Source of the DNA: a virus | Length of the DNA: 33,294 nucleotides | IMG/VR virus record: IMGVR_UViG_3300034374_009892 | Span: 1-33,294 of that record | Direction: 5' to 3' (one strand) | Shown here: positions 1 through 33,294 of the stretch, piece after piece | Position numbering within the stretch: position 1 is the stretch's first letter | Layout: each line of letters opens with the position of its first letter | Program-made: the position numbers and the translations under genes | Notes under the pieces: model-generated | What the model was told of the DNA's origin: nothing | Database searches by the model: none | Seen by the model: only the letters and a program-made list of their open reading frames with translations

Positions 1-27
1 TATGAACTGCAAAGGGAAGCGGAATGA
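1..27 (+). CDS. C-terminal tail of an upstream gene (truncated)
   Basis: Reading from base 1 gives YELQREAE followed by TGA at 25-27. The stop overlaps the ATG of the next gene in an ATGA arrangement, which is common in this genome. This suggests the end of a gene cut by the window edge. Only eight residues are visible, so its function cannot be judged and it could be chance. Confidence 0.35.
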   Translation, partial: YELQREAE

Positions 28-854
28 AAAAAGGAAAACGAATACCCCCGAAGGAAGGCCGCTTAGTCGGTCGTCGCGTCTTAAACGCAGAACCTAGCCA
101 GGATCAGCAGAGGGATTGGGTGGTTGAAACCACTTCTCACGGCCTTCCATCCTCCGTTGATTTGCGGGGGAGTGTGCACAAGATCTGGTCGGAGCCCTAT
201 AACCAGGGCCGAACCGGAAGTTGTGTTGGCCAAACGGTTGCTAAGGTTTTGCATTGGCACTTGCTGAAGGAAGGCAAAGTTGAGCGGCACAACATCCACT
301 ATGCACCGTCTGTGCGCTTCCTGTGGATGGCTCCCAAGGAGTTTGATCGGTGGATCTTCTATCCATCGACCATGTTGCAGTTGGCCGGCACCTACACAAA
401 AGACAGCCTAGACATCCTGCGAAAGCATGGTTGCCCGACTACCAAGGATCTGCCATTCCGATCCTCGGGCAGCATGTTGCCGCCAACAGAGTTCTACAAG
501 CGCTGCGAGGCATACAAAATCAAATCCTACTATGCCGTCAGCCCTTTTGTGCAGGACAAGATCAAATTCAACGAGCACGGGATGAAGTGGTGGTTGGCTA
601 ACGAGGGGCCAATTGTCACCCGCTTCAATGTCGATGACGCCTTTATGCGCGCAAACCGCAGAACCGGGATCCTTCGACCTGGTTCGGATAAGCACAACTA
701 TGGCGGACACGCTTCGGCTCTCGTCGGCTACGACGAGGAAAGCGTATTGCTGATGAACAGCTGGGGAACTGCCTGGGGTGACAGAGGGTTGCTGAAGTTA
801 AGCTGGGAATGGGCAAAAGAGAACCTAACGGAAAGCTACGGCATAAAGGTTTAG
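24..854 (+). CDS. Papain-like C1-family cysteine peptidase
   Basis: The protein has 276 residues and a complete papain-type active site. Gln61 lies in NQG (oxyanion hole), Cys67 in GSCVG (nucleophile), His229 in GGHA, and Asn245 in the NSWGTAWGD motif. Clan CA C1 peptidases cleave peptide bonds through the Cys-His-Asn triad. The VDLR stretch before the Gln loop matches the usual start of a mature C1 domain. Only about 40 residues precede it, with no signal peptide, so there is no long propeptide and the enzyme is probably cytoplasmic or virion-associated. A purine-rich AAAGGGAAG precedes the ATG. It lies upstream of the packaging genes, so head-protein maturation or attack on a host protein are possible roles; both are inferences. 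I have no evidence that it is a lysin. Confidence 0.85.
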   Translation: MKKGKRIPPKEGRLVGRRVLNAEPSQDQQRDWVVETTSHGLPSSVDLRGSVHKIWSEPYNQGRTGSCVGQTVAKVLHWHLLKEGKVERHNIHYAPSVRFLWMAPKEFDRWIFYPSTMLQLAGTYTKDSLDILRKHGCPTTKDLPFRSSGSMLPPTEFYKRCEAYKIKSYYAVSPFVQDKIKFNEHGMKWWLANEGPIVTRFNVDDAFMRANRRTGILRPGSDKHNYGGHASALVGYDEESVLLMNSWGTAWGDRGLLKLSWEWAKENLTESYGIKV

Positions 855-874
855 TTCGCTTTTTGTTTCAATTA

Positions 875-888
875 GGTGTATAGTCACC
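875..888 (+). promoter_or_regulatory. 14-bp operator-like palindrome with embedded -10 (site 1)
   Basis: The sequence is GGTGTATAGTCACC with arms GGTG/CACC. The TATAGT inside (879-884) resembles a -10 box. The same 14-mer recurs exactly at 24705 and 25908. The ATG at 893 follows the presumed -10 by eight bases, so the transcript would begin at or just before the start codon. No good -35 is visible. Confidence 0.6.
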
Positions 889-892
889 ACTG

Positions 893-1315
893 ATGTCACC
901 AATTGAGCTGGGCGACTATGCGGAGCAGTTGTTCGCTGCGGAAGTAATTAGAAGGGGGATGCTGGTGAGCTCGCCGATTGCGCCAGCATCTCCCTATGAT
1001 TGGGTGGTGGACAATGGTCGGGATCTGTTAAGGGTTCAGGTGAAGGCAACAAATGATCTGATGAAAGGGTCTCGTTCTCCTCGTTATCGGATTTTTACTA
1101 CTAAACGTCAGAATAATGATTCAGGCCGAACAGCTTACTCAGCTTTGGAGGTGGACTTCTTTGCCGCCTATGTCCACGGGTGGGAAACGTGGTTCATTAT
1201 ACCGTTTTGTAGCGTTAAAAGCGACCGGGTGCATTTCAGCGCAGGCAAAAGCATCGGGAAGTATGCCGAGTATAAAAACAATTGGTCTGCATTAACATCT
1301 AGGGAAAATGAGTAG
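893..1315 (+). CDS. PD-(D/E)XK endonuclease-like protein
   Basis: This 140-residue protein resembles small single-domain PD-(D/E)XK nucleases of the PDDEXK_5 / Holliday-junction-resolvase-like type. An N-terminal helix contains GDYAEQLFAAE with Glu11. It is followed by SPYDWVVD with Asp36 and by LRVQVKAT with Gln49-Val-Lys51, where Gln replaces the usual Glu of ExK. Gln at this position is tolerated in some active relatives. The start ATG has no Shine-Dalgarno sequence and sits just beyond a TATAGT -10-like box, suggesting a leaderless mRNA. The 3' end overlaps the next gene by eight bases. Possible roles are DNA processing during packaging or a mobile endonuclease; the sequence does not decide. 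Confidence 0.65.
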   Translation: MSPIELGDYAEQLFAAEVIRRGMLVSSPIAPASPYDWVVDNGRDLLRVQVKATNDLMKGSRSPRYRIFTTKRQNNDSGRTAYSALEVDFFAAYVHGWETWFIIPFCSVKSDRVHFSAGKSIGKYAEYKNNWSALTSRENE

Positions 1316-1817
1316 TCACAACGAAGAAGCCACAGTGAGGAATTGGGAAGAGCTGCTGTCAGTTATCCGGGAAACAGATGCAACTTGTCATAACAACCTC
1401 CTTAAGTGCAAGCCAGAGAGAGTGAACAGGAGGACGGTAATTCTCTACTCAGCTCTAACTCCGAAACAGAATTTCGCATACAAAGAGGTTATAAGGGAAG
1501 CCTCCCGCAAGCTTTGGCAGCATAGGGTTGCCGTTAAGTGGCGAGAATTCCCTGAGGGCGATGAGTTCTTAAAGGAGGGGCACCCGAGACCTGCCCCCTT
1601 AATTGTTGAAGATATCAAAGATTTGCCGAAAGAGGCTTACCCTTTGCAGGCGAAAATTAGGGGGTTCTACCCGAACAATCGCATCATTTTGACGGAGCTA
1701 GGCAATGCTCGTTGTAAGGATGCCCGAGCCTTCGCTATGGGGATGGAGGTGGCTGTGACAAGGGAGGGTGATTGGCTGTTCGTCAAAGGGCTGCCCAGAA
1801 ACCGGTTTAAGTATTAG
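1308..1817 (+). CDS. Unknown protein in the small-terminase position
   Basis: I do not recognise this 169-residue protein. It starts inside the last codons of the preceding nuclease and its TAG shares one base with the GTG of the large terminase, so the three genes are probably translationally coupled. The middle is basic and helical (ALTPKQNFAYKEVIREASRK), and the C-terminus ends GLPRNRFKY. No helix-turn-helix typical of TerS is obvious. Its place directly upstream of the large terminase makes a small-terminase or packaging-accessory role the first hypothesis, from synteny only. Confidence 0.6.
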   Translation: MSSHNEEATVRNWEELLSVIRETDATCHNNLLKCKPERVNRRTVILYSALTPKQNFAYKEVIREASRKLWQHRVAVKWREFPEGDEFLKEGHPRPAPLIVEDIKDLPKEAYPLQAKIRGFYPNNRIILTELGNARCKDARAFAMGMEVAVTREGDWLFVKGLPRNRFKY

Positions 1818-3853
1818 TGGCAATTCAGTGGACTAAACACCCCATCCTTAAGCTGCCTACCGCTGAGCAGGTAGAAGCTCTCGGCGTAGAGAAGGCTTTT
1901 GACTTGTGGAAGCGCCGGGAAGCCCTCATTAAGGCCGAAAAGACCGATCCGTTTAACCACGGGATGGATTGGCACAACTCAGGCGGCCACTTCCAGCATT
2001 GGAAGGCAATGGATGAGCTGTTTGAGGATCCTGATATCACTACGATCTACCTATTCGGTGGAAACAGGTGCATTGAAGGGGGTACGCCTATCTATAATCC
2101 TTTAACGGGTGAAGAGGTTGCAGTTTCAAAGATTAAAGGAACGCACAAAGTTTTAGCCAAAGGTAAGGATTCAGAGCTTGTTACTGCTGATGCGTTGGAG
2201 CCTTTTGTAAAAGGTGAGGGCTTGTTTTTGGAGGTGTTCCTTTTAGGGGGCAGATCGTTTAAGGCCACAGAGCATCACAGGGTTATGCGCCGAACGGGCA
2301 GATATATTGCTGTTTCTGAATTACGTTGCGGTGACCAGCTTTGGAATCCATTAGGATATGATATTGTGACAAACATTAGGCCGGCTGGAGCTGGCCCTGT
2401 GTGGGATTTCAGGGTGCCATTCTATGACAATTACTGGGCTTGTGGGGCGGTCCATCACAACTCAGGAAAAACTGAGTACATGGCCAAGCGCCTCGTCCAA
2501 AAGATGGCTGCTACTCCTGGTTACGCCGCTTGGGTTGGTGGCTTGTCTGGTGAGAGCAGTATTCAGGTGCAGCAACACGCCATCCACCGCTACATCCCGA
2601 AGGAATGGGCAAGGCAGAGAAGGGGTGTGCGTCAGGTTAACAATATCGCCTTCACCCCGAAGAACGGCTTTTCAAATGGTTCCTTCATCGGCCCTAACGG
2701 CTCCTCCTGCCGCTTCAAAAATTACACACAGGATGTAAAGACGCTGGAAGGTGCTAACCTGGATCTTTTCTGGGCAGATGAGCTGGTTCCGCAGACCTGG
2801 GTGGAAACAATGAAATACCGTCTGATCGACCGTAGAGGAAAGATGGTGAACTCATTTACCCCCATCGAAGGATACTCCCCAACGGTTAAGCACGCCATGG
2901 CAGGCCATGTGGTCACTAAGTGGCTTCCCTGCGACAAGCGGGTGATGCCGGAAGGCAGGATGCCATTCATTGGTCGCACTCGGTCAGGTGATGCAATCAT
3001 TTGGTTTTTCTCAGAGCACAACCCTTACATCAGTTGGGATCACTTCAAAAAGTCGGCCCTGTCTGGCAAGACATCTACTGAGAAGGAAATCCGGGCCTAC
3101 GGCTACGTCAGGAACCCGATTGTCGGCAAGTTCCCACGCTTCGGGGATGCTCACATTGTTAAGCCTGAGCAGATCCCATCCGAGGGCACCAACTATATGT
3201 GCGTTGATCCGACCGGTGGAGATCGCAACTGGTTTATGGTTTGGCTGCGGGTGGACAACCTGGGCCGAATGTTCGTCTACCGAGAATGGCCGAACTTGGC
3301 CCGATACGGCGAATGGGCGGTTCCTAGCAGCAAAGCCGATGGTTCACCGGGGTCAGCTCAAAAGGCAGACTGCGGGCGCAACCTAGCTCAATACAGAAAG
3401 CTAATCCGCGAGCTGGAGAGGGGTGAGCGGGAGCCTTTAGTGCGTTACATCGACCCGAGGGCAGGCAAAGCGCCAATCTTATCGGCCAAGGAAGGCAACT
3501 ACAGCCTGATCGATCACCTAGCCAAAGACGTGGTAGATGCCGAAGACAACCTCAGCGAGCCGGGGATGGTTTTTATTCCGGCAGCTCACACCGAAATCGA
3601 CGAAGGCGTACAGGCAATCAACAACCTGTTGTCTTACAATATGGAAGAGCCGATAACGGTTCTAAACGAGCCGAAGCTCTACATCAGCGAAGAATGCGGC
3701 AATCTGATCTACTCACTGCGAGAGTGGACAGGTGAAGACAAGGACAAGGGAGCTTGTAAAGACCCTGCCGATGCATTACGTTACTTAATCACCATGGATC
3801 CATTCCACGTCTCTCCAGGGACATCCTACGACCAAGGCGGGGGCCACTACTAG
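1817..3853 (+). CDS. terL: Terminase large subunit (ATPase-nuclease) carrying an in-frame intein
   Basis: The DNA-packaging motor cuts concatemers and pumps DNA into proheads. The 678-residue precursor starts with GTG, which overlaps the previous stop. The Walker A loop is split: GGNR is at residues 81-84 and SGKT at 216-219, with a 131-residue intein between them. Joining the flanks restores GGNRSGKT and a host protein of about 547 residues, a normal size for this family. Walker B is LDLFWADE with Asp321-Glu322. The motor-coupling region is near NSFTPIEGYSP (about 345-355). The RNase H-like nuclease domain begins around CVDPTGGD (Asp464), and its late acidic residue is in DPADALRYL (Asp652). 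Without splicing the ATPase site would be disrupted. The portal gene follows five bases later. Confidence 0.92.
   Translation: MAIQWTKHPILKLPTAEQVEALGVEKAFDLWKRREALIKAEKTDPFNHGMDWHNSGGHFQHWKAMDELFEDPDITTIYLFGGNRCIEGGTPIYNPLTGEEVAVSKIKGTHKVLAKGKDSELVTADALEPFVKGEGLFLEVFLLGGRSFKATEHHRVMRRTGRYIAVSELRCGDQLWNPLGYDIVTNIRPAGAGPVWDFRVPFYDNYWACGAVHHNSGKTEYMAKRLVQKMAATPGYAAWVGGLSGESSIQVQQHAIHRYIPKEWARQRRGVRQVNNIAFTPKNGFSNGSFIGPNGSSCRFKNYTQDVKTLEGANLDLFWADELVPQTWVETMKYRLIDRRGKMVNSFTPIEGYSPTVKHAMAGHVVTKWLPCDKRVMPEGRMPFIGRTRSGDAIIWFFSEHNPYISWDHFKKSALSGKTSTEKEIRAYGYVRNPIVGKFPRFGDAHIVKPEQIPSEGTNYMCVDPTGGDRNWFMVWLRVDNLGRMFVYREWPNLARYGEWAVPSSKADGSPGSAQKADCGRNLAQYRKLIRELERGEREPLVRYIDPRAGKAPILSAKEGNYSLIDHLAKDVVDAEDNLSEPGMVFIPAAHTEIDEGVQAINNLLSYNMEEPITVLNEPKLYISEECGNLIYSLREWTGEDKDKGACKDPADALRYLITMDPFHVSPGTSYDQGGGHY
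2069..2461 (+). other. Mini-intein in the TerL Walker A motif
   Basis: This segment encodes 131 residues. The first is Cys85 (CIEGGTPIYNP, block A) and the last is Asn215 in AVHHN (block G), with Ser216 as the +1 extein nucleophile. Block B is SFKATEHHRV with the TxxH pattern (Thr151, His154). Block F is VWDFRVPFYDNYWACG, in which Asp replaces the more common His. At this length there is no room for a homing endonuclease, so it is a minimal splicing-only intein. Its codons look more T-rich than those of the flanking exteins. The boundaries follow from the restored GGNR/SGKT P-loop. All catalytic splicing positions seem present, so it is probably active. Confidence 0.9.
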
Positions 3854-3858
3854 GCCCT

Positions 3859-5928
3859 GTGACAGAAGATAAACTCTTAGAATCAACAGCCCCTAACGTC
3901 TCCGAGCTGGTAACAGATTTTACCAGATCATTTTCGGACCGCAGGGTTACCAACCGCATCCGAGAGGCTGACGAAAGCCGCTACGCCTATTGGCAAGGCC
4001 AAGCAGCCGACGGTAGAAAGCACGCCGTAAACTACGGCAGGCAGGTTTTCCCGTGGGAAGGTGCTTCCGACAGCCGCATCCACCTGGTTGATAATTACAT
4101 CAACCATTACGTGGCATTGCTGGCTGGGGCAGACAACCGCTGTGCCCTGAACGTCAATCCGGCTGAATACCAGGACGTAGAGAATGCCTCTGCTGTCCAG
4201 CTGTATATGAATTGGCTGGTTAGCACCCTGCTAAACCCTAGCTGGGATGATGAGCTGGAGCTGGCTCAGCAGTATGCAGCCCACTACGGATGGGCAGGTG
4301 TTCACACCCTCTGGAAGCGTTCCCAGCAGATGAGCCCTCGGGAGCTGACCATCGAATCAATGGCAAAGTCGATGGGGGTAGAGGATCCAGCAGAGATGGT
4401 GGCTGCTTTTGATCAGAACTCTGACATGCTGGCAGACATCTTTGCCACCTCAAACCCTCAGTTCAAAGTATCCGAGGTTAGGAAGAAATTTAAGGAGCTT
4501 CGCACTAACGGGAAGACTGTAATTGAAATGCCGGAAATAGTCTGTGACCACCCGGAAATCGTAACCCTAAAGCCGTTTTACGAGCTCCTATTCCCGCCTG
4601 AGACCAGAGAAATCCACCGAGCGCGGGTAGTCTTCAGGCGGGATTCATTTACTGTAGCAGAGCTGGAAGATAGGGCGCAGACCGATGAGTGGGATGAGCA
4701 ATGGGTTGAGGAAGTCAAAGCGACTGCTGGCCGATACATCAACCACAACGACGAAGGCATCAGCCCAGCCCAGCAGACCGTTGATTCTGCCAATGATCAT
4801 CAGAACATGGTTGAAGTCATCTATGCCTATTCTCGGCGGGTGGATGAGCATGGCCGGCCTGGTGTTTACCTGACGGTTTTCAGCCCTCACCACAAGAACG
4901 ATGACACGGGAGAGCCTTCCTACGCCAGCCATACGCTGGTTAAAGAGGCGGGCGGCAGGATTCCGATTGAGGTGTTCACCCGCGAACGGACAACTAGAGA
5001 GCTGTTGGAATCCCGAGGCATCCCCGACATCTGCGGGACGTGGCAAACGGAAATCAAAGGGCAGGTCGACATGGTGTTTGACCGCTCCAACCTAGAGACC
5101 TTGCCGCCACTGAAAGTGCCTCACCGCTACGGCAACCGCATTAGTGTTGGCCCAGGCAAACAACTCTCAGAGCAGAGACCGGGAGACATCACCTGGATGG
5201 AGCCCCCGAAAAAGGGGCCGGATGTTGCCTTGGCTAACATCGAAAGTGTTCGTCTACGTGCAGATGAGTATTTCGGCGTGCCGAATCCTGCAATTGATCC
5301 GGCTCAATCCCAGGTTAAAAACCAGATGCACGTCAGCCGCTGGCTGCGCTTTAAGGGCACCATTCTTAACAACGTCTGGGAGCTGGTTCAGAAGTTTGGC
5401 AACGATAAGGAATTCGGTGAGGTAACAGGCACGGGATTACCAATCCCAGAGGACACAAAGAAATACAATTTCAGCCTCTCCTTCGACATTAGGGAGTTGG
5501 ACAGCGAGTTTACCAACAACCAGCTGAAGGCAATCTCTGAGATCGTCTTACCGAATGACTTAGCTGGCCAGATTGACCGCAGAAAGCTGCTAGAGATGCA
5601 GCTGCGGATTATCAACCCAACCTTCCCTGAGCAGCTCCTGCTGGACAATAAGCAGGCCGCTCAGCAGATGTTTGAAGAAGAGAACAATACTGTCGCTTTG
5701 ATGGCTTTGGGTAATCAACCGCAGCTGCGGGAAAACGACCCATCAGCCCAGATCAGAGCGCAGTTTGTCAATCAGATCATTGGCAACAATCCGAAGTATA
5801 TGGAACTGATGCAGTCCGATCCGCAGTTTGTTGAGCTGGTCCAGACGTATATGAAAAACCTTAATATGTCTGTGATGCAGCAACAGAATGCAATGACGGG
5901 CCGGCTGGGTGTGAATCAAAATGGTTGA
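3859..5928 (+). CDS. Portal protein
   Basis: The portal forms the dodecameric ring at the capsid vertex through which DNA enters and leaves. The 689-residue length fits podovirus portals. Near residues 64-73 it has FPWEGASDSR, a motif I recognise from head-tail connector and portal proteins of P22-like and related short-tailed phages, followed by VDNYINHYVALLAG. The C-terminus is rich in Gln/Asn/Met (MSVMQQQNAMTG), consistent with the helical barrel at the end of such proteins. It begins with GTG five bases after the terminase stop and overlaps the next gene by eight bases. Position after terL and before the scaffold and capsid supports the call. Confidence 0.87.
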   Translation: MTEDKLLESTAPNVSELVTDFTRSFSDRRVTNRIREADESRYAYWQGQAADGRKHAVNYGRQVFPWEGASDSRIHLVDNYINHYVALLAGADNRCALNVNPAEYQDVENASAVQLYMNWLVSTLLNPSWDDELELAQQYAAHYGWAGVHTLWKRSQQMSPRELTIESMAKSMGVEDPAEMVAAFDQNSDMLADIFATSNPQFKVSEVRKKFKELRTNGKTVIEMPEIVCDHPEIVTLKPFYELLFPPETREIHRARVVFRRDSFTVAELEDRAQTDEWDEQWVEEVKATAGRYINHNDEGISPAQQTVDSANDHQNMVEVIYAYSRRVDEHGRPGVYLTVFSPHHKNDDTGEPSYASHTLVKEAGGRIPIEVFTRERTTRELLESRGIPDICGTWQTEIKGQVDMVFDRSNLETLPPLKVPHRYGNRISVGPGKQLSEQRPGDITWMEPPKKGPDVALANIESVRLRADEYFGVPNPAIDPAQSQVKNQMHVSRWLRFKGTILNNVWELVQKFGNDKEFGEVTGTGLPIPEDTKKYNFSLSFDIRELDSEFTNNQLKAISEIVLPNDLAGQIDRRKLLEMQLRIINPTFPEQLLLDNKQAAQQMFEEENNTVALMALGNQPQLRENDPSAQIRAQFVNQIIGNNPKYMELMQSDPQFVELVQTYMKNLNMSVMQQQNAMTGRLGVNQNG

Positions 5929-6181
5929 AGTTGAACTAACAGACGAGGAGCGCGACGCGCTATTACTGCCGGAAGTAAGCCCTGTAAGAAGGGGATTAGA
6001 CAAGCTGATTGAGGGCTTCATTCAGACCGAGCAGGAAGCAGTCTCTGACCCTCGTCATACTCCCGACAGTAGGCAGTTTGAGGCAGGCAGATTGAGCATG
6101 GTTTTAGAGATGCGGCAGCACCTAGAAACGCTCTACAAACCCCGCCCAGAAGACGCTGAACCTGCCTCCGTTGACAGTTGA
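5921..6181 (+). CDS. Small acidic protein between portal and scaffold, unknown
   Basis: This 86-residue protein begins inside the end of the portal gene, probably by translational coupling. It is strongly acidic at both ends (VELTDEERDALLLPE and RPEDAEPASVDS), with a predicted helical centre (LDKLIEGFIQTEQEA, RLSMVLEMRQHLETLY). No domain is recognised. Small acidic helical proteins at this place can be assembly factors, but that is inference. The next base after its stop begins an operator-like palindrome. Confidence 0.65.
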   Translation: MVEVELTDEERDALLLPEVSPVRRGLDKLIEGFIQTEQEAVSDPRHTPDSRQFEAGRLSMVLEMRQHLETLYKPRPEDAEPASVDS

Positions 6182-6195
6182 GGTGTCTATACACT
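6182..6195 (+). promoter_or_regulatory. Operator-like palindrome upstream of the scaffold gene (site 2, divergent copy)
   Basis: The sequence is GGTGTCTATACACT, with GTGT and ACAC arms around CTAT. It fits the GGTGT-N4-ACACC form of the repeated motif except for the last base. A perfect TTGACA lies just upstream at 6171-6176, and a TACCTT lies 18 bp after it, so a promoter may overlap this site. It occupies the 97-bp gap before the head gene operon. Confidence 0.4.
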
Positions 6196-6278
6196 ACCTT
6201 AACCTTACCAGGGAAACTAATGGGTTCTGCGCGCCCCTTTAAGCACGCTGTCTGTCTACTTGTGAGACGTTAAACCAC

Positions 6279-7241
6279 ATGCCTACAGAAGTTGATACTG
6301 CTACCGAAGATTCCACGGTAGAGGAAGCCCCATTGGATTCACTGTCACTAGTGCAATTACTGACTAGTGATGCTCCACCTGAGCCGGATGAGGCAGTGAC
6401 GGAGGAGGCGGAAGCTGAGACTGAGCTGGAAGAAGCTCAACCAGAGGCCGAGGAACAGGAAGCCCTAGAAACTGAGCAAGAGCAACCTGAGCCACAGCCT
6501 GACGGCAAGCAAAAGCGGATCGATAAGCTAACGGCGCAAAAGTCGGAGCTGAAGGAGAAGATTGCGAGCCTGGAAGATCAGCTGAAGCAAGCAAGCGAAA
6601 GCAAACCGGCTACACCTGAGAACCAGATTCAGAACATCACATCGATCTCTGAGCTGGAAAGAGTTGAGCAGGAAGCAATTCAGAATGAATTGTGGGCGAA
6701 GCAACAGCAGAAGCTTTTGGGAAGAGACCCTGAAAAGGTTTCTAAGAACCTAAAAGAGCTGTTTGGAGCGGAGCCTGACGACCCTGAGCAATTCTTAGAT
6801 GAGCTGGAGTTAGCAGCCGTTGAGCTTCAGAGAAGCAAACTGCCGCAGGCCCGTAAACGGATTGAGTTGACCAATCAATGGGATGTTCAGGCCGAGCAAA
6901 TTTACCCTTGGGTGAATGATCCCGAGGACCAAAACGGGGCTGTTATACAGGATGTTCTAAAGAAGTTTGGCGACTTGCGGCTAAGGGAAATCCCGATGCA
7001 CAAAATTATGCTGGCCAGAATGGTTGGCGGTGCAATCCGGGAGCGAGAGGCAGCACAGAAAAAGGCAGCCCCTAAACCCAAAGCTCAACCAACTCCACAA
7101 CCAGGTAAGCCGGCAGGCGGGAAGCCTCGGAAGGTTACCAGCCAGGAAAAAGCTGACGCAGCAGCCAAGCGGGTTAGAGAAGGCGGTGGAAGAGCCGCTT
7201 TAGCAGAACTGATCCGGGCAGGCGCATACCAAGAACAATAA
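6279..7241 (+). CDS. Putative capsid scaffolding protein
   Basis: The 320-residue protein lies directly before the major capsid gene, the usual scaffold position. The first 90 or so residues are very rich in Glu, Pro and Gln (alternating EEA and EQE runs) and probably disordered. A coiled coil follows (KQKRIDKLTAQKSELKEKI, SLEDQLKQASESK, about 77-110). The C-terminal 60 residues are basic and Lys/Pro/Ala-rich (KPKAQPTPQPGKPAGGKPRK), then end in a helix (AALAELIRAGAYQEQ). An acidic coiled body with a basic C-terminal capsid-binding region is typical of scaffolds. There is no protease motif. Sequence identity to a named scaffold is not claimed. Confidence 0.7.
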   Translation: MPTEVDTATEDSTVEEAPLDSLSLVQLLTSDAPPEPDEAVTEEAEAETELEEAQPEAEEQEALETEQEQPEPQPDGKQKRIDKLTAQKSELKEKIASLEDQLKQASESKPATPENQIQNITSISELERVEQEAIQNELWAKQQQKLLGRDPEKVSKNLKELFGAEPDDPEQFLDELELAAVELQRSKLPQARKRIELTNQWDVQAEQIYPWVNDPEDQNGAVIQDVLKKFGDLRLREIPMHKIMLARMVGGAIREREAAQKKAAPKPKAQPTPQPGKPAGGKPRKVTSQEKADAAAKRVREGGGRAALAELIRAGAYQEQ

Positions 7242-7268
7242 TTTGCTCAGTTTAGAAACAACTGATAC

Positions 7269-8303
7269 ATGGCATCTGGACTATTAGAACGAAATCAGAT
7301 CCACAAGCGCGAAGACGTGCTGGATTTGATCACTCGGACAGACGAAAAGCAAACACCGTTTACCTCTCGCGTAAGGAAGGGCCGAACGCCTCACAATACC
7401 TTTATGCAGTGGACGGTGGACGCATACGACCCCCCAAAGCTTGGCGGTGTTGTTGATGGGACCGACGTTTCCACCTTCGAAAACCACGCAGAGAACCGCG
7501 CAATGCTGCGCACCTATCTGCAAACCCACCGTCGAACGGCGAAGGTTAGCCCTGATGCACAAGAGGTGTCTGATGTGGCTGGTTTGAAGGGCGATGAAAT
7601 GTCTGAAGCAATCGCTAAGAAGCTGGAAGAGATCGGCCGCGACATCGAAGCAACCTGCCTTTCTGACCAAGAGCACCAGGAAGACGACGGAGCAGAAAAC
7701 CCGCGGCTTGGACGAGGGTTGGGTATCTGGATTCGGGACACAACCAACATTGCAGCTCAAACGCTGTATGAGGTTCCCGAGGCTTACCGACCAAACGCAA
7801 ACCAGATCGTCACCACGGCAACGGCGAACATCACCGAAGATGACATCCAAACTCTCTTCCAGGAAATCTACGACCAGACTGGTATGAGCGGCAGTTACGC
7901 CCTTGTCTGTGGTTCTACGCTTCGACGACGAATCACCGATATGACCCGGTTTGCGCAGTATGCAGACAGTGACGCTGCCAAGTTCAGCCGGCAGTTCAAC
8001 TACGATGGTGGTGGAGCCCGAGTTCGGAACTCTGTTTCGGTCTACGAAGGCGACTACGGCACCGTTGAGGTGGTCAGCTCCAACTTCATTGGAGCGGGTG
8101 CCCCTCCTGCTACGTTCGCAACCGACAAGGGCCGAGGCTACCTCCTGGACATGTCTAAGGTGGAGCTTGCCTCCTTCAAACAGCCAACCGTCAAACCTCT
8201 ACCGAACCTCGGTGGTGGTGAGCGGACTTACATCGAAGCCAAGTGCGCTCTTCGCATTCTGAATCCTCTTGGTTTGGGACAGTTCAACACAGCACTCAGC
8301 TAA
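7269..8303 (+). CDS. Major capsid protein, SU10-type (DUF5309-like)
   Basis: This 344-residue protein has the start I associate with SU10-like major capsid proteins: REDVLDLITRTDEKQTPFTS, then KGRTPHNTFMQWTVDAYDPP. A helix with RRTAKVSPDAQEVSDVAGLKG follows, then TCLSDQEHQEDD, a GSYALVCGSTLRRRI segment and a late YLLDMSKVELASFKQP beta region ending in a C-terminal domain. Such proteins adopt the HK97 fold and form the capsid shell. It lies 27 bp after the scaffold and 18 bp before the decoration-like gene. No N-terminal delta domain is seen, which fits the separate scaffold gene. Confidence 0.85.
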   Translation: MASGLLERNQIHKREDVLDLITRTDEKQTPFTSRVRKGRTPHNTFMQWTVDAYDPPKLGGVVDGTDVSTFENHAENRAMLRTYLQTHRRTAKVSPDAQEVSDVAGLKGDEMSEAIAKKLEEIGRDIEATCLSDQEHQEDDGAENPRLGRGLGIWIRDTTNIAAQTLYEVPEAYRPNANQIVTTATANITEDDIQTLFQEIYDQTGMSGSYALVCGSTLRRRITDMTRFAQYADSDAAKFSRQFNYDGGGARVRNSVSVYEGDYGTVEVVSSNFIGAGAPPATFATDKGRGYLLDMSKVELASFKQPTVKPLPNLGGGERTYIEAKCALRILNPLGLGQFNTALS

Positions 8304-8321
8304 GAAAGAGGATCTGAAGAC

Positions 8322-8765
8322 ATGGCAATTCAACCATCTAAACTAGGCTACGAAGCACAGGCCAGAACTGGCTTCACCCATCAAATCGTCGTAGAGCACG
8401 GTGATTTCACCAACTCAACGAATACGCAGACGTTTACGGTATCTGTCCCAGCCGGGATGGTGGTAGGCAAAGCCCTCCACCGCTTGGTGACAGACTTCGA
8501 CAGTTCTGATGCAACCCTTACTTCTCTGGCTTACATCGTCGGGGATGGTGGCTCAACCAACCGCTTCCTTACCTCTACGGAGGTCTGTGTGGACGCAACC
8601 GAGGTTGACTACAAGGCGGGCGCTCTCAGCAACTACTACGTCTACACGGCAGCCGACACCATCGACATCACCTTTACGGCAACGAGCGGCAAAGACATCA
8701 GCACTGTGAACGCTGGTAAGCTTGTCGTCCTGTTGCAGATGTTCGACTCGGCTGACTTCGCATAA
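8322..8765 (+). CDS. Putative head decoration or stabilisation protein
   Basis: This is a 147-residue, Thr- and Val-rich, predicted all-beta protein without signal or transmembrane segments. A GAGGA Shine-Dalgarno lies ten bases before the ATG, among the better ribosome binding sites here and in keeping with a highly expressed virion protein. It follows the major capsid gene at once and precedes a strong hairpin, so the two likely share a transcript. Many phages place a capsid cement protein here; I do not recognise its family and the role is inferred from position. Confidence 0.6.
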   Translation: MAIQPSKLGYEAQARTGFTHQIVVEHGDFTNSTNTQTFTVSVPAGMVVGKALHRLVTDFDSSDATLTSLAYIVGDGGSTNRFLTSTEVCVDATEVDYKAGALSNYYVYTAADTIDITFTATSGKDISTVNAGKLVVLLQMFDSADFA

Positions 8766-8809
8766 TTACCAAAACAGCCCTGCCTTGGGTTGTGATGGTT
8801 CCCTGGAAC

Positions 8810-8840
8810 GGTGGGGGAATTCGCAGTCCCCCACCACTTT
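8810..8840 (+). terminator. Hairpin after the capsid genes, terminator-like
   Basis: A 9-bp perfect stem (GGTGGGGGA at 8810-8818 and TCCCCCACC at 8827-8835) encloses an 8-base loop. The following tract, ACTTTAACTT, is a weak U-run, so termination may be partial, or the hairpin may mark an mRNA 3' end. It would help keep capsid transcripts more abundant than downstream tail transcripts. Confidence 0.6.
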
Positions 8841-8845
8841 AACTT

Positions 8846-9154
8846 ATGGAAAACATACTAGAGAAAGTTGCAGCTCAGAGGGCCGAGCGGCACTACACCA
8901 ACTACGAGAAGCGCAATGCTCAGGCTGAGCGAGAAGCGCAAGAGATTGCTCGTAGCAACCAAGGATCCAGGTCTATCAAAGGGCTCGGTCAGCTGAAGTA
9001 TGAAATCCCTGGCAACGTCGCCAAGGAGTGGATGCACCAGGAACACAAAGACATCCTGCGCGACCCCGATTTCATCAAATACCAGCAACAGAAGAACCCT
9101 GAGCTTTTCGCTAAGCAGGACCGAAGGCGGAATACTGTTGGCTACGGCGACTAG
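8846..9154 (+). CDS. Small charged helical protein, unknown
   Basis: This 102-residue protein is rich in Glu, Arg, Gln and Lys. It has a long predicted N-terminal helix (KVAAQRAERHYTNYEKRNAQ) and a C-terminal stretch with WMHQEHKDILRDPDFIKYQQQ. No family is recognised. It starts six bases after the capsid hairpin and its stop abuts the GTG of the next gene. Placement between capsid and connector genes suggests a minor head or assembly protein. No clear Shine-Dalgarno precedes the ATG. Confidence 0.6.
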   Translation: MENILEKVAAQRAERHYTNYEKRNAQAEREAQEIARSNQGSRSIKGLGQLKYEIPGNVAKEWMHQEHKDILRDPDFIKYQQQKNPELFAKQDRRRNTVGYGD

Positions 9155-9913
9155 GTGAAAACTGTCGATTACAGCCTAATCTACGACAACGTTCTGAACC
9201 TTGCCGGCATTGAGCAGGATCTGGACGGCGTTAACCAGGTGGCACCAGGCAAGGTGCAGTGGAGGTTGCTAAGAGACTTCGTTAACAACCGGCTTAAACT
9301 GGGCTGGAACCAGGCCCGATGGCCAGAGCTTTGCGTTATTGAAAGCCGAACGGTTACCCAGTCTGGCGGTGTTGAAGGCAATTACGTTGCCCTAAATCAG
9401 AGCGGCCAGAACGAGATCGAAACGGTCTTTGAGGTTTGGGATAAGAACCCGAAGACAGCCGCTGACGGCACTCCAGTTGATTACTTCTTATCTGAGAACG
9501 GCATTCAGCTGGACACAACGCTAACGGCTGTCTGGGTGCATTACAGAAAGCAGCACCCACGTCTTACCGGCAATCTTTACAGTAAAGCAACCGGCACCAA
9601 TTACGCAGTAGGTGAGCAGGCTTACGACAACAACTTGGGCAACTTTTACACCGCCCTAGAGGCTATTACCGGTGATGGATCCACCGACAACAGCCCGAAC
9701 GCACAGCCAAGTAAGTGGAGCTTAGTAGAGCTTCCAGATGTGCTTCGAAATTTCTTAATCCGAGGCACGTATGCCGATTACTTGCGGCACGACGGCCAGA
9801 TGGACAAGTCGCACCCAGCAGAACGGGATGCGCAGGCAGCCCTGGACCAGGAGGTTAACCAGCTGGAGACCATCCAGGGGCAGGACGTAAGATACAAAGT
9901 AACAGGATACTGA
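9155..9913 (+). CDS. Putative head-tail connector (tail tubular A-like) protein
   Basis: The 252-residue protein begins DYSLIYDNVLNLAGIEQD and then KVQWRLLRDFVNNRLKLGWNQARWPELC, a helical pattern resembling the N-terminal half of podovirus adaptor or tail tubular A proteins. The second half is beta-rich, and the C-terminus is helical (AERDAQAALDQEVNQLETIQ). In such phages this protein forms a ring between portal and nozzle. It starts with GTG immediately after the preceding TAG and its TGA overlaps the next ATG. The call rests on position and general character, not on a specific motif. Confidence 0.55.
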   Translation: MKTVDYSLIYDNVLNLAGIEQDLDGVNQVAPGKVQWRLLRDFVNNRLKLGWNQARWPELCVIESRTVTQSGGVEGNYVALNQSGQNEIETVFEVWDKNPKTAADGTPVDYFLSENGIQLDTTLTAVWVHYRKQHPRLTGNLYSKATGTNYAVGEQAYDNNLGNFYTALEAITGDGSTDNSPNAQPSKWSLVELPDVLRNFLIRGTYADYLRHDGQMDKSHPAERDAQAALDQEVNQLETIQGQDVRYKVTGY

Positions 9914-10209
9914 TGAGCGGATTAACACTACACGGCAAAGTGCCTGGGCAGATGAGTTCCCAGCAGATTGAAATCGGCTCGCACGGTGATCCTTTCCCGG
10001 AGCCGAAGGACTACCTGGATGGATCTGACACAACCTACACAGGCGATATTAAGTATCTGTATGGCCATGGAACAGGTGGCGCACTCTGTAACATCAATTA
10101 CAAGTCTACTGAGATTGGATTGAGAACAACTGTTCGCATCATCGGGCTTTACCCTACCAACGCCTCTTCTGTGACTTGGACCGGCGACGGCGACATTACC
10201 GTTTACTAA
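9913..10209 (+). CDS. Small beta-rich structural-module protein, unknown
   Basis: The gene encodes 98 residues, opening MSGLTLHGKVPGQMSSQQIE. It is rich in Gly, Thr and Tyr with probable beta strands, ending SSVTWTGDGDITVY. It is translationally coupled to the previous gene (ATGA overlap) and its stop directly abuts the next ATG. No family is recognised. Co-transcription with connector and fibre genes suggests a minor virion component. Confidence 0.6.
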   Translation: MSGLTLHGKVPGQMSSQQIEIGSHGDPFPEPKDYLDGSDTTYTGDIKYLYGHGTGGALCNINYKSTEIGLRTTVRIIGLYPTNASSVTWTGDGDITVY

Positions 10210-10434
10210 ATGCTTTTAACAAGGGCTCCACTTCTTTGCTCAGCAACTCTTCTGGACGGTCTACCCGCTTCAGATGAGCAAGACTATTGGGTGGATCACT
10301 TAGGCAGCATCGTCTGCACGGACACAGGTCAGCAGACAATCACCAGCAACATTATTTTCTACTGGGCAGACCACAGGGGCAACACGGTTTGTGACCACCT
10401 TGGCAACGAAACATCCCTTTACCACGTAAGATGA
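10210..10434 (+). CDS. Small protein with two degenerate internal repeats
   Basis: The 74-residue protein contains two similar segments, YWVDHLGSIVCTDTG and YWADHRGNTVCDHLGN, about 25 residues apart, so it may have arisen by internal duplication of a short beta-hairpin-like unit with conserved Trp, Asp-His, Gly and Cys. It begins directly after the preceding TAA and overlaps the fibre gene by four bases. No known family is recognised; a minor tail or fibre-base role is inferred from position. Confidence 0.55.
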   Translation: MLLTRAPLLCSATLLDGLPASDEQDYWVDHLGSIVCTDTGQQTITSNIIFYWADHRGNTVCDHLGNETSLYHVR

Positions 10435-12050
10435 GCACTAGACTAAAAGACTGGCCAACAACGGCAACAACCGTCGATTCCGATGATTACTTCGGGATGG
10501 ACGGTGCAACCAACAATTCGCAGAAGATCCTCGGCTCATCCCTGAAGACGGACTTCGCGAGCACTTTCAGCGGAGACGCAACCACCTATAAGCTGTGTGA
10601 GTTGGACGGATCCAATAAGATCCCCGTCTCCCGTCTGCCTGCTGGTGCCTCCACCGGCAACGACTTAGGCGATCATAACGTTTCCACCAACACACCCACT
10701 GTCATTGACGGCACAGGCACGCTCTCCGATTACTACACGGTAACGGTGGGTGGCTCTAGGGACTACGGTTCCGGCAGTATTACGCTCGCAGCCGGCGACA
10801 TCCTGCGCTATGACGGCAGTGTCTGGTACAAGGTGCCTGGTGTTGCCAACCTTTTTGATGGATCAGCAACCCAAGCTGCCGCTGCAACTGCTGGTGATTA
10901 CCTCCAAACGGCAGATGTCAACGACCGAACCAGTGCGCGACAGCCTAGCAATGGAGGCTACTATAACGGCACTGATTCGGTTAATACTGTCGCTGACACT
11001 AACCTGCTATCCTTCGGTAACTCCACGACCGACTCACCTTTCAGTCTAGCTGCGGAGTTCGAAATCGATGATCTGACAAGTGGCTTTGAAATCGTTAGCA
11101 AAATGAAGAACCCTAATTATGAGTGGAGGCTAACAGTTGATACAGGAGGGTTAATCTCATTATCCCTTTGGGATAACGGGGTCATAAATAAACTGATTGC
11201 TAAAGGCACGACTGTTCTTACCACGGGAAAAAAACACCACGTAGTTGCTACTTACAACGGAAACGCGTCGTCTTACACTGACATCAATCTCTATTGGAAT
11301 GGCGAAGCCGAAACTCTGACGGATGCCTCTGGCGGCTCCTATGTTGCTATGCACAACACGTCTCAGGCGGTAGAGATCGGCGAAGGGAACGCAGTCCACG
11401 CAAACGGGAAGATTCACAGCGTTCTCATCTTCAACCGTGAACTCACGGCTACACAAGTGGCGAGGTTGGGAGTGACCGGGAACAGCGTAGAAGTCGCCGA
11501 CCAATGGGGTGGCACAGAAGTAACAAGCGGCACTCTGGAAGTCGGACAAAGATACCGCATTTCCAATTTCCAGAGCGGGGACGACTTCACTAACGTGGGA
11601 GCAAGCTCCAACGCGACTGACGTTGAGTTTATCGCTACAGGGACCACGCCGACAACCTGGAGTAATTCTAGCGGGATCACACCCATCGGAGCTGTCGCAG
11701 CATACCTCCCTGAGTCCGTTGAATCTGATGGTTCAATCCGCGACGCGTCTTCGAACGGCTTGCACGCTAGTGCAACGTCTGTCACTCCACTGAGGAAGAC
11801 TCAGGTCGTTGACATTGACGCAGAGAGCCCTGCGGCAGATTCGATGCTTTTGGATGTGAAGGTTGCCGGATCTTCTAAGGCTGGGATTGATGCAGAAGGC
11901 ACCATCCGCCAGGAGAACTTGGCTACGGATGCCCCTGTTGCGAAATATGCAGCAGATGCGATCACTACAGCCGGAACGGTCAGCCATCAGATCCCAATCG
12001 ATATTGGTGGAACAACCTACTACTTAGTCGCCCACACCCACGGAAGCTAA
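10431..12050 (+). CDS. Tail fibre or spike protein with a LamG/concanavalin-like domain
   Basis: The 539-residue protein starts with a short virion-attachment-like region (about 1-110, with LCELDGSNKIPVSRLPAG). Residues about 200-345 form a LamG/concanavalin A-like glucanase fold, recognisable by FSLAAEFEIDDL, the KKHHVVATYNG strand, the INLYWNGE strand and the closing KIHSVLIFNRELTATQVARL. Such domains commonly bind carbohydrate. After it comes a tail-fibre element seen in many phages (GQRYRISNFQSGDDFTNVGA, TGTTPTTWSNSSG). It is likely a receptor-binding protein that recognises a host surface glycan. It overlaps the small gene before it by four bases. Confidence 0.8.
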   Translation: MSTRLKDWPTTATTVDSDDYFGMDGATNNSQKILGSSLKTDFASTFSGDATTYKLCELDGSNKIPVSRLPAGASTGNDLGDHNVSTNTPTVIDGTGTLSDYYTVTVGGSRDYGSGSITLAAGDILRYDGSVWYKVPGVANLFDGSATQAAAATAGDYLQTADVNDRTSARQPSNGGYYNGTDSVNTVADTNLLSFGNSTTDSPFSLAAEFEIDDLTSGFEIVSKMKNPNYEWRLTVDTGGLISLSLWDNGVINKLIAKGTTVLTTGKKHHVVATYNGNASSYTDINLYWNGEAETLTDASGGSYVAMHNTSQAVEIGEGNAVHANGKIHSVLIFNRELTATQVARLGVTGNSVEVADQWGGTEVTSGTLEVGQRYRISNFQSGDDFTNVGASSNATDVEFIATGTTPTTWSNSSGITPIGAVAAYLPESVESDGSIRDASSNGLHASATSVTPLRKTQVVDIDAESPAADSMLLDVKVAGSSKAGIDAEGTIRQENLATDAPVAKYAADAITTAGTVSHQIPIDIGGTTYYLVAHTHGS

Positions 12051-12054
12051 TCAT

Positions 12055-12354
12055 ATGAGCGCAGAAACAGATTACATACGAGCAGAGCTAAACGCCGCCA
12101 AGGCATCTCTCAACAACCAGTCACTCAGGATCGCAGCCAACAAAAAGATCGACCAAGGGCTAGCCCTACTGGATGCGCGTGACGGGTTGGAGGCCACCGG
12201 GGCAGTCCTCCCCGATATGGACGTTGCCACCGTAGGCAACCTCTATGATGGCATTGAGGGGTCTCTTAATGCTGTCAACGCCAATGATGTGGCCTTCAAA
12301 GATAAGGCCGCAATCCTCTCTGAACTCTCTGAACTCGCTGCACTGGAGGACTGA
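12055..12354 (+). CDS. Small helical protein downstream of the fibre gene, unknown
   Basis: This 99-residue, Ala-, Leu- and Asp-rich protein is predicted mostly helical (ETDYIRAELNAAKASLNNQ, KKIDQGLALLDARDG). No signal peptide, membrane segment or known domain is seen. It follows the fibre gene by four bases and ends one base before the ATG of a lipoprotein gene. A fibre chaperone or minor structural protein is possible. Recognition is absent. Confidence 0.55.
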   Translation: MSAETDYIRAELNAAKASLNNQSLRIAANKKIDQGLALLDARDGLEATGAVLPDMDVATVGNLYDGIEGSLNAVNANDVAFKDKAAILSELSELAALED

Positions 12355-12355
12355 A

Positions 12356-12727
12356 ATGAAAGCCTTAACAGCTATCTTTCTAGCCTCCATCTGCTTGTTG
12401 GGTTGCACCCGATACAGCAACAGGGTGCAGACGGAGGGTGGTGGCCAGCTGACAACATCCGTCGTAGCCTTCGGGGCGAAAGTGGATTTAGCTGGAATTG
12501 AGAGTGACAAGGAGCTTGGCCCGGACGGGCTAAAGCAATCCACCAAAGCAGATGCAGCCAGCGGGGAGGCGCAGTTACGCGACCTTGCTGCCGTGTTTCT
12601 GGCAGGCTCTCAGGTTGGCTCTTCTGGTGGCCCTGGATTATCTGATGAAGTCATTCTGGCCCTTATCAATCGGCCACCCGCTACCATTGTTGTAACCAAC
12701 GCGCCTGCGGCCCCTGCTGAGGACTGA
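12356..12727 (+). CDS. Predicted lipoprotein, possible outer-membrane spanin or exclusion factor
   Basis: I chose the ATG at 12356 because it is preceded by GGAGG and opens with a lipoprotein signal, MKALTAIFLASICLLGC, with the lipobox LLGC and lipidated Cys17. An upstream in-frame start would place this signal 37 residues inside the protein. The mature part is about 107 residues, Gly/Ser/Ala-rich and acidic, ending NAPAAPAED. The product should be anchored to a membrane facing the periplasm. In phages such lipoproteins are outer-membrane spanins or surface-exclusion proteins. The next gene encodes a protein with one C-terminal membrane helix, but a spanin pair is only a possibility. Confidence 0.7.
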   Translation: MKALTAIFLASICLLGCTRYSNRVQTEGGGQLTTSVVAFGAKVDLAGIESDKELGPDGLKQSTKADAASGEAQLRDLAAVFLAGSQVGSSGGPGLSDEVILALINRPPATIVVTNAPAAPAED

Positions 12728-12733
12728 GGCGTC

Positions 12734-12774
12734 AGCAGATACGAAAGCCGGAACGTCTGCTTGCCCTGCCTTTT
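12734..12774 (+). terminator. Hairpin with short T-run, possible terminator
   Basis: AGCAGA (12734-12739) can pair with TCTGCT (12756-12761), extended by a CG pair inside. TTTT follows at 12771-12774, nine bases later. That distance is long for an intrinsic terminator, so this is a weak call. It sits in the 95-bp gap before the PAS gene. Confidence 0.35.
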
Positions 12775-12822
12775 CTCACCACCTCCGGTTAGTGGCGGCC
12801 TTGCCGAATATGAACGTAGTAA

Positions 12823-13356
12823 GTGGACAATTTAGAGACCCAGTTTTCGCCTGCAAAAGTCTTTCAGCAGGCATTCGACGAGGCACCCATTGGTATTGCG
12901 GTGGTCAGCGGGGAAGGGCAGTGGCTGTATGTCAATGAAGAGCTGTGCAGGATTTTTGGATACGCTCCTTCAGAAATTCAAAAGCGGACATGGCGAGAGC
13001 TTACCTATGACGCGGACATTGAGCCCGACCAGCAGGAAGTCGACAAATGCCGCAAAAGGAATGGATCTGATGGATACAGCATGGAGAAGCGTTATCGTCG
13101 CAAAAACGCGAACGAAGCGTTCTGGGCATCTCTTGTAGTCAGTGTTGTAAGGAATGACGATGGTGAATTCGAAAATTTCATCAGTTATGTGGTTCCTTGT
13201 GCTCGCCCTGCTGCGACTGTCATTGGCTGGGCTTGGGCTCTTAAAAACTGGAAGCCAATTGGTAGCGCTGTTGGTTCTGCTCTCGTTTTCCTCTGCTGGG
13301 CATTTGGGTGGATAACGGATGAGAAATTCGAAGCTCTAAAGAAGCTCTTTCTGTGA
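12823..13356 (+). CDS. PAS-domain protein with a C-terminal membrane helix
   Basis: Residues about 13-124 form a PAS domain with PAC-type ending: FQQAFDEAPIGIAVVSGEG, WLYVNEELCRIFGYAPSEI, the YDADIEPDQQEVDKC helix, YSMEKRYRRKNANEAFWASLVVS and FENFISYVV. PAS domains sense small ligands, redox state or light, or mediate dimerisation. No kinase, GGDEF or HTH output domain follows; instead residues about 145-164 (PIGSAVGSALVFLCWAFGWI) form a probable transmembrane segment near the end. The start is GTG without a clear Shine-Dalgarno. It lies between a lipoprotein and a glycosyltransferase. A membrane-anchored sensor, or a PAS-controlled holin-like or exclusion protein, are possibilities. The domain is clear; the role is not. 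Confidence 0.8.
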   Translation: MDNLETQFSPAKVFQQAFDEAPIGIAVVSGEGQWLYVNEELCRIFGYAPSEIQKRTWRELTYDADIEPDQQEVDKCRKRNGSDGYSMEKRYRRKNANEAFWASLVVSVVRNDDGEFENFISYVVPCARPAATVIGWAWALKNWKPIGSAVGSALVFLCWAFGWITDEKFEALKKLFL

Positions 13357-13369
13357 TGGATTAACTTTT

Positions 13370-14401
13370 ATGAAAACCAGGGTTGTTCTGCGAGGCGTGC
13401 CTGATGGCTATTCTAGCTATTCCTTCCATTGGATGCACGTTGTTAGAGGTTTGGGAAAGCTAGGGTATGACGTTAACACGCTACCGATTGATTGCGACAT
13501 GCGGGAAGCCGGAAGGGTTCCCCGTTGGGCTGCTGATACGATAGTCCACAAGTTGCAGGTTGAACCGTGGGAGATGGTGATCCACTGCCCGTCTTTTGGG
13601 CCGGCTGAGAAGAAGGACATCATCTATAACACAATGTGGGAGTCAACCAGGTTGCCTTCTCAGGCAGTGGTTAACCTCAACAACACTATCGGTGTGATTG
13701 TTCCCAGCGAGTGGCAGCAATCGGTGTTCAGTGCTCAGGGCGTAGATGTTCCGATCTACAAAGTGCCGATGGGCTGCCGAACGGAACTGTTTAACTACAG
13801 GCCAAAGAAAGAGAAGGACTACTTTCTGTTTGGAGCGGCAGGCCGAACGATGGCAGGGGGTTGCCGGAAGCAGATCCCCGATGTGGTGGAAGCTTTCCAG
13901 TTGGCCTTCGATGGTCGGGACGACGTTAAGTTGCAGGTGAAGTGTTACCCAGAGGATCCCGACATTGCGGTTGAGGATGATCGGGTTGAGCTGATCAAAG
14001 AGTTTTGGGAGCCGGAGAGGTTGGCGCAGTGGTATGAGGACTTAGACTGCTTTGTGAGCGCCTCCAGGGGCGAAGGCTGGGGGTTGATGCAGCACGAGGC
14101 AATGGCTATTGGCCGGCCTGTGATTGCTGTGCCGTTTGGTGGTATCAGTGAGTTCTACGACGAGACCGTAGGGTTTCCGGTTGATTACAAACTAGTAGCC
14201 GGAACCAACCACTACAAAGACTGCGGTCTGTATGCGGAAGCGGATTTCGATTCCTTAATTGCACAGATGCAGCGGGTGGCCGAAGGTGGCAGTGAGGTGG
14301 AAGATAAAAGCCTGAAAGCCTCCTTAAGGGGGGCGAAGTATTCCTGGGAGCGATCAAATGAGACTTTGGAGTCAGCTTTGAAGAGCATGGCTGTAATATG
14401 A
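13370..14401 (+). CDS. GT4-like glycosyltransferase (GT-B fold)
   Basis: The 343-residue protein looks like a family 4 retaining glycosyltransferase. The N-terminal Rossmann half includes YSFHWMHVVRGLGKLGYDV and VIVPSEWQQSVF. The C-terminal nucleotide-sugar half has YFLFGAAGR, then SRGEGWGLMQHEAMAIGRPV with the E-x7-E motif (Glu235, Glu243), and AVPFGGISEFYDE. It transfers a sugar from an activated donor; donor and acceptor cannot be read from sequence. The ATG lacks a Shine-Dalgarno. It sits inside the tail module and its end overlaps the next tail gene by four bases. Candidate targets are virion proteins or host surface glycan (serotype conversion). Confidence 0.85.
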   Translation: MKTRVVLRGVPDGYSSYSFHWMHVVRGLGKLGYDVNTLPIDCDMREAGRVPRWAADTIVHKLQVEPWEMVIHCPSFGPAEKKDIIYNTMWESTRLPSQAVVNLNNTIGVIVPSEWQQSVFSAQGVDVPIYKVPMGCRTELFNYRPKKEKDYFLFGAAGRTMAGGCRKQIPDVVEAFQLAFDGRDDVKLQVKCYPEDPDIAVEDDRVELIKEFWEPERLAQWYEDLDCFVSASRGEGWGLMQHEAMAIGRPVIAVPFGGISEFYDETVGFPVDYKLVAGTNHYKDCGLYAEADFDSLIAQMQRVAEGGSEVEDKSLKASLRGAKYSWERSNETLESALKSMAVI

Positions 14402-16647
14402 ACCAACTGATTAACAGTTTAGATGAGCAGAGGTTGCCTGATGGCGACCTTTACTTTACTGGGGTAGACATGCGGGTTGACCCCCAGCAGTTAAAGCCTG
14501 GGTTCTGTTCGTTTGCTAAGAATGCTCGTTTCCGATTTGGGAGAGCCGAGGCGCGTCTGGGGATGATGCCTGTAAGGTTTAACTTCCTCGGAGCAACCAG
14601 TTGGGGTGTTAACTGGGATGAGGGTGATATCAATTGGAACATTCCGGTAAGTATTGGCACTATTTACGGCGTTGGTGTGTGGGAAGATCCTAACGGTGCG
14701 CAGTGGCAACTGTTCGCAGCCAGCAGGACGGGTGAAGCCATTAAAATCTGGGCTGGCCGCCAGGGTAACCGAGTGCGGCAGGTGCCTGTTTCGGTAACCA
14801 TCGCCGTTCCATCGGACAGCAACTTTCCCTCTAACAGCCAGACTGCGCTGGATGGCTTTTGGTTCACATCAGCCTTCAACAAGTGCTTCCTGCATCGGGG
14901 TTACGACGACACCGTTTTGACGATGGATTCGCTGGATACAGGCTTTACTGTTGCCACATCTACCGATTCTACTAATCCTTCGATTTTTAGTATTCCGAAC
15001 AGTAAGACTTCCATTTACTTCCAGAATCGGCTTTCTGTCCCCTACATCCCTACAGGTGCCTCTAAGGCAGACAATGTTGCTGTCTCCGACATTCTGAGCG
15101 CAACAGATTACTCAGTCTTCAACAGCTTTCGGATTAACCAGGGTGACGCAGATGACGTGGTTCACCTGGAGAAGTTCAATGACAACACCATCGTTGTCTT
15201 TAAGGACTCCTCAATCTATGCAGTGACCAACCTACAGGGCGACTGGAGCGCAAACGCCATTCTGGACGACATCACCACGGAGTATGGATTGGTTGGTAGG
15301 CGATCAGTGGTTAACGTCGGCAAAGATCTGTGGTTCCTTAGCCAGCGAGGGGTTACCAGCATCAACCGTACGGAAGAGAACAAGCTGCAAGGGACAGATC
15401 AACCGAACAGTGCCCCGATGCAGCCAATGGTTGACCGCATTAACTGGTTTGCTGCAAAGAACAATGCCTCAGCCGGCTACTTCAGAGATCGCTACTACCT
15501 GAGCATTCCAATCGATGGCAGTTACACTAACAACTGTGTCCTGGTCTACGACTTTCTGAACAAAGCCTGGAGCGGTTACGATGACACAACGGTTAAGTAT
15601 TTCTTCACAGCAGACAACAACGGATCTGACGCCCTCTACTTTGTAGACTACTCCGGTTGCATCGGCCTCTATGAGTATTCGGAAGAAGATGCAATCAAAG
15701 CGGGTGCTACTGGCACTTACTCTGTAGACATTGTGCTTTCTGGCCACCCTTCAGACGGCTCCACGCTAAGCGTAACGAATGGCGATACGATCAGGGCAAC
15801 GAGAGAGGTCGAATGGTCGGAACACCCATCAGGGGACGATGTGACGCTAAGCGATGGCACCACAGCTGTTCTGTCTCTGGCCGAGAACTGGGACCAGGGG
15901 GCAACAAAGCATTGGGGTGTTGGCTCTGATTACTCTGATCCTTGCAACACATTCCCCGCTCAAAACCTTTACCTCGGCTTTTCGACGGGCAACGCTAACT
16001 ACGATCAGTGGGATAGCGGTGGAGCAACAGCGAGCCAGCTTGCCTGTGGTGTGCGCCTTACCAGCTCCAGCCCGATTGGTGTTACGACCAACGACCCCTA
16101 CATCACCCTGATCAATTCGGCTGAGACTTCCGTCACTTGCCAGCCGATTGAATTCGAAGTCATCACCAGGGCTTATGGCTATGCTGGGGGCAACCAGGGC
16201 CGATGGCGAACAGGAATGCTCCACGTCAGCACCTGGGATCCAAAATACACGGTGACAGTTATAACCGATGGAGCCTACGAAGAGTCTGCCTGGGTGGACC
16301 AAAACGGTGCCATTGCTTATATTACAAAGGACAGAACCAAGTATCTCGGTTTTGCAATTGAGGACTGGGCGGTGGCGAATCCGAACAAGGATTTCAGAAC
16401 ACCGGGCCGAGAGGACTATTCGGTAACGCTGGACACAGATGAAGTGAACGGAGGCACCTGCCTGGACGATGGCGGGATTGAGCTAGCGAAGTACCAGACC
16501 TGGGCCAATAAGTATCTGACGAACAGAAGGGGCAGCTACTACCAGGTCAAAATCACAAACATCCAGGGCCGGATAAGAATCCACGCCGCAGGTGCTGAGA
16601 AGATGAATGGCGAGCAGAAGCACGGCGAACACGGAGCACTACACTAA
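14398..16647 (+). CDS. Tail nozzle or stabilisation-like protein (P22 gp10 / tail tubular B type)
   Basis: This 749-residue protein begins GDLYFTGVDMRVDPQQLKPGFCSFAKNARFRFGRAEARLG, the pattern of podovirus nozzle and packaged-DNA stabilisation proteins. The next 400 residues contain repeated beta-propeller-like blades (WQLFAASRTGEAIKIW, DNTIVVFKDSSIYAVTNLQG, GKDLWFLSQRGVTSINR, VLVYDFLNKAWSGY). The last 300 residues are beta-rich and may be a lectin- or fibre-like extension. The protein likely forms the central tail tube below the connector ring. It overlaps the glycosyltransferase by four bases and its TAA shares a base with the next ATG. Confidence 0.8.
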   Translation: MNQLINSLDEQRLPDGDLYFTGVDMRVDPQQLKPGFCSFAKNARFRFGRAEARLGMMPVRFNFLGATSWGVNWDEGDINWNIPVSIGTIYGVGVWEDPNGAQWQLFAASRTGEAIKIWAGRQGNRVRQVPVSVTIAVPSDSNFPSNSQTALDGFWFTSAFNKCFLHRGYDDTVLTMDSLDTGFTVATSTDSTNPSIFSIPNSKTSIYFQNRLSVPYIPTGASKADNVAVSDILSATDYSVFNSFRINQGDADDVVHLEKFNDNTIVVFKDSSIYAVTNLQGDWSANAILDDITTEYGLVGRRSVVNVGKDLWFLSQRGVTSINRTEENKLQGTDQPNSAPMQPMVDRINWFAAKNNASAGYFRDRYYLSIPIDGSYTNNCVLVYDFLNKAWSGYDDTTVKYFFTADNNGSDALYFVDYSGCIGLYEYSEEDAIKAGATGTYSVDIVLSGHPSDGSTLSVTNGDTIRATREVEWSEHPSGDDVTLSDGTTAVLSLAENWDQGATKHWGVGSDYSDPCNTFPAQNLYLGFSTGNANYDQWDSGGATASQLACGVRLTSSSPIGVTTNDPYITLINSAETSVTCQPIEFEVITRAYGYAGGNQGRWRTGMLHVSTWDPKYTVTVITDGAYEESAWVDQNGAIAYITKDRTKYLGFAIEDWAVANPNKDFRTPGREDYSVTLDTDEVNGGTCLDDGGIELAKYQTWANKYLTNRRGSYYQVKITNIQGRIRIHAAGAEKMNGEQKHGEHGALH

Positions 16648-17234
16648 TGGCAGACGGCGAAATAAACTTTTCAATCAATGAGACCAACGGGCCGGTTTCG
16701 ACAACGAACTACCCGAGGGCAGAATTTCTGGAGACGCTTAAGTATCTCCAGCACACCGATTCTGCCGTAAGGGCCATCGATGCCATTGATACCTCGGGCT
16801 CTACTAGCAGCTACGGCATCTGGGCTTTCGACTCTAATGGCGACTGCCAGCAGCGGACCATCTCCGGTGCTGACGGCTTATCGGTTACCAACGGCAACGG
16901 TGTAGCTGGCAACCCCACGGTCGGCATCAATGACGGTTGGGCTGCTTTACAGAAGATCTTTGCTGCCCCCGAGGAAATCACCTCTGGTGGTCAGACGGTC
17001 AACACAACTGCCCCTCTAACGATCCTCCACAGCTTTACGTCACCCGCTACTTGCATTGTTCCTCTAGCACCTAATGGCGAAGTCAATGTGAAGGTAATTA
17101 TGAACAACACCGGGGTAAGCATTACTTGTAACGAGTCTTCTGGTTCGCTGGACGGCTCTGCCATCACCCTGCCTGATAAGGGCGTCACAATACTGGTTTC
17201 CAATGAGAGCCAGATCTGGAACCGCTTAGTCTAA
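16647..17234 (+). CDS. Tail fibre-type protein
   Basis: The protein has 195 residues. After a short helical start (NYPRAEFLETLKYLQHTDSAV) comes ISGADGLSVTNGNGVAGNPTVGI, a shaft-like element common in phage tail fibres. A C-terminal beta-sandwich-like region follows. It is linked by TAATG overlaps to the genes on both sides. It is probably a fibre or fibre adaptor; no catalytic motif is seen. Confidence 0.65.
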   Translation: MADGEINFSINETNGPVSTTNYPRAEFLETLKYLQHTDSAVRAIDAIDTSGSTSSYGIWAFDSNGDCQQRTISGADGLSVTNGNGVAGNPTVGINDGWAALQKIFAAPEEITSGGQTVNTTAPLTILHSFTSPATCIVPLAPNGEVNVKVIMNNTGVSITCNESSGSLDGSAITLPDKGVTILVSNESQIWNRLV

Positions 17235-18151
17235 TGGCACTCTCAATTACACTCTCCCCAGGCTACACGTTCCAGACTGATGGAACCGACAAGGTAACCT
17301 TTGGCAAGCTGAACCAGTTAGGCTCTCCTATGGTGTCGATTAGCGGTACAGTAGGCAGCTCTGAAATTGAAGATGGCTCTGTAACGACTGCCAAGATTGC
17401 AGCAGACGCAATCAACGGCACTAAAATTGCCAATGGTGCTATCGGTGTGGAGCACTTGGGAAGCGCAGACCAAGGAACCATCTTCTACCGAGGGGCATCT
17501 ACCTGGAACCACCTAGCGCCAGGAACATCCGGCCAAGTGCTCACTACTAAAGGTGCCAGCGACAACCCGGAGTGGGCAACGGTGCCATCTGTGAGCACGG
17601 TGAGCCCGAGCAACATTTCGGCAGGCTCTAACAGCACATACCTTGTTACTAATGCATCCGGTACGGTGGAGTGGGCAGCCCAAGCCAGCACAAAGATTGC
17701 GGTGTTCTGGGAGGAACAAACCAATGGCACAGATGGCGGCACTTTTACGCAGGATACAAACGTAACCCGAGTCCTAAACCAGAGCACAGATCCCGGCAGC
17801 ATCGCCACCTTGTCTTCTAATCGGATCACCTTACAGGCTGGAAGCTATTTAGTAGAAGCCTCAGCTCCTGGTTTCGATTGCGACACCCACGTTGTCTGGC
17901 TTTACGATACCACCAACAGCACCACGCTGATTGATGGAGAAGCCACCTATTCCGACAACAGCTCTGCGCAAGCTGTGAGGGCAAATCTGTCAGGTATTTT
18001 CACTTTGTCCGCAGCTGCTGATTTGGAACTGCGCCACCGTTGCACTTCTAGCAGGAGCACAGATGGCCTGGGCAATGCAGCTGGTTCTCTTGGCGGGGAT
18101 ACTTCTCACCCTGAAATCTATTCGATGGTGAAGATTATTAAGCTTGTCTGA
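17234..18151 (+). CDS. Tail fibre protein with C1q-like C-terminal domain
   Basis: The 305-residue protein has an N-terminal attachment part and a shaft with fibre repeats (SSEIEDGSVTTAKIAADAI, GTKIANGAIGVEHLG), then a linker common in fibres (YRGASTWNHLAPGTSGQVL). Residues about 152-305 resemble the C1q/TNF-like jelly-roll trimer domain found at phage fibre tips (ITLQAGSYLVEASAPGFDCDTHVVWLYD, ending PEIYSMVKIIKLV). That domain probably contacts the receptor and forms trimers. It is translationally coupled to both neighbours. With the LamG-containing protein, this phage seems to have at least two receptor-binding candidates. Confidence 0.75.
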   Translation: MALSITLSPGYTFQTDGTDKVTFGKLNQLGSPMVSISGTVGSSEIEDGSVTTAKIAADAINGTKIANGAIGVEHLGSADQGTIFYRGASTWNHLAPGTSGQVLTTKGASDNPEWATVPSVSTVSPSNISAGSNSTYLVTNASGTVEWAAQASTKIAVFWEEQTNGTDGGTFTQDTNVTRVLNQSTDPGSIATLSSNRITLQAGSYLVEASAPGFDCDTHVVWLYDTTNSTTLIDGEATYSDNSSAQAVRANLSGIFTLSAAADLELRHRCTSSRSTDGLGNAAGSLGGDTSHPEIYSMVKIIKLV

Positions 18152-18552
18152 TGTATGTAGACCTTGTTGCTGCTTATCTACTAGCGAACAGGGGCAGGAT
18201 GCCTCTGACAGGCAACATTGATCATCTGAGGCGTTACATTGGCCTCAACATCGAAGACAACACCATCCGGTTGGTTCAGGGTGGTGACAGCAGGCTTAAG
18301 GGCGTCTGCCTGTGGAAGATGACCACGGAGAAACGGGGCGAGCCCGGAGTCTGGGAGAAGAGCAGTGAAGATGGCAACATCATTGTTGTCTACCACTTAG
18401 TTGCAACTGACAGACGAGCGGTTAGCAGAATTGCAGGATACTTATTAGAACGCTACCCGAACGCTAGAGAAGTCTGGGGCGAGCGATCAGGGAAGCCGAA
18501 GAAATACAGCATTGATTACTTACGAAGGTTAAGAGATGGGAAAAGACGTTGA
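18151..18552 (+). CDS. Unknown protein at the start of the ejection block
   Basis: This 133-residue basic protein opens YVDLVAAYLLANRGRMPL and has VYHLVATDRRAVSRIAGYLLERYPNAREVWGERSGKPKKYS. The layout vaguely recalls small acetyltransferase-like proteins encoded before internal virion genes in some podoviruses, but no acetyl-CoA P-loop is evident and I do not claim it. It overlaps the fibre gene stop (TGATG) and extends 17 bases into the next gene. Confidence 0.55.
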   Translation: MYVDLVAAYLLANRGRMPLTGNIDHLRRYIGLNIEDNTIRLVQGGDSRLKGVCLWKMTTEKRGEPGVWEKSSEDGNIIVVYHLVATDRRAVSRIAGYLLERYPNAREVWGERSGKPKKYSIDYLRRLRDGKRR

Positions 18553-19396
18553 CAGTCCACCGCCCCGAGACGTGGGCAAGGAGTATCGCGATACTCTACA
18601 GGCGCAAATTGATTTAGCGCCCGATCTTTTCGCGGCTGAAAGCAATTCTGAATACGGCAGGTCTGCTGAAGCGCAGCTAGATTTGAGTGTGCTGCGGGAC
18701 ACCCTAATGGGTGTTGACGGCAATCCCGGCCTTCTTCAGCTCTACAAAGAGGAGACCATCCCCGCTCTAGCCGAAGCGGACGTTGTATCCCGCCGCATCC
18801 AGCAGGAGGCAGACATTGCATCTATTGAGGAGTTAGGCGGCAGGGCGGCAGCAGCCGCTAAAGCTTCCAACCCGCAGCAACAGGCACTGATCGATGAGCT
18901 AAACAACCAAGCACTTGCAGAACTACAAGCCGGCAACCAGTTGGACCCTGCCCTGCAACGGCAGACTGAACAAAACATCAGGACAGCTCAGGCAGACCGA
19001 GGCATGGGCTTCGGTGTCGGGGATGTGGCTTCGGAGGCGCTTTATGCAGGCCAAGTGGGTGAGCAACTTAAGAGGCAAAGGCAGCAATTCGCGACCAATG
19101 TGATTGGCGTTAATTCAGCAACCACAGCTGATCCATTTATGGCAATCCTTGGTCGCTCTGGTGTGAGCCCCAACGCAGCAATCGGTGTCAGCGGTCAGGG
19201 CCAATCGATGAACCCAGGTCAGGTCTTCAACCCGGAGTCAGCCTACGCTGGCAGCCTCTACGCAAACAACTTCAACGCCGCCAACAATGCGGCCATTGCA
19301 CAGGCGAATGCTAATGCTGGTGTCATTGGTGGAACCATCGGGGCTGTGGGGAGTCTTGGCGGCGGAGCATTAGGCAATCCTAACATTTTCGGATAA
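18536..19396 (+). CDS. Putative internal virion (DNA ejection) protein, first of three
   Basis: This 286-residue protein is Ala/Gln/Gly-rich with long predicted helices (LQAQIDLAPDLFAAES, RRIQQEADIASIEELGGRA, LIDELNNQALAELQAG). A C-terminal Gly/Ala tail (GVIGGTIGAVGSLGGGALG) could enter membranes. This composition and place match ejection proteins such as T7 gp14 or P22 gp7, which leave the virion with the DNA and help form a channel across the cell envelope. It overlaps both neighbours. Family identity is inferred, not shown by a diagnostic motif. Confidence 0.65.
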   Translation: MGKDVDSPPPRDVGKEYRDTLQAQIDLAPDLFAAESNSEYGRSAEAQLDLSVLRDTLMGVDGNPGLLQLYKEETIPALAEADVVSRRIQQEADIASIEELGGRAAAAAKASNPQQQALIDELNNQALAELQAGNQLDPALQRQTEQNIRTAQADRGMGFGVGDVASEALYAGQVGEQLKRQRQQFATNVIGVNSATTADPFMAILGRSGVSPNAAIGVSGQGQSMNPGQVFNPESAYAGSLYANNFNAANNAAIAQANANAGVIGGTIGAVGSLGGGALGNPNIFG

Positions 19397-20565
19397 TGGC
19401 ATTCTCTCAGCAATCTTATCAGGGCCAGGGCATTGAACAGCCTCGGGAACGCAGCCGCATTGGTTTGCTGATGCAGGGTGGTATTGCCCAAGCCGGCAAC
19501 GCCATCGGCCAAGGCATTCAGAACTTCAACCGCAACAAAGCGGAAGCGAAAATGCTACGCAACTTCTACCAGACGTATGTCAAAGGTAGTGCGGATGTCG
19601 CTATGGCGAGCCCAGACGCTGACAAGGACTCCATTAAGGATACAATGAACCAAGCTCTTGCCCGTGGCGAGGAAATGGGGTTGAGCGAGCTACGTGGGTG
19701 GAAGGACAGCTTGGCGGTTATGGAGGCGAAGCGGCAAATCGAAGAGAAGATGCGCCTGCAAAACCGCCAGGACCAGCGAGCACAGAATGCAGATGTAAGA
19801 GCACAAGAAGCCCACCAACTGCAAAAGGAAACCATTGAGAAGGCAACCACGCAGGAAGAGCAGACCAACAATGTGCTGATGGCTTCCATTGAGGAGCCGA
19901 AGCCGGTTACAACGATCAATGCACCTGTTCCAGGGATGGATAAGGTGAGCGGAAGAACTGCGCCCGAGGTGCCAACGGTTGAGACCAAAACACCTTCTCG
20001 CCGCGAGATGCTGATGGATGCATTCAAAAAGAATCCAAAGGCGAGGGTTGGTGACATTCTGAAGCAGCTTGGCAGCGGTCAGCCATCGATTACGGATCAG
20101 ATTGCCGTTAAGAAATACAATGACTCTGTAACGGCGCGAACTGTTAAGGATGTCGGTTTAGCCCGAACGCCAGAAGCGGCCAAGGAGCTAATTGAATTCA
20201 AAACGACAGTTGAAGACACCAACAAGGGAGTTGATGGACTTCTTAAGATCTTAGGAACGACAGGCAAAGCTTTCTCGCCCAAGCTAAGAGCTGAAGCTGA
20301 GACACTGACAGCAATGCTGAAAGGCTCTCTTCGGCTGGCAATCGTCGGCCCTGGTGCTATGTCTGAAAGCGAGATTAAGCTCTTAGACCGAGTAGTGGCC
20401 AATCCTACCAGCTTCAAAAAGACAGACGGCCAGGTGAAAGCAGCACTCACCAAGCTGAAATCCCACTTAGCAGACCAGCTGGAGACCCGCTACAAAAACA
20501 ACATCGAAGGCTACGAAGGCCGACAAGCCCCTGACGCCATCTGGTCCGGTTACGGCTTACAATGA
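19396..20565 (+). CDS. Putative internal virion protein, second of three (coiled coil)
   Basis: The protein has 389 residues. After a Gln/Gly-rich start it has long amphipathic helices and a probable coiled coil at about 115-160 (MEAKRQIEEKMRLQNRQDQR, QAQEAHQLQKETIEKATTQEEQ). A Pro/Thr-rich linker follows, then another helical domain (EFKTTVEDTNKGVDGLLKIL, VKAALTKLKSHLADQLETRY). It corresponds in position to middle ejection proteins of short-tailed phages. It begins at a TAATG and ends at an ATGA overlap with the large ejection protein. No enzyme motif is seen. Confidence 0.62.
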   Translation: MAFSQQSYQGQGIEQPRERSRIGLLMQGGIAQAGNAIGQGIQNFNRNKAEAKMLRNFYQTYVKGSADVAMASPDADKDSIKDTMNQALARGEEMGLSELRGWKDSLAVMEAKRQIEEKMRLQNRQDQRAQNADVRAQEAHQLQKETIEKATTQEEQTNNVLMASIEEPKPVTTINAPVPGMDKVSGRTAPEVPTVETKTPSRREMLMDAFKKNPKARVGDILKQLGSGQPSITDQIAVKKYNDSVTARTVKDVGLARTPEAAKELIEFKTTVEDTNKGVDGLLKILGTTGKAFSPKLRAEAETLTAMLKGSLRLAIVGPGAMSESEIKLLDRVVANPTSFKKTDGQVKAALTKLKSHLADQLETRYKNNIEGYEGRQAPDAIWSGYGLQ

Positions 20566-23500
20566 GAATTGCCATTCCAGGCCATAACACCGTCGAAGAG
20601 TTCCCTGATGACGCCACCCCAGAGCAGATCCAGGCAACCCTAGCGGAGAAATACCCGCCAACTTCTGAGCAGATCGCAGCTAAGCTGAAGGATCCTTCCA
20701 CCCCGTGGGAAGATATCAGCTTCGAAGAGTTCCAGGCGTACCGCAAGCACTCCTCTGACATTACTCTAGAGGAAGGTGCTGGCCTGCTGTTTGATGGCTT
20801 AACCCAGGTGGCCGGTGAGATTGCTAAAGGCATTCCCGCAGCCGGCAAAGCATTGGTTAAAGGCGAGCTCCCCAAGGTTGCAGCCTCCACAGCGGAAGGC
20901 GCCGCCCGTGGCACCGTAGAGCTTGGCTCAATGGCGGCAAAGATCGCCAACAACGTCGGGGAATTCCTTGTCCCAGGCGATGACGAAGCAGCTGCTTTCT
21001 CTCGTTTCATCGGCATCAAAAAACTGGACAACGCTGTTACGGCAGCCCGATCTGGCGAAGGCAACCTTCTGGAGTCTATGTTTCTAGAGGAGGACATCGA
21101 CCAGGACTTAGCAAACGCCCTCAGCAACGTCTTAGACCCCTCTATGGCTGTCGGTGGCGGTGCTTTAGGTAGAGCGGCCACAAGAGCAGCTGGAGCCCCT
21201 GTGGCGGCTGTTGGTAAGGGCTTGGAGAGGGCTGGCGTAGCCGCAGGCCGAGCAGTGGAAGCGGTTGGCGATAAAGTTGCCTCCGTTAAGTCTGCTGTAG
21301 CCTCTAAGCTACCTGAGCAAGCAGTTGGGCCTGCTATGGCGGTAGGTGCCGCTGCTGGAGCTGGTTTGGTTGGCGGTCTTCCTACAGCAGGAGCTGCCCT
21401 CGGTGGCCTTGCTGCCCCAACCGCTGCACAACTTGCTGGTGGCGCTATCCGTGGCTTTGGCGAGTCAATGCAATCTACCCCTACTCGGATCGGAGCATTC
21501 CAACGAACAGCAGCCACAAGGCCAGGAACACTAGCCGGCCAAGCAGCAGGCCGTTTAACGTGGTTAGATGGCCCTCTGGACGCAGCTGGCAGGGTTGCCG
21601 GTGGTGCCACAGCGGGTGGGGTCACAGGAGCTGTCCTAGGCGGTTTAGCGGAAGGCCAGGAAGGCTTTTACTCTGGCATTGGTGCTGGTGCCGGCCTCGG
21701 TGCAGCTGGGGCGGGCGCTACCCGTTTAGCCGGGCAACTATCCGGCAGCAACCTGCGGCAGGCGATTAATGCCGACTGGAGCCGATGGGTGAGCACTCAG
21801 GCAGACGATGTGAGGGCCTGGGCGCAGTCTAAAGGCAGAACAGATCAGGCTAAGGCAACCATAATGGATCTCAGTGGCCTTCTGAAGGGCGTTACGGGTG
21901 AGGACGTGCGTATTGAGGTGCCGAAGGATTACGAAGCTAAATACGGGAAGACTGCGGGTGTTTTTGAGGTAGTTGGCGACAAGCCCACCATCCGGCTGCA
22001 CCCTCGTCGGTCAGATTCTGATACGTTAGCCCACGAGGCAATCCACGCCATGGCTAAGCTGGATGGCTTTGACCAGTACGTCACCGACATTAAAACGGCT
22101 TTTGGTGGCAAACAAACGCCTGACGGCCAGCAATCCGTTCCTGGTGTCTACAAAGAATCGCAACTCAACGCCATCTTTGACCGTTACCGGCAGAGATTGC
22201 CGAGGGCACAGCGGCAGACTTGGGACCGACAGCCCCGAGATGTCCAGCTGGAGGAGCTCGCGGCTGACTATTTCTCTGCCTACGTCAGGGGTCAGCATCC
22301 CAATTGGCTACTTAAAGGCTCTCGCACCAACATTCCTGGAGGCACTGCCGTTCTTAATGCTGTGGATTGGCTTACGCATCGGGGAGCAGCTGAGAAGCTG
22401 GAGCGCATCACCGGAGCACTGGAAACGCAATCCTTAGGCCAGCTGAAGCAATCCAAAGCCATCGATAAGATTGTCAACCGCATGGTGGCAGCCAGAAGGA
22501 AGGCTTACCGCTCCACTGAGACCATTTCAGACCGAGATTTCGCCAGCTACACGGTGAGCGATTTGCGGGATGATGCCACCTTCCAGCAGCTCAAAGACAT
22601 TGGAGCGGCAAAGGGAGACTCTAACGGCAGGCGCACCCTCACCAGTAACTACCAAGCGAACAAAGCTAGCAAAGAAGTGGCAGCTGATATGGCGGCCAGG
22701 TTGAATGGTGTGGAGGGTAATGGCGGCCTGGTGCAAACCGAGAGCGGTTACGCTGGCAAATGGTTCAGCCCTGAGCAGTTCTCAGCCATCTTAGATAGCG
22801 CCTTCATCAGCAACAAGGTGAAGGAGGCTCTGCAATCGCTGAACACCATTATCAATGAGGGCATCATTGCCAACATCACCTACGGTGCAGCAACCAAACG
22901 CAATAAGCAGGGGCAGGCGACTTACAGCAGCAGGATCCCGGTGAGCAACCGCGATATGATTCCTTACAAAGTGGAGCTGTCTGAGGTTGGAAATGCGGTG
23001 GTGAGAGCTTTGGATTGGTCTAAGTTGCGAACCAAAGCCGAACGCTACTTCACCAGGAGTCAACCATTTGCTGATACGTGGCAAACCTATGACTCGCTCA
23101 AAAGCGATCTGTTAGGCTACGTCAATGCGTTAGCTGCTGGTGATCGACCAACCGCAGAGCTGTTCGGGGTGCAGAAAAGGAACCTGATGAACAAGCTGCT
23201 AGGGGCTCGCAATACGAAGGGCAACCCAGAACTGCCAGCTGAGCTGAAGTTCAATGAGAAGGACAACATTTGGAAGTCTTTCAGGTTGGATCGGATCATT
23301 GACGCCAGCCCTACCAACACAAAGGCTAATTTCGATGAGGCTGCTTACCAGCGGGGGCAGCAGAACTTTAGCCCGGAGAAGCCAAACGTTCTGAAGCCTG
23401 CTAAGAAGCTTAACAAGCGGGGTGGAATGCTTTACAAGAGTGCGTCAGGTCACCGGGCTATTCAGCGATCCAAAGGCAGTAAGATTAAGCTCTACGGGCC

Positions 23501-23567
23501 GGACGGGAAGAGGGTGGGCGGCTATTTCGATAGCATTGAAGATGTAGAAAAAGTCATTGCTGGTTAG
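20562..23567 (+). CDS. Large ejection/internal virion protein with HExxH metallopeptidase motif
   Basis: This is the largest gene here, at 1001 residues. The N-terminus IPGHNTVEEFPDDATPEQIQATLAEKYP is a motif I associate with phage internal virion proteins. Two Gly/Ala-rich, membrane-compatible stretches lie near residues 255-295 and 345-385. A zincin-like domain follows: SDTLAHEAIHAMAKLDGF gives His491-Glu492-x-x-His495, and LEELAADYFSAYVRG near 564 offers a third ligand. The C-terminal 400 residues are basic and mostly helical. Such proteins enter the cell with the DNA; the peptidase could open the periplasmic path or cut a host target, which is inference. Its end overlaps the antisense membrane gene by 14 bases. 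Confidence 0.8.
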   Translation: MRIAIPGHNTVEEFPDDATPEQIQATLAEKYPPTSEQIAAKLKDPSTPWEDISFEEFQAYRKHSSDITLEEGAGLLFDGLTQVAGEIAKGIPAAGKALVKGELPKVAASTAEGAARGTVELGSMAAKIANNVGEFLVPGDDEAAAFSRFIGIKKLDNAVTAARSGEGNLLESMFLEEDIDQDLANALSNVLDPSMAVGGGALGRAATRAAGAPVAAVGKGLERAGVAAGRAVEAVGDKVASVKSAVASKLPEQAVGPAMAVGAAAGAGLVGGLPTAGAALGGLAAPTAAQLAGGAIRGFGESMQSTPTRIGAFQRTAATRPGTLAGQAAGRLTWLDGPLDAAGRVAGGATAGGVTGAVLGGLAEGQEGFYSGIGAGAGLGAAGAGATRLAGQLSGSNLRQAINADWSRWVSTQADDVRAWAQSKGRTDQAKATIMDLSGLLKGVTGEDVRIEVPKDYEAKYGKTAGVFEVVGDKPTIRLHPRRSDSDTLAHEAIHAMAKLDGFDQYVTDIKTAFGGKQTPDGQQSVPGVYKESQLNAIFDRYRQRLPRAQRQTWDRQPRDVQLEELAADYFSAYVRGQHPNWLLKGSRTNIPGGTAVLNAVDWLTHRGAAEKLERITGALETQSLGQLKQSKAIDKIVNRMVAARRKAYRSTETISDRDFASYTVSDLRDDATFQQLKDIGAAKGDSNGRRTLTSNYQANKASKEVAADMAARLNGVEGNGGLVQTESGYAGKWFSPEQFSAILDSAFISNKVKEALQSLNTIINEGIIANITYGAATKRNKQGQATYSSRIPVSNRDMIPYKVELSEVGNAVVRALDWSKLRTKAERYFTRSQPFADTWQTYDSLKSDLLGYVNALAAGDRPTAELFGVQKRNLMNKLLGARNTKGNPELPAELKFNEKDNIWKSFRLDRIIDASPTNTKANFDEAAYQRGQQNFSPEKPNVLKPAKKLNKRGGMLYKSASGHRAIQRSKGSKIKLYGPDGKRVGGYFDSIEDVEKVIAG

Positions 23568-23844
23568 GTGGCTTGTTTTCTGCCCGCAGCCACCACAGGC
23601 AGCCCATGGTGCAAATCCCGACAACCAGCCCAGCCGGGCCCAGCATGCCTAAAAATATCATCAACACTAGCGGTGTTAGAACAAGCATTACAAGCGGTGC
23701 TCGTTTGCGCTGAATCTCAGGTGAGACACCCTTCCAAATTAGCCAAAGGGCGAGAACAAGAAAGATCAACAGGCCGGTGACACCGAAAATTATCTCCTGT
23801 TCTTCAGCGATAATTTGCTTCCACTCATTCACCACACTTTCCAT
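23554..23844 (-). CDS. Small three-helix membrane protein on the minus strand (holin or exclusion candidate)
   Basis: This 96-residue protein has a charged N-terminus (ESVVNEWKQIIAEEQE) followed by three hydrophobic segments: IIFGVTGLLIFLVLALWLIW, PLVMLVLTPLVLMIFLGMLG and GLVVGICTMGCLWW. The C-terminus is hydrophilic (AENKPPNQQ). Size and topology fit a class I holin, but its opposite orientation to the late genes also fits a prophage-expressed membrane protein such as a superinfection exclusion factor. No clear Shine-Dalgarno precedes the ATG. It is divergent from the HNH gene and the operator pair at 23928-23969. The clean hydrophobic pattern argues against a chance reading frame. Confidence 0.6.
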   Translation of the reverse strand: MESVVNEWKQIIAEEQEIIFGVTGLLIFLVLALWLIWKGVSPEIQRKRAPLVMLVLTPLVLMIFLGMLGPAGLVVGICTMGCLWWLRAENKPPNQQ

Positions 23845-23927
23845 TCATTAACGCTACTGCACTTATCTAGCGCTCGTCAATCTACCCATTCCAAAACCTT
23901 GGCCATTTTGTAATCACTTTTAGTTGC

Positions 23928-23969
23928 GGTGTGTAGACACCTGTGCGACCTGTTGGGTGTAACGACACC
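23928..23969 (+). promoter_or_regulatory. Operator pair and promoter upstream of the first HNH gene (sites 3 and 4)
   Basis: Two 14-bp palindromes lie 28 bp apart: GGTGTGTAGACACC (23928-23941) and GGTGTAACGACACC (23956-23969). TGTAGA inside the first can serve as a -10, with TTGTAA 18 bp upstream as a -35. The downstream copy has the AACG centre. The HNH gene begins 15 bp later after a good AAAGGA ribosome binding site. Confidence 0.6.
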
Positions 23970-23983
23970 TGAAAGGAAAAGAC

Positions 23984-24559
23984 ATGCATTGGTTTCAAAC
24001 GATTGACTGGAAATTAGGCCCACTGGCGGAACATCAGTTCCAGCCGTGGAAAATTATCATACTGACGAGGGGGCAATTTGCGGTGGTTGATCGGGCAGAT
24101 TATGAATGGTTGTCGCAGTGGAAATGGTGCGCCAAGTGGGCCCCCTGCACCAAGAGTTACTATGCCATTAGAGGTGTTCGACTCGGCAAGAAGATAAAAA
24201 CCGTTTTGATGCACCGAGAGATCAATAAGCCGGCAAAAGGGCAACACGTGGACCACGTTAACCATGCGACCACCGACAACCGCAGGGAGAACCTGGAAAA
24301 TATGAGCCCCCGAATGAACGCGCAGAAGCAAAAACGCAAACCGAAAACCAGCTGCCCAAAATTTGTCGGTGTCGGCTGGCACAGGCAGGCTAAGAAGTGG
24401 CGAGCAAAGATAGGCTGCAACGGTAAAACAGTTCACCTAGGCCTATTCACCCACCCCGCCGATGCAGCCGCAGCCTACAACTTCTACATCATCAAACACA
24501 ATCTGCCGGCCACCCTTAACGAGATCCCGCAGCCCGCTGGAGAGCTTTGTGTTGGGTGA
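23984..24559 (+). CDS. HNH endonuclease with AP2 DNA-binding domain
   Basis: This 191-residue protein is a phage-type HNH homing or mobile endonuclease. The HNH core is at residues about 74-110: TVLMHREI, then VDHVNHATTDNRRENLENMS with Asp90-His91 and Asn99. Residues about 127-170 form an AP2/ERF-like DNA-binding domain (FVGVGWHRQAKKWRAKIG, LGLFTHPADAAAAYNFY). Such enzymes nick or cut DNA at a long site and often spread between phages. It has its own operator-promoter and an AAAGGAA ribosome binding site. Its TGA lies inside the next operator-like palindrome. No intron can be seen around it, so it appears free-standing. Confidence 0.87.
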   Translation: MHWFQTIDWKLGPLAEHQFQPWKIIILTRGQFAVVDRADYEWLSQWKWCAKWAPCTKSYYAIRGVRLGKKIKTVLMHREINKPAKGQHVDHVNHATTDNRRENLENMSPRMNAQKQKRKPKTSCPKFVGVGWHRQAKKWRAKIGCNGKTVHLGLFTHPADAAAAYNFYIIKHNLPATLNEIPQPAGELCVG

Positions 24560-24588
24560 CTAGACACCGGCTGAAACTGTGCTACATT
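24555..24588 (+). promoter_or_regulatory. Operator-like site overlapping a -35 box, with -10 downstream (site 5)
   Basis: GGTGACTAGACACC (24555-24568) contains TAGACA (24561-24566), five of six matches to a -35. TACATT (24583-24588) follows after 16 bp as a -10. Unlike the other sites, the palindrome covers the -35 here. Transcription would start near 24595. Confidence 0.5.
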
Positions 24589-24594
24589 GGTGTT

Positions 24595-24676
24595 GAGATT
24601 GGCATCGATTCATTCTCCCCCCTCCTATAGGGCATCTCAGCAGGTTCTTATCTCCTCACTGCTGGGGTGCCCTTTT
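24595..24676 (+). ncRNA. Candidate 80-nt small RNA with CU-rich single-stranded segment
   Basis: A promoter-like site ends at 24588 and a strong terminator ends at 24676, with no start codon and ribosome site between them that would make a protein. The segment before the terminator stem contains six C residues followed by TCCT (24617-24626). CCCCTCCT there is the exact complement of AGGAGGGG, found in the ribosome binding regions at 25321-25328 and 25670-25677. It may be an antisense regulator of translation or a leader terminated by attenuation. Expression is not shown. Confidence 0.4.
24630..24676 (+). terminator. Strong rho-independent terminator
   Basis: A 14-bp stem pairs GGGCATCTCAGCAG (24630-24643) with CTGCTGGGGTGCCC (24659-24672). 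It is continuous if G-U pairs are allowed, with a 15-base loop, and is followed by TTTTC. It would end the short transcript starting near 24595. Confidence 0.8.
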
Positions 24677-24704
24677 CTACTCTTCCTTGCTTTTTACCGA
24701 AAGA

Positions 24705-24718
24705 GGTGTATAGTCACC
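24705..24718 (+). promoter_or_regulatory. Operator-like palindrome with -10 (site 6)
   Basis: The sequence is GGTGTATAGTCACC, identical to sites 1 and 25908-25921. The identity with the latter extends to 18 bases (TTGT follows in both). TATAGT (24709-24714) is the -10 and TTGCTT, 16 bp upstream, a weak -35. It would start transcription into the hairpin-rich gene-free region. Confidence 0.62.
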
Positions 24719-25254
24719 TTGTAGTTGCTTCGGCGTATGCTCTAGGGGCCCGACCGGAGAACGATTAGCTGCTGGTAGCCAATCCAGCCGAGTCTTATCC
24801 CGGTATTCTAATGTTGAATCCGTTCAGGTAGCTCCTGAGTAGTAGGTGACCGACTAAGTTAGCATCCCCGAGGGTCGCAAGTAACGTAGGGGGTAAAAAG
24901 TTCTGAGGCTGGTTCTTCAGCCCGAATTGAGCGACGGAGCGCGTCAGACTCCACATAAGGTCCAATGGCCAGGCAGCCTGCTAAACCTTAAGTCGCTGTG
25001 AGAAATTCGATTTTCACCTGTCACTAAGACACTCCGATCGGCTCAAAGGGCAGATCAAAGAGGAAAGTGCAGCAGCCCTAAGACGGGATTGCTGTGCTTT
25101 CAACAGCTCCTCCTGGCTAAAGGGCAGGATAAAGAGGGAAATAACTTTGGGTCGGTTCGGTTGGTGGGCGTTAAATGCGACTTTAATACCCCTCATTAAC
25201 TGGACCGGCCCTTTCTTCTTACCTATTACAAACCGGCCACTGCTTTCCACTGGC
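24719..25254 (+). ncRNA. Gene-free 536-bp region, candidate large structured RNA
   Basis: No convincing gene with a ribosome binding site lies on either strand. Just downstream of a promoter-like site are several local hairpins: GCTGG/CCAGC (24771-24788), TCAGG/CCTGA (24824-24838), GGCTG/CAGCC (24907-24922), GACG/CGTC (24933-24945), a GUGAGAAA/UUUUCAC stem with one G-U pair (24998-25017) and TTAAA/TTTAA (25171-25186). It also has an imperfect 27-base direct repeat. I could not match it to tmRNA, RNase P or a full group I intron core. Large phage-associated RNA classes such as ROOL or GOLLD are possible but unproven. No clear terminator is seen before 25255, so the transcript may continue to about 25506. 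Confidence 0.45.
25040..25141 (+). repeat. Imperfect 27-base direct repeat pair
   Basis: The unit at 25040-25066 begins GGCTCAAAGGGCAG and ends AAAGAGGAAA. The unit at 25115-25141 begins GGCTAAAGGGCAG and ends AAAGAGGGAAA. They differ by a few one-base insertions and deletions. They start 75 bp apart inside the gene-free region and may be repeated RNA structural or protein-binding elements. Confidence 0.6.
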
Positions 25255-25268
25255 GGTGTATGGACACC
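25255..25268 (+). promoter_or_regulatory. Operator-like palindrome with -10 (site 7)
   Basis: The sequence is GGTGTATGGACACC, with TATGGA in the -10 position. No good -35 is visible. It precedes the short unit that ends in the inverted repeat at 25417-25501. Confidence 0.52.
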
Positions 25269-25274
25269 CGCGTT

Positions 25275-25506
25275 AGGCTGTCGGGGTCAACAGAAAGTTC
25301 GACTTTAAGATTGACAACAAAGGAGGGGTAGCCACAGTGAGCGTGCTGAACAGCGATAACTGTTTAGTGCCTACTGTTAAGCGGGGTAAGATCCCGCGGC
25401 TACAAATGAAACAGATAAAAAGAGCGTCGAAAGGTGATTATCAGTTACGGGTCTTGCCGGCTGAGAAATGGTTATCGCCCTTACCCTTCGGCGCTCTTTT
25501 TCTATT
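25275..25506 (+). ncRNA. Candidate structured RNA of about 230 nt
   Basis: The stretch between promoter-like site 7 and a strong terminator-type stem contains hairpins AACAG/CTGTT (25349-25364) and GCGGG/CCCGC (25381-25397). Within the terminator loop, GGTGAT can pair with ATCGCC. The density of structure suggests an RNA product. A short reading frame with a good ribosome site covers the same bases and is listed separately; the two calls compete. Confidence 0.35.
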
Positions 25507-25510
25507 ATGA
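25337..25510 (+). CDS. Possible 57-residue protein within the structured region
   Basis: A GTG at 25337 is preceded by AGGAGGGG (25321-25328) with eight bases between, one of the best ribosome sites in the window. The product is basic in the middle (VKRGKIPRLQMKQIKRASKG) and ends PLPFGALFLL. The last residues are encoded by the right arm of a strong terminator-like stem, which argues against coding. No family is recognised. It is either a small gene with an overlapping terminator or a chance frame in an RNA gene. Confidence 0.3.
   Translation: MSVLNSDNCLVPTVKRGKIPRLQMKQIKRASKGDYQLRVLPAEKWLSPLPFGALFLL
25417..25506 (+). terminator. Long inverted repeat ending in a U-run
   Basis: AAAAAGAGCGTCGAA (25417-25431) pairs with TTCGGCGCTCTTTTT (25487-25501) over 15 positions with one G-U pair. 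The loop is 55 bases and has an inner stem. The right arm ends in TTTTT, followed by CTATT. The complementary A-run and T-run mean it could terminate transcription in both directions. Confidence 0.7.
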
Positions 25511-25582
25511 CCCCATCCGTTCGGCCCTTAAGTGGGCTCCAAGCCTCCGAGGTTGTGAAGAGTAACTGCCACTTTTCACATT

Positions 25583-25610
25583 TTGTCAACCGACTACACA
25601 GCAATGTTAT
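25583..25610 (+). promoter_or_regulatory. Sigma70-like promoter upstream of a small gene
   Basis: TTGTCA (25583-25588), a 16-bp spacer and TGTTAT (25605-25610) form a plausible promoter for the 46-residue gene at 25683. It lacks the GGTG/CACC palindrome, so it may be independent of that regulator. Confidence 0.4.
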
Positions 25611-25682
25611 TCACAAACCGACATTCGGCCCCTTTTTAGGCGGTTTCAGTTGTGGACAACAAGCAGCAGAGGAGGGGCAGCA

Positions 25683-25823
25683 ATGACCATCAAACTCACC
25701 CCCAACCAGGCAGGCAAACTGAGAGACCTGTCCGAATACACCGGCCAAGACCCCCAGGAGCTCTTAGACAACTGGATTGACGAACTGCACAAGTCGTTAA
25801 CCGAGGTCAAAGAAGAGGAGTAA
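25683..25823 (+). CDS. 46-residue acidic helical protein
   Basis: The ATG follows GAGGAGGGG by five bases, a strong ribosome site, and the gene is followed 22 bases later by a strong terminator, so it forms a compact single-gene unit. The product starts MTIKLTPNQAGKLRDLSEYTG and continues with a helical QELLDNWIDELHKSLTEVKEEE. The pattern of a short strand and two helices recalls ribbon-helix-helix or small anti-regulator proteins, but it is too short and acidic to be sure. Its ribosome site is fully complementary to the CU-rich segment at 24619-24626. Confidence 0.65.
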   Translation: MTIKLTPNQAGKLRDLSEYTGQDPQELLDNWIDELHKSLTEVKEEE

Positions 25824-25845
25824 CCAACCCAATCTCCCCCTGATC

Positions 25846-25877
25846 GCCCCCACTTTTGCCGGTGGGGGCATTTTTTT
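25846..25877 (+). terminator. Strong rho-independent terminator
   Basis: An 8-bp perfect stem (GCCCCCAC at 25846-25853 and GTGGGGGC at 25862-25869) with an 8-base loop is followed by A and seven T residues. It closes the small-gene unit at 25683-25823 and insulates the next promoter. Confidence 0.88.
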
Positions 25878-25887
25878 GCAGAAACCA

Positions 25888-25921
25888 GGTAGCGTTACAC
25901 CTGGAATGGTGTATAGTCACC
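25888..25921 (+). promoter_or_regulatory. Operator pair and promoter upstream of the glycosyltransferase/HNH cluster (sites 8 and 9)
   Basis: GGTAGCGTTACACC (25888-25901) is an inverted copy of the AACG-type site, and GGTGTATAGTCACC (25908-25921) is the TATAG type with a -10 at 25912-25917. Start-to-start distance is 20 bp, about two helical turns. The -35 region is poor, so the promoter may need an activator or a phage factor. Confidence 0.62.
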
Positions 25922-25924
25922 TTG

Positions 25925-25952
25925 TCCCTGCTGGCTGTTCGGACGGCAGGGA
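25925..25952 (+). other. Hairpin at the 5' end of the cluster transcript
   Basis: CCCTGCTG (25926-25933) pairs with CGGCAGGG (25944-25951) through eight pairs including one G-U, flanked by T25925 and A25952. It would lie within the first few bases of the RNA made from the promoter at 25912 and could stabilise the message or act in regulation. Confidence 0.5.
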
Positions 25953-25968
25953 ACGGATGAGAAGCTAA

Positions 25969-26208
25969 GTGCTTTTCGAATTGGATACGTCATACAACAT
26001 GCAAGCGAGAGGGGTAATCTGTAGTTTGGTTCTAGGGTGCAATCTAGGCTTTTGCGCAGGCTACCTCTCTCGCCCTTCTTTGGATCCGAACTACATCCAG
26101 CTGATGAACGACCCCGGACACTTCGGGGAATACTTCTACGCACCTAACAGAGGCTGGATCATCTTAGATTTGCAAGTCGTTAACAGGAGACCTGGATACT
26201 ACAAATGA
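25969..26208 (+). CDS. Small protein upstream of a glycosyltransferase, unknown
   Basis: The protein has 79 residues from the GTG at 25969; an ATG at 25999 would give 69. Neither start has a good ribosome site. The frame holds a short hydrophobic stretch (VICSLVLGCNLGFCAGYL) with several Cys that could be a weak membrane anchor, then FGEYFYAPNRGWIILDLQVV. Its TGA overlaps the next ATG, which supports a real, coupled gene. No family is recognised. Confidence 0.5.
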   Translation: MLFELDTSYNMQARGVICSLVLGCNLGFCAGYLSRPSLDPNYIQLMNDPGHFGEYFYAPNRGWIILDLQVVNRRPGYYK

Positions 26209-27239
26209 GATTAGCCCATTTAGGATGTCACTCCGTGTTGGAGTTCGACGAGCTTCGGCTCTTTACTCAATTACCTGGCCTGGAAGTATTCTCTCCGGGT
26301 GCCTACCTGAACCCACAAGGGCTGGGAGATCGCCCGCCTATTCCCGAATTGAACTACAAACCGGAATGGTTAGATGCTTGGTCCAGGGTCCCGAGCGACC
26401 CAAGCCAACAGCCACCGTTAAGCGATCAGAAAGCTCATTTAACGAAGGAGTTTTTGGACCATTTCGATGCTGTCTACATCCAACATGTGCCCGCTTGGGT
26501 GACAAACAATTGGAAGACTCTAGAGGAGTGGGGTGGAGAGGTGTTCTACAGAGATATCGGGCAGTGTAACTTTGAGCAGGAACAGATGCTCCGGTATTAC
26601 GTTGACCGAGGCTTAAAGATCATCCGCTACAGCCCTAAGAACCGGATGGTCCCTAACTACGCTGGTGAGCATGCATTAATCCGCTTCTCTAAAGACCCCG
26701 ATGATTTCCTTCCCTGGGTCGGTGACAGGTTGCAGGTCATTACGATTGCACAATCAATGCAGGACAGAGAGCCTGCTTGTGGCTATGAACTGTTCCTCAA
26801 TAGCACTCGCCCGTTTCAGCGGGTTCTCTTCGGCAATAACAACCAATCCTCAGGCCCGTTATGGGGCGGCCAGCTGACTTATCAAAGGCTCATTGAACAG
26901 CTCTCCTGGTCGCGGTGCTATTGGTATTCAGGGACTTATCCGGCCCCTTACACTTTGAACGGGATGGAGGCAATGTTCGCTGGCACTCCAATTGTTGCCA
27001 TCGGCCCCAAACTAGCCCGCTTTCCGCATTACGAAGTAGCAGACCTGCTGGAAGATTGGGGGCTAGGTGATTGGGTTGGCGAAAGCACCCACGACCTGGA
27101 GAACCTTTGCCGGTTAACGCTGTCGATGGGCGATGAGGAGGCGAAGCAGCGGTCAGATGCCCTTAGGAAGGGAGCACGGGAAACATTCAGCTATGAAGCG
27201 GTTCTGCCGCAGTGGAAGGAGTTGTTTCGGTTATGCTAG
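26205..27239 (+). CDS. Glycosyltransferase-like protein (GT-B type)
   Basis: This 344-residue protein resembles GT-B glycosyltransferases in its C-terminal half. LFGNNNQSSGPLW may lie at the domain boundary, and YSGTYPAPYTLNGMEAMFAGTPIVAIGP (about 241-268) matches the sugar-nucleotide-binding region with Glu255. The N-terminal half begins RLAHLGCHSVLEFDELRL, with FDAVYIQHVPAW. The acceptor is unknown. It overlaps the small gene before it (ATGA) and the HNH gene after it by seven bases, in a tight cluster with another glycosyltransferase-like gene. It is more divergent than the GT4-like gene at 13370. Confidence 0.72.
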   Translation: MRLAHLGCHSVLEFDELRLFTQLPGLEVFSPGAYLNPQGLGDRPPIPELNYKPEWLDAWSRVPSDPSQQPPLSDQKAHLTKEFLDHFDAVYIQHVPAWVTNNWKTLEEWGGEVFYRDIGQCNFEQEQMLRYYVDRGLKIIRYSPKNRMVPNYAGEHALIRFSKDPDDFLPWVGDRLQVITIAQSMQDREPACGYELFLNSTRPFQRVLFGNNNQSSGPLWGGQLTYQRLIEQLSWSRCYWYSGTYPAPYTLNGMEAMFAGTPIVAIGPKLARFPHYEVADLLEDWGLGDWVGESTHDLENLCRLTLSMGDEEAKQRSDALRKGARETFSYEAVLPQWKELFRLC

Positions 27240-27838
27240 GTTGGTTTCTGTCGGTTGATTGGCGGGTTATTCCTTTGACGCAAAGCAAGTGGGCTTATGT
27301 TGATTTAGACTCATACCCTGAGCTGGCAAAGCATCGATGGCACGCTTCGGAGGTGACCTCAGGAGGGGCGTTTTACGCCAGAAGAGCAACCCGGAAGTCT
27401 TCGCCTGGCGGCAGGGAAATGATCTTTATGCATCGACAAGTCTCAGGCCCTGCCGCGAACGAGGTCGTTGACCATATCAACCACAACACGTTGGATAATA
27501 GACGTAAGAATCTGCGCAATGTTAGCCAACGAGCCAACCTTCAGCACGTTAACCCCAGCAAGAAAACCAGTCGCTATCGATGGGTCTCTCAGGAGAAACG
27601 GCTAAAGACCTGGAGAGTCTGTGTTCATCCGCAAGGCGGAAAGCGCCCAGCATGCCGGATGGCTGGGTTTAGAAATGAGCACGCCGCTGCATTTGCGGCA
27701 AACTGCGCTATGTCTCACTTCTTCCCCAACGACACTCTTAACCAGATTCCAGCTGATAAAACCCCGGCAGACGCCGACAAGATTGCGCTAAAGGCTTTTG
27801 CTGCTTGCGGCCAGTGGGAAGACGCTTACTTGCTATGA
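27233..27838 (+). CDS. Second HNH endonuclease, with a degenerate AP2-like region
   Basis: I place the start at the ATG at 27233 rather than the GTG at 27212, because AAGGAG lies 11 bases before it. The protein has 201 residues. It shares with the first HNH protein the N-terminal pattern WF-x3-DW (MLGWFLSVDW here) and the core MHRQ ... VVDHINHNTLDNRRKNL (Asp80-His81, Asn89), followed by SRYRWVSQEKRLKTWRV and HAAAFAANCA, which correspond to the AP2 part but are diverged. The two are probably paralogs. It sits between two glycosyltransferase-like genes, overlapping both (ATGCTAG and ATGA), so it may have been inserted between formerly adjacent genes. Confidence 0.8.
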   Translation: MLGWFLSVDWRVIPLTQSKWAYVDLDSYPELAKHRWHASEVTSGGAFYARRATRKSSPGGREMIFMHRQVSGPAANEVVDHINHNTLDNRRKNLRNVSQRANLQHVNPSKKTSRYRWVSQEKRLKTWRVCVHPQGGKRPACRMAGFRNEHAAAFAANCAMSHFFPNDTLNQIPADKTPADADKIALKAFAACGQWEDAYLL

Positions 27839-28770
27839 AGATTCTTGCCGATTTCCACCACGAGTGCCTTTTTAGAAGCTTGCAGAGGCTGGGCGACAGG
27901 CTAGGGGCTGAGGTTCTGAGGCCGAAAGGGTTGGAGTGGTTCAACCAAAACCTCTGGCATATCAACGACAACCCTCCAACAGCTAATCAATTCTTAGGCG
28001 ATGAAACGTATAAAGACTTGCCTGGAGTAACGCTGGAAGAGGCCAGGGAAACGGATTGGGCATGTGTAATTGTCAGCCACTTTGCAAACCTTCAACCTTG
28101 GCAGCGAGAATTCCAAGGCAAGCCGGTTGTTCTACAGGCGGGGAATAATTGGAGCTACCATTTACCGTGCTTCAAAGATGTTCAGTTTGTCCTTAACAGC
28201 ACCTCTACTCAGTGGCCGCAGGCAAAGAAGCATGTTCGATACCACCCGGAATTCGAAATTAGAGAGCCGAAGAACGGCAAAAAGCCTAACTCTGTTTACA
28301 GCTTGTGCCACTACCCAGTCCCAGAGGCGCAGGAGCTATTCTCTAAGCTCTCAAAAGAACTACCAGGGTGGACATTTAGCATGTTTGGCGCAGGCACGGA
28401 GCATGGCCCACTTCGAAGTTACGAGGAGCTAATGGACGTAACAAGCACCTACTCCTTCCTCTTCCAATTCAAACCGGGAGGGGATGGCTACGGATTCAAC
28501 ATCCACCGAGCCTGGGCACACAATACCCCAGTCATAATGGACTACAACCACTACGCCGATAAGATGGCAGCAATGTGTATGGTGGACCGGATCAGCAGCT
28601 TTGACCTATCAAACGGCATTCAAACGGTAGCAAGTCAGTTAAAGGGGCACCTAAATACTCACAACGAAAGGACGCTTTCGTTAAGCTCAAAATACATTTG
28701 GATGTGCAACTGTGATCCTTTTGACGAATGGCAAACCCGCCTTAAGCCCTTTTTCGAAGCCGTTCTATGA
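27835..28770 (+). CDS. Glycosyltransferase-like protein
   Basis: The ATG at 27835 overlaps the HNH stop as ATGA and is preferred over an earlier in-frame start inside the HNH gene. The protein has 311 residues. The N-terminal half starts MKILADFHHECLFRSLQRLGDRLGAEV. The middle has CVIVSHFANLQPWQREF and KPVVLQAGNNWSY. The C-terminal half has VYSLCHYPVPEAQELFSKLS and FSMFGAGT, then the donor-site-like PGGDGYGFNIHRAWAHNTPVIMDY. This layout fits a GT-B fold with a conserved C-terminal loop, but the usual E-x7-E is not clear. It probably acts with the other glycosyltransferase-like protein of this cluster. Confidence 0.62.
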   Translation: MKILADFHHECLFRSLQRLGDRLGAEVLRPKGLEWFNQNLWHINDNPPTANQFLGDETYKDLPGVTLEEARETDWACVIVSHFANLQPWQREFQGKPVVLQAGNNWSYHLPCFKDVQFVLNSTSTQWPQAKKHVRYHPEFEIREPKNGKKPNSVYSLCHYPVPEAQELFSKLSKELPGWTFSMFGAGTEHGPLRSYEELMDVTSTYSFLFQFKPGGDGYGFNIHRAWAHNTPVIMDYNHYADKMAAMCMVDRISSFDLSNGIQTVASQLKGHLNTHNERTLSLSSKYIWMCNCDPFDEWQTRLKPFFEAVL

Positions 28771-29255
28771 CTAACTTCGAACACTTCAAACAGGAGTTAG
28801 CCAAAAGCCATCAGACGGTCTACGCCGTTGCTCACTGGCTTACTGGCCGAGGTTACGCAGTCACATTGCCCCCTCATTCAGTAGCTGAACGGCCCGAGGA
28901 TTGGGAGCAGTACGCTGACAGCGGTGACTTACACTTGCACCTGCGCTTAGAAGTTAAACGCCGTCAGATCGACTTTACTTGCCAAAAAGACTTTCCATTT
29001 CCCGACATTATGGTCAGCGCTAAAGCCGTCTACGATCGGGCAGACCCAAAGCCATCCACCCATTACATGGTCAACAAGGCCGGCACCCACATGGCAGTGA
29101 TTCGGCAAACAAGCAGTCAATATTGGGAGGTGCGGATGGTGAAGGACAAGCGAGGACACAGCAAAGAGGTTTACCACTGCCCGATTGAACACGTCAGCTT
29201 TCAGTGCCTGCCAAGTGCCCTTCCCACACCTTCCAATACTCCTCCGACTGCTTAG
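28767..29255 (+). CDS. PD-(D/E)XK nuclease-like protein
   Basis: This 162-residue protein has the order expected of a small PD-(D/E)XK domain: a helix (VYAVAHWLTGRGYAV), Asp54 in DSGDLHLHLRLEVKRR, and Glu62-Val-Lys64 as ExK, then FPFPDIMVSAKAVYD and beta strands. The region AKAVYDRADPKPSTHYMVNKAGTHMAVIR recalls uncharacterised phage nuclease-like proteins rather than a restriction enzyme. It overlaps the glycosyltransferase-like gene (ATGA) and converges with the integrase, overlapping it by 62 bases at the 3' ends. Confidence 0.6.
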   Translation: MTNFEHFKQELAKSHQTVYAVAHWLTGRGYAVTLPPHSVAERPEDWEQYADSGDLHLHLRLEVKRRQIDFTCQKDFPFPDIMVSAKAVYDRADPKPSTHYMVNKAGTHMAVIRQTSSQYWEVRMVKDKRGHSKEVYHCPIEHVSFQCLPSALPTPSNTPPTA

Positions 29256-30114
29256 GCGTAGCCAATCCTCGGTAGTGTCGATGGATCATTTCCGGGCTAT
29301 TCCCCAGCTGATCTGCCACCTTCTGCTCTGAAGAAAGGTAGTGCACCATGTGGGTTGCTGCCGTATGCCGCAGGACATTCCTTGGCCAACTGGAAATGCC
29401 TGCTGCTGTGTGGATTGCGGTGAATCGCTTGCGGAAATTCCGACGCCATTTTAAGTGCAGCAGAACCATTCCTTTTTTTAGTAGTGGCCCAGGGATTGAA
29501 ACCAGCCGTCTGGACCTGTTTTTTGCAATCTCAGAACTGATCTCCAAAACGCAAAGATCAGCCTTCAAAGCCCTCGGTTGCAGCTTAAATGCCTCGGCCC
29601 GTCTCACTCCGAGGGCACCACACAGCCAGACGTACTCCAGCAGCTCAACGTCTTGCCGTTTAACGGCTTGCAGGAGGTGGGACAGCTGTCTGTTACTGAG
29701 AATGAAAGGGTTGAGTGTAGGCTGAGCGACAGTCTCCAGCCGATCCGTCACAACCTCCTGGCACCAACCTCTCCGCTTACAGAACCGGAAGAAAGTCCTT
29801 AGCCGAGCCAGTTCTGTCTTGCGGGTTGGGGCACTACTTTTTTGTAAAAAACCCTCTACTTCTGAAAGAGTGACATCGGCCACCCATTTGCTGCCCCCGA
29901 TTGCTGCGGCAAAGCGGAAGGTGAGCCATTCTAATTGCCGCACATATTCGGCGGATCTGCCGGCTGATTGTTTTGCTTTGACCAGCTCTAAGGCGGCCTC
30001 CTGCAACGGCTTAGGCGTGCTGCCTTTAGTGGCTTTGTAGTGGTTCCACAGCTCAGAAATGCTAATGCCGGCTGCTTCGGCTTGTGTGATGGCCAAGCGA
30101 TCCAAAGAGTTCAT
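29194..30114 (-). CDS. int: Tyrosine recombinase integrase
   Basis: This 306-residue protein has an N-terminal SAM-like core-binding domain (about 35-125) and a C-terminal catalytic domain. Catalytic positions are Arg171 (GVRRAEAF), Lys198, Asn246-x-x-Arg249-His250 (WPRNVLRHTAATH), Asn272 in GNSPEMIHRHY and the nucleophile Tyr281. Asn replaces the usual His at two places. I associate both changes with a verrucomicrobial integrase subfamily and do not read them as inactivation. It catalyses integration at attB, probably a tRNA-Val gene. The start codon lies three bases after the CCA end of the tRNA fragment, so its ribosome site (GGAG, 12 bases upstream) would fall inside the tRNA sequence. 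Confidence 0.92.
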   Translation of the reverse strand: MNSLDRLAITQAEAAGISISELWNHYKATKGSTPKPLQEAALELVKAKQSAGRSAEYVRQLEWLTFRFAAAIGGSKWVADVTLSEVEGFLQKSSAPTRKTELARLRTFFRFCKRRGWCQEVVTDRLETVAQPTLNPFILSNRQLSHLLQAVKRQDVELLEYVWLCGALGVRRAEAFKLQPRALKADLCVLEISSEIAKNRSRRLVSIPGPLLKKGMVLLHLKWRRNFRKRFTAIHTAAGISSWPRNVLRHTAATHMVHYLSSEQKVADQLGNSPEMIHRHYRGLATPKQSEEYWKVWEGHLAGTES

Positions 30115-30117
30115 AGA

Positions 30118-30162
30118 TGGTGCACGCTCCAGGGTTCGAACCTGGGACCCCTACCGTGTGAA
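30118..30162 (-). other. Putative attP core: 3' half of a tRNA-Val(CAC)-like gene
   Basis: Read on the minus strand, these 45 bases match the 3' half of a tRNA exactly in geometry: 7-base anticodon loop TTCACAC (anticodon CAC, T at position 33), GGTAG stem half, 5-base variable loop GGGTC, T stem CCAGG, loop TTCGAAC, CCTGG, acceptor half AGCGTGC, discriminator A and CCA. No matching 5' half (CTACC or GCACGCT) lies upstream, so it is not a full tRNA. A perfect 3' half next to the integrase is the hallmark of an attP that restores a host tRNA on integration. The identity may start in the anticodon loop. Confidence 0.8.
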
Positions 30163-30265
30163 GCCGTGGCTATTGCCATGCGTGGAGCAGGCTAGGGGCG
30201 GGAGTGTGGTTTTTATTTAGGGGTTAGACAGCCCGTGTCCCACCCTATCTGATAAGCTTGTTTAA

Positions 30266-30445
30266 ATGAGTCGTAAAACCAAAGTTGTAATTGACCCTAC
30301 CCTCACCGACCGGCTGCGGAAGGCTTGCCCACCTTCGCTCTCGCTCCAGCAATTTGCTGCTTCTCTGCTCGTTTCAGCTCTACGGAGAGAAGGTCACTTA
30401 CCAAACTCGTCATATCAGTCCCGGTGCGCTCAGCGTGAGCTTTGA
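30266..30445 (+). CDS. 59-residue ribbon-helix-helix-like protein (plus strand)
   Basis: The frame starts MSRKTKVVIDPTLTDRLRKA, a strand and first helix as in Arc/MetJ-type ribbon-helix-helix repressors, then SLSLQQFAASLLVSALRREG as second helix, and a short tail. It has no Shine-Dalgarno. A weak promoter (TAGACA at 30225-30230 and TATCTG 15 bp later) lies just before it. It overlaps the minus-strand gene at 30303-30515 by 143 bases; possibly only one of the two is expressed. If real it is a candidate regulator of integration or of the operator family. Confidence 0.45.
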   Translation: MSRKTKVVIDPTLTDRLRKACPPSLSLQQFAASLLVSALRREGHLPNSSYQSRCAQREL

Positions 30446-30515
30446 TCTCATCCTTTAGGTCTTGGTCGATGAATAGATTAAACGGAACTTTGTTCTTGGC
30501 TCGTTGGTTTGGCAT
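30303..30515 (-). CDS. 70-residue ribbon-helix-helix-like protein (minus strand)
   Basis: The product is basic and contains KVPFNLFIDQDLKDEIKAHA, a beta strand and first helix, then TGTDMTSLVSDLLSVELKRA as second helix, and a Lys/Ala-rich tail (EKQQIAGARAKVGKPSAAGR). This matches CopG/Arc-type ribbon-helix-helix DNA-binding proteins, and better than the opposite-strand frame. It points toward the integrase and is preceded, on its own strand, by a degenerate operator-like site at 30586-30599. It lacks a clear Shine-Dalgarno. It is a candidate repressor or toxin-antitoxin-type regulator. Confidence 0.62.
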   Translation of the reverse strand: MPNQRAKNKVPFNLFIDQDLKDEIKAHAERTGTDMTSLVSDLLSVELKRAEKQQIAGARAKVGKPSAAGR

Positions 30516-30585
30516 TTTCTGGTTGTTTTAAGTCGTTTTTGTTTTTTTGGGCCCCCTTTTCTGGCCTCGCCATTACCTTGCACTA

Positions 30586-30599
30586 GGTGACTAGCCGCC
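30586..30599 (-). promoter_or_regulatory. Degenerate operator-like site (site 10)
   Basis: The plus strand reads GGTGACTAGCCGCC, 12 of 14 matches to site 5. On the minus strand, facing the ribbon-helix-helix gene at 30303-30515, it reads GGCGGCTAGTCACC with CTAGTC as a poor -10. It may control that gene. The weak match lowers confidence. Confidence 0.35.
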
Positions 30600-30652
30600 A
30601 CAATTACAACGCATTTGCTGGTTTGGAATAAAAAAACGCAAAAAACATTTGC

Positions 30653-33294: not shown

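Follow-up and report, generated by a model that had tools for sequence, protein, structure and literature searches.

What is the segment of 131 codons that interrupts the ATP-binding loop of the large terminase (TerL) in this virus, and how did it come to lie there? The window, by which we mean the whole analysed stretch of 33,294 nucleotides, carries the TerL gene on its plus strand (1817..3853) as one open frame of 678 codons. The N-extein (1817..2068, 84 residues, GTG start) ends in the Walker A residues GGNR, and the C-extein (2462..3853, stop codon included) starts with SGKT. The intervening codons 85-215 (2069..2461, plus strand) encode 131 residues running from CIEGG to VHHN. The gene qualifies as a large terminase, a class defined by a Walker A/B ATPase with an RNase-H-like nuclease and by a capsid-gene neighbourhood: its translation contains GGNRSGKT, once the insert is removed, and LDLFWADE, and a capsid gene of the SU10 type follows further downstream. 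Direct matches of the window TerL to terminase profiles are weak (best phrog_10250, E 0.009). A homologue is annotated as a large terminase (E 1e-6), the homologue from phage C75C1 matches the phrog_2 terminase (E 1e-15), and several other relatives match Terminase_6N or terminase PHROGs. Directly upstream of TerL, at the position of a small terminase, is a 169-aa ORF (1308..1817, plus strand) that is conserved in sister phages and gave no profile match. A gene for a papain-like (C1) cysteine protease (24-854, PF00112 E 2e-13) also stands beside the terminase genes, and the sister phages L005 and L006 have a similar ORF at the corresponding position. Elsewhere in the window, a minus-strand open frame of 392 codons (20447-21625) overlaps a 1001-aa plus-strand ORF (20562-23567) and is probably a shadow ORF.

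By inspection, the 131-residue segment has the complete motif set of a class-1 intein: C1 (2069-2071), T67xxH70 of block B (2267-2278), the block F Asp D113 (2405-2407) and H130-N131 (2456-2461), all on the plus strand, followed by the Ser+1 nucleophile of the C-extein. Intein profiles match the segment weakly and in the correct register, with E-values of 0.025 for Pfam Intein_splicing, 0.023 for TIGR01445 (intein_Nterm) and 9e-5 for NF007072 (intein-containing RecA), and phmmer aligns the Mtu RecA mini-intein to residues 1-131 (E 4e-5). The AlphaFold2 prediction, for which natural relatives served as input, has the HINT fold at a pLDDT of 95.4, and resembles the Npu and Ssp DnaB and the Mtu RecA inteins (Foldseek E ~1e-9; VIA Z 21-22 over 130 residues). 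Identical DNA occurs in three other public contigs, which makes an assembly error unlikely. Judged by motifs, profiles and fold, the segment is a class-1 cis-splicing mini-intein, predicted to excise itself, with exactly the boundaries that a sequence-only reading of this DNA had proposed. The same reading had noticed that the segment lacks an endonuclease domain and has Asp in place of the block F His, and both observations hold: the residue at the His position, -12, is D120 (2426-2428).

In terms of GxxxxGK[ST], the insertion point, GGNR^SGKT, is placed after the fourth x and before the fifth, and excision gives GGNRSGKT. Exactly this sequence stands uninterrupted in the TerL of phage C75C1. 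The C75C1 protein lacks the 131-residue segment altogether, an outcome that favours an intein over an integral part of the terminase. Spliced in silico, the TerL of locus L053 is 72% identical to it and that of the window 30%, and neither alignment is gapped where the GGNRSGKT halves join. The precursor would be unable to form its ATP site. Splicing would start with a thioester at Cys1, proceed by transfer to Ser+1 and end with cyclisation of Asn131, and in this way restore the site. We can soundly infer that packaging depends on splicing.

It had also been suggested that this dependence serves as a timing or condition-dependent switch, with slow or conditional splicing holding back the packaging ATPase until late infection. 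A blocked Walker A loop does mean that activity must wait for splicing, but none of our results supports such a role and we found no regulatory feature. Moreover, the intein-bearing and mini states are sporadic, C75C1 being free of the intein at 72% TerL identity to a bearer, and the mycobacteriophage TerL inteins that have been assayed splice quickly (PMC5050341). We consider a switch very improbable.

The 131 residues, used as a query, recovered a sister terminase, at 85% over the C-extein, in which an intein of 301 aa occupies the identical point. No endonuclease was found in the sense frame of its 170 extra residues; the opposite strand holds an ORF of 242 aa in which Pfam identifies an HNH_3 domain (E 1e-10) and PHROG an HNH (E 1.5e-23). 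In total, 135 inteins could be bounded at this Walker A position in diverse viral terminases, 44 of them minis (127-152 aa) and 91 large. Every large intein examined (211-326 aa) has an antisense HNH gene, and none has an in-frame endonuclease. The conserved H and N residues are present in the antisense HNH_3 ORFs of the relatives, as in HNH endonucleases. Among viral contigs, the HNH protein of the sister and then its profile matched 82 loci well; the HNH is antisense to a long TerL frame in all 82, and the junctions have the form GGN[RQ]^C at one end and N^S[GSTA]K[ST] at the other wherever both are on the contig. Three further matches, very weak ones (E 1e-5, L059-L061), lie elsewhere. A profile search (A2) gave no HNH relative in genome contigs, and a PDB match to the HNH profile, 8vd6, was set aside because it covers 25 residues only.

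A reciprocal search with the intein alignment does not depend on the choice of loci by HNH. It returned minis without an intact HNH and large inteins; the large ones examined all have the antisense HNH, and a sense-strand HNH was found in none of the inteins examined from this search. The antisense layout recurs, at other P-loops, in more distant relatives (L182, L183, L186 and L187). The similarity of inteins and that of their terminases are nearly uncorrelated at long distance (rank correlation 0.10), while close pairs are co-inherited. This rules out strict inheritance of the intein with its terminase at large distances, and is consistent with transfer between terminases.

Two further observations concern the P-loops of the family. 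At loci L020-L022, L062-L067 and L071-L077 the spliced loop would read GGNRSSKS, GGNRSTKS or GGNRSAKS, without the usual Gly of GK[ST]; the intein-free L014 also has GGNRSTKS. In the TerL at L112:4163-5710 the Walker A mini-intein is accompanied by a second HINT domain (residues 366-488, PT-HINT E 2e-9), so that this terminase probably contains two inteins.

The family also bears on whether the window intein is active. Asp at position -12 and the weak profile matches could be taken as signs of a HINT insert incapable of splicing, or capable of cleavage only, leaving a broken or ATPase-free TerL. However, C1, H70, D113, H130, N131 and S+1 are all kept in the window. All 54 family representatives share C1, an Asp at -19, a terminal HN and Ser or Thr at +1, whereas position -12 varies freely (H in 27, N in 11, G in 7, D in 2, others in the rest), so the window Asp is not a special sign. 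In addition, both exteins and the last 25 intein residues, the stretch of blocks F and G, are under strong purifying selection in comparison with the sister phage L006; for these 25 residues pN is 0.017 at a pS of 0.65, the pattern expected if splicing is required. We consider a non-splicing insert very improbable.

The family extends to cultured phages. In Pectobacterium phage Ymer, a 754-aa 'hypothetical protein' adjoining the portal gene reads AGFG^C...HHN^TGKS: it is a TerL whose P-loop is interrupted by an intein at the same position, and an unannotated HNH ORF (HNH_3 E 1.8e-6) runs antisense in it. TerL genes with the intein are annotated as hypothetical proteins, and their antisense HNH left unannotated, at L102:2041-4305 (OP748252.2) and L199:1041-3305 (PQ008975.1). 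The annotated layout of Taid is the same, with TerL called hypothetical and no HNH annotated; Setonix has the antisense arrangement of Ymer, and the remaining members of the group have an HNH match in common. The paper on the Ymer genus makes no mention of an intein or HNH (PMC11445585). In the named-phage collection we found no match for the family intein at L056.

In the large members, the antisense HNH lies in a fixed phase relative to the intein frame. We asked which of the two strands carries the constraint. When HNH codons were swapped for synonyms and the stops in the sense frame counted, 3-10 stops were expected across the HNH region; there are none in 26 of 26 representatives, which indicates that stops are kept out of the sense frame. 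In all 271 pairs compared, the HNH proteins are more alike than the sense protein alone would require (55.0% observed vs 49.9% expected, median z 4.4). For the sense insert, the excess over what the HNH alone would impose is slight (27.0% observed vs 26.3% expected, median z 0.6). In the model of the L018 intein, the insert, at residues 96-264 of the intein, is disordered (pLDDT ~26) between HINT halves at ~90. A folded or zinc-binding domain in the sense insert, where CxxC is frequent, was considered and rejected: its conservation is not clearly beyond what the HNH imposes, and its pLDDT is ~26. From sequence comparison, the antisense HNH is a conserved protein and the sense peptide appears to diverge as if unconstrained.

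These results bear on the rival view in which it is the sense insert that functions, the antisense HNH ORFs being shadow frames or relics in decay. Truncation of the HNH to 174 codons in one clade might be read in this way. Yet the ORFs match HNH families down to E 1e-23 and keep the conserved HNH residues, the conservation is on the antisense and not the sense strand, and the sense insert is predicted to be disordered; we regard relics as quite improbable. The simplest reading of sequences and models is an intein with a homing-endonuclease gene (HEG) on its opposite strand, the sense copy of which would be translated only as a stop-free, disordered, tolerated spacer between the HINT halves. 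Upstream of the antisense HNH ORFs, motifs score 5.6 as promoters vs 5.25 +/- 0.15 in shuffled sequence. The extended -10 motif TGTTATAAT is perfect only in L053 and L100, where it precedes the aligned HNH start by some 35-45 bases and may be an antisense promoter; it is not a general feature of the family. With a promoter signal that is at best weak on average, we do not claim expression of the antisense HNH; that it is expressed and cleaves intein-free alleles is an inference.

How, then, did the window intein come to be a mini? In the tree of splicing domains, mini and HNH-bearing states are interleaved and require at least 9-12 changes. The window intein is sister to the HNH-bearing intein of L017 (support 99/94), and the mini L106 lies near the window clade. 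Three minis (L111, L131 and L109) still carry pieces of the antisense HNH, in phase with that of the large inteins (E 1e-7 to 2e-4), and L070 and L163, with ~90% DNA identity at both ends, differ by the clean in-frame absence of ~0.55 kb. Both observations indicate that minis can arise by loss of the HEG. Because no HNH remnant was found in the window intein, the case for loss in its lineage, as against never having had the gene, is made by the tree only.

The contrary history, in which the mini is ancestral, the window intein never had an HNH and antisense HEGs were captured repeatedly, gains from the missing remnant and from the closeness of L106 to the window clade. It would have to explain why all large inteins share a homologous HNH in the same phase, why three minis contain HNH remnants, and why the window intein is sister to an HNH-bearing member; we think it unlikely. 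The sequence data are best accounted for if the window element most likely lost its antisense HNH gene. Taken together, we put a probability of roughly 0.88 on the reading that the window segment is a TerL Walker A mini-intein of a family whose large members encode an HNH homing endonuclease antisense to the intein and in a fixed phase, the HNH gene having most likely been lost here.

A free-standing nuclease ORF may nevertheless be relevant to the mobility of the window intein. The plus-strand ORF at 893..1315 is of the PDDEXK_5 (I-Ssp6803I) type: it matches PF11645 with 69.9 bits against a cut-off of 26.1 (E 3e-19), and PDB 2ost, which we take to be I-Ssp6803I, with E 1.3e-5. It gave no match in the named-phage collection. 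The ORF separates two genes that adjoin each other in sister phages, and its insertion site is 0.75 kb away from the intein; the sister phages lacking it at that site carry the antisense HNH. In collaborative homing, this nuclease would cut intein-free TerL and spread the mini-intein in trans. Its membership of a homing-nuclease family, its position, its absence from sister phages with the antisense HNH, and a weaker PDDEXK_5 ORF at a similar place near TerL in the mini locus L131 all point that way. Against this, the intergenic site where it lies may be the only homing target of the nuclease, and most other mini loci scanned have no PDDEXK_5 ORF nearby. A Pfam scan of the ORFs around 18 mini loci and the window gave two PDDEXK_5, two HNH_3 and one GIY-type (T5orf172/MUG113) match, so a general pairing of minis with free-standing nucleases, suggestive as it is, was rejected. 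A link between the PDDEXK_5 ORF and the window intein is only a possibility, and a doubtful one. Equally tentative is the wider picture of a two-strand class of mobile inteins, with the HNH made from its own antisense transcript, repeated loss of the HEG, and homing in trans by the PD-(D/E)XK nuclease in this phage.

The antisense HNH arrangement recurs at ~100 environmental loci, in several terminase families and in cultured phages. An antisense HEG would uncouple the timing and amount of the nuclease from those of an essential host protein, at the price that one DNA stretch must satisfy two strands, and the layout permits clean loss of the HEG, giving minis such as that of the window. It also has a consequence for annotation: gene callers report only one of two overlapping genes, as in Ymer and Taid. 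The cultured phages make the intein life cycle of gain, loss and reduction to a mini testable.

Inteins in phage terminases are not new, as the sequence-only reading had acknowledged: TerL Walker A inteins are established, and for several of those in mycobacteriophages splicing has been shown by experiment, the tested ones being fast (Kelley et al. 2016, PMC5050341). The mycobacteriophage TerL1-a and -b inteins share with the present family a location inside the Walker A motif of a phage TerL (PMC5050341). The site differs, TerL1-a being inserted at Lys^Thr of the P-loop and the window intein three residues earlier, at GGNR^SGKT. The TerL inteins assayed for cleavage in that study have in-frame LAGLIDADG endonucleases, in contrast to the antisense HNH described here (PMC5050341). 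With the Mtu RecA and the Ssp and Npu DnaB (mini-)inteins the window intein shares the HINT fold (Z 21-22 over 130 residues) and the catalytic residues; it differs from them in host protein, in the replacement of the block F His by Asp, and in sequence (20-28% identity).

To our knowledge, the homing endonucleases of known inteins are all fused in frame, so that the nuclease is produced along with the spliced host protein. An intein with an HNH endonuclease was reportedly described by Dalgaard et al. in 1997, with the HNH in frame within the intein and not, as here, on the opposite strand. In T4-like phages, introns spread with the help of free-standing HEGs by collaborative homing; the window resembles this arrangement in having a splicing element beside a separate nuclease gene (893-1315), the element here being an intein and not an intron. 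For an antisense HEG in an intein we found no description in the open-access literature searched, which is no proof of absence, and we consider it the new element of this family. The closest parallel is found in the nuclear group I introns Dsq.L2066 and Dir.S956-2, where a HEG likewise lies antisense within a self-splicing element (PMC9548176). Those introns are RNA elements in rDNA, and their sense strand need not stay open; in the inteins of the present family, translation has to run through the sense strand.

Follow-up and report, generated by a model that had tools for sequence, protein, structure and literature searches.

The window analyzed here, a single virus record of 33,294 bases from an environmental metagenome, encodes a major head protein (7269-8303) together with tail and amidase genes, two HNH endonucleases (23984-24559 and 27212-27838), an integrase (29194-30114, minus strand), and exonuclease VIII (31855-32763), and is therefore taken to be the genome of a temperate tailed phage. 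Flanked by the structural genes and the integrase is a gene-poor section, 24719-25254, which is the subject of this analysis. Adjoining the start of the integrase is a partial tRNA sequence, its 3' half (T arm plus acceptor end, GGTCCCAGGTTCGAACCCTGGAGCGTGCACCA; 30119-30165, minus strand), which is likely the attP core; no exact match to it occurs in the bacterial genome collection, and a search of the window for tRNA genes found none beyond this partial 3' end at about 30119-30165. A 70-aa open reading frame nearby (30303-30515, minus strand) weakly resembles RepB-type regulators (E 0.003, a match below the cut-off) and could possibly encode a DNA-binding regulator.

The preliminary description of this DNA had placed a promoter-like palindrome in front of the gene-poor section, and this is borne out: GGTGTATAGTCACC occupies 24705-24718, immediately 5' of it, and belongs to a family (GGTGTNNNGNCACC) with 17 matches in the window against 2.2 expected (both strands, at most one mismatch; 0 of 100 shuffles). 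GGTGTATAGTCACC recurs at about 11 places. Members of the 14-bp palindrome family lie at 875, 6182, 23928, 23956, 24555, 24705, 25255, 25888, 25908, 30653, 30676, and 31223 and come in two variants, with a TATAG or an AACG core, frequently 20 to 28 bases from each other. The copies at 875, 24705, 25908, and 30653 contain the TATAG hexamer oriented to the downstream gene, and besides the one at 24705, palindromes of the GGTGTATAGTCACC type stand upstream of two further structured stretches. A related phage species, whose capsid protein is 79% identical, has the identical 14-base palindrome at the corresponding site beside the terminase region and a second copy directly 5' of an oppositely oriented HNH gene. 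Because the enclosed TATAG points to downstream genes and the element has been kept in the related species, we read the palindrome as a putative promoter with an overlapping operator for a phage regulator. Its recurrence, the two additional structured stretches, and its conservation so describe an array of phage-regulated units, not one RNA. On contig L059 of the related species, the terminase-region open reading frame (1524-4070) has an intein-like insert bearing an HNH gene (1831-2559); this gene is encoded on the opposite strand, and a palindrome copy of its own lies a few bases before its ATG. The features of the section and its surroundings are collected in Table 1.

Table 1. Features of the candidate RNA and of the units next to it
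Feature	Coordinates	Strand	Content or evidence
Promoter-like element	24687..24718	+	TTGCTT, 16 nt, TATAGT; second hexamer within palindrome GGTGTATAGTCACC
RNA-b, candidate structured noncoding RNA, ~500 nt	24720..25222	+	Strand-specific fold z, no coding signal, no Rfam match
5' arm of possible 10-bp closing helix (partner 25220-25229)	24839..24848	+	Pair probability 0.93 in 24719-25250
Hairpin GUGAGAA AUUCGA UUUUCAC	24998..25017	+	Pair probability 0.95
Repeated hairpin, copy 1	25032..25063	+	CUCC-GAUC-GGCUCAAAGGGCA-GAUC-AAAGAGG; predicted fold
Long hairpin separating the copies	25063..25101	+	13+3 bp; pair probability 0.98-1.00
Repeated hairpin, copy 2	25107..25137	+	CUCC-UCCU-GGCUAAAGGGC-AGGA-UAAAGAGG; predicted fold
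3' hairpin	25132..25220	+	18-bp stem with five G-U pairs, A/G-rich versus U-rich arm extension, then UUUCUUCUU; predicted fold
Second promoter/operator-like palindrome	25255..25268	+	GGTGTATGGACACC; member of the enriched palindrome family
RNA-c, second structured unit	25277..25512	+	Fold z -4.6 on +, -4.9 on -; inverted repeat
RNA-d, third structured unit, 3' of palindrome 25908-25921	25926..26090	+	Fold z -3.4 on +, -1.3 on -

The predicted fold of RNA-b contains at least nine helices with a pair probability of at least 0.9, which bears out and exceeds the initial count of at least six hairpins. The 10-bp helix pairing 24839-24848 with 25220-25229 may close the whole multi-branched domain, only if transcription passes 25220. 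In the hairpin at 24998-25017 the loop appears T-loop-like. Three hairpin loops in this part of the genome have the T-loop-resembling form AAA-NNCGAY-UUU (25003-25014, 25173-25184, and 25299-25311), and two of the three fit this pattern exactly, where 0.16 such matches would be expected. The purine-rich element that had been described as repeated is indeed present twice (25045 and 25119), but it is contained in something larger, since what is repeated is actually an entire hairpin. Both copies share an outer CUC/GAG stem, an AAA or UAAA internal loop, and a GGCU(C)AAAGGGC cap; their middle stems differ (GAUC/GAUC versus UCCU/AGGA), yet both fold to the same shape. When the middle letters are filled at random, this shape appears in 5.6% and 7.7% of fills, or about 0.4% jointly. 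The duplicated hairpin is the strongest local evidence for structure, evidence that supports a shape and not textbook compensatory change, because the stems of the two copies are offset by one base when aligned. The hairpin that follows the second copy is likely an intrinsic terminator, which would place the end of the RNA near 25220; its U-tract is interrupted by C residues.

The transcript therefore probably runs from about 24720 to about 25220, or about 500 nt, with separate units as its neighbors. A length of about 780 nt, with read-through to 25506, had been proposed earlier, and this finds no support: the span crosses both the likely 3' hairpin at 25132-25220 and the palindrome at 25255, and because that palindrome begins a second unit with a terminator-like hairpin of its own (25417-25501, plus TTTTTCTATT), a 780-nt RNA would probably be two units. 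RNA-c, the second unit, also contains a 57-aa open reading frame that begins with GTG (25337-25510, plus strand) and has a good ribosome-binding site. Downstream of it, a 46-aa open reading frame (25683-25823) scores as real by codon usage. RNA-d, the third unit, may be the leader of the operon that starts at 26205.

Given its folding on the plus strand, its twin hairpins, its lack of coding signal, its promoter-like start, and its terminator-like end, 24719-25254 is best read as a structured and probably noncoding transcript. The most likely form of this reading, to which we give an even chance, is that RNA-b is a stand-alone structured noncoding RNA of about 500 nt. The main rival, which we rate as unlikely, is that the section encodes a long, structured RNA of the leader or antitermination kind, carried in cis on transcripts from the palindrome promoters and controlling read-through or translation downstream. 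Such a leader would have candidate targets in the 57-aa and 46-aa open reading frames and, for RNA-d, in the operon from 26205, and RNA-d does lie directly between a palindrome and that operon. Hairpins with U-rich tails follow one another near 25220, 25501, and 25869, and the AAAGAGG of the duplicated hairpins has the choice of pairing with the CUC of its own hairpin or, in the second copy, with the U-rich tail of the 3' hairpin, which is an alternative-pairing layout. However, no convincing gene stands behind RNA-b before the palindrome at 25255, the codon signal of the 57-aa frame is weak, and Rfam provided no match to a riboswitch or leader family.

The stand-alone reading has its own difficulties. 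The 5' 180 nt of RNA-b (24719-24898; fold z 0.06) are not unusually structured, a generic sigma-70 promoter scan did not list the site at 24687-24718, and no homolog was found. The nucleotide search for homologs that the preliminary description had envisaged as a check, run against phages, plasmids, and contigs of the related species, returned only the palindrome and chance matches, so that none came to light outside the same phage in the collections searched. The duplicated hairpin, sought across IMG/VR, matched 31 stretches; both copies occurred together only in the same phage, and the rest were chance matches. Searching IMG/VR by the flanking proteins gave no homolog beyond the same phage, and scanning it for the palindrome recovered contigs of the related species (species B) that end before the RNA region. 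For 24719-25254, these searches recovered only identical sequence from the same phage. A noncoding stretch of species B (contig L069, 7690-8060) was considered as a homolog and rejected as unstructured (z -0.9). Bacterial genomes were also scanned for a prophage or host, with the capsid protein and the attP-like tRNA end as queries, and none emerged.

The other main rival, which we rate as equally unlikely, is that the section is ordinary noncoding or decayed accessory phage DNA, which folds by chance or through relic hairpins and has no RNA function. This would accord with the absence of homologs in the searches above and with the two HNH genes, at 23984-24559 and 27212-27838, which mark mobile insertions. 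It also draws on the folding statistics, in which coding windows do equally well or better. Relative to shuffled sequence, the fold z is -4.0 for 24719-25254 and -5.4 for 24719-25506. Overlapping 250-nt windows on the plus strand across 24895-25395 range from -3.0 to -5.4. When the whole record was divided into 65 non-overlapping 504-nt plus-strand windows as a control, the RNA-b window ranked 4th of 65 and the following two ranked 6th and 5th; the three that fold better than RNA-b (starting at 5567, 31775, and 6575) are all coding. No other three consecutive windows in the genome are as foldable together as those from 24719, a result matched in extremity by about 10% of permutations when the run may fall anywhere and by 0.16% at this prespecified place. 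RNA-b does fold beyond what its composition predicts on the sense strand, an excess that coding windows similarly reach. Folding energy by itself is therefore suggestive and not decisive, since coding windows go lower and about 10% of permutations are as extreme. Elsewhere, 31770-32020 and 5520-5770, which lie within or between coding genes, fold unusually strongly whichever strand is taken.

Several features nonetheless argue against inert DNA. The folding is biased to one strand (for 24719-25222, z is -4.1 on the plus strand versus -1.1 on the minus strand), the two copies of the duplicated hairpin share a shape, the promoter palindromes are clustered, and other noncoding stretches of this phage (23645-23770 and 30270-30520) have a fold z near zero.

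A small protein gene on one strand or the other would be a much poorer explanation. The section does hold open frames of 53 aa (25147-25308, plus strand), 78 aa (25014-25250, minus strand), and 56 aa (24795-24965, minus strand). When the codon usage of the phage itself served to score open reading frames against real and spurious ones, however, those in 24719-25254 fell at the 71st to 82nd percentile of spurious frames and the 1st to 3rd percentile of real ones. All three frames score as spurious, they begin at GTG or TTG, and most have no ribosome-binding site. The section has no coding signal by this test, which agrees with the original impression that it holds no convincing gene, and we regard a protein product as very improbable.

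Known RNA families offered no identity either. The Rfam covariance models, run over the whole window, gave nothing at gathering score, and a permissive search at E ≤ 10 gave nothing credible within 24719-25254, so the earlier failure to match any known class holds up for ROOL, GOLLD, group I introns, tmRNA, and RNase P alike. With no match at the sensitivity of Rfam, tmRNA and RNase P were rejected as the identity of the section, as was a group I intron, for which no covariance model matched. Weak matches to GP20-a (25373-25424) and SgrS (25779-25876) are far below the gathering score and were treated as chance; the SgrS site is the terminator of the 46-aa gene. That RNA-b might belong, in divergent form, to one of the known large classes (GOLLD, ROOL, or group I intron), as its size, phage setting, and neighboring HNH gene would allow, is largely refuted at the sensitivity of Rfam and scarcely credible, there being no covariance match even with permissive filters to E 10 and no tRNA gene in the window.

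If RNA-b is the stand-alone RNA that we favor, its transcription would start just 3' of the TATAGT embedded in the palindrome at 24705, pass through the multi-branched domain and the two hairpin copies, and end near 25220, at the long 3' hairpin. The palindrome at 24705 would also serve a phage regulator as its operator, so that RNA-b would be switched together with the other palindrome-bearing units. RNA-b would then most likely be a trans-acting RNA whose fold binds a protein, as a scaffold or a decoy, possibly by means of the duplicated hairpin. An antisense role was rejected, because the complementarity of RNA-b to the phage start regions is within chance, being no better than that of shuffled RNA. 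Transcription, termination, the operator role, and protein binding are all steps that we infer; the sequence features, the foldability of one strand, the missing coding signal, and the recurrent and conserved palindrome are direct observations.

To our knowledge, very few large phage RNAs have been described, and the function is not settled for any of them. If RNA-b does represent a new class, its clear promoter element and duplicated module would make it tractable to study. A bolder and rather unlikely version of this idea is that at least three structured noncoding RNAs form a regulon in this phage, each driven from a copy of one operator-like palindrome, and that the largest represents a new class of about 500 nt whose duplicated hairpin module binds a host or phage protein. 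At present RNA-b, known from a single phage species, has its value as a lead. The observation itself is sound, and the structured-RNA interpretation is plausible but unproven; with no relatives of the stretch found, the modeled shape and proposed role of RNA-b are those of a candidate from one phage.

How does RNA-b compare with systems already known? ROOL, GOLLD, and OLE are large ornate RNAs, and GOLLD and ROOL are encoded by phages or prophages, several hundred nucleotides long, multi-branched, without a protein product, and of unknown function (PMC12286853). RNA-b shares their general phage setting and size range, a likeness by analogy only, with no match in sequence or covariance model; at about 500 nt it is shorter than GOLLD RNAs, which often exceed 800 nt, and than the ROOL example of 659 nt. 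Thus, of the early suggestion of a large structured noncoding RNA like ROOL or GOLLD, the structured and probably noncoding character stands, and the kinship finds no support, as RNA-b differs from both in having neither a covariance-model match nor a tRNA island. Proximity to a tRNA island is frequent for GOLLD and ROOL and not strictly defining. The antitermination leaders of the HK022 put and lambdoid nut type are folded RNAs placed directly after a phage promoter, and RNA-b likewise lies directly 3' of a promoter-like element, but put is far smaller and RNA-b has no operon directly behind it. For the palindrome, the nearest comparison is with the stoperators of mycobacteriophages, repressor operators scattered through the genome as one short repeated element, often near transcription starts. 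Although the element described here has a 14-bp palindromic form, a TATAGT-like core, and a cognate regulator that is only presumed, it too is a short element that the phage has repeated many times.
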